NCBI GenBank assembly: GCA_020723345.1
Contig: DYJA01000028.1
Coordinates: 1-56,782 of the forward strand
From: Candidatus Aquidulcis sp.
GTDB lineage: Bacteria > Chloroflexota > Anaerolineae > UBA4142
Reading direction: 5' to 3'
DNA: 56,782 nucleotides
This document shows, in pieces, positions 1-56,782 of this stretch. Numbering within the stretch: position 1 is the first letter of the stretch; every line of letters begins with the position of its first letter. The notes below the pieces were generated by a model that did not search any database, was not told the DNA's origin, and saw nothing but the letters and a program-made list of their open reading frames with translations. The translations under genes and the position numbers were made by a program.

Positions 1-132
1 CAAGTTCAGCCCACAAATATCTCGGACATATCACGGCGCAGGGAACCGTCCCGGATATTGTGATATTCTGACGATGTTCTGCCTTCCGCCCAACCTCAGT
101 TCAATCCTCCAATCTTGATCAAAGGAGCATCA

Positions 133-1194
133 ATGTCCAAGCAGGTGTTATTTCGTACGAGTTTTGTTGTGTTAGCCCTCAGCATCCTCACAATGTTGGC
201 GCTTGCGGCATGTAGTCCAAGTGGTCCAACGGGAGGTCCCCCTGGTGGTCCAGGCGCAGCACCCAAGATTACCACTGTGGCTACTCCGACTGCGGCGACC
301 ACCGCAGTTCCCACTGCAACTCTGGCTGCGCCCAAAACGGTACGCGCGGTTGGCAATCTCACCGCCCCAAGTCAAACTTCTTTGGCGTTTCAGGCGTCGG
401 GTCTACTCAAGGAAGTCAAGGTCAAAGATGGTGATCGCGTCAAGAAAGGCGATGTCTTGGCAAAATTGGATACGACCCAACTTGACTTGCAGGTCATCCA
501 AGCGCAGACAGCGGTCAATCTTCAAAAGATCAATCTCGCCAAAGTCAAGGCAGGTCCCACAAAGGAAGAAATTACGATCGCCAAGTCAAATTTGGACAAA
601 GCCAAAGCGAGTGTCTCCCAAGCCCAGGCGGCGTACGATCGCGCGGGCGGTGCGAGTAATCCGATGATCGGCTTGATGCCGCAATCGCTGACTCTGCAAG
701 AAGCCACCAGCAACTATCAAGCCGCACTGGCACAATACAACCAGACCGTCCAACATCCCACAGAATTTGAGTTGAACACGGCGCAGGCACAGTACGATCA
801 AGCCGAAGCGGCGCTGGCTATTGCCAAGCAAAATGTCACCTATGCAACCCTGGTCGCGCCGTTTGATGGGACAATCTTATCGATCAAGCCCAAAGCGGGA
901 GAACTTGTGTCTCAAGGTGTGGCTGTGATGACGCTCGCCGATCTGACGCACATGCAGGCAGAAGCGAGTCTAGACGAAAATACTTTGGCGCAAATTCGGG
1001 TGGGTCAAAGCGTCATCCTGACGCTTGACACGCTTCCGAACAAGACCCTAACGGGTCGCGTGTCCAAGATCGCGCTGAGCGGTTCCTCGGTGAACGGCGT
1101 CGTCAGCGTTCCAGTCACTATCGACATTGATCCGACGGATGCCTCGATTTATCCAGGTTTGAGCGCCACCCTCGAATTCAAAATCAGTCAGTAA
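133..1194 (+). CDS. RND efflux adaptor (HlyD/AcrA family), lipoprotein
   Basis: Membrane fusion protein expected to couple the inner-membrane RND pump encoded just downstream to export. The ATG at 133 is preferred over an in-frame TTG at 115 because AAAGGAG lies at 121-127. A hydrophobic signal ending LALAAC at about residues 22-27 predicts lipidation at Cys, followed by a Gly/Pro/Thr/Ala-rich linker to about residue 70. Next come a biotinyl-lipoyl-like half (VKDGDRVKKGDVLAKLD), a coiled-coil hairpin rich in Ala/Gln (about 130-260), the second lipoyl half (APFDGTILSIKPKAGELV) and a beta-barrel. At 353 aa it has normal length. It is 47 bp from the pump gene. No TolC-like gene is present in the window. 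Confidence 0.93.
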   Translation: MSKQVLFRTSFVVLALSILTMLALAACSPSGPTGGPPGGPGAAPKITTVATPTAATTAVPTATLAAPKTVRAVGNLTAPSQTSLAFQASGLLKEVKVKDGDRVKKGDVLAKLDTTQLDLQVIQAQTAVNLQKINLAKVKAGPTKEEITIAKSNLDKAKASVSQAQAAYDRAGGASNPMIGLMPQSLTLQEATSNYQAALAQYNQTVQHPTEFELNTAQAQYDQAEAALAIAKQNVTYATLVAPFDGTILSIKPKAGELVSQGVAVMTLADLTHMQAEASLDENTLAQIRVGQSVILTLDTLPNKTLTGRVSKIALSGSSVNGVVSVPVTIDIDPTDASIYPGLSATLEFKISQ

Positions 1195-1241
1195 ACCGCC
1201 GAGGCATATCTGCGGTTAACTCAGATTGAAAGGAATCGACA

Positions 1242-4200
1242 TTGAACATCGCAAATATTTCCATTCGCCGTCCCGTCATGATTGTGATGCTGATGGCTGC
1301 TCTCGTCGTCGTTGGTTATGTCGCATACATGCGACTGCCGGTCAACGCGTATCCGAACACGGATAACCCCATGGTTGGAGTGACGACGAGTTACCCTGGC
1401 GCCAGTCCGGAGGAGGTTCAGGCGTCAGTCTCCAAGCCATTGGAGGAGGCGCTGGGAACCATCAACGGCGTCACTCAAATCACTTCGGAGTCGAGCGAAA
1501 ATGTGTCCACCATCCGCATCGAGTTCAGTCTGGACACCGCGGTCGATAAAGCTGCTGAAAGTGTACGGGAAAAAGTCTCGGCGACGGTAGGTCAGTTTCC
1601 GAATGGTGTTGGCGATCCCGTCATTTCAAAATTCGATCCCGGTGCTATGGGAGTGATCGGTTTTAGCATTGTAGACAAGACCGGCAAAGCCCAGCCAGAC
1701 GAGTTGCGCCGGCTGGCGGATAACCAGATCAAACCGCGCCTCGAGCGAGTGAGTGGCGTCGCCGACGTCAGTGTTTCCGGTGGCTACGTTCGTCAGATTC
1801 AAGTGAACCTCAAACTCGATGAACTGAACTTGCGGCGTGTCAGCGCCGCTCAAGTCGTCAGCGCCATCCAAGCCGAGAACCAAAATCTGCCGGGCGGCAC
1901 CGTCACGGATAGCGGCAAGAACTTGCTCGTGCGCACGCCCGGGAACTTTCAGACGGTTGACGAAATTGGAAAAATCGTCGTGACGACGAACGGCGGCGTA
2001 CCGACCTACCTCCGAGATGTCGCACAAGTCAAGGACGGATTCGAAGACGTTAGTTCGTACATTCGCCTCAACGGAAAGGACACCGTCTCAATCTCGGTCA
2101 TCAAGCAATCAGGTACGAACACGGTGAAGGTGGCTGACTTGGTCAAGGCGGAGCTAACCAAGATTCAGCGCGATTACCCTAATCTCGATATCATCATTTC
2201 CACCGATCAATCCATTTCGATCAATGAGTCCACCTCGGACGCGCTCCGCGATCTCGTGCTGGGTGGTCTATTCGCCGCGTTGATTGTGTTCCTCTTTTTC
2301 CGGAATATCCTCAACACTGTGATCACGGTTGCCGGTTTGCCTATTATCATGATCGGCACCTTCGCCGGAATGAACCTTTTGGGAATGGGCTTGAACATGA
2401 TCACCTTGCTGGCATTGTCGCTCGCGGTTGGTCTGGTGATTGACGACGCGATCGTCGTGCGCGAGAATATTTTCCGACACATCGAACGGGGAGAGACGCC
2501 CAGGGAAGCAGCGGAAAAGGGGACGAACGAGGTTTCCCTTTCGGTTCTCGCGATGACACTCACGGTGATTTCGGTGTTTTTGCCCATCGCGTTCATCTCT
2601 GGCATGATTGGTGTGTTCTTTCGCGAATTCGGTCTAGTGGTGTGCATCGCGGTGGCGCTCTCGCTTTTTGAGGCATTCACCATGGCGCCAATGCTCTCGG
2701 CGCACATGGGTGGGTCACACAAGCCGAAAGCCAATCACTCAACCTTGGATGCGGACGCCGACCACATGAACTGGCTCGACCGGACTTACCACCGGCTCTT
2801 GGTTTTGGCGCTGCACCACAAACGTACCACGACCATCATCGCCGTCGTCGTGTTCGTCTCTATTTTTGCCTTGGCGGCATCGAGCGAAATGAGTCTAATG
2901 GGCAGTATCTCTAGCGATACTTTTTCGGTGACGCTGCAACTCGACCGCGGCACGCCGCTCGAAACGATAGACAAACAAGCGCGGGAGATTGAACAGGGGT
3001 TGATGCAATTGCCCAATGTCAAGTATGTCTACACGACGGTGGGCGGGAGCAGTTCATCGGAAAAAGCAACTTTCTCAGTTCGGATGAATGAGACGGGGCA
3101 GCCGAGCAAAATCGAGTCACAGGTACGTCAGAAATTCGCAAACGTGAACGGATTGACATTCAGCTTTGCTGGTATGGGGCCTGGCTCGGGCGCGACCAGC
3201 AAGAGAATCCAGGTGAATGTCAAGTCTACTGGATCGCTGACGGAGTTGCAAAAAGCGGCGCAAGAAGTCGAAAAGGCAATGCGTGATGTTCAAGGCACGG
3301 TGGACATAGAGAGTAGCGCCCAATCAGGTAAACTGGAGATGCACGTGATGGTGGATCGCGAGCGCGCCGCGCGTGCCGGACTGAGCACGACCAGCGTTGG
3401 CTCGACGCTACGCACGTTACTCAATGGTACGACGGCATCACGCTATCGCGAATCCGGCAAGGAAGCGGACATTGTGGTGCGGTTGCGCGCAGAGGATCGC
3501 TCCCGCATGGACGACATTATGGCGCTGACGATGTCGAGTACGTCCGGTCGCCAAGTGCCACTCCGCAACGTGGCGACGACCGTGGCTAGCACGGGCCCAT
3601 CTTCGATCCGACGTGTCAACCGCGAGTACCAGATCGTCGTCGGCACGAACTATTGGGGGCGCTCCGAAAATGCAGTCACCAATGATATCCGCGCGCGCCT
3701 TGCCAACCTGAGTCTACCTGACGGTGTGACCACTGCCTTTGGCGGAAATGTTCAGACGATGAACGAATCGTTTGCCTCGCTCATGTTCACGCTCTTACTT
3801 TCGATCATCTTTGTGTACATGGTGCTGGCGTCTCAGTTCAACTCGTTCACTCAGCCCCTGGTGTTGATGCTCTCGTTGCCGCTATCCGTCGTGGGGGCGC
3901 TGCTCGCGCTCCGCTTGGTACACATGAGTCTGGATATGATCTCGCTGATCGGCATCATTCTGCTGCTGGGACTGGTCACCAAGAACTCGATCCTGCTGGT
4001 GGACTTTGCCAACCGGCAGCGCGAAAAGGGTGCCAGCCGCGAAGAAGCCATGCTGCGGGCTGGTCCGGTTCGGTTGCGTCCTATTCTGATGACGTCGTCC
4101 TCGTTGATTCTGGGCATGTTGCCAGTGTCCCTGAGTCTCGGCTCAAGTGGCAGTTTTCGGGCGCCTATGGCGGTAGCGGTGATCGGCGGTCTCATCACCT

Positions 4201-4343
4201 CGACGTTATTGACGTTAGTGTTTGTCCCGGTGGCATACTGCCTCATGGATGCCGCGATCGAAAAAGTCAAGCGACTGCGGCGAAGAGAGCCCTCCGTTGC
4301 TTCCACGTCGGCAGCAGATGCTCCTGCGCCGGCAGCGAAATAG
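1242..4343 (+). CDS. RND multidrug efflux permease (AcrB/HAE1 family)
   Basis: Proton-driven inner-membrane exporter of about the usual length (1033 aa). The TTG start at 1242 follows GAAAGGA at 1228-1234. The N-terminus NIANISIRRPVMIVMLM is typical of the family. The proton-relay aspartates are in GLVIDDAIVV (D401, D402) and the matching lysine is in GLVTKNSILLVDF (K914). Two blocks of membrane segments (about 330-530 and 850-1010) flank porter-domain repeats (GGxxRQIQVNLK). It forms an operon with the adaptor upstream and two secreted proteins downstream. Substrate cannot be read from sequence. In a single-membrane cell the pump would work without an outer-membrane channel, which is inference. 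Confidence 0.96.
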   Translation: MNIANISIRRPVMIVMLMAALVVVGYVAYMRLPVNAYPNTDNPMVGVTTSYPGASPEEVQASVSKPLEEALGTINGVTQITSESSENVSTIRIEFSLDTAVDKAAESVREKVSATVGQFPNGVGDPVISKFDPGAMGVIGFSIVDKTGKAQPDELRRLADNQIKPRLERVSGVADVSVSGGYVRQIQVNLKLDELNLRRVSAAQVVSAIQAENQNLPGGTVTDSGKNLLVRTPGNFQTVDEIGKIVVTTNGGVPTYLRDVAQVKDGFEDVSSYIRLNGKDTVSISVIKQSGTNTVKVADLVKAELTKIQRDYPNLDIIISTDQSISINESTSDALRDLVLGGLFAALIVFLFFRNILNTVITVAGLPIIMIGTFAGMNLLGMGLNMITLLALSLAVGLVIDDAIVVRENIFRHIERGETPREAAEKGTNEVSLSVLAMTLTVISVFLPIAFISGMIGVFFREFGLVVCIAVALSLFEAFTMAPMLSAHMGGSHKPKANHSTLDADADHMNWLDRTYHRLLVLALHHKRTTTIIAVVVFVSIFALAASSEMSLMGSISSDTFSVTLQLDRGTPLETIDKQAREIEQGLMQLPNVKYVYTTVGGSSSSEKATFSVRMNETGQPSKIESQVRQKFANVNGLTFSFAGMGPGSGATSKRIQVNVKSTGSLTELQKAAQEVEKAMRDVQGTVDIESSAQSGKLEMHVMVDRERAARAGLSTTSVGSTLRTLLNGTTASRYRESGKEADIVVRLRAEDRSRMDDIMALTMSSTSGRQVPLRNVATTVASTGPSSIRRVNREYQIVVGTNYWGRSENAVTNDIRARLANLSLPDGVTTAFGGNVQTMNESFASLMFTLLLSIIFVYMVLASQFNSFTQPLVLMLSLPLSVVGALLALRLVHMSLDMISLIGIILLLGLVTKNSILLVDFANRQREKGASREEAMLRAGPVRLRPILMTSSSLILGMLPVSLSLGSSGSFRAPMAVAVIGGLITSTLLTLVFVPVAYCLMDAAIEKVKRLRRREPSVASTSAADAPAPAAK

Positions 4344-4369
4344 CAAGAAGGGGAATAGGAGAACAAACA

Positions 4370-5254
4370 GTGAAGCTGCTTAAAGTAATCATTCCGGTAC
4401 TGTTCCTCGTCGCATTGTTCGGCGTGGTTGTCCCAGTCTCCGCCGATCTACCTGGCACAAACGAAGACCCATTCGGAGGCTATCCGATTACCGGCACAAT
4501 TCCTGGTGGTGAAGGTGTTGTCGCAAAATTCGGACTGTCTCCTTTCGGCTATGCGTTGCCCGGCGGTGTCCCCAGTTTTCGGAGCGGCGACGGCACGACT
4601 CCACGCCGCGCCATCAACATCAGCGGAATTTGGGGACAAGAGTATCCCACGGCTATGGGACCAATTCTAGCAAGCGAAAGCCCCGATTCGTTTACCGTTA
4701 CCACCATCGAATTGCCTAATTGCGCTACGCTCAAAATTCCGGCAGGCAAAGCGCGCTGGTTCAAACTCGAAGCGTACGCGGATCGCCGCACCCAAATCTG
4801 GCTGGACGATGAGTTGGATGGCGCCAAGACCGCTTCTGGTCGTGCCACGTTTGGCGCTGCCGATCAGTACATGCTCGGCACTACGCCTGGCGATGGCTGG
4901 GGAGTTAACTCACTCCAAAACTCTGCTCCTCAAACGTCCAACTTTCTCGAAGGGTTCGTCATGGCGATCTATGATCCCGACAACCTGAAACCGATGTCGG
5001 CATTCCAGTCGCCGAACGCCGCGATCTTGACCGTCAACACTGATGAGCGCGGCTTGCTCCTTCCCGGTCCCGACAATATCTCCGTCACTGACGCGACTGG
5101 CGCAGACATTCACGGCTATGGCAGTTACAACTCCAACATCACGAACCATCTTTTGTGGTACGAAGGGCGTTTTGCGGGCTGGGTATTCGTGATGGTCTAC
5201 AATCAAATGGTTTGGGATGGGACTGCCAGTGTGTGCAGCCAGCGTGCCTGGTAG
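4370..5254 (+). CDS. Secreted protein of unknown function
   Basis: GTG start at 4370 with AATAGGAGA upstream at 4353-4361. A clear signal peptide (residues 1-26, ending PVSA) is followed by an all-extracellular chain of about 268 aa. No family is recognised. The sequence is rich in Gly, Asn, Pro and aromatic residues and includes a stretch (ARWFKLEAYADRRTQIWLDD) reminiscent of bacterial pre-peptidase or beta-sandwich domains; similar phrasing (LWFYFDYPGDRSKVEVGL) occurs in the next gene, so the two may share a domain. Only 26 bp separate it from the pump gene, so it probably belongs to the same transcript. Confidence 0.75.
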   Translation: MKLLKVIIPVLFLVALFGVVVPVSADLPGTNEDPFGGYPITGTIPGGEGVVAKFGLSPFGYALPGGVPSFRSGDGTTPRRAINISGIWGQEYPTAMGPILASESPDSFTVTTIELPNCATLKIPAGKARWFKLEAYADRRTQIWLDDELDGAKTASGRATFGAADQYMLGTTPGDGWGVNSLQNSAPQTSNFLEGFVMAIYDPDNLKPMSAFQSPNAAILTVNTDERGLLLPGPDNISVTDATGADIHGYGSYNSNITNHLLWYEGRFAGWVFVMVYNQMVWDGTASVCSQRAW

Positions 5255-5301
5255 AGGATGCGCCACACTCAATTCTAGTCCGTAACATCCAAGAGGGTAA
5301 C

Positions 5302-6717
5302 TTGAAAAAAATATGCCTTGGGACAATCGCTCTATTCGCTCTGACACTCGGGCTGACTGTACCGGTTGTTTTCGCACAAGGACCGATGGGTTCTGGTCCC
5401 CTTGATCCTTTGACGGTAACCCGCGATGAACGCATGGTCGGCGGCAATTCGGTCTTGTGGTTTTACTTCGATTATCCGGGTGATCGCTCCAAAGTCGAAG
5501 TCGGATTGAATTCCAACCTCGCCACGTATCTGCGGATGGCGATCTACACACAAGAGCAAGCGAACACCTGGATGCGCGATACCGGCGTGACGCCCATCGG
5601 TGTCGCGACGAAACCGAGCGAAGGAACAGCGACGGCGGAGTATGATCTGTACTGGAGTGGCTCGTTCAACCTAGCAGGACGCTACTTTGTCGTCGTAACG
5701 AATTTCAGTTCGACGCCAACCGTTTTCCGGTTGTCCGCGCGCGGCGATACCATTACGTTGTATCCCACGCCGACGGCGACAGTGGGGATCGCCGTGCCAT
5801 TGGCGACGCCGATTCCGCAAGGGACAATCCAAGGCAAGTTGATCTTCCAGACCAGCAGCGGCGGCAATATTTACACTGTGAACGGCGACGGCACGAATTT
5901 GAAACGGATTACAGATGGTGCACTCGATCCGGCGTGGTCGCCCGATGGAACAAAAATCACGTACACACGTTGGCAAACCAAGCCCGGCGTCTACGTCGCG
6001 AACGCGGACGGAACATTCGAAACCTCGCTCGTCGGCGCAAACCAAGCACTTTCGCCGCAATGGAGCCCGGACGGATCGCGTGTCGTCTTTGTGCGCCAAA
6101 CCGGAGGCGTAACCGACGAATCGAACATTTGCTTTGGCAGTTTCTGCTTTGGGCAATCGCCCGATACGCGATGGAAATTGGGTATGGTGACCTTCATGAT
6201 CAACGACCAAGGCAATCTGTACAACGATTTCAGTGATCCTCCGTGTACCAATCATTGTTTCTCGCCGACCTGGAGCAATGACTCGCGTTACTTGGCATTC
6301 GCCGACAGCCAATACGGCGTCATGCGGACTGACACGTTGAGTAACACGCTCTGGATCATGTTCAACCAAAATCCGAAGGTGCAATCCGCCGCGTGGAGTC
6401 CCGACGGCAAGCAAATCGCATTCCAGGTTGAGCAACACGATCACTGGGAAATTTACGTGATGAACGCAGATGCGACAGACGCCAAGCCGGTGACGCAAGC
6501 CGATCCTTTATCGTTCCGTCCTGCCAACAACGTCGCGCCGGTCTGGTCGCCGGACAGCAAGCAACTCTTGTTCGTGTCTGACCGCAATGGCAAGTGGGAA
6601 TTTTTCGTTGTAAACCCGGATGGCTCGAACTTGCAGCAAGTGCTGAAAAACGTAACCGACCTCACCGGACTCTATTATAACTTCTCGAACGAGCGCATGG
6701 CGAGTTGGAGCAAATAG
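5302..6717 (+). CDS. Secreted TolB-like WD40/PD40 beta-propeller protein
   Basis: The reading frame is open from 5155, but that would overlap the preceding gene. The TTG at 5302 (AAGAGGG upstream) gives a good signal peptide, KKICLGTIALFALTLGL, cleaved near VFAQG. An N-terminal beta-sandwich-like domain (about 30-165) precedes six or so PD40 repeats with the signatures IYTVNGDGTNLKRIT, DPAWSPDGTKI, SPQWSPDGSRVVF, SAAWSPDGKQIAF, APVWSPDSKQLLFVSDRNG. These propellers usually bind proteins or peptides. It is the last gene of the efflux cluster and faces the convergent regulator. Its partner is unknown. Confidence 0.88.
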   Translation: MKKICLGTIALFALTLGLTVPVVFAQGPMGSGPLDPLTVTRDERMVGGNSVLWFYFDYPGDRSKVEVGLNSNLATYLRMAIYTQEQANTWMRDTGVTPIGVATKPSEGTATAEYDLYWSGSFNLAGRYFVVVTNFSSTPTVFRLSARGDTITLYPTPTATVGIAVPLATPIPQGTIQGKLIFQTSSGGNIYTVNGDGTNLKRITDGALDPAWSPDGTKITYTRWQTKPGVYVANADGTFETSLVGANQALSPQWSPDGSRVVFVRQTGGVTDESNICFGSFCFGQSPDTRWKLGMVTFMINDQGNLYNDFSDPPCTNHCFSPTWSNDSRYLAFADSQYGVMRTDTLSNTLWIMFNQNPKVQSAAWSPDGKQIAFQVEQHDHWEIYVMNADATDAKPVTQADPLSFRPANNVAPVWSPDSKQLLFVSDRNGKWEFFVVNPDGSNLQQVLKNVTDLTGLYYNFSNERMASWSK

Positions 6718-6766
6718 CTCTCGATTCTATGGGATGCCCGGCGGATTGACCTGTTCTCTTATTTCT

Positions 6767-9700
6767 CTACACCCCAACCAGTTTTCTGTACAACGATTGA
6801 GCGGTTTCTGCGGGTTCGATATTCAGATGATCCCGCAACGTATTCTTCAGTTGCTCGTACTGGCGCGCCGCCGCCGCGCGATCCCCCTGGCGCGCGTAAC
6901 ACTCCATCAACGCGCAATGGACATCTTCCAGCAACGGATCAATCTCAATCGCTCTCTGCCCGAAAGTGATCGCGCGCGGCGGCGATGTCGCGGCGTAATG
7001 CGCAACGAGCGCGCGCAACGCGCCCAGACATGCCTCGCGCAAACGATGGCGTTCCGGCGCGCACCAATCGTAGTAGAGATTGTCCAAATACTCGCCCGCG
7101 TACAAAGCGACGGCTTGCTCGTACCACGCGATGTATTTTTCGCCTGACGCAGTGCGCGCCGCGCGAATGCACTTGTCGAATTCATCTACATCGACTGCGA
7201 AACATTCCGCGTCGAGCAAATACTCGCCCGCTTCGGCGACGATGAACTTGGACGCGCGCTCCGGCGCTTGCAACGCGTGGCGCAGACGATAAAGCGCGGT
7301 GTGAAACGCGGTCTTGCCCCGACCGGGGCCGGCGTCCCGCCACAACGCTTCGACGACGCGATCCAACGGGACGCGGTCGCGGCGGAAGGTGACAAAGTAC
7401 GCCAGCAAATCGCGCGCCTTTGCCGAGACCCAGCGGTCTTGCGTGATTTCGATTCCATTCTGAAATACCCGGAACTGTCCCAGGGCGCGCACTTGGATCA
7501 GCAGACGCGCGACCGGCGCGGCAGAGGGCGCAAACGCGGCGAGCACGCGCCCCACGAATTCGGGATACCATCCGGCGGACTGCGCCGCCCGGCAGACGAC
7601 CTGCGCGCGGTTCCCTTGATCGAGATAGAGTTGATACGCGTTCGTTGGCGCAATCAGGTCGAGTGATTTTTTCACCATCTCCACTCCGGCAGTTTGCCGA
7701 CCGGTTTGCAAATAGATGTACGCGAGTCCAAAGTACACCATCGCCAACGGAATCCGAAACTGCCGGTGCTCTTCCAATTCCAGCATCTCTTCGTACAATC
7801 GCTCGGCGGTTTCCATTTGTTCCGCGTCAAGATAGACATCTGCCAGAACGCTGCGGCACACGCAAACTTCGTATGTGTCCGCGTTTTCCGCATGCGCCCA
7901 CAACGCGGCTTCGGCGACCTGACGCGCTTCGTCCACGCGTCCCTGCCGACACAGGTTGAATGCCAGGTCGCCGGACGCCATAATCTGCGTGTAACTTTCC
8001 AATCCCAGACCGCGCGCCAGTTCAATTGCCTGTCGCAAAAATTCTTCGGCGCGCGCGTGCTGCCCTTGGCGCGTGAGAACATTCCCTACCGCGGAGTACG
8101 CCGTCGGCACAAGTTCTTGGAGCTGCAACTTGGTCGCGATCTCCAATCCTTTCTGAGCGTACTCCAGCGCGGTGCGTAACTCGCCCCAATAGAGATAGGG
8201 CGTGGCGAGTGTGATACACGCGCCCGCGGCGATAGGCGAAAGTTCATCCGGCAGAATTCGCAGCGCCTCCCGGCAACGCGCGACGGTGGCTTGCGGGTCG
8301 CCGTGCCACCAACAGATTTGTCCCAACGCCCAGAGCAGGCGCGCGCGTTGTGCGGGCGCGATTGCACTGCCCGCCGATTCCATTTCGCGCACGGCTTCTT
8401 CCGCCAGCGCGCGTCCGCGATCAGTCCCCTGCAAAAAACCGGCGCTGCGCGCCAATGCCATCAACGCGCGCGCGCGTTCATCGTGCTGGTCGCCACCAAT
8501 GTACGAAAGCGCTTCGGTTGCCAGACCTTGCGCGCGGCGATAATCCCCCTGCGAGCGCGCCGTCTCGGAAAGTTCCACGAGCGCGCGGCACACGCCCGCC
8601 TTATGTCCCAGCGCGGCAAACGCGGCGCGCGCTTCTTCAAAACGCGCTTGTGCGCGGCTGACCTGTCCCAAGCGCCGCAGTACCGCGCCGTGATGGATCA
8701 ACAGCATCGGTTGGGCGCGCATGATCGACGCCGGCAGCGCGTTCAGCAAGTGCATCAACACTTGGACGCGCCCAGAATCGAAATAGGTGGGCGCGAGCTC
8801 GGCGACAACGCGCGCCGCCGCTGCCACGTCGTCCGCTTGCAGCAAGTGCGTCGCCGCGACTTCCAATTCGCCGACCGACGCGTAATAGCAACCCGCCGCG
8901 CCTTCCGTCGCGCGCGCGGCAGTCGCATCTTCGCGATAGAACTTGGCGCGCAAAAAATCGCGATAGAGATTGTGGTAGCGAAACCATTCGCGTTTCTCGT
9001 CGAGACTCTGCAGAAACAGATTCCCTTGTTCGATGCGCTCCAACATCGTTTGCGAATTGACGACGTTCAAGATCGCGTCGCACGTCGCGGCGTTCATTTG
9101 CGCGAGGATGGATGTCCGCAGCAGAAATACCTGAATGTCGGCTGGCTGCTGCTGAAAAGATTCTTCGGCGAGGTACTCGAAAATCGCGCGATTCGTCCCA
9201 CCCAGGTCGGCAATGAGTTGCTGCGCGTCGCGTTCGTCCTTTCCGGAAAGAGACGCAAGCGCGAGTTGCACCCCGGCTGCCCATCCTTCGGTTTTGTCGG
9301 ACAACAGAGACGCGCTTTCACCGGATAGCGCAGGCGCGTTCCGTTGCAGCATCAACGCGACTTCTGCGGGCGAGAGGCGCAGATCGGGCGCGCGCAACTC
9401 TGCCAACATTCCGCGCGCGCGCCAGCGCGCCAGCGCGAGCGGCGGGTCGCTGCGCGCCGAAATCACCAGATGCAATCGGGGCGGCGCGTGTTCGATCAGC
9501 ATGTCGGCGAGCGCGTGCACGGTGGGATTCGTAACGAGGTGATAATCTTCCAGTACGACGATCAGGTCTTGCACGAGTGCTTGCGCCAGTTCGTTGATCA
9601 GCACGGTCAAAACGCGTTCGGGCGGATGCGGCTCGGTGCTGTTGAGCAAGGCGCGCGCGGCGGCGCCGAATGGCGGTTCTTTGTTCGCGAGAGTTTCGCG

Positions 9701-9961
9701 CAAGCCCTCCGTCAGGTAAGTGAGGAACACGACCGGATCGCTATCGGCTTGATCGAGCTGGTACCACAAAAGTGGCAAGCCCGCGCGCACGGCGAACTCG
9801 GCAAGCAGCGTCGTCTTGCCATAGCCCGGCGGCGCGGAGACGAGAATCAAGCGGCGGTCGAGGTTTGCGCGCAACCGGTCGAGCAGATGTGGGCGCGCGA
9901 TCAAGTCCGACCGGCGTTGGGGAATCAGAAATTTAGTGTAGAGGAGAATTGGAATTTCCAC
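6767..9961 (-). CDS. MalT-type ATPase transcriptional regulator with C-terminal SARP/BTAD domain
   Basis: Large STAND-class signalling regulator (1064 aa), GTG start at 9961. The N-terminus carries a MalT-like NTPase with Walker A PPGYGKTT (about 44-51), a Walker B-like LIVVLEDYH and the long helical-repeat arm with TPR-like units (about 350-830). Instead of the LuxR helix-turn-helix of MalT, the C-terminus has an OmpR-like winged helix (ALGQFRVFQNG to TALYRLRHAL, about 835-910) and a bacterial transcriptional activator domain (LYAGEYLDNLYYDW, RAIEIDPLLEDVHCALM). It is divergent from the Dpp operon with 146 bp between starts, so that operon is a plausible target. The effector is unknown. Confidence 0.92.
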   Translation of the reverse strand: MEIPILLYTKFLIPQRRSDLIARPHLLDRLRANLDRRLILVSAPPGYGKTTLLAEFAVRAGLPLLWYQLDQADSDPVVFLTYLTEGLRETLANKEPPFGAAARALLNSTEPHPPERVLTVLINELAQALVQDLIVVLEDYHLVTNPTVHALADMLIEHAPPRLHLVISARSDPPLALARWRARGMLAELRAPDLRLSPAEVALMLQRNAPALSGESASLLSDKTEGWAAGVQLALASLSGKDERDAQQLIADLGGTNRAIFEYLAEESFQQQPADIQVFLLRTSILAQMNAATCDAILNVVNSQTMLERIEQGNLFLQSLDEKREWFRYHNLYRDFLRAKFYREDATAARATEGAAGCYYASVGELEVAATHLLQADDVAAAARVVAELAPTYFDSGRVQVLMHLLNALPASIMRAQPMLLIHHGAVLRRLGQVSRAQARFEEARAAFAALGHKAGVCRALVELSETARSQGDYRRAQGLATEALSYIGGDQHDERARALMALARSAGFLQGTDRGRALAEEAVREMESAGSAIAPAQRARLLWALGQICWWHGDPQATVARCREALRILPDELSPIAAGACITLATPYLYWGELRTALEYAQKGLEIATKLQLQELVPTAYSAVGNVLTRQGQHARAEEFLRQAIELARGLGLESYTQIMASGDLAFNLCRQGRVDEARQVAEAALWAHAENADTYEVCVCRSVLADVYLDAEQMETAERLYEEMLELEEHRQFRIPLAMVYFGLAYIYLQTGRQTAGVEMVKKSLDLIAPTNAYQLYLDQGNRAQVVCRAAQSAGWYPEFVGRVLAAFAPSAAPVARLLIQVRALGQFRVFQNGIEITQDRWVSAKARDLLAYFVTFRRDRVPLDRVVEALWRDAGPGRGKTAFHTALYRLRHALQAPERASKFIVAEAGEYLLDAECFAVDVDEFDKCIRAARTASGEKYIAWYEQAVALYAGEYLDNLYYDWCAPERHRLREACLGALRALVAHYAATSPPRAITFGQRAIEIDPLLEDVHCALMECYARQGDRAAAARQYEQLKNTLRDHLNIEPAETAQSLYRKLVGV

Positions 9962-10053
9962 GTCGTTGTGTACCTGCTCCGGCAGATCGGCAACATTATA
10001 GCATCTTTGGCGTCAAGAAGGTAATTTTGCGCTGTGAGGATTCTGTCAGAATT

Positions 10054-10081
10054 TTGCAAATGGGTTGGAGTAGAATATAAC
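10054..10081 (+). promoter_or_regulatory. Putative promoter of the Dpp/Opp operon
   Basis: TTGCAA at 10054-10059 and TATAAC at 10076-10081 are separated by 16 bp, inside the divergent intergenic region. A very strong ribosome binding site (AAGGAGGAG) follows at 10097-10105. Moderate match only. Confidence 0.45.
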
Positions 10082-10107
10082 CAAATCGATTCGATGAAGG
10101 AGGAGAA

Positions 10108-11784
10108 ATGAAACACGTCAAATTCCTGTTTCTGTTGGCGTTCATCGTCTGGCTGATCGCCGCGTGCACGCCAGCGCCCACCGTCGCGCCGCCGACCAGC
10201 GCGCCCGCGGCAAGCGCGCCGACCGCGGCAGCGCCCAAACCGACGACTGTGCCACCGACGGCGGTTCTACCCACTACTGCGCCAACTCCCGCTGGTCCCC
10301 GCATCCTCAAAGTCGCGGCAACTGCCAGCGTCACCAACTGGGATCCCAGCGCATCGTTCTCCACCGAGGCGCTCTACCTGGCGAATCTCTACGAGCCGTT
10401 GCTATGGGTCAACCCACCCGGCGCGAAAGAACCGTACACCCCCGCGCTGGCTGAAAAGTGGGAGCGCTCGAGCGACGCGCTGACCTGGACTTTTCGTCTA
10501 CGCAAAGGTGCCAAATTCCATGACGGCTCCGAACTAACTTCGGCGGCGGTCACGCAATCGATCTCGCGCACGATCACACTCGACCAGGGCGCGGCGTTCA
10601 TCTGGGGACCGGTCGCCAAGATGGAAACGCCCGACCCGCAGACCGTCGTGTTCAAATTGAAGTACGCCGCGCCGATGGAACTGATCGCCGGTTCGACGTA
10701 TGGCGCGTGGATCTACAGCCCCAAGGCAATCGAGGCGGCGAACAAGGATCCCAAGTACTTTGAAAAAGGACTCGAAGCCGGCTCGGGACCGTACAAACTG
10801 GAATCGTACACGCCCGGCAAAGAAGTCGTGCTCGCCAAGTTCGACGACTATTGGGGCGGCTGGAAAGATGTGATACACTACGACAAGATCGTGATCAGCA
10901 TCACGCCCGAAGCCGTCACCCAGCAACAAATGCTCGAAGGTGGTCAGGTCGATTTGGCGCTCACCTTGCCGCTGGAAAACATCAAACGCTTTAAGGACAA
11001 TCCCAACTTTTACGTGTCTGAGGAACCATCGTTGATCAATTTTGTCGCGTACCTCAACACCAAGCGACCGCCGCTGGATAACAAATTGGTGCGTCAAGCG
11101 ATTGCCTATGCTCTTTCGTACGCGGACATCGCGACAGTCGGCGGGCAAGGTTACGCCACCCAAGCGCGCAGCGTAGTTCCCAAAGGCGTGTGGCCCTATT
11201 CGGATGATGTGTTCCAGTACAAACAAGATCTTGCCAAAGCCAAAGACTTGATGAAGCAAGCCGGGCTCGAGGGCAAGACGTTCAAGTTGGCGTTGACGTA
11301 TGCGTCGGAGAATGCGAATGAAGAACGCTTTGCGCCGGTGATCAAGGACGCGCTCAAACCAATCGGCTTCGACGTCGAGATCAAGCCGATGCTCTGGACG
11401 CAGCAATGGAAACTGGGCAAGGACGATCCGACCAAGGCGCAAGACATTTTCGTGCTGCAATACTGGCCCACCTACAGCGATGCCGGTTCCGACAATCTCT
11501 TTTCGATGTACCACAGCGAAAAGAAACCGTTCTTCAATCTGGGTTACTATTTCAACCCAGAAGTAGACAAACTGATTGACGGCGCCGGAGAGATTATGGT
11601 CACCGATCCGAAGAAATCGCAGGAGATGTACGTCAAAGCGATGAACATCATGGCGGACGAAAGCCCGGTCCTGCCGCTCTACGACGCGAAAGCAGTCCAC
11701 GTCGTACCCAAAACGTTACTGGGATTCAAGTACAACATGAATTACCCATTCTCGATCTTTTTCTACCCGCTGAACAAAAAGTAA
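10108..11784 (+). CDS. ABC transporter substrate-binding lipoprotein (SBP family 5, DppA/OppA-like)
   Basis: Extracytoplasmic receptor for a peptide-like or other family 5 ligand. The signal ends IAAC (Cys about 20), followed by an Ala/Pro/Thr linker to about residue 65. Family signatures are visible: LANLYEPLLW, LAEKWERSSDALTWTFRLRKGAKFHDG (the SBP_bac_5 signature), GSGPYKLESYTPGKEVVLAK and VRQAIAYALSYADI. Length 558 aa is normal. It is first in a five-gene operon with two permeases and two ATPases. The ligand may be an amide or amino compound, because a nitrilase and an aminotransferase follow the transporter; this is inference. Confidence 0.95.
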   Translation: MKHVKFLFLLAFIVWLIAACTPAPTVAPPTSAPAASAPTAAAPKPTTVPPTAVLPTTAPTPAGPRILKVAATASVTNWDPSASFSTEALYLANLYEPLLWVNPPGAKEPYTPALAEKWERSSDALTWTFRLRKGAKFHDGSELTSAAVTQSISRTITLDQGAAFIWGPVAKMETPDPQTVVFKLKYAAPMELIAGSTYGAWIYSPKAIEAANKDPKYFEKGLEAGSGPYKLESYTPGKEVVLAKFDDYWGGWKDVIHYDKIVISITPEAVTQQQMLEGGQVDLALTLPLENIKRFKDNPNFYVSEEPSLINFVAYLNTKRPPLDNKLVRQAIAYALSYADIATVGGQGYATQARSVVPKGVWPYSDDVFQYKQDLAKAKDLMKQAGLEGKTFKLALTYASENANEERFAPVIKDALKPIGFDVEIKPMLWTQQWKLGKDDPTKAQDIFVLQYWPTYSDAGSDNLFSMYHSEKKPFFNLGYYFNPEVDKLIDGAGEIMVTDPKKSQEMYVKAMNIMADESPVLPLYDAKAVHVVPKTLLGFKYNMNYPFSIFFYPLNKK

Positions 11785-11792
11785 TTCGTTCT

Positions 11793-11831
11793 GTCGTTGT
11801 CCCCTTTCCGAACGGGAGAGGGGACAGCGAC
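11793..11831 (+). terminator. Hairpin between binding protein and permease genes
   Basis: A 17-bp stem (11793-11809 with 11815-11831, two G-T wobbles) and a 5-nt loop lie in the 59-bp gap. There is no T-run, so it may act as an mRNA-stabilising or attenuating hairpin that keeps receptor expression above that of the permeases. It could also be a dispersed repeat. Confidence 0.55.
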
Positions 11832-11843
11832 ACCAGAGTTGGA

Positions 11844-12869
11844 ATGCTGCGTAAACTCGAGTACGTCATTCGTCGTCTGGCGATGTCGGTGCTGGTGCTG
11901 GTGGGATTGTCCATCATCACTTTTACGCTCGCGCGCGTCGTTCCCTCCGATCCCGCCGCGCTGTTCATCGGTCCACATCCTAATCCCGACGATCTGGAAA
12001 GGACGCGCGAGAAACTGGGACTCAATCGTCCATTGCCGGCGCAATACGCGTCGTACGTGAGCGAGATGCTGCAAGGCGATTGGGGTGACTCGATCGCGAC
12101 CAAGCGCCCGGTCTTGCAAGAGATCGGCGACCGCTGGGCGGCGTCGCTCGAATTGCTGATCGTCGCGATGACGTTCGCGGTGTTGGTCGGCGTGCCGTTG
12201 GGCGTCTTCTCCGCGCGCTTGCAGGGCAGTCCATTCGATGTCGGCGTGCGCGTTGCCTCCATCGTCGGCGTGTCGTTGCCGGCGTTCTGGCTGGGGCTGC
12301 TACTGCAAATCATTTTCTTTCGCAACTTGCATCTCTTACCGCTCGCCGGACGTTTTGATACCGACTTGCGTTTTACGAATCCAATCGAGATGCTCACCGG
12401 TTTTCATTTGCTCGATACTGTGGTCACTGGCAACTGGGTCGCGTTCAAAGATGTCGCGTGGCACATCGTTCTGCCCGCGCTGACGCTGGCGGCGTATCCG
12501 ATCGGTCTGATCGCGCGGATGACGCGCGCGACGATGCTGGAAGTTTTGGCGCAAGATTATATTCGCACCGCGCGCGCGTATGGCACGCCCGAATCGTTCG
12601 TCGTCTACGCGTACGCGCTCAAGAACGCGATCGGTCCCACGCTCACCGTCATCGGGTTGACGCTGGCGTTCGCGCTGACCGGCACATTCTTCGTCGAGAT
12701 CGTGTTCAATTGGCCCGGGCTGGGGATGCTCACGGTGCATTCGCTCTTGAATGTGGACTATCCGGTCATTATGGGCATCACCTTGTTTGCCGCGTCGGGT
12801 TACGTACTGATCAATTTGCTCGTCGATCTCGCGCAAGCGTGGATTGATCCGCGCATTAGTTTGGGATAA
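11844..12869 (+). CDS. ABC transporter permease (DppB/OppB-like)
   Basis: First inner-membrane permease of the family 5 importer. It starts MLRKLEYVIRRLAMSVLVLVGLSIITFTL, the typical DppB first membrane segment followed by a large extracellular loop (RVVPSDPAALFIGPHP). The EAA-type coupling loop is RTARAYGTPESFVVYAYALKN. At 341 aa it has family length. The next gene starts 6 bp after its stop, which indicates translational linkage. Confidence 0.95.
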   Translation: MLRKLEYVIRRLAMSVLVLVGLSIITFTLARVVPSDPAALFIGPHPNPDDLERTREKLGLNRPLPAQYASYVSEMLQGDWGDSIATKRPVLQEIGDRWAASLELLIVAMTFAVLVGVPLGVFSARLQGSPFDVGVRVASIVGVSLPAFWLGLLLQIIFFRNLHLLPLAGRFDTDLRFTNPIEMLTGFHLLDTVVTGNWVAFKDVAWHIVLPALTLAAYPIGLIARMTRATMLEVLAQDYIRTARAYGTPESFVVYAYALKNAIGPTLTVIGLTLAFALTGTFFVEIVFNWPGLGMLTVHSLLNVDYPVIMGITLFAASGYVLINLLVDLAQAWIDPRISLG

Positions 12870-12875
12870 CCAATC

Positions 12876-13787
12876 ATGCAAGCCGCCGAATGGTTGAATC
12901 GTCGACAAGGATTTGCGGAGCCGGGTGAGTTGCGTCCGCGCCGACAACTCGCGCACGTCGTCTACGTCATTCTGCGCGATCCATTGGCATTGTTCAGCGT
13001 AATCATTCTGACGCTCTTTGTTCTCATCGCGCTCTTTGGTCCTTGGCTCGCGCCGTATCCGGAGCAAGGGTACGGCAAAACGAATGTCGCCACGCGCATG
13101 TTGCCGATGTCGCCGGAGCATCCGTTCGGTACCGATCGCCTGGGGCGCGATATGCTCAGTCGCGTGATTATCGCCGCGCAGCCCGCGCTCGTGGTATCGC
13201 TGGTCGTCGTGTTGATCGCGGTCCTTATCGGCGCGCCGCTGGGCGCGGTCGCGGGATACTTCGGCGGACGACTCGACGATCTGATCATGCGCGTGACCGA
13301 TCTATTTCTCGCGTTCCCATCTCTACTTTTGGCAATGGCGATTGTCGCCGCGCTCGGACCTGGGTTGGATCATGCCGCGCTCGCGCTCGCGATCTCGTGG
13401 TGGCCCTGGTACACCCGGCTCGTGCGCGGCATGGCGCTCGGGCTGCGCCAGCGGTATTTCGTCCAAGCCGCGCAGTCCATCGGCGTGCCGGCGCGCGTGA
13501 TCATCGCGCGCCACATCTTGCCGAATTGTCTCTCTCCAATTTTGGTGCAGGCGACCGTGGACATCGGCACGGTGATCCTGGCGTCCAGTTCGCTCGCGTT
13601 CATCGGCTTGGGCGCGCAGCCGCCCGCGCCCGATTGGGGCTTGATGGTGAGCGAGGGGCGCACATTCATTCTCGATGAGTGGTGGTATTCCACTTTTCCA
13701 GGACTCGCCATTTTCATTTCTGTGCTCGCGTTCAATTTGTTAGGCGACACCTTGCGCGATATTTTTGATCCGCGCCAGTACAGATAA
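12876..13787 (+). CDS. ABC transporter permease (DppC/OppC-like)
   Basis: Second permease subunit, 303 aa. A cytoplasmic N-terminus leads into a first membrane helix (LALFSVIILTLFVLIALFG), then the DppC-specific segment PFGTDRLGRDMLSRVI and the coupling loop VQAAQSIGVPARVIIARHIL. It ends with LGDTLRDIFDPRQ, a hallmark C-terminus of this family. The next gene is 141 bp away; the gap is filled by a palindromic repeat element. Confidence 0.96.
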   Translation: MQAAEWLNRRQGFAEPGELRPRRQLAHVVYVILRDPLALFSVIILTLFVLIALFGPWLAPYPEQGYGKTNVATRMLPMSPEHPFGTDRLGRDMLSRVIIAAQPALVVSLVVVLIAVLIGAPLGAVAGYFGGRLDDLIMRVTDLFLAFPSLLLAMAIVAALGPGLDHAALALAISWWPWYTRLVRGMALGLRQRYFVQAAQSIGVPARVIIARHILPNCLSPILVQATVDIGTVILASSSLAFIGLGAQPPAPDWGLMVSEGRTFILDEWWYSTFPGLAIFISVLAFNLLGDTLRDIFDPRQYR

Positions 13788-13795
13788 TGTCGGAT

Positions 13796-13907
13796 CAGGC
13801 GACTAGAAGTCGCAGCAACGAACGCACAAAGCCGACCTCCGTCGGCTGACGTGGAACGAGTCTGCGGAGGCAGACTTCGCCGTCGTTGCCGCGATTTCAA
13901 TCGCCTG
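13796..13907. repeat. Cloverleaf palindromic repeat, copy 1
   Basis: 112-bp element inside the Dpp operon. It contains four hairpins: GCGACT/AGTCGC (13799-13813), GCCGAC/GTCGGC (13831-13846), GTCTGC/GCAGAC (13860-13875) and GCGATT/AATCGC (13891-13904). The first and last arms are also complementary to each other, so the whole unit is an imperfect palindrome. Related copies lie at 37617-37748 and 45412-45518. Confidence 0.9.
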
Positions 13908-13928
13908 TTGGATGATCAGAAAAACTCA

Positions 13929-14912
13929 ATGGTTGAACCGTTACTTCAAGTCGAAAACTTACGAATCGAATTCCGCACTTCACGCGGAACGCTCCAGGCG
14001 TTATCCGGCATCTCGTTCGACGTGTTACCCGGCGAAGTGTTTGGGCTAGTCGGCGAAACGGGCTGCGGGAAAACGGTGACCGGGCTGGGCGTGCTGCGCC
14101 TCGTGCCCAAGCCGGGCAAGATCACCGCCGGGCGCATCTTGTTGCGCGGCGATGATCTGTTGGCGAAATCGGACAACGAGATGCAGCAAATTCGCGGCGG
14201 ACGAATCGCGATGATCTTTCAAGACCCCGCGTCGTCGCTCAATCCGGTGTTCACGCTCGGCTCGCAAATCGCGCGCGTGATTTGCCAACATCAAAATGTG
14301 AGCGCGCGCGAAGCAAATCGCCAAGTCGTCGCGACACTTGAATCAGTCGGCTTGCCGGACGCGCAACGCTTGATGGATTCGTATCCGCACGAATTGTCGG
14401 GCGGGATGCAGCAGCGCGCGATGATCGCGATGGCGCTCGCGTGTCAACCGGCGCTGCTTATCGCCGACGAACCGACGACCGCGCTCGACGTGACGATCAA
14501 AGCGCAAATTCTAACGCTGCTGCGAGAATTGCAGGCGCATTTCAACCTGGCTTTGCTGTTGATTACGCACGACCTGGGTGTGGTCGCCGAGATGTGCGAC
14601 CGGCTGGCAGTTTTGTACGCCGGGCACGTCGCGGAAACGGGAACGATGGCGGAGATTTTCTCCGCGCCGCAACATCCCTACACGCGCGGATTGATGAGCG
14701 CGATCCCGCGGCGCGACAGTCGCGGCAAACCATTGACCGCGATCCGCGGCACGGTGCCAAGCAATCCGGGCGCACTGGTCGGCTGTCCGTTTGAGTCGCG
14801 CTGCGATTTTGTTTTCGAGCGTTGTCGCGCAGAACGACCATCGCTGATGCGCGTGGAGAAAAATCACTTGAGCGCGTGCTGGCTCCTCCAATCAGATGGA
14901 GGCGCGCGATGA
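13929..14912 (+). CDS. ABC transporter ATPase (DppD/OppD-like)
   Basis: ATPase of the importer, 327 aa. The frame extends upstream into the repeat, but ATG 13929 aligns with the family start ([11 protein letters not shown]). Walker A is GETGCGKT (42-49), the signature is [15 protein letters not shown], Walker B is [12 protein letters not shown], and the switch histidine is in [14 protein letters not shown]. The oligopeptide-type C-terminal extension has a Cys cluster ([15 protein letters not shown]). No clear Shine-Dalgarno sequence precedes it. Its stop overlaps the start of the next gene by ATGA. Confidence 0.95.
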
Positions 14913-15877
14913 ATCACGCGCCGTTGGTGCGAGTCGAATCACTCGTCAAACACTTTCGATTGCCGGGCGGATGGCTGTCCGGCGGCGCGCAAATTTTGCA
15001 CGCGATCGACGATGTGAGTTTGGAGATTTATCCGGGCCAAGTGTTGGGCTTGGTCGGCGAATCGGGTTGCGGCAAAACGACGCTGGGACGTTGCCTGTTG
15101 CGATTGGTTGACCCCACGGCGGGGCGAATCACATTTGAAGAGCGAGACCTGCTCGCACTAAAAGGCGCGGAGCTGCGACGCTTGCGCGAAGAAATGCAGA
15201 TCGTTTTTCAAAGTCCGCTCTCTTCGCTCAGTCCGCGTTTCAAAGTTTTCGACTGTGTCGCCGAGCCGCTGCAAACCCACCGGCGTTTGACGCGCGCGGA
15301 ACTAGAATCGCGCGTCCGCGAATTGCTCGAGCAGGTTGGCTTGGGACGACAACATCTTGATCGCTATCCGCACGAACTTTCCGGTGGGCAATGTCAGCGC
15401 GTCGCGGTCGCGCGCGCGTTGGCGCTCAGTCCGCGCTTGCTCGTCTTGGATGAGCCGACTTCGGCGCTCGATGTTTCGGTGCAGGCGCAGATTATCAACT
15501 TGCTCGCCGAATTGCGCGCGCAGCGCGGGCTGACTTATCTGTTCATCTCGCACGACCTGGGTGTGGTGCAGTACATCAGTGATCGGATCTGTGTGATGTA
15601 TTTGGGCAAACTTGTGGAAACGGGTCCGTCGGACGCGATCTTCGACGCGCCGCGCCATCCGTACACCCAGGCGCTCATCTCCGCGATTTCGCTGCCGGAA
15701 CCGGGCGCGGCGCGCAACCGCATCGTGCTGAAAGGCGCGGTGCCCAGTCCGGTCAATCCGCCGCCGGGTTGTCGTTTCCACACGCGTTGTCCGCTCGCGC
15801 AAGCGCGCTGTCGCGTTGAAGAGCCAACATTGCGTTCGGTCGAAAAAGGGCGGATGGTTGCTTGTCATTTTGCGTAA
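14909..15877 (+). CDS. ABC transporter ATPase (DppF/OppF-like)
   Basis: Second ATPase, 322 aa, starting in an ATGA overlap with the preceding gene (GGAGGCGCGCG upstream). Walker A is GESGCGKT (50-57), the signature is LSGGQCQRVAVARAL, Walker B is LLVLDEPTSALD, and the H-loop is LFISHDLGVV. The C-terminal extension has the motif GCRFHTRCPLAQARC. It completes the ABC importer 10108-15877. Confidence 0.95.
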   Translation: MNHAPLVRVESLVKHFRLPGGWLSGGAQILHAIDDVSLEIYPGQVLGLVGESGCGKTTLGRCLLRLVDPTAGRITFEERDLLALKGAELRRLREEMQIVFQSPLSSLSPRFKVFDCVAEPLQTHRRLTRAELESRVRELLEQVGLGRQHLDRYPHELSGGQCQRVAVARALALSPRLLVLDEPTSALDVSVQAQIINLLAELRAQRGLTYLFISHDLGVVQYISDRICVMYLGKLVETGPSDAIFDAPRHPYTQALISAISLPEPGAARNRIVLKGAVPSPVNPPPGCRFHTRCPLAQARCRVEEPTLRSVEKGRMVACHFA

Positions 15878-15906
15878 ACAGCATTAGGAAAAAGCCGAAA
15901 CCATTG

Positions 15907-15961
15907 TTGGACACAGATTGACACTGATAAACACTGATTCTTTTTCCCCATCTGTGTCCAA
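15907..15961. repeat. Dispersed inverted repeat (GGACACAG family), copy 1
   Basis: Intergenic element beginning TTGGACACAGATTGACACTG and ending CATCTGTGTCCAA, so the outer 12-13 bp are inverted. A related copy is at 33694-33774. It lies between the Dpp operon and the nitrilase gene. Confidence 0.8.
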
Positions 15962-15989
15962 GATCAAGTCATATAAACCGAGGTGAGGG

Positions 15990-16919
15990 ATGAGTAGACT
16001 GTTGGGGATCGCCGCGATCCAGATGGCGCCCGTGCCTTTTGATCGGGAAGCCACGCTGAAGAAAATCGAATCCGTGGTCGCGCAGATGAACGCAACGCTG
16101 TCCTGGGTCGATTTGTTCTGCTTTCCGGAACTCGTCCTGGATGCTTTGACGCCATTCGTTCCGAGAGGCGAAAAGAAACTCCAGCCCGAAACGATCCCAG
16201 GAGTGACGACGGATCGTCTCTGCGCGCTCGCCGCGCGCCATCACAAGTGGCTGATTCCCGGCTCGATCAGCGAATCGGATGGAAGCGCGATCTATAACAC
16301 CGCCGTCGTCATTTCGCCGACCGGACAGATCGTCGCGCGCTATCGCAAAATGTTTCCGTGGCATCCCCTGGAAATCTGCACGCCCGGCGATTCGTTTTGC
16401 GTCTTCGATGTGCCGGAGGTTGGACGCATTGGTCTGTGTATTTGTTACGATATGTGGTTTCCCGAAGTCGCGCGCACGCTCGCGTGGATGGGGGCAGAAG
16501 TCATTCTGCATCCCAGTCTCACGGCGACTTCAGATCGCAGCCAGGAACTCATCATCAGCCAAGCCAACGCCATCTTCAATCAATGTTATTTCATTGATGT
16601 CAACGCGACCGGTCCGTACGGCGGGGGCCGCTCAATCCTGGTTGATCCCGATGGGCGCGTGTTGCAGCAAGCCGATCAGCACGAAACGATCCTGACCGAA
16701 ATTCTCGATCTTGATCGCGTGACGCGCGCGCGCGAATTGGGCACGCTGGGGCTTTCGCAAACATGGAAGGCGTTGCGCGATAACCCGGTTTATTTTCCGC
16801 CGTACACCGAAGGCATTTCTGCGAGCGCGATGGTGCGCGCGTTGGGACCGATGCGCTATCCCGATTCGCTCTCGCCTAACAACAACGCCGCGCCATCTAC
16901 GTCGCACCAAGATTCATAG
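15990..16919 (+). CDS. Carbon-nitrogen hydrolase (nitrilase superfamily)
   Basis: Hydrolyses a C-N bond of an amide, nitrile or carbamoyl compound. The catalytic triad is visible: Glu47 in CFPELVLD, Lys120 in RYRKMFPWH and Cys152 in GLCICYDMWFPE. Length 309 aa is normal. The order of motifs resembles aliphatic amidase and N-carbamoyl/ureidopropionase-like branches; exact substrate is not resolvable. It starts 10 bp upstream of an aminotransferase gene and follows a peptide-type importer, which suggests uptake, deamidation and transamination of an imported nitrogen compound (inference). Confidence 0.92.
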   Translation: MSRLLGIAAIQMAPVPFDREATLKKIESVVAQMNATLSWVDLFCFPELVLDALTPFVPRGEKKLQPETIPGVTTDRLCALAARHHKWLIPGSISESDGSAIYNTAVVISPTGQIVARYRKMFPWHPLEICTPGDSFCVFDVPEVGRIGLCICYDMWFPEVARTLAWMGAEVILHPSLTATSDRSQELIISQANAIFNQCYFIDVNATGPYGGGRSILVDPDGRVLQQADQHETILTEILDLDRVTRARELGTLGLSQTWKALRDNPVYFPPYTEGISASAMVRALGPMRYPDSLSPNNNAAPSTSHQDS

Positions 16920-16929
16920 GGGAAATAAC

Positions 16930-18198
16930 ATGACAAACTCAACAGGAGTCGAACATCTCTCGCCGATTTGGAGCCGTTCGTTTTCCGTGATGGTGGATCA
17001 CGGCGAAGGTTCCTACTTGTTCGACACGAACGGCAAACGCTATCTCGATTTTACATGCGGCATTGCTGTCACCAGCACGGGGCACTGCCATCCGCGCGTC
17101 GTGAAGGCGATTCAGGTACAAGCCGCCCAATTGATCCACGGTCAAGCCAACATCGTCTACCACAAACCGATGCTGGACTTAATTACCGAGTTGCGGACCG
17201 TCGTGCCGCCGCCGCTCGATTCGTTTTTCTTTAGCAACAGCGGCGCGGAAATTCTCGAAGCGGGCGTCAAACTTGCGAAACAAACCACGCGGCGACAGAA
17301 CATCATCGTCTTTCAAGGCGGTTTTCACGGGCGCACGCATTTGACGATGGCGATGACGACGAGCAAGACCGGTTATCGTATTGGGTATCAGCCGCTCGTT
17401 CCAGGCATTTTCGTCGCGCCGTACCCGTACGCGTTTTATTACGGTTGGGATGAACAGACCACACTCGATTTCTGTTTGCGCGAATTGATCAAGTTGCTCA
17501 AGAGCCAGACCGCGCCCGAGGAGACCGCCGCCATCGTCGTCGAGCCGGCGTTGGGCGAAGGCGGCTACGTCATTCCGCCCGCCGGTTTTCTGCCCGCGCT
17601 GCGCGAGTTGTGCGACCAGCACGGCATCCTGCTGATTGCCGACGAAGTGCAAACCGGGATTGGGCGCACCGGCAAATTCTTCGCCGTCGAACACACGCAG
17701 ACAATTCCCGACATCCTGCTCATGGCAAAAGGGATCGCGTCCGGTTTGCCGCTTTCGGGGTTGGCAGCGCGCGGCGAATTGATGAAGCAGTGGAAGCCCG
17801 GCAGCCACGGTGGAACATTCGGCGGGAATGTCGTCGCGTGCGCGGCAGCCGTCGCAACGATTCAGGCGATCCGCGAAGAAAAGTTGCTGGAGAACACCGT
17901 CGCGCGCGGCGCGCAATTGATCGCGGGGTTGAAAAAACTGCAAGGCGATTTCCGAAAAATCGGCGATGTGCGCGGTTGGGGATTGATGATCGGAGTGGAA
18001 TTCGGGAAGCCCGGCGCGCCGGACCCGACGACAACGAAAGCCGTGATCAACGCGGCATTCGAGCGCGGGCTGATGTTGTTGACCAGCGGCACGTTCGATA
18101 ACGTCATTCGCTGGATCCCACCGCTGGTCGTCACCGAAGAACAAATCGACAACGCGCTGGACATTTTTGCCGCGGCGTTGGATCAAGTGGCGTGCTGA
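16930..18198 (+). CDS. Class III PLP-dependent aminotransferase (GabT/ArgD-like)
   Basis: Transfers an amino group from an omega-amino acid or similar donor. PLP-binding residues are recognisable: SNSGAEILEAGVKLAK (phosphate cup), GGFHGRTHLTM, Asp238 in LLIADEVQTGIGRTG and the Schiff-base Lys267 in LLMAKGIASGLPL. At 422 aa it is of normal length. AGGGGAAATAAC precedes the ATG. The 10-bp spacing from the nitrilase gene implies co-transcription. 4-aminobutyrate or beta-alanine are possible substrates but cannot be told apart here. Confidence 0.93.
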   Translation: MTNSTGVEHLSPIWSRSFSVMVDHGEGSYLFDTNGKRYLDFTCGIAVTSTGHCHPRVVKAIQVQAAQLIHGQANIVYHKPMLDLITELRTVVPPPLDSFFFSNSGAEILEAGVKLAKQTTRRQNIIVFQGGFHGRTHLTMAMTTSKTGYRIGYQPLVPGIFVAPYPYAFYYGWDEQTTLDFCLRELIKLLKSQTAPEETAAIVVEPALGEGGYVIPPAGFLPALRELCDQHGILLIADEVQTGIGRTGKFFAVEHTQTIPDILLMAKGIASGLPLSGLAARGELMKQWKPGSHGGTFGGNVVACAAAVATIQAIREEKLLENTVARGAQLIAGLKKLQGDFRKIGDVRGWGLMIGVEFGKPGAPDPTTTKAVINAAFERGLMLLTSGTFDNVIRWIPPLVVTEEQIDNALDIFAAALDQVAC

Positions 18199-18453
18199 TG
18201 GAGATCAAGGCGTGCCGTCAAAAACCGGGGGCGTCGCGAACCTAGAGTGTTGACTTGACGAACCTATCCGCAGAATCGATTTTCCCTGGATGAGTGGATC
18301 ACTACGAGCACGGTGAATTGCCAATCCTTCGTTTTTCCGGTAGGATCACGGCGTGAGTAAACTGGCAGACGAAATCTCGTATCACAATCCTCACAGATCC
18401 AACCGTGCTGGTTTTCTGGATCGCATCAGGATAGGCGAGAGTGAAAACTCCTG

Positions 18454-18482
18454 TTGAATCAAGCAAAGGGAACGAGTATAAT
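18454..18482 (+). promoter_or_regulatory. Promoter-like site in gene-free region
   Basis: TTGAAT (18454-18459) and a perfect TATAAT (18477-18482) are 17 bp apart. No protein gene starts downstream for nearly 600 bp, so it may drive a non-coding transcript. Confidence 0.55.
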
Positions 18483-18682
18483 GGGCAAGCGCAAGAATAA
18501 CAGGGCAAGCAGAATTCTAGCGCAGGTTTTGTGCAATCATAGGGCAAATCGTTGTTTGACTTGCCATTTTGCACACTTCGCGACGATCTGACCATTGACC
18601 CAGGGGCACGAAATTACCATGCTGAGACTTCACATCGAACACACCGTGGAGCGTGAATGATTGGGTAGCCAACCAGAAGGTG

Positions 18683-18691
18683 TGCTATACT
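18683..18691 (+). promoter_or_regulatory. Extended -10 promoter for candidate RNA
   Basis: TGC TATACT at 18683-18691 is an extended -10 box; TTGGGT at 18661-18666 is a poor -35 at 19 bp. Predicted transcription start is about 18698. Confidence 0.45.
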
Positions 18692-18697
18692 CGGCAT

Positions 18698-18843
18698 AGT
18701 TCAGCGGGCGGCGATGTAGAAGTCCTTTGTATGTGATTTTGATTCTGCAGGGAGCGCGAGTGGGATTTTACCAGCGAGCGTTCGACGCCTATCGAACCCG
18801 CGATCAAAAAAGCGCGACAGGCTCATACCTGTCGCGTTTCTCT
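18698..18843 (+). ncRNA. Candidate structured non-coding RNA
   Basis: About 146 nt between an extended -10 promoter and an intrinsic terminator, with no credible ORF. Complementary segments predict a three-way junction: closing helix 18704-18708/18797-18801 (GCGGG/CCCGC) continuing as 18712-18715/18791-18794 (CGAT/ATCG); a hairpin arm 18716-18721/18743-18748 (GTAGAA/TTCTGC, one G-T); and a second arm closed by 18749-18751/18788-18790 (AGG/CCT). The arms abut the closing helix without gaps. It matches no RNA family I can name; tmRNA, SRP RNA and RNase P motifs are absent. 6S-like RNA is not excluded. Confidence 0.4.
18813..18843 (+). terminator. Intrinsic terminator
   Basis: Perfect 9-bp stem CGCGACAGG/CCTGTCGCG (18813-18821, 18828-18836) with a 6-nt loop, followed by TTTCTCT and preceded by an A-run. 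Confidence 0.85.
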
Positions 18844-18997
18844 ATGTTGGAAGATGTGTTAGATGAAGCATCTGAGGACTGTTCCGGGGTAGGAATGGTC
18901 GTGTTTGAGAGGAAAAACTTCGCTAGTGTCGTCAACGCGGCTTGGGACCGCGCGTTTGATTATGGTCGCCGTGTAACTGACTCGCCCCACCTATTTT

Positions 18998-19026
18998 TTG
19001 CCAAAATTGCATATTCGCGTTATCAT
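18998..19026 (+). promoter_or_regulatory. Promoter of the DUF2148 gene
   Basis: TTGCCA (18998-19003) and TATCAT (19021-19026) with a 17-bp spacer, 38 bp upstream of the start codon at 19065. Confidence 0.7.
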
Positions 19027-19064
19027 TCAATTGCAACATTTCAAAACTTGATGAGGAGATGGAT

Positions 19065-19577
19065 ATGTCAGCGTTACAATCTGCAATTGATTTGATGGAA
19101 ATCGCCGCGCGGACTGCGCCCAAATCCGGCGGCAAGGATTTCGTCGTGATACAAGTGATCGAGGGCGATGATCTCAAACGTCTCGCCGACGAAATGATCA
19201 AGTACGGCGAGAAAACGAAGAAGAAGAACTTTGACCGCGACGCGCGCGGCGTCGCCGCGTCGCCCGCGCTCATGCTGATCGGGATCAAGGACGCCAAGGC
19301 GGTCGACTTGAACTGCGGCGCGTGCGGCTTCGATCTGTGCAGCGATCGCGTCGCGGCGGAGCACAGTGAGTTTGCGGGTCCGCAGTGCGCGTTTCGTCTG
19401 CTCGATATGGGGATCGCGCTGGGGTCGGCGGTCAAAACCGCGAGTCTGCTCAACGTGGACAATCGGATCATGTACCGCGCCGGTGTCGTCGCGCGGCAGA
19501 TGGGGTTGATCGACGCGGACTTCGTGATGGGCATTCCGTTGTCGGTGACCGGCAAAAGTATCTTTTTCGACAGGTAG
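19065..19577 (+). CDS. DUF2148 ferredoxin-domain protein
   Basis: Small predicted iron-sulfur protein (170 aa). The ATG at 19065 is preferred to 19059 because GAGGAG at 19053-19058 then has 6-bp spacing. Four cysteines in the arrangement CxxCxxxxC plus a distant Cys (C84, C87, C92, C108; NCGACGFDLC and GPQCAF) suggest one [4Fe-4S] cluster. DUF2148 proteins are common in anaerobes and usually of unknown role. It is monocistronic by promoter and terminator layout, but its neighbours are oxygen-related diiron and flavin proteins. Confidence 0.85.
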   Translation: MSALQSAIDLMEIAARTAPKSGGKDFVVIQVIEGDDLKRLADEMIKYGEKTKKKNFDRDARGVAASPALMLIGIKDAKAVDLNCGACGFDLCSDRVAAEHSEFAGPQCAFRLLDMGIALGSAVKTASLLNVDNRIMYRAGVVARQMGLIDADFVMGIPLSVTGKSIFFDR

Positions 19578-19587
19578 TCGTACAAGT

Positions 19588-19616
19588 TTGACATTCTCGT
19601 TCGCGTGTGTTATAAA
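19588..19616 (+). promoter_or_regulatory. Strong promoter of the diiron protein gene
   Basis: Perfect -35 TTGACA (19588-19593), 17-bp spacer, TATAAA (19611-19616). The -10 box overlaps the left arm of the hairpin at 19614-19644. Confidence 0.75.
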
Positions 19617-19644
19617 CTGCCGCGCAAAAAAGGCGCGGCAGTTT
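19614..19644 (+). terminator. Intrinsic hairpin overlapping a promoter
   Basis: 12-bp perfect stem (19614-19625 with 19633-19644) and a 7-nt A-rich loop, right arm ending in GTTT. It probably terminates the DUF2148 transcript and at the same time straddles the start of the next one. Confidence 0.7.
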
Positions 19645-19720
19645 CTGTGGTTAGCGCGCGATGGAATGTCAACGGCGCGCCGCCAGCGCGCCAGCGCATT
19701 ATGCAGAAGGAGATCGTTCG

Positions 19721-20488
19721 ATGGCTACCGAATTTTTCAACAATGGAACACATCGCTGTATTCGGTTCGACGATTTGACGGAAGAGGGCGACGTTCAGGC
19801 AAATCAATTTCTCATCATTCACGGCGAAAAAGGAATGTTGCTCGATCCGGGCGGCAATAAACTTTTTTCCAAACTCGTCGCCGAAGTTTCCAAATTCATT
19901 CCACCGCAGAAATTGGAATATCTTTTTCTGTCGCACCAAGACCCCGATGTCGGCGCGGGGCTGAATGGATATTTGCTCGTCACCGATGCCAAGATTTGTT
20001 TCCCGGCGGTATGGGAGCGCTTCATCCCAGCGTTTTGCGCCAAGAGTCTGGCGGACAATCGCGTCATCGCGATTCCAGACTCTGGCGCGCGGCTCAAACT
20101 CGACAGCGCGGACATCGTTTTGTTGCCCGCGCACTTTCTCCATTCGCCGGGCAATCTCCAAGTTTACGATCCAATTTCCAAGATGCTCTTCTCCGGTGAT
20201 TTAGGTACTTCGCTTTTGCCGCCCGGCAACGTGTATCAAACGGTGAGCGATTTTAACGCGCACGTTGAATTTATGGAGCCGTTTCATCGGCGGTACATGA
20301 CCTCGGGACAGGCGTGCCGATTGTGGACGGCGATGGCACGCGCGTTGGACATCGAACGCATTGCGCCGCAGCACGGCGCGATGTTCGAAGGCAAAGCGAT
20401 GGTCAACCAGTTGATCGAATGGGTGGCGAATTTGAAATGCGGCGTGGATTTGCTCGCCGAACAGAATTGGTATCGGATTCCAGATTAG
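19721..20488 (+). CDS. Oxygen-binding diiron (ODP) metallo-beta-lactamase-fold protein
   Basis: Stand-alone diiron domain of the flavodiiron/ODP type, 255 aa. The ATG at 19721 follows AGAAGGAGA. Metal ligands are apparent in SHQDPDVGAG (H72, D74, D76), in PAHFLHSPGN with SGDLGTSL, and in APQHGAMF. The HxDxD pattern replaces the HxExDH of classical flavodiiron proteins, and no flavodoxin domain is attached. Such domains bind or reduce O2 or NO, or sense oxygen. The FAD oxidoreductase gene starts 15 bp downstream, so the two probably work together. Confidence 0.85.
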   Translation: MATEFFNNGTHRCIRFDDLTEEGDVQANQFLIIHGEKGMLLDPGGNKLFSKLVAEVSKFIPPQKLEYLFLSHQDPDVGAGLNGYLLVTDAKICFPAVWERFIPAFCAKSLADNRVIAIPDSGARLKLDSADIVLLPAHFLHSPGNLQVYDPISKMLFSGDLGTSLLPPGNVYQTVSDFNAHVEFMEPFHRRYMTSGQACRLWTAMARALDIERIAPQHGAMFEGKAMVNQLIEWVANLKCGVDLLAEQNWYRIPD

Positions 20489-20503
20489 GCAGAGGGGAAT
20501 CGA

Positions 20504-21640
20504 ATGAAATCGCGTGCGGGTATCGTCATCATCGGCGGCGGGATCATCGGTACGAGCGTCGCGTACCACCTCGCGCAGCGCGGAGTACGCGACATCGTGC
20601 TGATCGAAGCGGATCTGGTGGGCAGCGGAGCATCGGGGCGGAGCGCGGCGATGATTCTTTTGCAAATGTCGCGCGAGATGACCGTTCGAATGTCGCAGGA
20701 ATCGTTCAAAGAATATTTGAACTTTGAAGAAGAATTCGACGCGGACATTGGTTACAAGCCGATTGGCTACCTCAATCTCGCGACGAAGGAAATCGCCGAC
20801 AATCTGCGCGCACAATTCGAGCTACAGCATCGCCTCGGCGTGCCGACGGAGATTTTGTCGCCCGATACAATCGCGCGACTGGTGCCCGCGCTCGACGTGT
20901 CGGATCTCGAATTCGGCTCGATTTGTTGGCAGGACGGCGTCATCGATCCGCATTCGGTGATGCAAGCGTACGTCAAACACGCGCGGCGACTCGGCGCGGA
21001 GATCAACGAAAAAGTCGAGGCGACGGGCATCGTGCTCGAAAAAGATCGCGTCGCCGGCGTGCGAACGACAGCGGGCGACATCGCGACACCGCTGGTCGTC
21101 AACGCGGCAGGCGCGCGCGCCGCGCAAGTCGGTGCCTGGGTCGGCTTGCATCTGCCGATCAAGAATTTCAAGCGGACGATTTTCATTACCGATCGCTTTG
21201 ACGAGATTCCAGAGCGGACACCCTTCGTCATGGATCTCGCGATCGAGTGGTACTTTCGCAAAGAGGGCAAAGGCATTTTGCTTGGCATGGGTATCGAAGA
21301 GAGTACGACGTTCGAGCCGCAACTCGAATGGGAATTTCTCGACGCGATGATCCAGCGCGCGCTGCACCGCGCGCCGATTCTTGCGAACGCGCGCGTGATG
21401 CGCGGCTGGGCGGGCTTGCGCTCGCTCACGCCGGACGATTATCCGATCCTGGGTCGCGCGCCCGGCGTTGAAGGATTTGTCAATTGCTGCGGCTGGGGCG
21501 GACACGGCGTGATGCACGCACCGATTGCGGGACAACTCGTCGCGGAATTGATCGCGGATGGCAAGACGACGACGCTCGATGCTCACGCGTTTGAATTGCA
21601 AAGATTCTCTCAGACGACTTACTCTCATTTGACATTCTAA
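20504..21640 (+). CDS. FAD-dependent oxidoreductase (DAO family, sarcosine/glycine oxidase-like)
   Basis: Flavoprotein of 378 aa with the dinucleotide-binding motif VIIGGGIIGTSVAYHLA (GGGIIG, residues 11-16), a middle substrate domain, and the C-terminal FAD signature RGWAGLRSLTPDDYPILG ... CCGWGGHGVMHAP. It resembles the beta subunit of heterotetrameric sarcosine oxidase or amine/proline oxidases. The electron acceptor is not evident. Co-transcription with the diiron protein suggests a link to oxygen or peroxide handling (inference). AGAGGGGAATCG precedes the ATG. Confidence 0.9.
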   Translation: MKSRAGIVIIGGGIIGTSVAYHLAQRGVRDIVLIEADLVGSGASGRSAAMILLQMSREMTVRMSQESFKEYLNFEEEFDADIGYKPIGYLNLATKEIADNLRAQFELQHRLGVPTEILSPDTIARLVPALDVSDLEFGSICWQDGVIDPHSVMQAYVKHARRLGAEINEKVEATGIVLEKDRVAGVRTTAGDIATPLVVNAAGARAAQVGAWVGLHLPIKNFKRTIFITDRFDEIPERTPFVMDLAIEWYFRKEGKGILLGMGIEESTTFEPQLEWEFLDAMIQRALHRAPILANARVMRGWAGLRSLTPDDYPILGRAPGVEGFVNCCGWGGHGVMHAPIAGQLVAELIADGKTTTLDAHAFELQRFSQTTYSHLTF

Positions 21641-21657
21641 CCGACTTGTGAGAATAT
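21629..21657 (+). promoter_or_regulatory. Putative dnaG promoter
   Basis: TTGACA (21629-21634) lies at the very end of the preceding gene; GAATAT (21652-21657) is 17 bp downstream, with overlapping alternatives AATATT and TATTAT. The hairpin at 21660-21681 follows directly. Confidence 0.5.
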
Positions 21658-21659
21658 TA

Positions 21660-21681
21660 TGCCGCAATGGTTCTTGCGGCA
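21660..21681 (+). terminator. Hairpin upstream of dnaG
   Basis: 8-bp perfect stem TGCCGCAA/TTGCGGCA with a 6-nt loop, followed by GTTTGCTTG. Likely end of the FAD oxidoreductase transcript; it also sits at the start of the dnaG transcript. Confidence 0.6.
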
Positions 21682-21701
21682 GTTTGCTTGTTGGAATTCT
21701 A

Positions 21702-23564
21702 ATGTCAGTTGTAGATGACGTCAAATCGAAAATCGACATCGTTGATGTCATCGGTCAATATGCGACGCTGAAAAAAGCAGGGCGCAATTTCAAGGCGCTC
21801 TGTCCATTTCACAACGAAAAAACTCCGTCCTTTATCGTTTTTCCCGACCAGGGAACGTGGCACTGTTTTGGTTCGTGCAATACCGGCGGCGACGTGTTCA
21901 CCTTCTTGATGAAGAAGGAGAACCTGGATTTCGGCGAAGCGTTGCGCCGCCTCGCGCAGCGCGCCGGAGTCGAACTCGTTCGCGAGACGCCGGGCGAAGA
22001 CGCCGAGCGCAAAAAGTTACGCGAGATTCTCGCGGCAACGTCCGCACATTACCACTATCTGCTCAAAAACCATCCTGCCGCGCAAGGCGCGCGCGCGTAC
22101 ATCGCGAAACGATTTCTCACGCCTGAAACTGCCGCATTGTTCGAACTAGGTTTCGCGTTGGACGATTGGCACGCGACGGAAAATTATCTCGTCGGCAAAG
22201 GGTACACCGCGCGCGAACTCGAAGCGGCGGGACTCGTGATTGCGCGTGAAGGCGGCGGACATTACGACCGCTTTCGGGGTCGGCTGATGTTTCCGATTCG
22301 CAATCGCAACGGCGAAGTGATCGGCTTTGGTGCGCGCACGCTGACCGGCGACGAACCCAAGTACCTCAACTCGCCGCAGACGCCGCTGTTCGACAAGAGC
22401 GCGACGCTGTACGGACTCGATCTCGCCAAAGACACGATTCGTCAGCAAAACCTCGCGGTGATCGTCGAAGGGTACATGGACGTGATCGGCGCGCACCAGG
22501 CGGGATTCAAGAACGTCGTCGCGTCGCTCGGCACCGCGCTCACCGAAAAGCAACTTGGGTTGCTCAAACGTTTGACGAATCGTTACGCGCTCGCGCTCGA
22601 TCCGGACGCAGCAGGCGAGGAAGCGACCAAGCGCGGTCTCCAAGTCGCGCGCGAAGCGCTGGCGCGCAAGACCGTCCCGGTGCCGATGGGCGCGGGCTTG
22701 ATCGGATTTGAAGAGCGACTCGAAGCGGAATTGCTCGTGATCCCGATGCCGCCCGGCAAAGACCCGGACGAATTGATCCATGACGATCCGCAAAAATGGA
22801 TCGAACTGACCGCGCACCCAGAACCGCTCGTCGATTTTTATTTTCGTGCGCTCACGCAAGACCTGAACCTGAAAAACGCGCGCGACAAATCCATCGCCGT
22901 CCAGCGGCTCGCGCCGATCATTCGCGAAGTTGGCGACGCGGTGCAGCGCGCGCATTACACCCAGCAACTCGCGCGGCTCGTCCAAGTCGCCGAGCAAACC
23001 GTCGCGCAAGCAATCGCGCAGCAGAAACGCGCGGCGCAACCGGCGAAACGACCGGTTGAAGAAACGCCTGCCGCCGCGCCGCGTCCTGTTTCAAAACGCG
23101 AAGAATATTTTCTCACGCTCGCGCTCCGCACGCCCGAACACTTGCCGCGCGTCGCGTTCCTCGACGCGGAGGATTTCGCCGACGCGGAGACGCGCGCGTT
23201 CTACCTTGCGTTGCGCGAGTTCGCCGAGTCGTCTGGGTTTTTCGAGCGTGATGCATTCCGCGTCGCGCTCGAACCCTCGTTGCGTGCCTTGCTGGATCGA
23301 CTGAGTGAAGCCGAAACAAACGGGCTGGACTTGACCGAACCCGATCTGGCGCGCGAAATCGAAATTGCGGCGTATCGTCTACGCGCCGAACGCGACAAAA
23401 CCGAACTCGCGCGACTCGAAGTCCTGTTGCGTGATCGGGACGCGGATCGCGACGCGGAAGACGAACGCAACTTGCTCGAGCGCGTCAATGTCTTACGCAA
23501 GCGCATCGCGGAGAATCAAAAGGCGCTGGGCGCGCGCACCGCACTCAAGGCGCACGCGTTCTAA
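21702..23564 (+). CDS. dnaG: DNA primase
   Basis: Synthesises RNA primers at the replication fork. ATG 21702 is chosen because the family start (SVVDDVKSKIDIVDVIGQY) begins here; the frame is open upstream. The CHC2 zinc finger is intact (C34, H37, C55, C59). The RNA polymerase domain has the GRLMFPIRNRNGEVIGFGAR motif and the TOPRIM core VIVEGYMDVIGAHQAG, DPDAAGEEATKRG. The C-terminal DnaB-interaction domain is present but divergent. Length 620 aa is normal. It is followed 24 bp later by rpoD, the classical macromolecular-synthesis pairing without rpsU. Confidence 0.97.
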   Translation: MSVVDDVKSKIDIVDVIGQYATLKKAGRNFKALCPFHNEKTPSFIVFPDQGTWHCFGSCNTGGDVFTFLMKKENLDFGEALRRLAQRAGVELVRETPGEDAERKKLREILAATSAHYHYLLKNHPAAQGARAYIAKRFLTPETAALFELGFALDDWHATENYLVGKGYTARELEAAGLVIAREGGGHYDRFRGRLMFPIRNRNGEVIGFGARTLTGDEPKYLNSPQTPLFDKSATLYGLDLAKDTIRQQNLAVIVEGYMDVIGAHQAGFKNVVASLGTALTEKQLGLLKRLTNRYALALDPDAAGEEATKRGLQVAREALARKTVPVPMGAGLIGFEERLEAELLVIPMPPGKDPDELIHDDPQKWIELTAHPEPLVDFYFRALTQDLNLKNARDKSIAVQRLAPIIREVGDAVQRAHYTQQLARLVQVAEQTVAQAIAQQKRAAQPAKRPVEETPAAAPRPVSKREEYFLTLALRTPEHLPRVAFLDAEDFADAETRAFYLALREFAESSGFFERDAFRVALEPSLRALLDRLSEAETNGLDLTEPDLAREIEIAAYRLRAERDKTELARLEVLLRDRDADRDAEDERNLLERVNVLRKRIAENQKALGARTALKAHAF

Positions 23565-23588
23565 CCGGAACATACCGGAATTTGTTTG

Positions 23589-24971
23589 ATGTCTGCCAAG
23601 AAAAAATCCATTTCGCACAAGAAAACGACACCCGCGCGACCGAAGAAAAAGGGTGATCTGCTCAAATTGGCAACCTTGCTCAAAAGCGATGCGGTGGACG
23701 CGCTGACGCGCGCCGCCGATTTGCCCGATCAAGATGCCGCGCTCGACGCGCTCGTTCGCAAAGCTGGCTCGCACAAACGACTGACATTCGATCAAGTCCG
23801 CCAGGTTTTTCCTGACATCGACGAAGACCCGGAGTTGGTGACTGACTTGCGGCGACTGCTGGGCGAAATGCGGATCAAAATCGTCGGCGATGGCAAGTTA
23901 CCACCCGAACCGCGCGAGCGGATTGAGGAAGAAGTCCCTGAAGTTCAGGTGCCGGTTGTGTTGGATATGCCGACGGAAGTGAGTAGCGATCCGGTGCGGA
24001 TGTACCTGCGCGAAATCGGCAGAGTGCCGTTGCTCAACGCGAGCGACGAGTCGCGTCTTTCCGAAGCGGTCCGCAAAGGCGAAACCGCGCAACTCGCGCT
24101 GCAACGCGCGAACCTGGGCGCAAAAGCCAAACTGCGGCACAAATCCGCGCTGGCGGCGGCAGACACCGCGCGCCAGAAATTGGCGGAGGCAAATTTGCGG
24201 CTCGTCGTCAGCGTCGCCAAGCGTTACATCGGGCGCGGTATGTCGCTCTTGGATTTGATCCAGGAAGGCAACATCGGCTTGCTGCGCGCGGTCGAACGCT
24301 ACGATCATTCTAAAGGATTCAAGTTTTCGACGTACGCGACCTGGTGGATTCGGCAGGCGATCACGCGCGCGATTGCCGATCAAGCGCGCACGATTCGCAT
24401 TCCCGTTCACATGGTCGAGACGATCAATCGGCTCATTCGCATCTCGCGCCGGTTGACGCAGGAACTGGGTCGCGAGCCGAACTCGGAAGAGATCGCGCTG
24501 GAGATGGAAATTCTGCCCGTCGAAGATCGCCGCGCGATTTTGGAAGCGCAGGCGCGCGGCGAACCGCTCGAACCCGCGTTGGAACGTCGCTTGAAGCGCG
24601 CCGCGCTCAAAGTGCGCCGCATCATGAAAATCTCGCAAGAGCCGATGTCGTTGGAGACGCCAATCGGGCAGGAAGACAATTCGTCGCTCGGCGATTTCAT
24701 CGAAGACGAATCGGTGCTCGGTCCCGCGGATCAAGCATCGCGCGAATTGTTGCGCGAGCAAATGCGCGATGTGTTGGAGGGCTTGAACGAACGCGAGCGC
24801 AAAGTTTTGGAATTGCGGTTCGGTTTGGCGGACGGGCAGGCGCGCACGCTGGAAGAAGTGGGACAAGAATTCCACGTCACGCGCGAACGCATTCGCCAAA
24901 TCGAAGCCAAGGCGCTGCGGAAATTGCGGCATCCGCTGCGGAGTCGCAAGTTGAAAGATTATCTCGGTTAG
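23589..24971 (+). CDS. rpoD: Primary sigma factor RpoD
   Basis: Housekeeping sigma-70, 460 aa. Region 1.1-like segment (about 20-105), region 1.2 ([16 protein letters not shown]), region 2 ([39 protein letters not shown]), region 3 ([13 protein letters not shown]), region 4 ([30 protein letters not shown]). Between EEIALEME and [18 protein letters not shown] there is an extra charged segment of roughly 25-30 residues ([17 protein letters not shown]) absent from E. coli RpoD; I recall such insertions from Chloroflexota. The lysine-rich N-terminus starts at ATG 23589. Confidence 0.97.
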
Positions 24972-24973
24972 AT

Positions 24974-25001
24974 TTGACCTTTCAGCGATCTTGAATATAA
25001 T
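24974..25001 (+). promoter_or_regulatory. tRNA-Asn promoter
   Basis: TTGACC (24974-24979), 16-bp spacer, TATAAT (24996-25001), ending 18 bp before the mature tRNA 5' end. It starts 2 bp after the rpoD stop codon. Confidence 0.75.
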
Positions 25002-25019
25002 AGCGTCACAACTGAATAT

Positions 25020-25095
25020 TCCTCGGTAGCTCAATTGGCAGAGCGCGCGGCTGTTAACCGTGATGTTCTAGGTTCGAGTCCTAGCCGAGGAGCCA
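25020..25095 (+). tRNA. tRNA-Asn (GTT)
   Basis: Full cloverleaf: acceptor TCCTCGG/CCGAGGA (25020-25026, 25085-25091), D-arm GCTC/GAGC, anticodon stem CGCGG/CCGTG with loop CTGTTAA (anticodon GTT at 25053-25055), T-arm CTAGG/CCTAG with TTCGAGT. Discriminator G25092; CCA is encoded (25093-25095). Confidence 0.97.
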
Positions 25096-25101
25096 TCAGC
25101 C

Positions 25102-25140
25102 GAAACCCGTTTTCTCGCCGAAAACGGGTTTCGCGCTTTT
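25102..25140 (+). terminator. Intrinsic terminator of tRNA-Asn
   Basis: 13-bp perfect stem (25102-25114 with 25120-25132), 5-nt loop, then GCGCTTTT. The last T residues are shared with the -35 box of the next promoter. Confidence 0.9.
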
Positions 25141-25168
25141 GACAATCTCGCGGTGGGCGTGGTATAGT
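25139..25168 (+). promoter_or_regulatory. Promoter of the roadblock-ADH-kinase operon
   Basis: TTGACA (25139-25144), 18-bp spacer, TATAGT (25163-25168) with a TGG extended -10. No other good promoter is seen before 28.3 kb, so it may drive genes 25237-28306. Confidence 0.75.
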
Positions 25169-25236
25169 CTGGCAAGGTGTTGCGGCAATCGCGCCACTCG
25201 CGCGTGCCATCGCACTAAGAAAGGGCAAGAAAGATT

Positions 25237-25950
25237 GTGGCACAAAATAGAGCAATCGCGTTTTCAGAAGATGGATTGAAGATCGTTCAAGAGTGCGTCG
25301 AGATTCTCCGCGTCGATTTAGGCGCGTCGGTCGCGATGTTGCACGACGTGTCGGGACAATTGCTGACCGATTGCGGTTGGCACGGCGATTTCGATATCAA
25401 TACGTTCCTCGCGCTGTTGGGCAACCAACTGTCGGCGTCGAACGCGGTCGTGCATTTGTTGCGCGACGAAGCGGCATTCGATCTGCACTACCACGAAGGA
25501 CAAAGTTACGAAATGTATACGGTGCGGATCAACGATCAGGTATTTCTCACGCTGATTCTGGAACGCCGCACCAGCGCGGCGGGTCACGTCGGGATGGTTT
25601 GGCTAAGTTTGCGCCGCGCGATTACCGAACTCCGCAAGTTGCTGCATCGCGCGACGATCAAAACAGGCACCGCCGAAGGCAAAGCGATCACGGGCGCGAT
25701 CAGCGACGCGCTCGACGAAGCATTGAATCTGCTCGAAGGAGATCGATTGCTGTCCAAAGCCGCGCCCGATGCGTCGCCCCGGGTTTCAGCCGAAACACCG
25801 GTGCCGCCAGCCAGTCCACCTAAACCAGTCCCAGTATCTCCTGCCGTTCCTGCCGATCCTAACCGCGTGTTGACTTTTGAAGAAGCGCGCGCGCTCGGCT
25901 TGATCAACCTGGGCGATTTGCCTGATCGCGCGCGCGAGTCCGACTCATGA
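25237..25950 (+). CDS. Roadblock/LC7-domain protein
   Basis: GTG start with AAGAAAG upstream; 237 aa. The N-terminal 120 residues fit the roadblock/LC7 fold (SVAMLHDVSGQLLTDCGW, FLALLGNQLSASNAVVHLL, YTVRINDQVFLTLILER). These proteins usually regulate small GTPases of the MglA/Ras type, but no such GTPase is in the window. The C-terminal third is a Pro/Ala/Val-rich linker with a short conserved tail (LTFEEARALGLINLGDLP). It overlaps the dehydrogenase start by ATGA. Confidence 0.7.
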   Translation: MAQNRAIAFSEDGLKIVQECVEILRVDLGASVAMLHDVSGQLLTDCGWHGDFDINTFLALLGNQLSASNAVVHLLRDEAAFDLHYHEGQSYEMYTVRINDQVFLTLILERRTSAAGHVGMVWLSLRRAITELRKLLHRATIKTGTAEGKAITGAISDALDEALNLLEGDRLLSKAAPDASPRVSAETPVPPASPPKPVPVSPAVPADPNRVLTFEEARALGLINLGDLPDRARESDS

Positions 25951-26942
25951 ACGCGTTGATCTTCGACGGGCAACTCAAACTCACGCGCGATTATCCGATG
26001 CCGCGCGCGCCGCAAGGCGAAACGCGCGTGCGCGTTTTGCGCGCGGGCATTTGCAACACCGATCTCGAAATCGTCAAAGGGTACATGGGCTTTCGCGGTG
26101 TGCTGGGTCACGAATTCGTCGGCATCGTGGACGATGACGCGCACCCTGAGCATCCTGAGCGGAGTCCTGAGCGACAGCCGAAGGAAGCGGAGTCGAAGGG
26201 GCGAAGGGTCGTCGGCGAGATCAACGCGTCCTGCGGCGCGTGTCCTACGTGTTTGCGCGGCGACACGACGCACTGTCCGAATCGCACGACGCTCGGCATT
26301 GTCAGTCGCGCTGGCGCGCTCGCGGAATATTTGACGCTGCCGACGCGCAACCTGCATCGCGTTCCCGATGCTGTTTCCGACGGGCAAGCCGTGTTCACCG
26401 AGCCGCTCGCCGCCGCGTGTGAAATCACCGACCGGATTCACATTCGCCCAACGGATCGCGTCTGCGTGATCGGCGATGGGAAACTGGGATTGCTCTGCGC
26501 GCAAGTTTTGCAGTTGACCGGCTGCGATTTGCTGACGATTGGTCACCACGCGCGCAAACTCGCGATCCTCGAAAAGCGCGGCATCGCGACGACGACCGAC
26601 GCGGACGCGGTGCGCGGTCAATTCGACGTCGTCGTCGATTGCGCGGGGAACGCGAGCGGATTCGATCTCGCGCGCAAATTGACGCGACCGCGCGGCACAC
26701 TCGTTCTGAAATCCACGTTTCACGGTGGACAAGAATCGTCGTTCGCGCCCATCGTGATCGACGAAATTTCGATCATCGGATCGCGCTGTGGTCCGTTCGC
26801 GTCCGCGTTGCGACTGCTAGAGCAAAAACTGATCGACGTGGACGCGCTGACCGATTCGGAATTTCCAATCGCGCGCGGCGTGGAGGCGTTTGAGCGCGCG
26901 CAGCAGAAAGGCGCGATGAAAGTGCAAGTCGTGATGGCATAA
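25947..26942 (+). CDS. Zinc-dependent alcohol dehydrogenase (MDR family) with in-frame repeat insertion
   Basis: Medium-chain dehydrogenase, 331 aa. Catalytic zinc ligands lie in GICNTDLE and GHEFVG; the structural zinc cysteines in CGACPTCLRGDTTHC; the nucleotide fold in VCVIGDGKLGLLCAQVL. Unusually, about 22 residues (HPEHPERSPERQPKEAES onward) sit between FVGIVDDDA and RRVVGEINASCGAC, where relatives have a short turn. They are encoded by a dispersed repeat at about 26143-26209 that keeps the frame. The protein is probably functional because the insertion is in a surface loop, which is inference. It overlaps the upstream stop by ATGA. Confidence 0.9.
   Translation: MNALIFDGQLKLTRDYPMPRAPQGETRVRVLRAGICNTDLEIVKGYMGFRGVLGHEFVGIVDDDAHPEHPERSPERQPKEAESKGRRVVGEINASCGACPTCLRGDTTHCPNRTTLGIVSRAGALAEYLTLPTRNLHRVPDAVSDGQAVFTEPLAAACEITDRIHIRPTDRVCVIGDGKLGLLCAQVLQLTGCDLLTIGHHARKLAILEKRGIATTTDADAVRGQFDVVVDCAGNASGFDLARKLTRPRGTLVLKSTFHGGQESSFAPIVIDEISIIGSRCGPFASALRLLEQKLIDVDALTDSEFPIARGVEAFERAQQKGAMKVQVVMA
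26143..26209. repeat. Dispersed repeat (CCTGAGC/GTCGAAGG family) inside ADH gene
   Basis: Starts ACCCTGAGCATCCTGAGC and ends GGAGTCGAAGGGGCGAAGGGT. The short ends ACCCT/AGGGT are inverted. It is read through in frame by the dehydrogenase gene. Confidence 0.8.
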
Positions 26943-26960
26943 GAAGGCAGGAGGACAACA

Positions 26961-27608
26961 TTGCAGAAAAACGTCTACATCGCGATCGAAGGCGTGATCG
27001 GCGTGGGCAAGACGACGCTGACGCGCCTGGCGCAACCCGAATTCAAAGCCGAGATTCTCCTGGAAGTTTTCGAAGAGAATCCGTTCCTCGCCCGTTTTTA
27101 TCAAGACCGCAAACGGTACGGTTTTCAAACCCAGATTTTCTTTCTCCTCAGCCGCTATCAGCAACAGCATGAAGTAATCCCCGCTACGCTGGCGCGCGGC
27201 AATCTTTTCAGCGATTACACGTTCGACAAAAATCAAATCTTTGCGCGGCTCAACATCGCGGGAGACGAACTCGCGATGTACGAGCGCGTCCACAATATCA
27301 TCGCAACGAAAATTCCGACGCCCGATCTCGTCGTCTATCTGCGCGCGGATACGAGTGTGCTGATGGAACGGATCACGATGCGCGACCGCGCGTACGAACG
27401 CGCGATGGAACGCGAGTACATCGCCGCGCTCGGCAACGCGTACGACGATTTCTTCGAGCATTACACCGCCGCGCCCGTGCTGACGATTGACTCGAACGAT
27501 CTGGACTTTGTGCGGCGTCCTGAAGATTTGCGCGCGATCCTGGATCGCATCCGCGCGAAATTGGAACTAGGCGCGTTTCAAAAACCGTTATGGGAAAATC
27601 AGAAATGA
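26961..27608 (+). CDS. Deoxynucleoside kinase (dNK family), first of a pair
   Basis: Phosphorylates a deoxynucleoside in the salvage pathway; 215 aa. TTG start at 26961 with GCAGGAGG at 26947-26954. The P-loop is GVIGVGKTT (10-18). The LID-type arginines are in RITMRDRAYERAME. The catalytic DRS-like site reads NLFSDYTFDKNQIF, so the usual acid-Arg-Ser motif is altered, as in some deoxyguanosine/deoxyadenosine kinases. The second kinase follows in an ATGA overlap. Substrate preference cannot be decided. Confidence 0.88.
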   Translation: MQKNVYIAIEGVIGVGKTTLTRLAQPEFKAEILLEVFEENPFLARFYQDRKRYGFQTQIFFLLSRYQQQHEVIPATLARGNLFSDYTFDKNQIFARLNIAGDELAMYERVHNIIATKIPTPDLVVYLRADTSVLMERITMRDRAYERAMEREYIAALGNAYDDFFEHYTAAPVLTIDSNDLDFVRRPEDLRAILDRIRAKLELGAFQKPLWENQK

Positions 27609-28306
27609 AAAAATTCATCGCAATCGCGGGAAACATCGGCGTCGGCAAATCCACGCTCGTCCAGATGTTATGCGACCGCTTGGACTGGGAGCCATTTTTC
27701 GAAGGCGCTGATCTATCGCCCAAGCGTACGCGCAGAGCGAGTTCCAAAAAGAGTGTGCGGCGCGAGGGCGTGGTCGTTGACAATCCGTACCTCGCCGATT
27801 TCTACAAGGACATGAAAGCGTGGGCGTTTCACTCGCAACTCTTTTTTCTGTCGCGCCGTTTGCGCGATCTGCGCCGCTTGATGGATTTCCCCGGCGTCGT
27901 CGTGCAGGATCGGAGCGTGTACGAGGATGCCGAAATTTTCGCCAAGAATTTGTATCGGCAAGGGTACATTGCCGAGCGCGATTGGAAAACGTACCGCGAA
28001 TTGTACGAGGTGCTGACCGAACTGCTGCCGCCGCCCGATCTCGTCGTCTATTTGAACGCGACGGTGCGGACGTTGCTGCACCGCATCGCGCTGCGCGGAC
28101 GCGAGTACGAAAAGAACATCGCGCCGGAGTACCTCGCACAGTTGAACGTGTTGTACGACGAATGGATCGCCGATTTCAAACTGTGTCCTGTGCTGATTGT
28201 GCCTGCCGACAAATTGGATTTCGTCGCGAACGGCAAGCACTTGGACTTGATCGCGCAAAAGATTCAAGAGAAACTGCGCGGCGAACAGATGGTGTTGTTT
28301 GATTGA
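27605..28306 (+). CDS. Deoxynucleoside kinase (dNK family), second of a pair
   Basis: Start at ATG 27605, overlapping the previous stop; ATG 27590 is an alternative. The P-loop is GNIGVGKST, the catalytic motif VVQDRSVYEDAEIFA is canonical, and the LID is RIALRGREYEKN; 233 aa. Between EPFFE and VVVDNPYLADFYKD there is a basic insertion of about 22 residues (GADLSPKRTRRASSKKSVRR) that most bacterial homologues lack; its DNA is not obviously palindromic. Paired kinases of this family in other bacteria often have complementary specificity (for example deoxyguanosine versus deoxyadenosine/deoxycytidine). Confidence 0.88.
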   Translation: MKKFIAIAGNIGVGKSTLVQMLCDRLDWEPFFEGADLSPKRTRRASSKKSVRREGVVVDNPYLADFYKDMKAWAFHSQLFFLSRRLRDLRRLMDFPGVVVQDRSVYEDAEIFAKNLYRQGYIAERDWKTYRELYEVLTELLPPPDLVVYLNATVRTLLHRIALRGREYEKNIAPEYLAQLNVLYDEWIADFKLCPVLIVPADKLDFVANGKHLDLIAQKIQEKLRGEQMVLFD

Positions 28307-28317
28307 GTTCTTGGTTT

Positions 28318-28385
28318 CCGAACCTTGCGAAGGTTGGCTTCAAGGCGAGAGTCGCATTCGAAATCAACCTTCACAAGGATGTTGG
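28318..28385. repeat. Palindromic repeat (AACCTTGCGAAGGTT family)
   Basis: Two small palindromes, CCGAACCTTGCGAAGGTTGG (left) and TCAACCTTCACAAGGATGTT (right), are arranged as imperfect inverted arms about 24 bp apart. It fills the gap between the kinase and amidase genes and ends at the amidase ribosome binding site. Confidence 0.75.
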
Positions 28386-28393
28386 AGAATTCG

Positions 28394-29788
28394 ATGCCAG
28401 ATGATGAATTGTACTTTGCAACGATTGTCGAATTGTCCGCGCGCTTGCGCGCAAAGAAGATTTCCGCGGTCGAACTGACGCGTATTTTCCTCGCGCGGTT
28501 GGAAACGCGGGGACCGCGCTTGAACGCGCTTGCAGAACTCACGTCCGATCGCGCGCTCGCGCAGGCGCGGCGCGCGGATCGTTCGTCGCGCAGAGGCGAG
28601 GTTACCGCGCCTCTACACGGAATTCCGTACGGCGCAAAGGATTTGCTCGCGACGAAGAGTATCCCAACGCGCTGGGGCGCGCCGCCGTTTCGCAAACAGG
28701 TTTTCGACTACGACGCGACGGTGATCCGGCGTTTGCGCGACGCCGGCGCGGTGTTGCTCGGCAAGTTGGCGATGGTCGAACTCGCGGGCGCGGGCGGCTA
28801 TGCCTACCCAAGCGCGTCGCTGCACGGACCGGGCTTGAATCCGTGGAACATCAATCATTGGACTGGCGGATCGTCGTCGGGATCGGGGAGCGCGGTCGCG
28901 GCGGGACTCGTCCCGTTCGCGCTTGGCTCGGAAACGAATGGGAGCATCATCAGCCCATCGGCGAATTGCGGCGTCACGGGCTTGCGTCCGACCTGGGGCT
29001 TGGTCAGCCGCTACGGCGCGATGGAATTGGCGTGGAGTATGGACAAAGTGGGTCCGATGGCGCACAGCGCGGAGGATTGCGGTTGGATTTTGCAAGCCAT
29101 CGCCGGTGAGGACGCAAACGATTTCGCTACACGCGGTCACGCGTTTCGTTTTCAGCCGCGCGCCGCGCGGCGCGATTTTCGTCTCGGCGTGCTCCCCGCC
29201 GATTTCTCCGGCGCACCGGAAATCGAACGAGCGTTTGAGGACGCGCTGCGCGTGCTGCGAAAACTGGGAATGTGCGTCGTCCGCACCGATCTACCTAAAT
29301 GTGATTATCGCGCGATTGTGGGAACGCTGATTCAAGGCGAGTTTGCCGCGGCGCACGAACGGTTGATCAAGAGCAAACGCATCGAGCAGTTGGCGGACAA
29401 AGCGCAATGGAAAGACGCGCGCGCCGCGCTCAAGATCAGCGCAGCCCAGTACGCGCGCGCACTGAAACGCCGGGAGGAGATCGCGCCGCGCGTTTTGGAA
29501 ATGTTCAAAGAATTCGACGCGCTCGCGTCGCCATCCCAGGTTTTGGAAGCGCCTACCATAACGACGAACTTGCGCCGCCGCCCGCGCAAAAAAGGAAGTT
29601 ATACGTTTCTGGGCGCGCTGTTTGGCGTGCCGACGCTGACCGTGCCGATAGGTTTCGGTCGGAAGGGCTTGCCGCTGGGTTTGTCTATCACCGGCAACCT
29701 ATTCGCCGAAAACCCGATTTTGCAAATCGGAATGGCGTACCAGCGCGAGACCGATTGGCATCGCAAAAGACCGACGCTCGCTTGGTAG
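28394..29788 (+). CDS. Amidase (amidase signature family)
   Basis: Amide hydrolase with a Ser-cisSer-Lys triad, 464 aa. ATG 28394 (TTGGAGAA upstream) is preferred; the frame reaches back into the repeat at 28318-28385. Lys is in IPYGAKDLLATK, the cis-Ser and nucleophile in WTGGSSSGSGSAVAAG and LGSETNGSIISPSANCGVTG. It lacks GatB/GatC partners nearby and has a short C-terminal part, so a general amidase is more likely than GatA. A membrane carrier gene follows by 25 bp, suggesting paired uptake and hydrolysis. Confidence 0.9.
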   Translation: MPDDELYFATIVELSARLRAKKISAVELTRIFLARLETRGPRLNALAELTSDRALAQARRADRSSRRGEVTAPLHGIPYGAKDLLATKSIPTRWGAPPFRKQVFDYDATVIRRLRDAGAVLLGKLAMVELAGAGGYAYPSASLHGPGLNPWNINHWTGGSSSGSGSAVAAGLVPFALGSETNGSIISPSANCGVTGLRPTWGLVSRYGAMELAWSMDKVGPMAHSAEDCGWILQAIAGEDANDFATRGHAFRFQPRAARRDFRLGVLPADFSGAPEIERAFEDALRVLRKLGMCVVRTDLPKCDYRAIVGTLIQGEFAAAHERLIKSKRIEQLADKAQWKDARAALKISAAQYARALKRREEIAPRVLEMFKEFDALASPSQVLEAPTITTNLRRRPRKKGSYTFLGALFGVPTLTVPIGFGRKGLPLGLSITGNLFAENPILQIGMAYQRETDWHRKRPTLAW

Positions 29789-29813
29789 AGCCAGAGCGAT
29801 GAAGGGAGAGCCG

Positions 29814-31265
29814 ATGGAACAAAAAGCAGGCGCGCAAATCGGCGCGAAAGCGTTCGCCCAATCGATACTCATTTTGCTGGTTCTGATGATCGCGGCGGGG
29901 ATTCTGACGCTGATCGTACCAGCGGGGCGGTACGCGCGGACGATGCAAGCCGAGCGCGAGATGATCGATCCGCAATCGTTTCAGTATCTGCCGCGTGCCG
30001 ATTATCCGATCTGGCGTTGGTTCACCGCGCCAATCGAAGTGTTGTTTTCGACGGATGGCTTTACTATCGTCGTCATCATTCTATTTTTGTTGATGGTCGG
30101 CGCGTCGTTCGCGGTGCTGGACAAGTGCGGGATCTTGCGCGGCGCGATCGCGCGGCTCACGCGCGCGTTCGGCGCGCGCAAATATCTTCTGCTGCTCGTC
30201 GTCACGTTTTTCTTCATGGCGCTCGGCGCGTTCTTCGGCATCTTTGAAGAAGTCGTTCCGCTCGTGCCGCTGATGATTGCGCTCGCGTACTCGCTGGGCT
30301 GGGACGCGCTTGTCGGCTTGGGGATGAGTATTCTCGCGACGAACATCGGCTTTTCGGCGGCGGTCACGAATCCGTTCACGATTGGCGTCGCGCAAAAGAT
30401 CGCGGGGCTGCCGCTTTTCTCCGGCGCGGAATTGCGGATTCCGATTTTCATCACGATGTACGTTGTCCTCGCGCTCTTTCTCGTCGCGTACGCGCGCCGC
30501 GTTGATCGCAATCCGCAGGCGTCGCCGGTGTTCGAGGAGGATCGCGCCGCGCGCGCGAAATATCCTGCGCCAAATCTCGACGCATCGTCTGAGCAAAACC
30601 CGCGCCTCGCGCGCGCGATCGGCTGGTTTGCGTTTTTCGTGTTGCTGATCATCGTCGTGTTGGCGAGCAGTCCGTTCATTCCAATTCTCGCGTCAATCTC
30701 GCTGCCGATTGTCGGCTTGCTGTTTCTGATTGGCGGAATCGGCGCGGGGTTGATTTCGGGCGCGCGCGGCGCATCGGTGGGGCAGGCAGTCATTGAGGGG
30801 CTGATCGGCATCGCGCCGAGCATTCCGCTGATCTTGATGGCGGCGAGCGTCAAGCACATCGTCGCGCAAGGCGGAATTATGGACACGCTGTTGCGCGGCG
30901 CGGCGCTTTCGCTCTCGCAGACGAATCCGTTCGTCGGCGCGCTGATCGTGTACGCGCTCGCGCTGCTGCTCGAATTTTTCGTCGCGTCGGGATCGGCGAA
31001 GGCGTTTTTGCTGATGCCGATTCTACTGCCGCTTGCGGATTTGACCGGCGTGACGCGTCAAGTCGCGGTGACCGCGTACTGCTTTGGCGATGGCTTTTCA
31101 AATCTCGCGTACCCGACGAATCCGGTGTTGTTGATTTCGCTGGGGCTGACGACGGTGAGTTATCCCAAATGGCTCAAGTGGACATTAGGGTTGTGGTTCT
31201 GGGTGTTGGTGGTGACTGTCGGGTTTTTGGGGATTGGCGTCGCGATCAGATTCGGACCGTTTTGA
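29814..31265 (+). CDS. YfcC/DcuC-family membrane carrier
   Basis: Inner-membrane transporter of the C4-dicarboxylate/basic-amino-acid (YfcC) family, 483 aa, with many hydrophobic helices. ATG 29814 is chosen for AAGGGAG at 29802-29808; ATG 29799 is possible. Family features include ILTLIVPAGRYAR, GFTIVVIILFLLMVGASFAVLDKCGI, GIFEEVVPLVPLMIALAYSLGWD and the C-terminal AYCFGDGFSNLAYPTNPVLLI. Probably co-transcribed with the amidase. Substrate unknown. Confidence 0.88.
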   Translation: MEQKAGAQIGAKAFAQSILILLVLMIAAGILTLIVPAGRYARTMQAEREMIDPQSFQYLPRADYPIWRWFTAPIEVLFSTDGFTIVVIILFLLMVGASFAVLDKCGILRGAIARLTRAFGARKYLLLLVVTFFFMALGAFFGIFEEVVPLVPLMIALAYSLGWDALVGLGMSILATNIGFSAAVTNPFTIGVAQKIAGLPLFSGAELRIPIFITMYVVLALFLVAYARRVDRNPQASPVFEEDRAARAKYPAPNLDASSEQNPRLARAIGWFAFFVLLIIVVLASSPFIPILASISLPIVGLLFLIGGIGAGLISGARGASVGQAVIEGLIGIAPSIPLILMAASVKHIVAQGGIMDTLLRGAALSLSQTNPFVGALIVYALALLLEFFVASGSAKAFLLMPILLPLADLTGVTRQVAVTAYCFGDGFSNLAYPTNPVLLISLGLTTVSYPKWLKWTLGLWFWVLVVTVGFLGIGVAIRFGPF

Positions 31266-31358
31266 TTACGAGTTTCGTTCCATCCATCGGCGTCCGAGTT
31301 CAAATGCAATTGACGCCCCGCGCTGTCCGTGATAGATTTGTGCCCGCACCCAACTATC

Positions 31359-32003
31359 CTACGTTTTCCACCACCGTCCGATCAATCCAACAATGATCGC
31401 TTCGCCGAGGGTGGTTGCGACCAATCCGATTGATGTCGCAAACCAAAACGGCAGCGGATAGAATTGGATCAGACTGTCGGTGTAATTGAACAGCCATGTG
31501 TCGCCTTCAAAGAAAATTTTGTGGAACAAAGTGAAGAAGGTTTGAAACCCAATTGCCGCGAAGAAACCGACCGCGACGAACAATCCAATCGTCAGAATTG
31601 CGCCATTGAGCAAACCGCGCGCCGCAAGCGCGCGGTTCTCTTTTTGCCGCGCGAGGGCGACGAGACAAGCGATGATCACAATCGCGATGATCGGCAAAAC
31701 GATTTTCACTTTGTCTACCAGTTCGCGCACGTCGACCATGTGTTTGATCTCGCGGTCGTCGTACACGCCGAGCGCCTTGAATTGTTCGAGCGTGCGATTG
31801 CCGCGCACGTACTCGATGGACTCGGATGCCAAGCGATAACGTTCTTGCGGCGTAAAGCGCACCGATGGCGGGAAATCGGGCTGGCTGTACTGAAACGCGA
31901 GCCAGGTTGGATTCATGAACAGAAACACGTTCGCGAGAATTAGCGCGATGGGAACGGCGAGAGTGACGGTGAGCGAAAGCACGTTGGCAAACGAACGAGG
32001 CAT
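31359..32003 (-). CDS. DUF1461 integral membrane protein
   Basis: Membrane protein of 214 aa; start ATG 32003 with AGGAG just upstream (32009-32013 region). Four hydrophobic segments and the family hallmark GDTWLFNYTDSLIQFYPLPFW near the C-terminus identify the TIGR01906/DUF1461 group. An extracellular loop of about 80 residues follows the first segment (RFTPQERYRLASESIEYV). Function unknown. It is downstream of the spermidine-synthase-like gene, separated by a repeat. Confidence 0.85.
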   Translation of the reverse strand: MPRSFANVLSLTVTLAVPIALILANVFLFMNPTWLAFQYSQPDFPPSVRFTPQERYRLASESIEYVRGNRTLEQFKALGVYDDREIKHMVDVRELVDKVKIVLPIIAIVIIACLVALARQKENRALAARGLLNGAILTIGLFVAVGFFAAIGFQTFFTLFHKIFFEGDTWLFNYTDSLIQFYPLPFWFATSIGLVATTLGEAIIVGLIGRWWKT

Positions 32004-32012
32004 TATTACTCC

Positions 32013-32093
32013 TGATTTATGATTTATGATTTCTTTTTGTTGAGTGGGGTTGCATGGATGCCCGCCCAATCCTAAATCCGAAATCCTAAATTC
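32013..32093. repeat. Palindromic repeat (GATTTATGATTT family)
   Basis: Left arm TGATTTATGATTTATGATTT, right arm AATCCTAAATCCGAAATCCT; the arms are imperfectly inverted. It fills the gap between two genes and reaches the stop codon at 32092. Confidence 0.6.
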
Positions 32094-33606
32094 ATTGTCC
32101 TAGCGCGTAGCGCAGAATAATGTCGTTGATGAGATTTTCGACGGGCGCGTGATTGTCGGTGAAGACGGGTTCTTGTTGCGTCGCCGCGCGCGTAGAGGGC
32201 AGCGCTTGTTCTGCGACGGCGCGCAGATTCGCGTCGTTCAAGCGCGCGGCGTTCGCGCGCAAGTCTTCGAGGCGCGTCGGCGCGAGCGTCGCGACGATGA
32301 GCGTGTTCGCGTTGTTCGGATGATCGATCAGATAGACGCTCGGAAAGACCTGACGCATCGTCGCGGCAAGCGCGTCCACCAACCGATAATCGCGCGGCGT
32401 GCGCGCGGCATTCACCGCGACGACGCCGCGCGGCGTGAGATGCTCGCGCGTCGCGCGGAAAAATTCGACGGTCGTCAGATGAAACGGGATGTACGGCTGG
32501 CGGTACGCGTCAATCGCGATCACGTCGTACTGCCCGGCGCGCGTTTGCAAAAAATTGCGCCCGTCGTCAGCAATCGCGCGCAAGTTCGGCTGCGTCATCG
32601 CAAAGTATTTTTGTCCGACCGCGATGATCGCCGGATCGAGTTCCACGCCGTCAATCGGAATTTGTCCGTAGACGAGCGTGTATTCGCGCGCGGTGGTACC
32701 GGCGGCGAGTCCGATCATCAGTGAACTGCGTGGCGCGTCGGCGGAGGCAAAAGTCGGCGCGACCAAAAACAAGTCCCAGATGCCGCCGGTCAGCACGCGG
32801 TCGGCGCGGTACGCGGATTGGTACGCTTCGCCTTCGTTCACGGTGAGCAATCGCCAGCCGCTGGGATCGTCGATGACCTGGATGTAATTGTACGGCGATT
32901 CGATCTCGTCGATCAACCCCGGCGCGGCTTTGACGATGCCGCCCGAGTCGAGCGCGGCGAGAATGACGATGATCGCGAAGAGCGCGACGTATTTCAGTGC
33001 GCGCGCGATTTTCCATTCTTGCAAAATTCCCGCGAGCGCGCCTGCGAGCAGCGCGAGCGAAAACGCGACGAACGTGCCGCGCGTGCCGAGCAACTGAAAC
33101 AACACGAAGACGGTGGCGAACACGCCGAGAATGCTGCCGAACGTCGAGAGCGCGTACAATTTCCCTGCCGTCGAGCCGGACGAGGAAACGTCGCGCGTGC
33201 TGAGCCGAATCGCGAACGGCGAGACGCAACCAAGCAGCGTGACCGGCACGACGAACAGCACGAGCGTACCGACGAACGAGATAAAGCCGAATCCCGGGTC
33301 GAAATGTTGCAGCGCGGGAATCGCGAGTTGCAAAAATGGGCGCGCGATGTACGGCAACACTCCAATCGCGAACCCGGCAATCGCGATGATGCGGTACAAC
33401 GTCACCGCGCGCGGATCGCGATCCGCCCAGCGCCCGCCGAGATAATAGCCGAGCGTGAGATAGATCAAGATCAAGCCGATGATGTTTGCCCAGATCAAAA
33501 TCGAATCGCCGAAGAACGGACGCAGCAAACGCGACGCCGCCATTTCGACGCCCATCGTCGCGAAACCGCCGAGAAAAACCATCAGCAGGAGGATAAAGTC
33601 CTTCAA
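32092..33606 (-). CDS. Membrane-fused spermidine synthase-like protein
   Basis: 504 aa, TTG start at 33606 with GGAG upstream. The N-terminal half has about seven to eight hydrophobic helices (MFS/SpeE fusion type); the C-terminal half is a class I methyltransferase-like aminopropyltransferase fold (LMIGLAAGTTAREY, PIDGVELDPAIIAVGQKYF, YDVIAIDAYRQPYIP, LTPRGVVAVN). Polyamine synthesis is possible, but many fused members have unproven activity. Confidence 0.88.
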   Translation of the reverse strand: MKDFILLLMVFLGGFATMGVEMAASRLLRPFFGDSILIWANIIGLILIYLTLGYYLGGRWADRDPRAVTLYRIIAIAGFAIGVLPYIARPFLQLAIPALQHFDPGFGFISFVGTLVLFVVPVTLLGCVSPFAIRLSTRDVSSSGSTAGKLYALSTFGSILGVFATVFVLFQLLGTRGTFVAFSLALLAGALAGILQEWKIARALKYVALFAIIVILAALDSGGIVKAAPGLIDEIESPYNYIQVIDDPSGWRLLTVNEGEAYQSAYRADRVLTGGIWDLFLVAPTFASADAPRSSLMIGLAAGTTAREYTLVYGQIPIDGVELDPAIIAVGQKYFAMTQPNLRAIADDGRNFLQTRAGQYDVIAIDAYRQPYIPFHLTTVEFFRATREHLTPRGVVAVNAARTPRDYRLVDALAATMRQVFPSVYLIDHPNNANTLIVATLAPTRLEDLRANAARLNDANLRAVAEQALPSTRAATQQEPVFTDNHAPVENLINDIILRYALGQ

Positions 33607-33613
33607 AGAGACT

Positions 33614-33668
33614 CCAAGTGTTCAGTGTTCAGTATTCAGTCGGGACACTGAACACTGGATACTAGACA
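33614..33668. repeat. Palindromic repeat (GTGTTCAGTATTCAGT family), copy 1
   Basis: Left arm AGTGTTCAGTGTTCAGTATT, right arm GACACTGAACACTGGATACT, imperfectly inverted. A longer copy is at 38441-38519. Confidence 0.75.
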
Positions 33669-33693
33669 TTATCGGGAATAAACCTAATCCAGA

Positions 33694-33774
33694 ATTTGGA
33701 CACAGATTAACACTGATTAACACTGATCTCGGTTTTCAAATCTGTGTGCGTCTGTGTTTATCAGCGTCCAAAAT
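33694..33774. repeat. Dispersed inverted repeat (GGACACAG family), copy 2
   Basis: Begins AATTTGGACACAGATTAACA and ends CAGCGTCCAAAATT. The same family as 15907-15961, longer because the internal CACTGATTAA units are repeated. Confidence 0.8.
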
Positions 33775-33804
33775 TATTTCCGATATGGTCTACTGAATAC
33801 TGCA

Positions 33805-35289
33805 TTATGCGTTGATCTGTGTTGCCCACTGCCGGTACAAATCAACCAGGCGCTGCCAATCGCCGCCGTGAAATGCGTGATCCATTCCGTACGTGCGGTC
33901 GCCGTCGCCCATATCTTCGTTCGACGCCATCAAACCCCATTGCATATAACCGCGCGCGCCGCGCGCCGTCCATTTCTGCAAATCCTGATTCACGCGTTGC
34001 GCGCGGTCGCCTTCCTTAAACCCGGCTTCCTCGATGAGCAACGGCTTGCCGACTTGTTGCGCGGTCGGCGCGTCGTTCTCCAGATCGTCGCCGTCGTAAT
34101 TGTGCGAGGTCAGAAAATTCAAATTGGGCAGACGATAGAGCCGCGCGGCTTGCTCTGCGTTGCAGCCCGCGCAACGCGCGCTGATGATGCCGGTCGTGAT
34201 AAGGTGATTCGGATCGAGTTGGCGAATGCGATTCGAGATCGTCGTGGCGAATTGGATGAACAATTCCGGCAAGGCGGGATTGTTGGCGTCCCACGCCTTG
34301 AGTTCGTTGCCCAATTCCCACGCGAAAACGCGTTTGTGATCGCGGAACCGCGTGACGACGGCTTCGACGAACGGCAAATAGTTTTCCCGATAGCCGCCCG
34401 CGAAGAAATCGTGATTGAGCGTACTGTTGTTCCAGGAATCTTGCTGATAAAATCTCTCATCGCCGCGCGGATTGCAGCCGGTATTGTCGTAGAAATCGGT
34501 GAAAGCCGGAATCACGTACAGATTGTTGGCTTCAATTTTCGTGAGAACTTGGGCAAAGCGATTCGCGATCTCTTCGGTCGGGCGATGGCGATTCGCCAGA
34601 AAGACGCGTACGACGCGACAGCCGATGTCGCGCGCTGCGCTCAGTTGAATGTCCTGATGACCTGGGTTTGAAACTGGAAACAGCGCGCCGTCGCCATAGT
34701 GGACGAGTCCGCGAATGTTCATGCCGATAAAGCGCAGCCGCTGATCGTTGAGCATGAATTCGCTGCCGACGACTCGAACAAAACCTTGGGGCGTCGGTTG
34801 CGGTGAAGTGGATGGCGTCAGCGTGATGTTGCGTGTCGTGTCGGCTTGCAAGTCCAAGCGTTCTTGAAATGCTTGATAGCCGGAACGCTGAGCGCGCAAC
34901 GCATAGTTGCCGGGTTGCGGCACGTCGCCGAAAGAGAAATCGCCGGTTGCATCGGTGAGTGCGGTGCGCGTGTAGAGCGTGCCAGCGGCATTCTCCGGCA
35001 GGACGTACGTTTTGTTGGCTCGGAAAACGTAACCATCGCTTTGCAAAACCGGGTTTCGCGCGAGACACTGATCCTTGAACTCGTTCCAGGTGATTCCCTG
35101 GACTTGGTCGCGCACGTAGGCGACCCAGCATTGCCAGCGATTGCCGGTAAACCCGGTCATCTGTCGCGTCCATGTGATCGCCGGAGCGGGTTGCGCGCCT
35201 GACGAACTGAACGCGCTGAGGCGCACCGACGCGCCGACGATGGGTTGACCGTTAGGCGTACTGACCGTGCCTTGCAGTGAAATACTCAT
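33805..35289 (-). CDS. GH5-like glycoside hydrolase with N-terminal carboxypeptidase-regulatory-like domain
   Basis: 494 aa from ATG 35289 (GGAGGTCTC upstream). The N-terminus is a beta-sandwich of the carboxypeptidase-regulatory type (GTVSTPNGQPIVGASVRL ... GDFSFGDVPQPGNYALRA) interrupted by about 75 residues. After a PTP linker comes a (beta/alpha)8 cellulase/mannanase domain: FIGMNIRGLVHYG, acid/base Glu329 in WELGNELK and probable nucleophile at 420-421 in LLIEEAGF. No signal peptide is seen, which is odd for a glycan hydrolase. Substrate is unknown; beta-mannan or beta-glucan is typical of the clan. Confidence 0.82.
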   Translation of the reverse strand: MSISLQGTVSTPNGQPIVGASVRLSAFSSSGAQPAPAITWTRQMTGFTGNRWQCWVAYVRDQVQGITWNEFKDQCLARNPVLQSDGYVFRANKTYVLPENAAGTLYTRTALTDATGDFSFGDVPQPGNYALRAQRSGYQAFQERLDLQADTTRNITLTPSTSPQPTPQGFVRVVGSEFMLNDQRLRFIGMNIRGLVHYGDGALFPVSNPGHQDIQLSAARDIGCRVVRVFLANRHRPTEEIANRFAQVLTKIEANNLYVIPAFTDFYDNTGCNPRGDERFYQQDSWNNSTLNHDFFAGGYRENYLPFVEAVVTRFRDHKRVFAWELGNELKAWDANNPALPELFIQFATTISNRIRQLDPNHLITTGIISARCAGCNAEQAARLYRLPNLNFLTSHNYDGDDLENDAPTAQQVGKPLLIEEAGFKEGDRAQRVNQDLQKWTARGARGYMQWGLMASNEDMGDGDRTYGMDHAFHGGDWQRLVDLYRQWATQINA

Positions 35290-35360
35290 CGTGAGACCTC
35301 CGCAAAAAACGCACTTGCCATTGACGCGCAACGGTGCGCGCAACGACAGGTACACCTATT

Positions 35361-35594
35361 TCACATGCCTCCCCCAACCGGCGGAAACAACTCAACGCGA
35401 TCGGCGTCCGAGACGCGCGCGGTTTGCAAATCCACTGCTGCGCCATTCACGACCGCGATCGCAATTTCGCCGGGCGGGATCACGAGTTCGCGCAGAACAT
35501 CGATCAGCAACGTGGAACGCGGCACGCTGATTTCCACGCGGGATCGTTTTTGCGATTCGTACCAGGCGAGATGCCCGCCAAGATGCAAGCGCAT
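35361..35594 (-). CDS. MoaD/ThiS-family small sulfur-carrier-like protein
   Basis: 77-aa beta-grasp protein, 5 bp downstream of the AOR gene. Its C-terminus VELFPPVGGGM contains the diglycine of the family but continues one residue further (GGGM), so activation by adenylation would need trimming or use of a non-standard terminus. In tungsten-enzyme operons such proteins are thought to serve pterin-dithiolene synthesis. Identification rests on size, C-terminal motif and position. Confidence 0.82.
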   Translation of the reverse strand: MRLHLGGHLAWYESQKRSRVEISVPRSTLLIDVLRELVIPPGEIAIAVVNGAAVDLQTARVSDADRVELFPPVGGGM

Positions 35595-35599
35595 TGCGC

Positions 35600-37504
35600 C
35601 TACTTTTCCTCAAGCAAATCCGCCACCCATTCGATTCCCAGTTCGCGTAACTTGGCGCGCGTCGGCGCGGTCGTGACGGGATCCCAACCCTTGAGCCGAT
35701 ACAACGCGTTCATCGCATTGTTGAATTCTTCTTTCGAAATCAATGCGCCCGCGAGTGCGCCGTTCTCCAACGGTTGGTGCAAGCGTTCGGGCAGAATGTC
35801 TTGTTGACGCGTGAACCCTTCGCGGACGTTGAACGCGCGCGCCAGGTTCGTCGCGCGTTCGCCGATCCGCATGACCTCTTGCGCGGTCACATCCCAGCCG
35901 GTCGCCGCGCGCAGCGCGTTCACGACTTCGTCCACTTGGATGAACGAACGCGGCGTCGGTCCGAAATAGCACAGCCCGGTCACTTTTTCCGCGCTGACCC
36001 AGTTTTCCAGAATGAAATAGGTGCGCGCTTTGCGTTCGCTCAATTCGCGTGCTGGCAGCGCTTCAATGCCAAGCGGCGCCGCGCCCTTGAAACCCACGGA
36101 ATCGGGATTTGCCAGTACGGTATCGTGCGCGGCGGCAAGATGATCCGCGCCCGCTTCGTTGATCGCGTACATCAGCCCAACGGCAGTCTTGCCGCGCGGA
36201 TCGTGCATCGGCAATTCTTGTCCTTTGACCTGCATCGCAAAATAGCGCGCGTCGCCGCCGATGATCTCCGCCGCGCGCCGCGTCCCTTCCGCCAACAAAT
36301 CGCCGATGCCTTGCCGTTTGGCGATCAATTCGATCATCGTGAGCATCGCTTCGGTGTTGCCGAACCGCAGATCGATCCCGCCGGTCTCTTTCAGTCCGAT
36401 CAAGCCGTGCTCGAAACATTCCATCGCAAACGCGATCGTCGCGCCGCACGAGATTGAATCGAGCAGATAGCGGTTGCACAACTCGTTGGCTTTGGCGAGC
36501 GCCTGCAGATCGCCGATGCCGCAATTCGGTCCGAGACTATCGAGCGATTCGTATTCGGGTCCGCCGTACGCGTCGCTTACTTGATAGCGGTTGTCCACCT
36601 TGACTTCGCGTTTGCAGCGCACCGCGCACGCGTAGCAACTGCGCCGCGCGGTGAGCAATTCCTTTTCATATTTTTCCCACTTGATGTCGTCGACGTTTTC
36701 AAACGCGCCTTGATGAAAATTGCGCGTCGGCAGAATGCCCGCCGCGTTCAAGCCGTCGACCAAGCCGGGTGTGCCTTTGCTTTGCAAATCCCAGGATTGT
36801 GGATGTTCCTTGACGCGTTTGGCGAGCGTCGTCCCCAATGCGGCAATCGTCTTGGGATCCTGCGCCAAGTCGGCGTAACGCGTCGTGCCGCGCACCGCGA
36901 CGGCGCGCAAGTTTTTCGATCCCATCACCGCGCCCATACCGGTGCGCGCGTTGAAATGCCGCAACTCGTTCGTCAGTCCGGCAAAGCGCACCAGGTTTTC
37001 GCCGCCGATGCCGATTTGCAAAATGCGGATCAACTTGTCGCTCAGTTCGGCGCGGATTGTGTTTTGCACCTCTTCGGGATCGCGTCCCCACAAATGGCGC
37101 GCGTCGCGAATTTCGACTTGATCGTTCTTGATCCAGAGATAGACCGGTTTCTCCGCGCGACCGGTAATGACGACGGCTTCCCAGCCCGCCATTTTCAATT
37201 CGGGTCCCCAAAAGCCGCCCGCTTCGGCTTCGCCGAAACCGCGCGTCAGCGGCGAGCGCGCGATGACAGTGTAACGCGTCGCGGTCGAAAACGGCGCGCC
37301 GGTCAATACGCCATTCGCGAGCACGAGAATATTCGCGGGATCGAATGGCTCGGCGCCGCGCGGCAATTCGCGCAGCAAGATGTACGCGGCGAGCGCCTTG
37401 CCGCCGGGATAAACGCGGTAGAATGCTTCGTCGAATGTTTCGACGCGCGTGGTTCGATTCGTCAGATCGACGCGCAGAATTTTGCCGGTAGTTCCGTATG
37501 TCAT
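35600..37504 (-). CDS. Aldehyde:ferredoxin oxidoreductase (tungsten, AOR family)
   Basis: Oxidises aldehydes to acids with ferredoxin as electron acceptor (or the reverse), using a bis-pterin tungsten centre and a [4Fe-4S] cluster. ATG 37504 follows GAGGGG; the frame is open further upstream. Typical features: GKILRVDLTNRTTRVE, YPGGKALAAYILLREL, TGRAEKPVYLWI, MGSKNLRAVAVRG, cluster cysteines in SCYACAVRCKRE plus the distal Cys in VTGLCYFGP, and GQELPMHDPRGKTAVGL. Length 634 aa is normal. The MoaD-like gene next door supports a cofactor-linked operon. It implies an anaerobic metabolism. Confidence 0.95.
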   Translation of the reverse strand: MTYGTTGKILRVDLTNRTTRVETFDEAFYRVYPGGKALAAYILLRELPRGAEPFDPANILVLANGVLTGAPFSTATRYTVIARSPLTRGFGEAEAGGFWGPELKMAGWEAVVITGRAEKPVYLWIKNDQVEIRDARHLWGRDPEEVQNTIRAELSDKLIRILQIGIGGENLVRFAGLTNELRHFNARTGMGAVMGSKNLRAVAVRGTTRYADLAQDPKTIAALGTTLAKRVKEHPQSWDLQSKGTPGLVDGLNAAGILPTRNFHQGAFENVDDIKWEKYEKELLTARRSCYACAVRCKREVKVDNRYQVSDAYGGPEYESLDSLGPNCGIGDLQALAKANELCNRYLLDSISCGATIAFAMECFEHGLIGLKETGGIDLRFGNTEAMLTMIELIAKRQGIGDLLAEGTRRAAEIIGGDARYFAMQVKGQELPMHDPRGKTAVGLMYAINEAGADHLAAAHDTVLANPDSVGFKGAAPLGIEALPARELSERKARTYFILENWVSAEKVTGLCYFGPTPRSFIQVDEVVNALRAATGWDVTAQEVMRIGERATNLARAFNVREGFTRQQDILPERLHQPLENGALAGALISKEEFNNAMNALYRLKGWDPVTTAPTRAKLRELGIEWVADLLEEK

Positions 37505-37616
37505 AACCCCTCTCAATTTTGGATTGCCGACAGGGTCGTTCGGGCGGGGCAATTATACACCCAAAACCCGTAATCGAAAATCCATTTCGCGCGCGCGAAT
37601 TTTTCAAAAGACAGAT

Positions 37617-37748
37617 CAGGCGAATGAATTCGCGGCAATCAAGACACACAGCCGACCGTTGTCAGCTAGATGCAGACCGCGCAGGCGGTCTTTGTGATCT
37701 CGTTGCCGCGATGGATTCGCTTCGCTCACCACAAGTTTCAATCGCCTG
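37617..37748. repeat. Cloverleaf palindromic repeat, copy 3 (enlarged)
   Basis: 132-bp version of the element. Stems: GCGAAT/ATTCGC (37620-37633), AGCCGAC/GTCAGCT (37650-37667, one mismatch), AGACCGC/GCGGTCT (37674-37691), and a right arm between GCGAT and AATCGC enlarged by about 24 bp. It lies between the AOR and transaldolase genes. Confidence 0.85.
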
Positions 37749-37755
37749 TCCGCGA

Positions 37756-38421
37756 TTATTCGTACGGAGTGGCATCCCAGTTGTCAGCGAAAATCTTCAA
37801 TCCCTTTGCCGTGTACGGATGATCGAATGTGTCTTTGTAGACATCGAATCCGGCGGTCACGATGTCCGCACCCGCGAGCGCCGCCTCGACGATTTGACGC
37901 GCGTTCCGCACCGCGGCGACGATGATCTGCGTTTTGAAATTATAGTTGCGATAAATTTGCGCGATCTCGCCGATAAAGTGGGAGACCTCTTCGCCGTTCG
38001 CTTCTTTCCAACCGATAAACGGCGAAACGTACTTGGCGCCGAGTCGCGCGGCTTGGAGCGCCTGCGCCGCAGAGAACGCCAGCGTCAGATTAACTCCAAT
38101 TCCATTTTCCGTCAGCATCCACAATGCTTTGAAACCGGCTTCCGTCGCGGGAATCTTGATCGCAAAATTCTTCGACATTGCCGCGAGTTTCATCCCTTCC
38201 TGGCACATCGCCTCCGGGTCGGTGAGGTGCGGATTGACTTCGACGGAAATCGACTTGTTCGTCGTCCCTTCGAATTCTTTGGCGATTTCCTTGATGACGG
38301 TCATAAACGGTTTGCCGCTGTTCCGCACGTGGCGGGGATTCGTCGTCACGCCGTCAATGTTCCACATTTTGCGCGCGTACTGAATTTCGTCAATTTTCGC
38401 GCTGTCGAGAAAGAATTTCAT
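37756..38421 (-). CDS. Transaldolase / fructose-6-phosphate aldolase family (TalC/FSA)
   Basis: 221-aa small transaldolase. The Schiff-base Lys89 is in KNFAIKIPATEAG; other family motifs are MKFFLDSAKIDEI, GVTTNPRHV, GVNLTLAFSAAQALQAARLGAKYVSPFIG and GADIVTAGFDV. Such enzymes either transfer dihydroxyacetone units or cleave fructose 6-phosphate. It is the last gene of the GntR-ABC-dehydrogenase operon, consistent with feeding an imported ketose or polyol into central metabolism. Confidence 0.93.
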   Translation of the reverse strand: MKFFLDSAKIDEIQYARKMWNIDGVTTNPRHVRNSGKPFMTVIKEIAKEFEGTTNKSISVEVNPHLTDPEAMCQEGMKLAAMSKNFAIKIPATEAGFKALWMLTENGIGVNLTLAFSAAQALQAARLGAKYVSPFIGWKEANGEEVSHFIGEIAQIYRNYNFKTQIIVAAVRNARQIVEAALAGADIVTAGFDVYKDTFDHPYTAKGLKIFADNWDATPYE

Positions 38422-38440
38422 GTCACACTCCTCTTTTGGA

Positions 38441-38519
38441 ATTCAGTATCCAGTATTCGGTATTCAGTGTTCAGTCACCACAAGTCCACTGGATACTGAA
38501 AACTGAACACTGAATACTG
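38441..38519. repeat. Palindromic repeat (GTATTCAGTGTTCAGT family), copy 2
   Basis: Left arm ATTCAGTATCCAGTATTCGG, right arm ending AACTGAACACTGAATACTG; imperfectly inverted around CACCACAAGTCC. It ends 2 bp before the dehydrogenase stop codon (38522). Confidence 0.8.
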
Positions 38520-38521
38520 CT

Positions 38522-39514
38522 TCACGGCTTCACCAACGGCTTGAGCGTTTTGCCGGCGATGAAATCCACAAACGCGTGTTCGATTTCTTCGAGCGGTACC
38601 ACATCGGCGATCATTTGGCGATACCGCGCGCGGCACGCGCGGAGCAACGCCATGTTGTCGCGGGCTTGACTGATCGGAAAATAGAACGTCCGCATATAAT
38701 TGCAATCTTTTCGGCGCAGTTTCGGCGTCTCTTGCACCGTCGTCGGCAGATCGCTTTCGCCGAGGAACAGCACCGCGCCTCCGGCTTCGACGAGATTGAT
38801 CGCCGCCAATCGTCCGGGCTGGCTTCCGCTCGCTTCGACGACGATGCTAAAGCGGCTCGCGTTTGCGGCATCGTTTGGATCAACGCGTTTGCCGCCGAAC
38901 GCGAGCGCGGTTTGCAAACGCGATTCCGCCGGGTCGAACACGTACACGTTCTTCCAACCCAAGCCGATCAGAACGAGCAGACTGCCGAGACCGAGCGGAC
39001 CGCAACCGATCACGACCGCGTCATCGGCGCGCGCGCGCGAATTTGCCGCGTCGACGCATTTGCGGATGCCGTACGCCGCCGTGCCAATCGTGTCGAGCAG
39101 CAGCACGCCTTCGTCATCGCCGATGTCGTCGGGCAGGGGGATGATGCTTTGCGCGGGCGCGAGCAGGTATTCCGCGTATCCGCCCGGCGTCTGCCAGCCG
39201 ACCAAGCCATTGCCGGTCAAACAGCGATTCGTTTCGCCGACGCGACAGAACTTGCACGCGCCGCAGAATTTGTGAATGTAAACCGCGCCGCGCGTACCAA
39301 TCGGCACGTCCGCGCCTGCGCCATTTTCGACGACGACGCCGGTCAGTTCGTGCCCCGGCGTCACCTTCGCGCCATTGTGAAATAAACGTTTGTCCGATCC
39401 ACAAATACCGCAGTAACTTGTTTTGATCAACACTTCGCCCGGACCAGGTTTCGGTACGGGCGTTTCTTCAATCGTAATTTTGTCCTGCCCCAAAAATTTC
39501 GCGCTCCTCATCAA
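38522..39514 (-). CDS. Zinc-dependent alcohol/polyol dehydrogenase (MDR family)
   Basis: 330 aa. Catalytic zinc site: SYCGICGSDKRLFHNG and TPGHELTGVV; structural zinc cysteines: CGACKFCRVGETNRC; NAD fold: VVIGCGPLGLGSLLVLIG. Part of the GntR-controlled sugar operon, 40 bp after the permease gene, so oxidation of an imported polyol or sugar is likely (inference). Unlike the dehydrogenase at 25947 it has no repeat insertion. The start could be ATG 39514 or 39511. Confidence 0.92.
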   Translation of the reverse strand: MMRSAKFLGQDKITIEETPVPKPGPGEVLIKTSYCGICGSDKRLFHNGAKVTPGHELTGVVVENGAGADVPIGTRGAVYIHKFCGACKFCRVGETNRCLTGNGLVGWQTPGGYAEYLLAPAQSIIPLPDDIGDDEGVLLLDTIGTAAYGIRKCVDAANSRARADDAVVIGCGPLGLGSLLVLIGLGWKNVYVFDPAESRLQTALAFGGKRVDPNDAANASRFSIVVEASGSQPGRLAAINLVEAGGAVLFLGESDLPTTVQETPKLRRKDCNYMRTFYFPISQARDNMALLRACRARYRQMIADVVPLEEIEHAFVDFIAGKTLKPLVKP

Positions 39515-39554
39515 TTCTCCTTCATATTACGCATCACGCATCACGTATCACGTC

Positions 39555-40382
39555 TCAGCCCTTGACCGCGCCCGCCGTGAGACCGCGCACGAGCCACCGC
39601 TGCACGAACATCGTCAAGATCATCGGCGGTACGCTGATGACCGTCGCGGCTGCCATCAAGCCGCCCCAGTTGATCGCCGAGACGCCGATGAATTGGAACG
39701 CCGCGACCGTGAGCGGCATTGTCCCGGAACCGGAAAGCACCAACGCAAACAAAAAATAGTTCCACGAAAAAATGAATGACAAGATCGCGGAGACCGCAAT
39801 GCCCGGGATGGAGAGCGGGATCGCGATCAAGCGCAGGACTTGAAAACGCGAGCAGCCATCGATCATCGCGGATTCTTCCATGTCCGGCGGTAGTTCCTCG
39901 AAGAAAGAAAGCATCAGCCACACAATCACCGGCATCGTGATAACCGTGTGCGTCAAAATCAGCGTGAGGTAATTATCGGTCAGTTGCGCCGCGAGCGCGA
40001 CCATGTACCAAGGAATGAGAAACAGAATACCGGGCGACATGCGCGCGAGCAAAATCAAGAACGCCCACCCCTGCTTTCGAAAGCGCGCGGCAGCGTACGC
40101 CGCAGGCACGCCCAACAACATTCCCAGCAACGTCGAGCCGGTGACGATGATCGCGCTGTTGACCGCGATGCGCCCAAAATTATTCGTCTGCACCAAGTTC
40201 ACATAGTTTTCCAGAGTGACCGGCGCGATGAGTTTCGGCGGATACGCGGTAATGTCGACGTTGTAGCGCAAGGACGACAACGCCATCCACAGAATTGGAA
40301 ATAAGATCAGCGCCAAGACGATAATGATCTGCGCGTAGAGGAAGGTGTTCATCACTCCATCGCGCCAATGGATGCGCTTCAT
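39555..40382 (-). CDS. Carbohydrate ABC transporter permease (MalG-like)
   Basis: Inner-membrane permease of the CUT1 sugar class, 275 aa. The EAA loop is EESAMIDGCSRFQVLRLIAIPLS with the typical GCSxxQxxxxIxxP spacing, and the protein ends VQRWLVRGLTAGAVKG, the classical MalG tail. Its start overlaps the stop of the upstream permease gene by ATGA. Confidence 0.95.
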   Translation of the reverse strand: MKRIHWRDGVMNTFLYAQIIIVLALILFPILWMALSSLRYNVDITAYPPKLIAPVTLENYVNLVQTNNFGRIAVNSAIIVTGSTLLGMLLGVPAAYAAARFRKQGWAFLILLARMSPGILFLIPWYMVALAAQLTDNYLTLILTHTVITMPVIVWLMLSFFEELPPDMEESAMIDGCSRFQVLRLIAIPLSIPGIAVSAILSFIFSWNYFLFALVLSGSGTMPLTVAAFQFIGVSAINWGGLMAAATVISVPPMILTMFVQRWLVRGLTAGAVKG

Positions 40383-41299
40383 ACGCCTGACCTCCGCCGC
40401 GCTGCGCCAAGCGTCGCGCTCGCGATCACGGTCAGCGCAAGCAGGACGAGCATGATCGCGCTCGAATAGCCAAACTGCGAGAACAAGAAACCTTGCGTAA
40501 ACGCGTACACGTTCAGCGACATGGACGAGTTGATCGGTCCGCCCTGCGTCATAATGTAGATGCTGTCGAAGATCCGCATCAAGTCCACAGTCCGCAGCAT
40601 CGCCGCGACGACAATCGCCGGGCGCAGCATCGGCAGGGTGAGATAGCGAAGGATTTGGAGCCCCGACGCGCCGTCAATGCGCGCGGCTTCGTACGGTTCC
40701 GTCGGCAGCGTTTGCATCGCGCCCATAATGATCAGCGCGATGAACGGCGTCCACTGCCACACTTCGACGATGAGGATGCTTTGCAGCACTGTGGTCGGCG
40801 AGGCGAGCCACGCCTGAGGACGCTGCCCGAGCGCGCGCAGGACGAAATTGAACAGACCTTGCGCCGGGTCGAACATTTGCGCGAAGACCAACCCAACCGC
40901 GACCGATGGAATCACCGCCGGGAAAATCGCGAGCACGCGCGCAATCGCGATGCCGCGCAGCGGCTGTCCCAGCAAGATGCCGATGTACGTGCCAAGCACC
41001 AATTCAAGAATCAAGCCGACCGCGTAAAGCGCTAGATTGACGCGCACCGCCGTCCAGAAAATCGGATCGCCCATCGCTTTCGCAAAGTTATCAAGTCCGA
41101 TGAACACCGCCGGATCGGGTGAACCCAAAGTGATTTTGTGCAGCGAGAGATAACCGGCGTAGACGAACGGAAAACCGATCATCAACACGGTAAAGATCGC
41201 GGCTGGCGCCATCATCAGCACCGGCGCGAGCCGATCAGTTGTGGAGAGCCACCTCTCGCGCGGCTTGGACCGGGGAATGGGTTTTGCTTGAACGCCCAT
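40379..41299 (-). CDS. Carbohydrate ABC transporter permease (MalF/UgpA-like)
   Basis: 306 aa from ATG 41299. An upstream in-frame ATG (41371) would add about 24 residues encoded by the palindromic repeat at 41324-41397 and is not favoured. Hydrophobic segments begin LAPVLMMAPAAIFTVLMIG; the EAA loop is YEAARIDGASGLQILRYLTLPML. It forms the heterodimeric channel with the MalG-like protein. No ATPase gene is in the operon, so a shared MsmK/MalK-type ATPase from elsewhere would be needed. Confidence 0.93.
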   Translation of the reverse strand: MGVQAKPIPRSKPRERWLSTTDRLAPVLMMAPAAIFTVLMIGFPFVYAGYLSLHKITLGSPDPAVFIGLDNFAKAMGDPIFWTAVRVNLALYAVGLILELVLGTYIGILLGQPLRGIAIARVLAIFPAVIPSVAVGLVFAQMFDPAQGLFNFVLRALGQRPQAWLASPTTVLQSILIVEVWQWTPFIALIIMGAMQTLPTEPYEAARIDGASGLQILRYLTLPMLRPAIVVAAMLRTVDLMRIFDSIYIMTQGGPINSSMSLNVYAFTQGFLFSQFGYSSAIMLVLLALTVIASATLGAARRRSGV

Positions 41300-41323
41300 G
41301 GTCTTCTCGATGAGAAGTAATGC

Positions 41324-41397
41324 AGAGATTAGAGATTGGAGATTAGAGATTGGAGACGATCGAATCTCCAATCTCTAATTCTCTAATCTCGAATCTA
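41324..41397. repeat. Palindromic repeat (GATTGGAGATTAGAG family), copy 1
   Basis: Left arm AGAGATTAGAGATTGGAGAT, right arm AATCTCCAATCTCTAATTCT; long imperfect inverted repeat with GACGATCG at the centre. Its outer edge includes the TAG stop codon of the binding-protein gene (41395-41397). Confidence 0.85.
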
Positions 41398-42834
41398 GTG
41401 TGCGAGTTTGTCAATCTCAGCGTCTGCCGCTTTCATTGCGTCAGCCGCGGACTTTTGTCCGAGGATCACCGCGTCGATTGCGTCGCCCATGATCTTGCGG
41501 ACGGTTGGCTGTTCGATGGCAGGCGGTCCAACTTCGCCGGAACCTTTTTCGGACACGTGCTTGACCGCCGCCGCCCACTCGGCGCGCAGTGGATCGCCGG
41601 CGAGTTGCGCTTTCCACTCTGGCGTATCCCACGCGGAAAGGCGCGGGCTGGCGATGCCTTTGAGATGCAGTTTGGCTTGCATTTCCTGGCTCGTCGCCCA
41701 CACCGCGAACAACCACGCGGCTTCTTTCTTCTTAGAATTCGCGTTGATGCTCACGCCCCATTGCAACACGGTTGGCACATCGCCGCCGGGTCCGGGCGGA
41801 TAGGGCATCACGCCGACCTTGCCGACGACTTTGGAACTCTTGGGATCGACGATCGTCGAAAGTTCGTTCGACGATTCGATTTCCATGCACGCATTGCCGC
41901 CGCCGAAAAGCGCGGACGATTGCGCGAATGAGTACGTGACGACGCCGGGCGGTCCGTACTGACTCGCCAGTTTGGCGTAGTACTCGACCGCTTTGAGACC
42001 GTTGGGGCTGGAGAGTTGCGATTTGCCATTCGCGTCGCGATAGTTGACGCCGAACGCGCGCAAGAAGGGACCGAAGGTGTACGCAATCGCGTTCGGATCG
42101 CCGCGCAAAGTAACGCCGGTGATGCCGGGATTCGCTTTCATGCACGCGGCGGCAGCGGTTTCGATGTCTTCGATCTTTTTCGGGAATGAAATTTTCGCCG
42201 CGTCAAACAAGTCTTTGCGATAGAAAATCACGGGACCTTCGATGATGATCGGAATGCCGGTAAGTTTGTTGTCGAACTTTTCTCCGCCAAACGGTCCGGC
42301 GGCAAAGTCTTTGACGTTGTACTCGGGCGGCGTCAGTTTCGGATCGCTCAGATATTTGTCGAGAATTTCATAGTACCCCGCGCGATAGTATTTCAAACCC
42401 TCGCGCGATTTGAGCGACATCCAGAAATCAAATTCGGAACTCTTCGCCTGCAACGCGATCAACACCTTGTCGCGCAGTTGCGCTTCGGCGAAGGTCTGCA
42501 CTTCAAGTTTGATGCCGGTTTGTTTTTCGAAATCCGGGAAGAGTGGTTGAATGGCGTTTGTCCACGGATGTTGCGGCAAGTACAGCGTCAAGGTCTGCCC
42601 GGAAAATTGTTTCCAATCGAACGCGGCGGGCTTGGGCGCTTCGGTTGGCTTGGCTGGCTCCGCGGCTTTGGTCGGCTCAGGCGCTTTCGTGGGCTGCGCG
42701 GGCGCAGCGGTTGGCGCGGGTGCTTGCGTCGGCGCGGGCGCTTTGGTTGGCGGAACCGGCGTCGGCGTGGGAGTCGCGCACGCCGCGATTAACAGCGCAA
42801 GAATTACCGCCACAATGACGATCAGGTTTTTCAT
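41395..42834 (-). CDS. Carbohydrate ABC transporter substrate-binding lipoprotein (SBP family 1)
   Basis: 479 aa with signal MKNLIVIVAVILALLIAAC, lipobox Cys at 19, then a long Pro/Thr/Lys/Ala linker (to about residue 72) typical of wall-spanning lipoproteins in monoderm-like bacteria. The mature part matches sugar-binding proteins (WTNAIQPLFPDFEKQTGIKLE, FGGGNACMEIESSNE, KKKEAAWLFAVWATSQEMQAKL). AAAGGAGAAGCC precedes the ATG. It is the first transporter gene after the GntR regulator. Confidence 0.94.
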   Translation of the reverse strand: MKNLIVIVAVILALLIAACATPTPTPVPPTKAPAPTQAPAPTAAPAQPTKAPEPTKAAEPAKPTEAPKPAAFDWKQFSGQTLTLYLPQHPWTNAIQPLFPDFEKQTGIKLEVQTFAEAQLRDKVLIALQAKSSEFDFWMSLKSREGLKYYRAGYYEILDKYLSDPKLTPPEYNVKDFAAGPFGGEKFDNKLTGIPIIIEGPVIFYRKDLFDAAKISFPKKIEDIETAAAACMKANPGITGVTLRGDPNAIAYTFGPFLRAFGVNYRDANGKSQLSSPNGLKAVEYYAKLASQYGPPGVVTYSFAQSSALFGGGNACMEIESSNELSTIVDPKSSKVVGKVGVMPYPPGPGGDVPTVLQWGVSINANSKKKEAAWLFAVWATSQEMQAKLHLKGIASPRLSAWDTPEWKAQLAGDPLRAEWAAAVKHVSEKGSGEVGPPAIEQPTVRKIMGDAIDAVILGQKSAADAMKAADAEIDKLAH

Positions 42835-42929
42835 TGGCTTCTCCTTTGAAACATGTTTTTTCTCAACAGCGTGACACTTTTTATTGTTGCCGATTGAAAT
42901 GAACCGAGTCCTCCACCCCCTTTCCGTGC

Positions 42930-43661
42930 TTACAAATCTTGTCGTGCCAATCGAATTTTGTATTCGTAACGATCTGCCCGATGGTATGTCGTGGTATGTT
43001 CCACCGGTTTCATCCCGGTCGTGAATGTCAAGCGACGCTGCACGAGGAGTGGCGCGTGGCGCGGCACGTCGAGTTCACGCGCGAGCGCGGCGTCGGCGAC
43101 TGCTCCGCTGATCGACTCTTCGGCTTCGATGAGCGGGATTTGCAGTTCGCGCTCGACGATTTCGTACAGCGGCGCGGTGCGGAGATCGCATTTGACCAGG
43201 CGCTCGCCGATTTCGTACGCCCAATAACCTTGCGCCGTCGCGATGGGTTCGCCTTCGGCAAAGTAGGTGCGTTGGATCAAAAAGAGTTTTTCGCCGGGAG
43301 CAAGTTTGAACGCGTGGGCAATGTCGCGCGGAGGGACAACCGCTTCGGCACGGAGGGGCTTGAACTGCGGGATGATGCCGTGGCTCTTCATCTCTTCGAC
43401 AAACGATTTGAGACGCACCAAATGCTCTTCAAGTTTGTCGCGCTTGACAAAGGTGCCTCGGCCGGCTTTGCGATACACCAAGCCCTCGCGCGCGAGATCG
43501 TTCATCGCGCGAATAACGGTCGTGCTGCTCAAATTGTGACGTTGCATCAATTCGTGTTCGGTGGGCAGCGCGTCGCCCGGTTTGTAGGTGCCTTGCGCGA
43601 TTTCTTCGCGCAGCACGTCAGCCAGCCAGCGATAGAGCGGGGAAGAACGCGGAGGAGGCAC
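42930..43661 (-). CDS. GntR/HutC-family transcriptional regulator
   Basis: 243 aa, GTG start with AAAGGAGATCC upstream. N-terminal winged helix: PLYRWLADVLREEIAQGTYKPGDALPTEHELMQRHNLSSTTVIRAMNDL; C-terminal UTRA effector domain (about 85-240; EKLFLIQRTYFAEGEPIA). It heads the operon that runs to 37756. A near-perfect palindrome just after its transcription start suggests negative autoregulation of the whole operon, relieved by a sugar or sugar phosphate (inference). Confidence 0.93.
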   Translation of the reverse strand: MPPPRSSPLYRWLADVLREEIAQGTYKPGDALPTEHELMQRHNLSSTTVIRAMNDLAREGLVYRKAGRGTFVKRDKLEEHLVRLKSFVEEMKSHGIIPQFKPLRAEAVVPPRDIAHAFKLAPGEKLFLIQRTYFAEGEPIATAQGYWAYEIGERLVKCDLRTAPLYEIVERELQIPLIEAEESISGAVADAALARELDVPRHAPLLVQRRLTFTTGMKPVEHTTTYHRADRYEYKIRLARQDL

Positions 43662-43676
43662 GTCGGATCTCCTTTG

Positions 43677-43698
43677 AATAATACATTATTGTATTATT
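43677..43698 (-). promoter_or_regulatory. Candidate GntR operator
   Basis: AATAATACA/TGTATTATT, nine perfect inverted bases on each side of a 4-bp centre. It starts a few bases downstream of the predicted transcription start and upstream of the ribosome binding site, a typical repressor position. Confidence 0.7.
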
Positions 43699-43709
43699 GC
43701 ACTATTTGG

Positions 43710-43738
43710 AGGATAGCACAGGTTGGGCGGGTTGTCAA
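43710..43738 (-). promoter_or_regulatory. Promoter of the GntR sugar operon
   Basis: On the minus strand: TTGACA (43738-43733), 17-bp spacer, TATCCT (43715-43710). Near-consensus; predicted start about 43703. Confidence 0.8.
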
Positions 43739-43757
43739 GCAGAACGTTTATTCGACA

Positions 43758-43794
43758 GAAAAACCCGAAGGGTCGCAGAGACTCTTCGGGTTTT
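43758..43794 (-). terminator. Intrinsic terminator of malQ
   Basis: Stem AAAACCCGAAG/CTTCGGGTTTT with a 13-nt internal part, 22 bp after the malQ stop; T-run follows on the minus strand. Separates malQ from the GntR promoter. Confidence 0.85.
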
Positions 43795-43815
43795 CAGACG
43801 GGTTCGATGGACACG

Positions 43816-45336
43816 TCAAGAATTGCGCGGCGCGCGTCCGTAGATCGTCGTGAGTGCCGCCAGCCGCGCGGCAAGATCGTCGTTTAGCGCGTCGGGCGAC
43901 ATGCGCCAGCGCCAATTCGGCGCGCCGAAAGTGCTGGGGTTGTTGAAGCGCGCATCGTTTCCAAGCGATAGCAAATCTTGCGCGGGCGCGATCGCGGTGT
44001 GCGCGACGGAACTCCACGCTGCGCGCATGAAATCCCAGGCGATCTCTGCGCCGTCGGTTCGCAGGTACTTGCGCGCGTGCGCGCGTTCCGCGTCGCTCGA
44101 TGTGGTTTGGTGCCAGCCGACCGTTGTGTCGTTGTCGTGTGTGCCGGTGTAGACGACGAAATCGCGCGTGTAATTGTGCGGCAGAAATGGATTCGTCGCG
44201 TCGCCGCCGAACGCGAATTGCAAAACCTTCATGCCCGGATAACCGAACTGAGCGCGTAACGCGGCTACGCCCGCGCGCGACGTGTCGTCAAATTCGCCCA
44301 GGTCTTCCGCGATGATCGCGACCTCGCCGAGCGCGCGCGTGACTGCGCTGAACAAGCGCCCGCCGGGACCTTTCGACCAGCGACCTTTGACCGCCGTCGC
44401 CTCGCCGAACGGCACTTGCCAGTAATTGTAAAAGCCGCGAAAGTGATCGATCCGCACGACGTCGGCTTGCGTGAACGCCAGCCGCAAGCGCGCGAGCCAC
44501 CACGCGAAATGATCGCGCGCCATTTCTTTCCAGCGATAGAGCGGATTGCCCCAGAGTTGTCCGGTCGCGCTGAAATAATCTGGCGGTACACCGGCAACGG
44601 CAATCGGCTGCAAGTTTTCGTCGAGCAAGAATTGTTCGGGATTCGCCCACACGTCCGCGCTATCGAGCGCGACGTAGATCGGCGCGTCGCCGATGATGCG
44701 GACGCCGCGCGCGTTCGCGTATCGTTTGACCGCGAGCCACTGCTCGAAAAATTGCCACTGGCGATATTTTTGATTTTCGATTTTGTCGGCGAACGCGGCG
44801 CGGGCGTGTTTCAGCGCGGCGGGTTTGCGCGCGACGAGGTCGGGTTCCCACTCGTACCACGCGCGCCATTCGTGCGATTCTTTCAGTGCGGTGAAGAGCG
44901 CAACATCGTCGAGCCACGCGGCGTGCGCGCGACAGAATCGTACGAACGCGTCGCGCTGTTCGTGCGACGCGCGCGCGCGGAAATTTTCGAACGCGCGATT
45001 CAGCAAATCGTTTTTGTGCGGAATGACGCGTCCGAAATCCACGCGGTCAGTCGGAAAGTCAGGGACGACTTGCAAATCGTCGCGCGAAAGATGTCCTGCA
45101 TCGGATAATTTTTCGGGACTGATGAGAAGCGGATTTCCGGCAAATGTCGCAGGCGATTGATATGGTGAGTCGCCGTAGCCGGTCGGACTGAGTGGCAAGA
45201 CTTGCCAGTACGTTTGACGCGCGCTCGCGAGGAAATCGATCCAGCGAAATGCCGCGTCGCCGAGATCGCCAATCCCAAAGCGACCGGGTAAACACGTTGG
45301 GTGAAGGAGGACGCCACTGCGTCGCGGAAATTGCAT
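43816..45336 (-). CDS. malQ: 4-alpha-glucanotransferase
   Basis: Amylomaltase/disproportionating enzyme of GH77, 506 aa, acting on maltodextrins or glycogen. Family motifs: RRSGVLLHPTCLPGRFGIGDLG, YWQVLPLSPTGYGDSPYQSPATFAGNPLLIS, GDAPIYVALDSADVW, catalytic Asp in VVRIDHFRGFYNYW, Glu in IIAEDLGEF, and YTGTHDNDTTVGW. Independent of the GntR operon, from which a terminator separates it. Confidence 0.96.
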   Translation of the reverse strand: MQFPRRSGVLLHPTCLPGRFGIGDLGDAAFRWIDFLASARQTYWQVLPLSPTGYGDSPYQSPATFAGNPLLISPEKLSDAGHLSRDDLQVVPDFPTDRVDFGRVIPHKNDLLNRAFENFRARASHEQRDAFVRFCRAHAAWLDDVALFTALKESHEWRAWYEWEPDLVARKPAALKHARAAFADKIENQKYRQWQFFEQWLAVKRYANARGVRIIGDAPIYVALDSADVWANPEQFLLDENLQPIAVAGVPPDYFSATGQLWGNPLYRWKEMARDHFAWWLARLRLAFTQADVVRIDHFRGFYNYWQVPFGEATAVKGRWSKGPGGRLFSAVTRALGEVAIIAEDLGEFDDTSRAGVAALRAQFGYPGMKVLQFAFGGDATNPFLPHNYTRDFVVYTGTHDNDTTVGWHQTTSSDAERAHARKYLRTDGAEIAWDFMRAAWSSVAHTAIAPAQDLLSLGNDARFNNPSTFGAPNWRWRMSPDALNDDLAARLAALTTIYGRAPRNS

Positions 45337-45411
45337 ACGCCCATTTTAGTCAAAATGATTTTTGTCGCAAGACTAGAGTTATCTGACATCAGGGCTGTTG
45401 CAAAGTCGGAT

Positions 45412-45518
45412 CGGGCGACTGAAGTCGCAGCAACAAAAGCACAAAGCCGACCTTCGTCGGCTGAATTAGCCCGCGGCGGCGGGCTTGGTGTCGTTGTTGC
45501 CGCGATTTCGATCGCCTG
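45412..45518. repeat. Cloverleaf palindromic repeat, copy 2
   Basis: 107-bp element. Stems: GCGACT/AGTCGC (45415-45428), AGCCGAC/GTCGGCT (45445-45462), AGCCCGC/GCGGGCT (45468-45485) and GCGAT/ATCGC (45502-45515). Outer arms are mutually complementary. It lies between divergent malQ and the toxin-antitoxin operon. Confidence 0.9.
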
Positions 45519-45550
45519 TCAATGGACGGCGGAAATTATCAAAACGCGAT

Positions 45551-45578
45551 TTGCGCGGCGCGCAAGGCGTGGTATAAT
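45551..45578 (+). promoter_or_regulatory. Promoter of the toxin-antitoxin-lepA operon
   Basis: TTGCGC (45551-45556), 16-bp spacer, perfect TATAAT (45573-45578) with a TGG extended -10. Confidence 0.75.
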
Positions 45579-45606
45579 GCAATCGTCGTGAAAATCGAGG
45601 TGAGCA

Positions 45607-45849
45607 ATGTCAGCCATGACTCTGAAAATTGTTGGTGAGAAAACCGCAGTCGCAAGAATTGGCAAGAAGGATGTCGTGCTTCTGCCTCTAACGCGCTATC
45701 AAACATTGATGAATCGATTGGAGAATTTGGAGGATATTCTGGATTCCCAGCGCGCCATCGCAGAATATCGCGCGGGAAAAGGACGCGCTTTTAGCGACTA
45801 CTTGAAAGAACGCCGAGGCAAACGTCGTGTATCAAGTAGTAAACGCTAG
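45607..45849 (+). CDS. Type II antitoxin-like protein (Phd/YefM/RelB class)
   Basis: 80 aa; GAGGTG precedes ATG 45607. The N-terminal part (KIVGEKTAVARIGKKDVVLLPLTRYQTLMNRLENLEDI) resembles Phd/YefM-type DNA-binding antitoxins; the basic C-terminus ([15 protein letters not shown]) would wrap the toxin. It overlaps the toxin gene by 23 bp, a classical antitoxin-first arrangement. Confidence 0.8.
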   Translation: MSAMTLKIVGEKTAVARIGKKDVVLLPLTRYQTLMNRLENLEDILDSQRAIAEYRAGKGRAFSDYLKERRGKRRVSSSKR

Positions 45850-46087
45850 CCGCCGCGTCGAACGGGAACTCGACAAAATCCCTGCACGCGATTTTGAACG
45901 TGTGGCTGAGGCAATTCAACGACTCGGCGAAAACCCGCGTCCGTTTGGCGTTGTCAAACTTGCTGGCAACATTCACCGGATTCGAGTTGGACGATATCGC
46001 GTCATTTATGCGATTGAGGACACGGCGAAGATCGTTGTCATCACGCAAGTCAAAAAGCGCAACGAGAGCACGTACAAGAGTTTTTGA
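45827..46087 (+). CDS. RelE/ParE-family toxin
   Basis: 86 aa, GTG start inside the antitoxin gene. It has the RelE-like core ([66 protein letters not shown]) typical of ribosome-dependent mRNA interferases, with several basic residues in the last strands. Its stop codon overlaps the lepA start (TGATG), so lepA is probably translated by coupling from the toxin. Confidence 0.88.
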
Positions 46088-47886
46088 TGGATCAGTCGCG
46101 AATTAGAAATTTGTGTATCATCGCGCACATCGATCACGGCAAGTCCACGCTGACCGACCGCCTGCTCGAAGCGACCGGCACGCTCGCCAAACGCGAGATG
46201 GTCGAGCAGGTGATGGACCAGATGGACTTGGAGCGCGAAAAGGGCATCACGATCAAGGCGAAAGCCGTGCGGATGCTTTATCGCGCGCGCGATGGAAATG
46301 AATACGAACTGAATTTGATCGACACGCCCGGTCACGTCGATTTCACGTACGAAGTTTCGCGCGCGCTCGCGGCGTGCGAAGGCGCGATCCTCGTCGTGGA
46401 CGCGACGCAGGGGATCGAAGCGCAGACGCTCGCGAATCTGTACCTCGCGCTCGAGCACAACCTCGTCATCATTCCGGTCGTCAACAAAATTGATTTACCC
46501 TCCGCGCGCCCCGACGAAATCGCGCGCGACATCGAAAAACTGCTGAACGTGCCGAACGATCAGATCATTCGCGCGTCCGCGAAGGTCGGTACCGGCACGC
46601 CCGAAATTCTCGAAGCGATTGTCGCGCGCATCCCCGCGCCGGTCGCCGATGCGACGCTGCCGCTGCGCGCGCTGATCTTCGATTCCAAGTACGACGCGTA
46701 CAAAGGCGTCGTCGCGTACGTGCGCGTCGTGGACGGCGAACTGCCCAAGAATCAAAAACTGAAATTGATGTCGTCCGGCTTGGAAGTCGACGCGCTCGAA
46801 GTCGGCGTCTTTCGCCCCAAGATGGTCGCGGGCGAAACGCTCAGCGCGGGCGAAGTCGGTTACGTCGCGACCGGCTTGAAAAACGTGCGCGATATTCAAG
46901 TCGGCGACACGATCACGCACAGCGCCAATCCCGCGAGCGCGCCCGTTCCCGGTTTTCGTCCAGCCAAGCCGATGGTGTTCGCGGGCTTTTATCCGGTCGA
47001 GACGAACGATTATCCGCTCTTGCGCGACGCGCTCGACAAATTGAAACTGAACGACGCGTCGCTGACGTACGATCCCGAAACGTCCGCCGCGCTCGGTTTC
47101 GGTTTTCGCTGCGGCTTTCTCGGCTTGCTGCACTTGGACATCGTGCAGGAACGTTTAGAGCGCGAGTACGATCTGAATCTCATCGCGACCGCGCCGAGCG
47201 TCGAGTATCACGTCCTTAAACACGACGGTTCCGTCATCACCGTCGACAATCCCGCCGAGATGCCGGGCGGCGACGAGATCGCAGAAATCGAAGAGCCGTG
47301 GATGCACATCCAGGTCTTCACGCCGAAAGATTATATCGGTCCGATCATGGACTTGGTCGTGCAACGGCGCGGCACGTTCGACAAGATGGAATATCTGGAC
47401 GAGGCGCGCGTGATGCTGACGTACTTCATTCCGCTCTCGGAACTGATCGTCGATCTCTACGATCAACTCAAATCGCGCACGCGCGGTTACGCGTCGCTCG
47501 ATTACACCTTCGCCGATTACCGCGTGAGCGATCTCGTCAAGATGAACATTCTCGTCAACGCAGAAGTCGTCGACGCGCTTTCGATGATCGCCCACAAAGA
47601 TTACGCGTACCCGCGCGGTTCGGCGTTGTGCAAAAAATTGAAAGAAGTGATCCCGCAGCAACTTTTCCCCGTGCCGATTCAAGCCGCGCTCGGCGGAAAA
47701 ATTATCGCGCGCGAAACGATCCGCGCGTTACGCAAAGACGTGCTGGCGAAATGCTACGGCGGCGATATTACGCGCAAACGCAAATTGCTCGAAAAACAAA
47801 AGGAAGGCAAAAAGCGAATGAAACGCTTTGGCGTCGTCGAGATTCCGCAAGAAGCGTTTATGGCGGTGTTGAAACTTGGAGAGTAG
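46087..47886 (+). CDS. lepA: Elongation factor 4 (LepA)
   Basis: Ribosome-associated GTPase, 599 aa, the usual length. G1 AHIDHGKST (13-21), switch [11 protein letters not shown]4 NKIDLP, then domains II and III and the LepA-specific C-terminal domain ([63 protein letters not shown]). No clear Shine-Dalgarno sequence; the start overlaps the toxin stop. It shares the promoter at 45551 unless an internal one exists. Confidence 0.97.
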
Positions 47887-47887
47887 C

Positions 47888-47960
47888 GATTGGAGATTGG
47901 AGATTGGAGATTGTGTATGTGGCTGTCATTCTGTAATCTCTAATCTCCAATCTCTAATTC
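47888..47960. repeat. Palindromic repeat (GATTGGAGATTAGAG family), copy 2
   Basis: Left arm GATTGGAGATTGGAGATTGG, right arm AATCTCTAATCTCCAATCTC, imperfectly inverted; begins 2 bp after the lepA stop. Confidence 0.85.
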
Positions 47961-47975
47961 CTGAACAGAGGAACT

Positions 47976-48752
47976 GTGGCATACAAAACTCTGCGCGTTG
48001 AAAAGACCGACTCGATCACAACAATTTTCCTGAATCGCCCGAGCCAGCGCAACGCGCTCAACAGCGAATTGATCGGCGAACTGAGCGCACTCACGGACGA
48101 ACTGCGCGGCGACGAATCGACGCGCGCGGTGATCGTCACCGGCGCGGGCAAAGCGTTCTCCGTCGGCGCGGACGTGGAGATGCTGCGGCGCATCGGCGAA
48201 TCGTCCACGCCCGACGAAACGCGCGCCGAAATCGTCAAGTGGCGTGAGACATTTGACGCGGTCGAGCGACTGCCGCAAATCACGATTGCCGCGATCAATG
48301 GACTGGCGTACGGCGGCGGCGTCGTGCTCGCGCTCGCGTGCGATTTTCGGCTCGCGTCGACGCACGCCATCTTCGGCTTGCCCGAAATCAAACTGGGCAT
48401 GGTGCTCGCGCTCGGCGGCACGCAGCGCTTGACGCGCCTCATCGGCGTCAGCGCGGCGAAGGAAATGATTTTGCGCGGACGCAACGTGACCGCGTACGAT
48501 TCGCAGCGGATGGGCTTGGTGCATCGTATCGCCGAGCCAGGCGAATTGATGAGTTTGGCGCGCAGTTGGGCGGAACGCGCGATCGGATATTCGCCGCGCG
48601 CGCTCGCGCTTGCCAAAGACTTGATCAATCGCTCCTTCGACCGCGACGCGAACGCCTCCGCCGAAGCGGAAACAATCGCGCAAGTTGAATTGCTGCACTC
48701 GCCCGGCTTTTTGGCGCGGCTGAAAGCGGTGAAGGAAAACGGTGAACTCTGA
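47976..48752 (+). CDS. Enoyl-CoA hydratase/isomerase family protein
   Basis: 258-aa crotonase-fold protein, GTG start with AGAGGA upstream. Oxyanion-hole motifs: GAGKAFSVGADVEML and AAINGLAYGGGVVLALACDFRLAS; active-site region FGLPEIKLGMVLALGGTQRLTRLIG. Probably hydrates enoyl-CoA in fatty-acid or amino-acid breakdown, but crotonase members vary. It overlaps the following glycosyltransferase gene by 11 bp. Confidence 0.92.
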   Translation: MAYKTLRVEKTDSITTIFLNRPSQRNALNSELIGELSALTDELRGDESTRAVIVTGAGKAFSVGADVEMLRRIGESSTPDETRAEIVKWRETFDAVERLPQITIAAINGLAYGGGVVLALACDFRLASTHAIFGLPEIKLGMVLALGGTQRLTRLIGVSAAKEMILRGRNVTAYDSQRMGLVHRIAEPGELMSLARSWAERAIGYSPRALALAKDLINRSFDRDANASAEAETIAQVELLHSPGFLARLKAVKENGEL

Positions 48753-50631
48753 AATCGCCGTAGGGGAGCAGGGGGGCAAGGGAGCAAAGGAGATTCTTTC
48801 TCCCCCGCTCCCCCGCTCCCCTGCTCCCGCGCGTTTGCACTTTGCCGTACTAGCTTTGATCCTCGCCGTCGCCGCCGCGTTCCGCTTGTACGGCCTCGCG
48901 TGGGACGGGGGCTATTTGTTTCATCCTGACGAACGCAAAATTTTGCTCGTCGCTTCAGAACTCCGTTTACCTTCAAACATCTTTGAGTTTTTCTCCAGCG
49001 AGAGTCTACTCAATCCGAAATTCTTCGCGTACGGTTCTTTCCCAATTTATCTCTTGAAAATTCTTGGCGCGTTCGCGCCGACGCCCGCGCTGGCAGTCCC
49101 CTGGCGCGAAGATTTCGTCGGCATGGCGCTGCTCGGGCGCGCGTTCTCGGCGCTGTTCGATCTGGGGACCATCGCGCTGACGTTCCTCCTCGCGCGGCGG
49201 CTGTACGACGCGGCGACCGGTCTGATCGCGTCTGCGTGCATCGCGGTCACCGTGCTGCACATTCAGTTATCCCATTTCTACGCGGTTGACACCTTGCTGA
49301 CGCTGCTCGTCATCGCGACGATGTTCTTCGCCGCGCGCTTCGCGCAAGAAGGCAAACGCCGCGACGCGATCGCGCTCGGCATCGCGTTCGGACTCGCGCT
49401 CGCGACCAAAGTGTCTGCGTTGCCGCTGGTTGTGCCGATTGTAGTGGCGGTGGCGACCGACGACCGACGACCGACGACCGAAAGTACTCGTTCGGTCAAC
49501 GGTCAACGGTCGCCGGTCGCGGTTGCGCGCAACGCGCTCGCGCAAATCTGGCACGCGCGCCGCGAATTGATCCGCGTCCTCGCCGTCGCGCTCGCCGTGT
49601 TCATCGTCACGCAACCGTACGCGCTGCTCGACCCGATTCGCTATTTTGGACAAATCGGCACTGAGTCGCTCGTCGCGCGCGGCTGGCTGGACTATCCGTA
49701 CACGCGGCAGTACGCCGACACACTGCCGTTCGCCTATCCGATTCTGCAGAGTAGCATCTGGGGAATGAGTTTGCCACTCGGCATTTTCGCGTGGCTCGGC
49801 AGCGCGCTTGTCGTGTGGCGCTGGTGGCGCGCGCGCGAGTGGCGCGATGGTTTTGTTTTATCGTGGGCGATCATGTATTTCCTGTTTGTTGGAGGACAAT
49901 ACGCGAAACACCTGCGCTATCTGTTGCCATTGACGCCGTTCCTGTTCATCATGGCAGCGTCATTTGCAGAATACGCAACACGCAACACGAGACACGTATT
50001 CCGTGTTGCGTATTCCGTTGTTCTGGTTCTCGCATTCGTTTATTCACTCGCGTTCACTTCGATGTACTCGCGCGAACATCCCTGGCTGATGATTTCGCAA
50101 TGGATTTACGCGAACGTTCCGCCAAACGCGACCATCGCGGTCGAGCATTGGGACGATGCGCTGCCTGCGCCAATGTATCTCGGCTGGACAACGCGCGCGC
50201 CGAGCGAATACAAAACAATCGCGCTGCCAATGTACGACGACGATAACGCGACCAAGTTGGAAACGCTGGTGAACGCGCTGAGCGAATCTGACTATGTCAT
50301 TCTCGCGACTCAGCGCTTGTCCGCGCCGATCACGCGCCAGCCCGCGCGCTATCCGCTTTCGTCGCGCTATTATCGTCTGCTTTTCGACGGACAACTTGGT
50401 TTTGAACTTGCCGCGTCCGCCGTCAACGGCATCGCGCTCGACGGACTTGTGATCGCGGATGATCGCTTTGACGGACTTGCGCCGCCGTTGTTCACCGCGT
50501 CCGACGCGCTCATCTGGAACTGGGGACGCGCCGACGAAAGTTTTACCGTCTACGATCATCCCTTGCCGCTCGTTTTCAAAAAGACGCGCGCGCTTTCACG
50601 CGACGAACTTCGCGCGCGGTTATCACCCTGA
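48742..50631 (+). CDS. Membrane glycosyltransferase (ArnT/PMT, GT39-like) with three in-frame repeat insertions
   Basis: 629-aa multi-pass protein, GTG start (GAAGGAAAAC upstream). The GT-C features are visible: LYGLAWDGGYLFHPDERKILL in the first extracellular loop (catalytic Asp/Glu region), then many hydrophobic helices and a C-terminal soluble part. Palindromic repeats are read through at 48763-48828 (N-terminus), 49453-49520 (cytoplasmic-like loop, TDDRRPTTESTRSVNGQRSP) and 49969-50015 (between helices, EYATRNTRHVFRVAYS). The frame is intact. Probable lipid-linked sugar donor, likely made with the GT2 protein downstream. Confidence 0.85.
   Translation: MNSEIAVGEQGGKGAKEILSPPLPRSPAPARLHFAVLALILAVAAAFRLYGLAWDGGYLFHPDERKILLVASELRLPSNIFEFFSSESLLNPKFFAYGSFPIYLLKILGAFAPTPALAVPWREDFVGMALLGRAFSALFDLGTIALTFLLARRLYDAATGLIASACIAVTVLHIQLSHFYAVDTLLTLLVIATMFFAARFAQEGKRRDAIALGIAFGLALATKVSALPLVVPIVVAVATDDRRPTTESTRSVNGQRSPVAVARNALAQIWHARRELIRVLAVALAVFIVTQPYALLDPIRYFGQIGTESLVARGWLDYPYTRQYADTLPFAYPILQSSIWGMSLPLGIFAWLGSALVVWRWWRAREWRDGFVLSWAIMYFLFVGGQYAKHLRYLLPLTPFLFIMAASFAEYATRNTRHVFRVAYSVVLVLAFVYSLAFTSMYSREHPWLMISQWIYANVPPNATIAVEHWDDALPAPMYLGWTTRAPSEYKTIALPMYDDDNATKLETLVNALSESDYVILATQRLSAPITRQPARYPLSSRYYRLLFDGQLGFELAASAVNGIALDGLVIADDRFDGLAPPLFTASDALIWNWGRADESFTVYDHPLPLVFKKTRALSRDELRARLSP
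48763..48828. repeat. In-frame palindromic repeat (GGGGAGCAGGGG family)
   Basis: 66 bp (22 codons). Arms GGGGAGCAGGGGGGCAAGGG and CCCCCGCTCCCCTGCTCCC are inverted. It encodes part of the cytosolic N-terminus of the glycosyltransferase. Confidence 0.85.
49453..49520. repeat. In-frame palindromic repeat (GACCGACGACC family)
   Basis: Left arm GCGACCGACGACCGACGACC, right arm CGGTCAACGGTCGCCGGTCGC minus its first base; inverted around AAAGTACTCG. Encodes a hydrophilic loop within the glycosyltransferase. Confidence 0.8.
49969..50015. repeat. In-frame palindromic repeat (AATACGCAACACG family)
   Basis: Arms GAATACGCAACACG and CGTGTTGCGTATTC are exact inverted repeats around a 19-bp centre. Related half-elements occur near 39527-39552 and 50634-50658. 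Confidence 0.85.
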
Positions 50632-50665
50632 CGGCAATACGGAACACGCATCACGGAGTCGACTC

Positions 50666-51343
50666 TTGAAACTCTCCATCCTCATTCCCGTTTACAACGA
50701 ACGCGCGACGATTCTCGAAATCATCCAGCGCGTCCAAGCCGTGCCATTTGAAAAAGAAATCATCGCGGTCGATGACGGCTCGACCGACGGCACGCGCGAA
50801 TTGCTGCCGCCAATCGAACAGCAAGGCGTCGTCGTTTTGTACCACGAACGCAATCGCGGCAAAGGCGCGGCGATTGTCACCGCGCTCGCGCGCGCGACCG
50901 GCGACATCATCGTGATTCAAGACGCCGACCTAGAGTACGATCCGCGTGATTACGCGCAACTCATTCAGCCGATTGTCGAAAAGCGCGCCAAGGTGGTGTA
51001 CGGCTCGCGCTTTCTCGGTCCGCGCATGGCGATGTTCTTTTGGCACATGCTCGCGAACAAGATGCTGACGCTGATGACGAACATTCTGTACGACGCGATC
51101 TTGAGTGACATGGAAACGGGCTACAAGGCATTCCGCGCCGACATCATCCAAGGGATGCGACTGCGTTCGCATCGTTTCGATTTCGAGCCGGAGGTGACCG
51201 CCAAAGTATTAAAGCGCGGCATCCGCATTTTCGAAGTGCCGATTTCGTACTACGGGCGCGAGTACAGCGAAGGCAAAAAGATCGGCATGAAAGATGGTTT
51301 CGTCGCGATCTGGACGCTGTTGAAATATCGGTTTGTGGATTGA
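50666..51343 (+). CDS. Glycosyltransferase family 2 (dolichol-phosphate mannosyltransferase-like)
   Basis: 225 aa, TTG start at 50666 with ACGGAG upstream; the frame is open earlier but family homology starts here (KLSILIPVYNERATILEII). Nucleotide-sugar motif DDGSTDGT, metal site QDADLEYDPRDYAQL, then GSRFLG and METGYKAFRADI. It lacks C-terminal membrane helices, like DPM1-type enzymes. It probably makes a polyprenyl-phosphate sugar used by the flanking GT-C membrane proteins. Confidence 0.92.
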   Translation: MKLSILIPVYNERATILEIIQRVQAVPFEKEIIAVDDGSTDGTRELLPPIEQQGVVVLYHERNRGKGAAIVTALARATGDIIVIQDADLEYDPRDYAQLIQPIVEKRAKVVYGSRFLGPRMAMFFWHMLANKMLTLMTNILYDAILSDMETGYKAFRADIIQGMRLRSHRFDFEPEVTAKVLKRGIRIFEVPISYYGREYSEGKKIGMKDGFVAIWTLLKYRFVD

Positions 51344-51346
51344 TAG

Positions 51347-51386
51347 TTGTAGTGCGCGCTTTAGCGCGCTAAGGCGCGCGCTACAA
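51347..51386. repeat. 40-bp palindrome between glycosyltransferase genes
   Basis: TTGTAG ... CTACAA with inner GCGCGC and TTAGCGCGCTAA; almost perfectly self-complementary over 40 bp. It could act as a REP-like or mRNA-stabilising element. Confidence 0.85.
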
Positions 51387-51397
51387 ACGGACTCGCA

Positions 51398-53473
51398 ATG
51401 CTCACCCAACATCTTGCCGCGTTAACCTTTCGCGCCGACGACTACGCGCTGACGCGCGTTCAAATCGCGGTGACGCTCGCGTTGCACCTCGCCGGACTGA
51501 TCGCCGCGGCGTACTTGATGCGAGCCCCAATCTGGAGTGCGCCGCTCGCGCTGGTGCTCCTGTCAATCGTTCCGGCGATTCTTCTCCGAGCGCGTGGTAC
51601 GTTCGCCGCGCAGACACTCGCGCCGTTCTTTTTTCTGTACGCGATTATCGCCGCGCGCTTTATCTTCATTCGCGTTCTCGGCGGCGACGTGCCCGGCTAT
51701 TTCGATTACAACGCGCCTGATCTGCGCTCATCTCTGTTTCGTTTAGAGCCGTGGCTCGTGTGCGCGCTCATTTATACGCTGGCGATCCAAATCCATTTTC
51801 TTCTTCTGTCATTTCGAGCGCAGCGAGAAATCGCGCCAGCAGAACCGAGATTTCTCGACACAAAAATCGTGTCTCGAAATGACAGCTGGATCGGCGCGGT
51901 CGCGCTCATTCTCGCAACCTTTGTTTGGGCAGGCGCGCTGTACATCGGACAGCGCACACACGGCGTCACCGGAACCGATCCGTACGCGTACGCGCAAATG
52001 GGCGTCGATCTCGCGCTGCGCGGCACGCCGCTGCACCGCTTTATGCTTTTCGAAAGCGTCGCGCCGCTCAATATCGCTTGGGCACCGATTGTACACCTGG
52101 GCTACCACATCCCGATCAACGCGAGCGGCGACGCGCCGACCGTTTGGCCCATCGGCGGTTCATTCGCGTTTGCAATCGCGTACCGCTTGATCGGCGAGTC
52201 GGGATTGTATCTCGTCAATCCTGGGATGAGTTTGCTTTTGCTCGTCGCAACAGGTTGGCTTGCATGGGAATTGTTCCGCGATTCCAAGGATCGTGCGTGG
52301 ATCGCCGCGCTCAGCATCGCGATGCTCGCGACATCGCACACACTCTTCGATTGGGCGACTGTGCCGATGGTGGACGCGCAAGCCGCGCTCTTCTCTGTTC
52401 TCGCGATTGGTTCGGCGATACGATTTGCGCGTCAGCCGCGATTTGTCTTCGCGATGTTGTGCGGCGTCGCACTCGGCGCGGCGTACTTCGTGCGACACAC
52501 GCAACTACTGATCGTCCCGGCGATTTGCGTTTTGCTTTGGATGAATCGTGCGCCGCGCGGATTGCGCGTCCGCGCGCTCGTCGTCGCGGGGCTTGCGTCG
52601 CTTTTGGTTGCATTGCCTGATCTGTGGTATCATCAAGTTGTCTTTGGCAGTTGGCTCACTCCGGAATCGCGCGAATTGGACTTGTTCTCGATTGCATCGG
52701 TCGCAGAAACAGCGAGCGCGTTCAACGCTGGTCTGTTGGCTGCGCGCGAATTCGGCTGGCTACTGCCGTTTCTGCTTTACGGCGCGTATCGTCTCGCGCG
52801 TGACAAGCGCGTCGAATTTGCTGCGCTCGCGTTGTGGCTAATCGTGCTGATCGGTTTTCACTTGTTGTATCCCGCGCTGCGCCTGCGCGATCTTTTACCG
52901 GAGTTTCCGCCGCTCGTGATCATCGCGGCGTACGGCATCGTCGCGTTTGTCCGCGCGCTGTTCGGAGTGGGCGATTCACCGCCAGCCGCTGGCGATGAAT
53001 CGCCCACTCCGAACGCCAAGCGACTCATCGCCGCAACAGGTTTAATCGCGACGTTGTTCTTGCTTTTGATGCGCGTCTGGAACGTTTTGCTGATTCCGTT
53101 TGGCGCGCCGCAAAATTCGTACGGTTTTCTAACCGCCACGCAGCGCGCCGCGTTCGATCAGATTGCCGCGCTCACGCCGCCGAACGCGGTGATCGGCGCG
53201 ACGCTGAACACGGGCGCAATTGATTTGTACGCGAGCCGCGCGACGTTCGTTCCTGATATGTGGTCGCCGCTAGAGCAAGACGTTTTTTTCGCCGCGATGT
53301 TTCGCGAGGGCAAACCGATTTTTCTGCTCGACGACAGCGCGGGGATGACGACCGCGCGCCGTCAACTCGAAACGCGTTACGCGCTGCGCCGCGTTGCCGG
53401 ACTCGACATCCCGACCGGGAGCGTACTCCCCGGCGACACTTTGCGCGCGTTGTGGGAAATAAGATTGAAATGA
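51398..53473 (+). CDS. Multi-pass membrane glycosyltransferase-like protein with two in-frame repeat insertions
   Basis: 691 aa, ATG 51398. Numerous hydrophobic helices and the loop GTDPYAYAQMGVDLALRGTPLHRFMLF, with acidic residues near the expected GT-C active site, resemble ArnT/PMT-type enzymes, although the family match is weaker than for 48742. Palindromic elements at 51807-51884 (26 codons, SFRAQREIAPAEPRFLD) and 52960-53014 (GVGDSPPAAGDESPTPN) interrupt helices or loops without breaking the frame. It overlaps der by ATGA. Confidence 0.75.
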   Translation: MLTQHLAALTFRADDYALTRVQIAVTLALHLAGLIAAAYLMRAPIWSAPLALVLLSIVPAILLRARGTFAAQTLAPFFFLYAIIAARFIFIRVLGGDVPGYFDYNAPDLRSSLFRLEPWLVCALIYTLAIQIHFLLLSFRAQREIAPAEPRFLDTKIVSRNDSWIGAVALILATFVWAGALYIGQRTHGVTGTDPYAYAQMGVDLALRGTPLHRFMLFESVAPLNIAWAPIVHLGYHIPINASGDAPTVWPIGGSFAFAIAYRLIGESGLYLVNPGMSLLLLVATGWLAWELFRDSKDRAWIAALSIAMLATSHTLFDWATVPMVDAQAALFSVLAIGSAIRFARQPRFVFAMLCGVALGAAYFVRHTQLLIVPAICVLLWMNRAPRGLRVRALVVAGLASLLVALPDLWYHQVVFGSWLTPESRELDLFSIASVAETASAFNAGLLAAREFGWLLPFLLYGAYRLARDKRVEFAALALWLIVLIGFHLLYPALRLRDLLPEFPPLVIIAAYGIVAFVRALFGVGDSPPAAGDESPTPNAKRLIAATGLIATLFLLLMRVWNVLLIPFGAPQNSYGFLTATQRAAFDQIAALTPPNAVIGATLNTGAIDLYASRATFVPDMWSPLEQDVFFAAMFREGKPIFLLDDSAGMTTARRQLETRYALRRVAGLDIPTGSVLPGDTLRALWEIRLK
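51807..51884. repeat. In-frame palindromic repeat (TGTCATTTCGAG family)
   Basis: 78 bp (exactly 26 codons). Ends TGTCATTTCGAG and CTCGAAATGACA are nearly exact inverted repeats (T/C change aside); inner GAGAAATC and GAGATTTCTC also pair. Confidence 0.9.
52960..53014. repeat. In-frame palindromic repeat (GTTCGGAGTGGGCGATTC family)
   Basis: 55 bp. Arms GTTCGGAGTGGGCGATTC and GAATCGCCCACTCCGAAC are perfect inverted repeats of 18 bp; the centre CGCCAGC/GCTGGCG forms a second perfect stem. It encodes a Pro/Gly/Asp-rich loop. Confidence 0.92.
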
Positions 53474-54807
53474 CCAAACCAATCGTTGCCATCGTCGGAC
53501 GCCCAAACGTGGGCAAGTCGACTTTATTCAATCGTTTGATCGAAGAAAGACTCGCGATCGTTTCCGATACCGCGGGAACGACGCGCGATCGTTTGTATGG
53601 CGATGTCGAATTCGCCGGGCGCGAGTTCATCGTCGTCGACACCGGCGGACTCGCGCTCGACGACCGCGCCGATCTACCCGGCACGCCTGCCGCGATGCTC
53701 GCGGGCGTGCGCGCGCAAGCCCAAATCGCGATGGACGAAGCGGACGCGATTGTCTTCATCACGGATGTGGAACAAGGCGCGACGCCCAGCGATTTCGAAA
53801 TCGCCAAAGTGTTGCGGCAGACGAGCAAGCCGGTGTACCTCGTCGTCAACAAAGCCGATAACGAAACGCGCGCGCAAGACGCGGTCGAATTTTTCAAACT
53901 GGGTCTTGGCGAACCGACGGTGATTTCCGCGCTGCATGGCGTCGGCGTCGGCGATCTGCTCGACGCGATCATCACGCATCTGCCACCGGAAACAACGGAG
54001 CCGCCAAGCGAAATTCCGCATCTCGCGATCGTCGGTCGCCCGAACGTCGGCAAGTCGTCGCTGCTCAACGCGATTCTGGGCGAAGAGCGCGCGATGGTGA
54101 GCGACATTCCCGGCACGACGCGCGACGCACTCGACACCGAATTGATCTGGGAGAATCAAAAAATCGTTTTGATCGACACTGCGGGGCTACGCAAGCGCGG
54201 GCACATCGAACCGGGGATCGAAAAGTACAGCGCGCTGCGCGCCATCCGCGCGATTCAACGCGCGAACGTCGCGCTCCTCGTGATCGACGCGGACGCGGGC
54301 GTGCTCGCGCAAGATCAACACGTCGCGCAGTCCATCCTCGCCGAAGGCAAAGGCGTCGTGATCGTCGTCAACAAATGGGACTTGATCGAAAAAGACGCGC
54401 GCACGACGGAGGAGTTCACCGTCAAAATCCGCTCCGCGCTTGACTTTATCGCGTACGCGCCGGTGGTTTTCGTCTCGGCAAAGACGCATCAACGCGTGCG
54501 CCAAGTGATCGAGCGCGCGCTGCAAGTGTGCGAATCATTTCGTTTGCGCGTGCAGACCTCGGAACTGAACGAGTTGGTGCGCGAGGCAACGCGTAAACAC
54601 GCGCCCGTCTCGAAAGGCAAGCGCGCGCTGAAATTTCTGTACGCGACCCAGGTTGAAGGCACGCCGCCGACGTTTGTCTTTTTCGTCAACGACAAGCGGC
54701 TCGTGCACTTCACGTACGAGCGCTATTTGGAAAATCAGATTCGCGACAAGTGGGGGTTTGAAGGCGCGCCGCTGAGATTAATTTTTCGGAATCGGAGGGA
54801 TACGTAG
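53470..54807 (+). CDS. der: Ribosome biogenesis GTPase Der (EngA)
   Basis: Essential 50S-assembly GTPase, 445 aa. ATG 53470 overlaps the previous stop (ATGA). Two tandem G domains: GRPNVGKSTLFNRL, DTGGLALDD, NKADN and GRPNVGKSSLLNAI, DTAGLRKRGHIEPG, NKWDLIEK, followed by the KH-like domain (RTHAPVSKGKRALKFLYATQ-type region, FVFFVNDKRLVHFTYERYLENQIR). Fully canonical. Confidence 0.97.
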   Translation: MTKPIVAIVGRPNVGKSTLFNRLIEERLAIVSDTAGTTRDRLYGDVEFAGREFIVVDTGGLALDDRADLPGTPAAMLAGVRAQAQIAMDEADAIVFITDVEQGATPSDFEIAKVLRQTSKPVYLVVNKADNETRAQDAVEFFKLGLGEPTVISALHGVGVGDLLDAIITHLPPETTEPPSEIPHLAIVGRPNVGKSSLLNAILGEERAMVSDIPGTTRDALDTELIWENQKIVLIDTAGLRKRGHIEPGIEKYSALRAIRAIQRANVALLVIDADAGVLAQDQHVAQSILAEGKGVVIVVNKWDLIEKDARTTEEFTVKIRSALDFIAYAPVVFVSAKTHQRVRQVIERALQVCESFRLRVQTSELNELVREATRKHAPVSKGKRALKFLYATQVEGTPPTFVFFVNDKRLVHFTYERYLENQIRDKWGFEGAPLRLIFRNRRDT

Positions 54808-54829
54808 GACAAGTTTTGGAAACTTGTCC
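54807..54829. terminator. Palindrome between der and the convergent unknown gene
   Basis: GGACAAGTTT/GAAACTTGTCC hairpin starting at the last base of der and ending just before the stop of the convergent gene. No T-run, but position suits a bidirectional terminator. Its centre (TTTTGGAAAC) resembles the palindrome at 55572-55605. Confidence 0.6.
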
Positions 54830-54833
54830 AACC

Positions 54834-55556
54834 TCAGTTTCTGCCCGCGCTCCGTCCGTGTCCGCGCTTCCACAACGGATCGGGCAACTTGATCTTTGCG
54901 CCGCGCTCGAACGACAATCCTTTTTTCTTACGCTTGCCTTTCTTCGCGTCTTTTTCTCTCGCGTCATCGACCGCGCCTTGAATTTCCTTTGTGATCGGAT
55001 GATCGGGGTCGTGCAGCGCGTCAGCGAGTTGATCCATCAGCGCGTTCAAAGTGCCAAAGTTTTGCGCGAGGCGCGCGGGGTCGCGCGTTTCCCAGTATTC
55101 GCCTTCGTCCACAACGCGCAGACTGGGAAAATATTTGTCGCGGACGAGCGCGAGCAATTCGCAGATCGAGATGTGAACGTCGAGCGGCGCGAACTGGGTT
55201 TTGGTGAACAAGAGTTTGTTTTCCCAGTAATGCCCCGGCTCAGGTTCGGGCATATAGAAACACAATTCGCCCTGCTGGTTGAAGGTGAGGAACACGCTTT
55301 CGCTTTCGGGATGCGGTTGTGCGATGATGCCGCGCAGCGTATCGTCAATCGGCGACTCGGTGGAGGAGTAAAAAGTCGTGTGGGTCTCTTCATCCTTCTT
55401 GTCGATCACCGTCCGCTCGACCGTACCGAGGATTCGATCATCTACATCAATGTATTTCCATTTGCGCTGGAAGCAAAAATGCCGCGCCGCCGTCAAGAGA
55501 TCGGGCAAAACGCGCGGATCGTCTAGTTTGCCCGAGTAGTGGATTGTGATGCCCAT
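54834..55556 (-). CDS. Conserved-looking protein of unknown function
   Basis: 240 aa from ATG 55556 (GGGGAGAAGAG upstream); the frame is open further upstream but runs into miaB. No family recognised. The soluble N-terminal part contains WKYIDVDDRILGTVERTV, HPESESVFLTFNQQGELCFYMPEPEPGHYWENKLLFTKTQ and VHISICELLALVRDKYFP, suggesting an alpha/beta fold. The C-terminus is a very basic tail (DAKKGKRKKKGLSFERG). Both ends of the gene are marked by related palindromes. It could be co-transcribed with miaB. Confidence 0.7.
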   Translation of the reverse strand: MGITIHYSGKLDDPRVLPDLLTAARHFCFQRKWKYIDVDDRILGTVERTVIDKKDEETHTTFYSSTESPIDDTLRGIIAQPHPESESVFLTFNQQGELCFYMPEPEPGHYWENKLLFTKTQFAPLDVHISICELLALVRDKYFPSLRVVDEGEYWETRDPARLAQNFGTLNALMDQLADALHDPDHPITKEIQGAVDDAREKDAKKGKRKKKGLSFERGAKIKLPDPLWKRGHGRSAGRN

Positions 55557-55571
55557 TGACTCTTCTCCCCG

Positions 55572-55605
55572 AGACCTGTCAGGTTTTTGGAAACCTGACA
55601 GGTCT
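55572..55605. repeat. Palindrome (AGACCTGTCAGGTTT family) covering the miaB stop codon
   Basis: Perfect 15-bp arms AGACCTGTCAGGTTT and AAACCTGACAGGTCT around TTGG. It overlaps the first two bases of the miaB stop codon (55604-55606, minus strand). May act as terminator. Confidence 0.88.
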
Positions 55606-56782
55606 ATTCGACTTGTCCGATCATCGACCACGGTCCCGCCCATTCGATTTTTACGCGCGCGAGTTTGCCTTTCCACTCGCGCGCATCGTCTTCGAAGAAA
55701 ACGAGTTTGTTGTTGCGCGTGCGCCCTTTCCAGCGATTTTTGTTTCGCGCAGCGTCTTCGACCAACACTTCGACTGTTTGTCCCAAAAATCGCGCGTTGA
55801 TCTGGGCGAGGATTTCGGCTTGCAGATCGTCGATCGCTTTGCGGCGGCGCTCTTTCTCCTCGGGTGGCACGTCGTCGTCCCAACGCGCGGCGACGGTGTT
55901 CGGGCGCGGCGAAAACATCGCGACGTGCGCGACGTCGAGTTCGAGTTCCTTGAGCAAGTTGTACGTGTTGAGGAATTGCGCTTCCGTCTCGCCCGGCATC
56001 CCGACGATGATGTCGGTCGCGATGCCGACGGTCGGCACGCGCGCGCGAATTTTCGCGACGAGCGCGCGGTAATCGTCCACGGTGTAGCCGCGCTTCATTT
56101 TCGCGAGCATCGCGTCGTCGCCCGATTGCACCGGCACTTCAACGTGCTCACACACTTTTGGCAGCGCGGCAATCGCGTCGAGCAATGCGTCGGTCATGTA
56201 TAACGGATGCGACGTGAGAAAGCGAATGCGCTCCAGCTCTTCGATGTCGTGAATCGCGCGCAAGAGATCGGGCAAACGCGGATCGTCGCCGACATCGTAG
56301 CCGTACCGATCGACGATCTGTCCGAGCAGCGTGATCTCTTTAACGCCTTGCTTGACGAGCGCGCGCGCTTCGGCGGCAATTTCGCCAATCGAGCGCGAGC
56401 GTTCGCGCCCGCGGCGGTACGGAATGATGCAAAATGTACAGACGTGATTGCAGCCGTAAATGATCGGGATGTGCGCGCTGACAAGTTCGCCGCGCTCGTT
56501 AATCGGCAAAACCAGGTCGGCGTCTTGCAATTCGTAGCGCGTTTCCGTTTCGCGCTGTTCAATGGCATAGTCCTCCCCTGTCAGAACGGGGGAGGGTTGG
56601 GTGGGGGTACCGCGCGCGCACAGCAATTCCACAAGCCGCGTCGGATCAGACGGCGGCAGAAAAACGTCTACGAAGGGGAAACGCTTTTGCAGCGGCGACG
56701 CGTCGCGCACGCCGACGAGGCAGCCCATCAATCCCAAAACGAGATCGGGACGCGCGGCTTTGAGCGGCTTGAGCGACATCAA
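55604..56782 (-). CDS. miaB: tRNA-2-methylthio-N6-dimethylallyladenosine synthase, 5'-truncated by window edge
   Basis: Radical-SAM methylthiotransferase that modifies A37 of tRNAs; about 390 residues are present and the start lies beyond 56782. The radical-SAM cluster is CNHVCTFC in IPIIYGCNHVCTFCIIPYRRGRERSRS; the C-terminal TRAM domain ends ARVKIEWAGPWSMIGQVE. An N-terminal domain cysteine is in LGLMGCLVG. A repeat at about 56570-56609 inserts RGTPTQPSPVLTGE-like residues between LVELL and YELQDADLVLP, in frame. Other methylthiotransferases (MtaB, RimO) fit less well. Confidence 0.92.
   Translation of the reverse strand: MMSLKPLKAARPDLVLGLMGCLVGVRDASPLQKRFPFVDVFLPPSDPTRLVELLCARGTPTQPSPVLTGEDYAIEQRETETRYELQDADLVLPINERGELVSAHIPIIYGCNHVCTFCIIPYRRGRERSRSIGEIAAEARALVKQGVKEITLLGQIVDRYGYDVGDDPRLPDLLRAIHDIEELERIRFLTSHPLYMTDALLDAIAALPKVCEHVEVPVQSGDDAMLAKMKRGYTVDDYRALVAKIRARVPTVGIATDIIVGMPGETEAQFLNTYNLLKELELDVAHVAMFSPRPNTVAARWDDDVPPEEKERRRKAIDDLQAEILAQINARFLGQTVEVLVEDAARNKNRWKGRTRNNKLVFFEDDAREWKGKLARVKIEWAGPWSMIGQVE
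56570..56609. repeat. In-frame dispersed repeat (CCTCCCCTGTCAGAACGGGGGAGG family) in miaB
   Basis: Arms CCTCCCCTGT and ACGGGGGAGG are inverted, followed by GTTGGGTGGGGGT. This type of sequence is a widespread small dispersed repeat; here it is translated within the linker between the N-terminal and radical-SAM domains. Confidence 0.8.

What the first reader, a model, noticed from the sequence alone, without database searches (positions are those of the whole stretch)
18454..18843. Candidate structured non-coding RNA with its own promoter and terminator
An 866-bp gene-free region holds a TTGAAT-17-TATAAT promoter, a second extended -10 promoter (TGCTATACT), and a strong terminator. Between the latter two, about 146 nt fold into a three-way junction whose helices abut exactly (18704-18715 with 18791-18801; arms 18716-18748 and 18749-18790). 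No known RNA motif was recognised.
Basis: partly seen in the sequence, partly recalled or inferred. Interest (0 to 1): 0.62.

Follow-up and report, generated by a model that had tools for sequence, protein, structure and literature searches.

The report
Dispersed small-RNA gene family in Anaerolineae
The stretch is one worn copy of a previously undescribed family of short transcription units (promoter, about 110 bases, terminator) scattered through one family of Chloroflexota bacteria, often beside mobile or defence genes; it probably makes a small regulatory or guide-like RNA, but the exact shape first proposed for it is not supported and its function is unknown.

Summary
The window is from a Chloroflexota (Anaerolineae) genome. 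Homologues lie at about 23 loci, mostly in six genera of one family. Nine are full length. In copies found with a query that held neither promoter nor terminator, the promoter is conserved: TTGCCA/TTGCGA, exactly 17 variable bases, then TGTGC-TATAnT. A terminator follows 18 of 23 copies (13 of 225 random intergenic windows), with sequences that mostly differ. Rfam has no match. The neighbours vary: decayed or intact PrimPol-helicase 'TOTE' genes, IS21, a serine recombinase, comM fragments. The unit therefore looks like a small-RNA gene spread with mobile DNA, unrelated to the DUF2148 gene. The proposed three-way junction pairs no better than shuffles. A closing helix near the 3' end co-varies in relatives (best p 0.002 of five windows), but not clearly in this copy. 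The window copy looks worn: its -35 box is lost, its T-run is poor, and its core is no better conserved than the pseudogene remnant beside it. A weak coding-like signal on the other strand keeps one rival alive. Transcription is untested.

The parts
18454..18482 (+). TTGAAT-17-TATAAT promoter-like site; no counterpart in relatives, probably not part of the unit
   Evidence: no homologue
18511..18553 (.). degenerate end of an unrelated repeat, also found at three contig ends of the same genome
18663..18668 (+). position of the -35 box (17 bp from the -10); TTGCCA/TTGCGA/TTGCTG in most relatives, GGGTAG here (decayed)
18681..18691 (+). extended -10 TGTGC-TATACT, conserved in relatives
18698..18803 (+). 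core of the putative small RNA, about 106 nt, homologous in about 23 loci; most conserved part 18751-18800
18810..18839 (+). intrinsic terminator hairpin (12 pairs), bidirectional
18844..18935 (-). decayed remnant of a convergent unit, shared with contigs C10, C82 and C65 where it adjoins comM fragments
18936..19058 (+). native upstream region of the DUF2148 gene with its own promoter TTGCCA-17-TATCAT (18998-19026); homology with same-genus G012 starts exactly at 18936

Best explanation
The feature is a copy of a dispersed family of small non-coding RNA genes. A sigma-70-type promoter (-35 TTGCSA, 17 bp, extended -10 TGTGCTATAnT) drives a transcript of about 110-150 nt that ends at an intrinsic terminator shared with a convergent neighbour. 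[Shown: homology, promoter conservation, terminator conservation, absence from Rfam.] The RNA is probably closed by a helix between a segment before the 3' block and the bases just before the terminator. [Moderately supported in relatives, not in the window copy.] The unit is carried around the genome with mobile or defence DNA and most likely acts in trans, as a regulatory RNA or as the RNA partner of a protein of such elements. [Inferred.] The window copy is a relocated, probably weakened paralogue, inserted with part of a convergent pseudogene upstream of the DUF2148 gene, which it does not control. [Position and boundary shown; loss of function inferred.]
For: Homologues: C10 of the same genome, 80% over 235 bp; G001, G006, G008, G010; class-wide search. 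Copies C64, C255, C14-58k, C14-70k and C79 were found with a query (A10) that held no promoter or terminator, yet have TTG(C/T)NN-17-TGTGC-like TATANT. Pairwise identity over nine copies: -35 0.57, spacer 0.34, extension 0.79, -10 0.82, flanks 0.37-0.39. TATAAT is about 6-fold enriched upstream of genes in this genome. Terminators at 18/23 copies, against 24/600 random windows, 13/225 random intergenic windows and 42/299 gene 3' ends, with mostly different sequences. Copies found later (L251, L252, L266, L267) also have one. Own P1 arms pair better than swapped arms, p 0.002-0.28 over five window choices. No Rfam match. The DUF2148 locus in G012 lacks the unit, with a sharp boundary at 18936.
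Against: No expression data. Window against C10: core identity 0.70/0.81, not above the flanking remnant (0.79/0.84), and the -10 region 0.53. The consensus fold of the four closest copies is worse than that of column-shuffled alignments (z +0.78). The window's own P1 arms rank 11 of 12. Distribution is patchy; G012 and G013 of the same genus show no copy. A coding-like signal on the opposite strand.
Confidence: 0.6

Rival explanations
1. A non-autonomous mobile element or the terminal segment of transposons, which settles next to terminators; the promoter-like end is a TG...CA-type element end and no RNA function is selected.
For: Copies are non-syntenic and lie beside IS21, a serine recombinase, TOTE genes and comM fragments. 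Homology to G012 stops sharply at 18936. Window and C10 share the flank beyond the terminator.
Against: No terminal inverted repeats or second end found. Copies are few (1-5 per genome). The -35 box is conserved across a divergent 17-bp spacer, which a promoter explains and an element end does not. Terminators differ between copies yet are present in 18/23.
Confidence: 0.2
2. Remnant of a protein-coding sequence on the opposite strand (reading ..GSDGRRxLAG/SGNFF..), preserved as pseudogene debris behind various terminators.
For: A profile of the minus-strand translation found new copies. In 21 copies that frame has the best amino-acid conservation (1/100 shuffles as good) and the order pos2<pos1<pos3 in variability.
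Against: Six frames were tested, so the effect is marginal. In the four closest copies codon positions vary equally and in 12 copies the test gave 15/300. No start codon or consistent reading frame upstream, no Pfam match, stops in several copies. Does not explain the promoter.
Confidence: 0.12
3. Not a gene but a conserved pre-terminator module in the 3' UTR of the upstream genes.
For: Several short copies lie 18-250 nt after same-strand genes of unrelated function (thiolase, RRM protein, RuBisCO-like protein, ABC permease).
Against: Full-length copies have their own conserved promoter, and in the window the upstream gene is about 500 nt away.
Confidence: 0.08

Closest known systems
Intergenic bacterial sRNA genes (promoter - short structured RNA - intrinsic terminator)
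   Same: Architecture, size, intergenic position, terminator shared with a convergent gene.
   Different: No Rfam family matches; copies are dispersed and tied to mobile or defence DNA rather than to one conserved locus.
6S RNA (ssrS, RF00013)
   Same: Size range and single-gene architecture.
   Different: No Rfam hit at gathering or relaxed threshold; up to five copies per genome, none found in many relatives.
RNAs carried by mobile or defence elements (retron ncRNA, omegaRNA, IS110 bridge RNA, tracrRNA)
   Same: Small RNA beside mobile or defence genes, possible closing helix.
   Different: No reverse transcriptase, TnpB/IscB, IS110 or Cas gene recognised next to the copies examined; own promoter and terminator.
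TOTE / PrimPol-helicase (Pfam PF22548) loci
   Same: Three full-length copies (G001:C141, G000:C64, G001:C255) lie just downstream of and convergent to such a gene or its remnant.
   Different: TOTE genes in G010:C42 and G012:C185 have no such RNA, and most copies of the RNA have other neighbours.

Membership tests
any Rfam 15 family (including 6S RNA) | covariance-model score above the gathering threshold | tested here: not met
   relatives L018, L017, L002
independent sRNA gene | own promoter conserved beyond its surroundings | tested here: met
   (family); window's own -35 lost
independent sRNA gene | intrinsic terminator conserved in function | tested here: met
   18/23 against 6% and 14% in controls
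independent sRNA gene | conserved secondary structure | tested here: inconclusive
independent sRNA gene | transcript detected | not testable with these tools
   no expression data available
independent sRNA gene | no coding signal on either strand | tested here: inconclusive
   flat or marginal; minus frame 1/100
cis-element of the DUF2148 gene | present upstream of DUF2148 orthologues | tested here: not met
TOTE-system component | present at every TOTE locus of relatives | tested here: not met
   present at G001:C141 (intact) and the C64 and C255 remnants, absent at G010:C42 and G012:C185; G011:C230 is cut by the contig end

The most novel reading that the evidence does not exclude
The RNA began as a dedicated companion (guide, primer or decoy RNA) of the PrimPol-helicase 'TOTE' conflict system, convergent to the TOTE gene in G001:C141 and at the decayed C64 and C255 loci, and has since spread as a free-standing small-RNA gene; TOTE systems would then include an unrecognised RNA part.
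Probability: 0.1. Interest if true: 0.8.

Novelty: new member of a known kind. Interest (0 to 1): 0.48.

Why it matters
Chloroflexota small RNAs are little described: none of the five full-text searches listed a paper on Anaerolineae sRNAs or on TOTE conflict systems, though coverage is limited to open-licence papers. This gives a concrete, searchable family with promoter, terminator and about 23 loci, found from one unannotated gap. Its recurrence beside PrimPol-helicase, IS21 and recombinase genes makes it testable whether mobile or defence islands in this phylum carry their own small RNA.

Tried and rejected
(1) Four closest copies only: the consensus fold was no better than column shuffles and the core no better conserved than its flank; at that stage a junk repeat looked most likely. 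Further copies showed the promoter conservation and changed the verdict. (2) Reading the minus strand as a gene: marginal signal, no start, no Pfam family; kept as a rival. (3) Transposon-end hypothesis from the TATAGCACA boundary: no second end or inverted repeat. (4) TOTE obligate partner: not obligate. (5) Viral, plasmid and phage collections: nine viral exact-pattern hits were chance matches with no homology around them; no plasmid or phage match. (6) CarD 3' UTR at the C10 copy: not shared with CarD orthologues. (7) Alignments with a locus on the wrong strand and one mis-oriented model alignment were discarded. (8) A9 pair counts are fitted to the model and include a chance viral hit; not used as evidence.

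Full report
Where it is. The window is C35 of a 6.3-Mb genome in 132 contigs. The nearest relatives of its DUF2148 protein are Anaerolineae (Chloroflexota) metagenome-assembled genomes. The gap lies between a class-III aminotransferase and a DUF2148 protein.

Observation. The two promoter-like sites and the hairpin are there. The T-run is better on the minus strand. The fold between promoter and terminator is ordinary (z +0.20). No Rfam family matches.

What the gap is made of. Searching the genome with the gap gave an 80% identical copy of 18701-18935 on C10, partial copies on C82 and C65, and short matches to 18511-18553 at three contig ends. In same-genus genome G012 only 18936 onward is homologous (87%). 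There the DUF2148 gene keeps the promoter TTGCCA-17-TATCAT, and a tyrosine recombinase gene lies upstream instead. So the part up to 18935 is foreign to this locus. Bases 18844-18935 are a remnant that in C10, C82, C65 and G008 joins fragments of comM.

Homologues. G001 has two clear copies in which the terminator has a different sequence. Model R1 found weaker ones. A profile of the opposite-strand reading of the 3' block, which holds neither promoter nor terminator, found more. Model R2, built from nine full-length copies, was run over 396 genomes of the class and found nine genomes with matches. Six are in the window's own family, with up to five copies each. G312 and one of the two G156 hits, from other families, look real (terminator follows); the second G156 hit and G307 look like chance. 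A shorter pattern search gave the same picture, with reversed-pattern controls at background.

Promoter. In the nine full-length copies the extended -10 (identity 0.79 and 0.82) and the -35 hexamer (0.57) stand out against the spacer (0.34) and flanks (0.37-0.39). TTG lies exactly 17 bp from the -10 in seven of nine. Five of these copies were found without promoter sequence in the query. In this genome TATAAT is enriched about 6-fold upstream of genes. The window copy has lost the -35 (GGGTAG) but keeps TGTGCTATACT.

Terminator. 18 of 23 copies are followed by a hairpin with a T-run, against 24/600 random windows, 13/225 random intergenic windows and 42/299 gene ends. Most hairpins differ in sequence between copies.

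Structure. The RNAalifold structure of four copies pairs well (95.8%) but is no better than chance by energy. With 12 copies, the bases after CCC at the 3' end pair better with their own upstream segment than with swapped ones. An upstream region to within about 35 nt gives p 0.025. A narrower region chosen by eye gives p 0.002, 0.008, 0.013, 0.08 and 0.28 for five arm lengths. Copies are related and choices were made, so this is moderate support. The window and C10 rank 11 of 12.

Coding. The opposite-strand frame GSDGRRxLAG looks protein-like. Codon-position tests were flat with four copies, 15/300 with 12 and 1/100 with 21, over six frames in the last two. No start codon, no Pfam match and internal stops argue against a working gene. 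This remains unresolved.

Neighbours. TOTE PrimPol-helicase gene (G001:C141) or its remnants (G000:C64, G001:C255), IS21 istA/istB (G001:C366), a serine recombinase (G008:C14), comM fragments (G000:C10, G008:C105). TOTE genes in G010 and G012 lack the RNA.

Conclusion. A real, unlisted family of dispersed small transcription units, best read as small-RNA genes moving with mobile or defence DNA. The window copy is a worn member. Expression and function are untested.

Noticed in passing
18511-18553: Degenerate copy of a repeat (CTAGCGTAGGTTTTGTGCAACC...) that ends three contigs (C30, C92, C52) of the same genome; probably an insertion-sequence end.
   Followed up: partly
L007:1314-1850, L008 about 4160-4600, L050:1663-2529: Fragments of comM/YifB broken at the same codon (QPLDN) and joined to a short sequence reading RNDLQCFNLSTLTTLAKFL, repeated in G000 and twice in G008:C105 (16.6 kb apart); comM may be a recurrent integration or duplication site.
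   Followed up: partly
L015 (G012:C104), upstream of the DUF2148 gene: A tyrosine recombinase gene abuts the same boundary (window 18936) where the window has the small-RNA block; possibly a recurrent integration site.
   Followed up: no
L057:435-2969, L245:4467-7202: Intact PrimPol (AEP-TOTE) + ResIII helicase genes next to conserved genes without Pfam match (MSEYQFFDFQ...), a poorly described conflict system in this family.
   Followed up: partly
L238:6960-7060, L057:330-440, L240:6120-6200: Conserved stretch CGGGGTCGAAGGTGGTACTATC between TOTE stop codons (or remnants) and the terminator.
   Followed up: no
18998-19026: Promoter TTGCCA-17-TATCAT of the DUF2148 gene, conserved in G012.
   Followed up: yes
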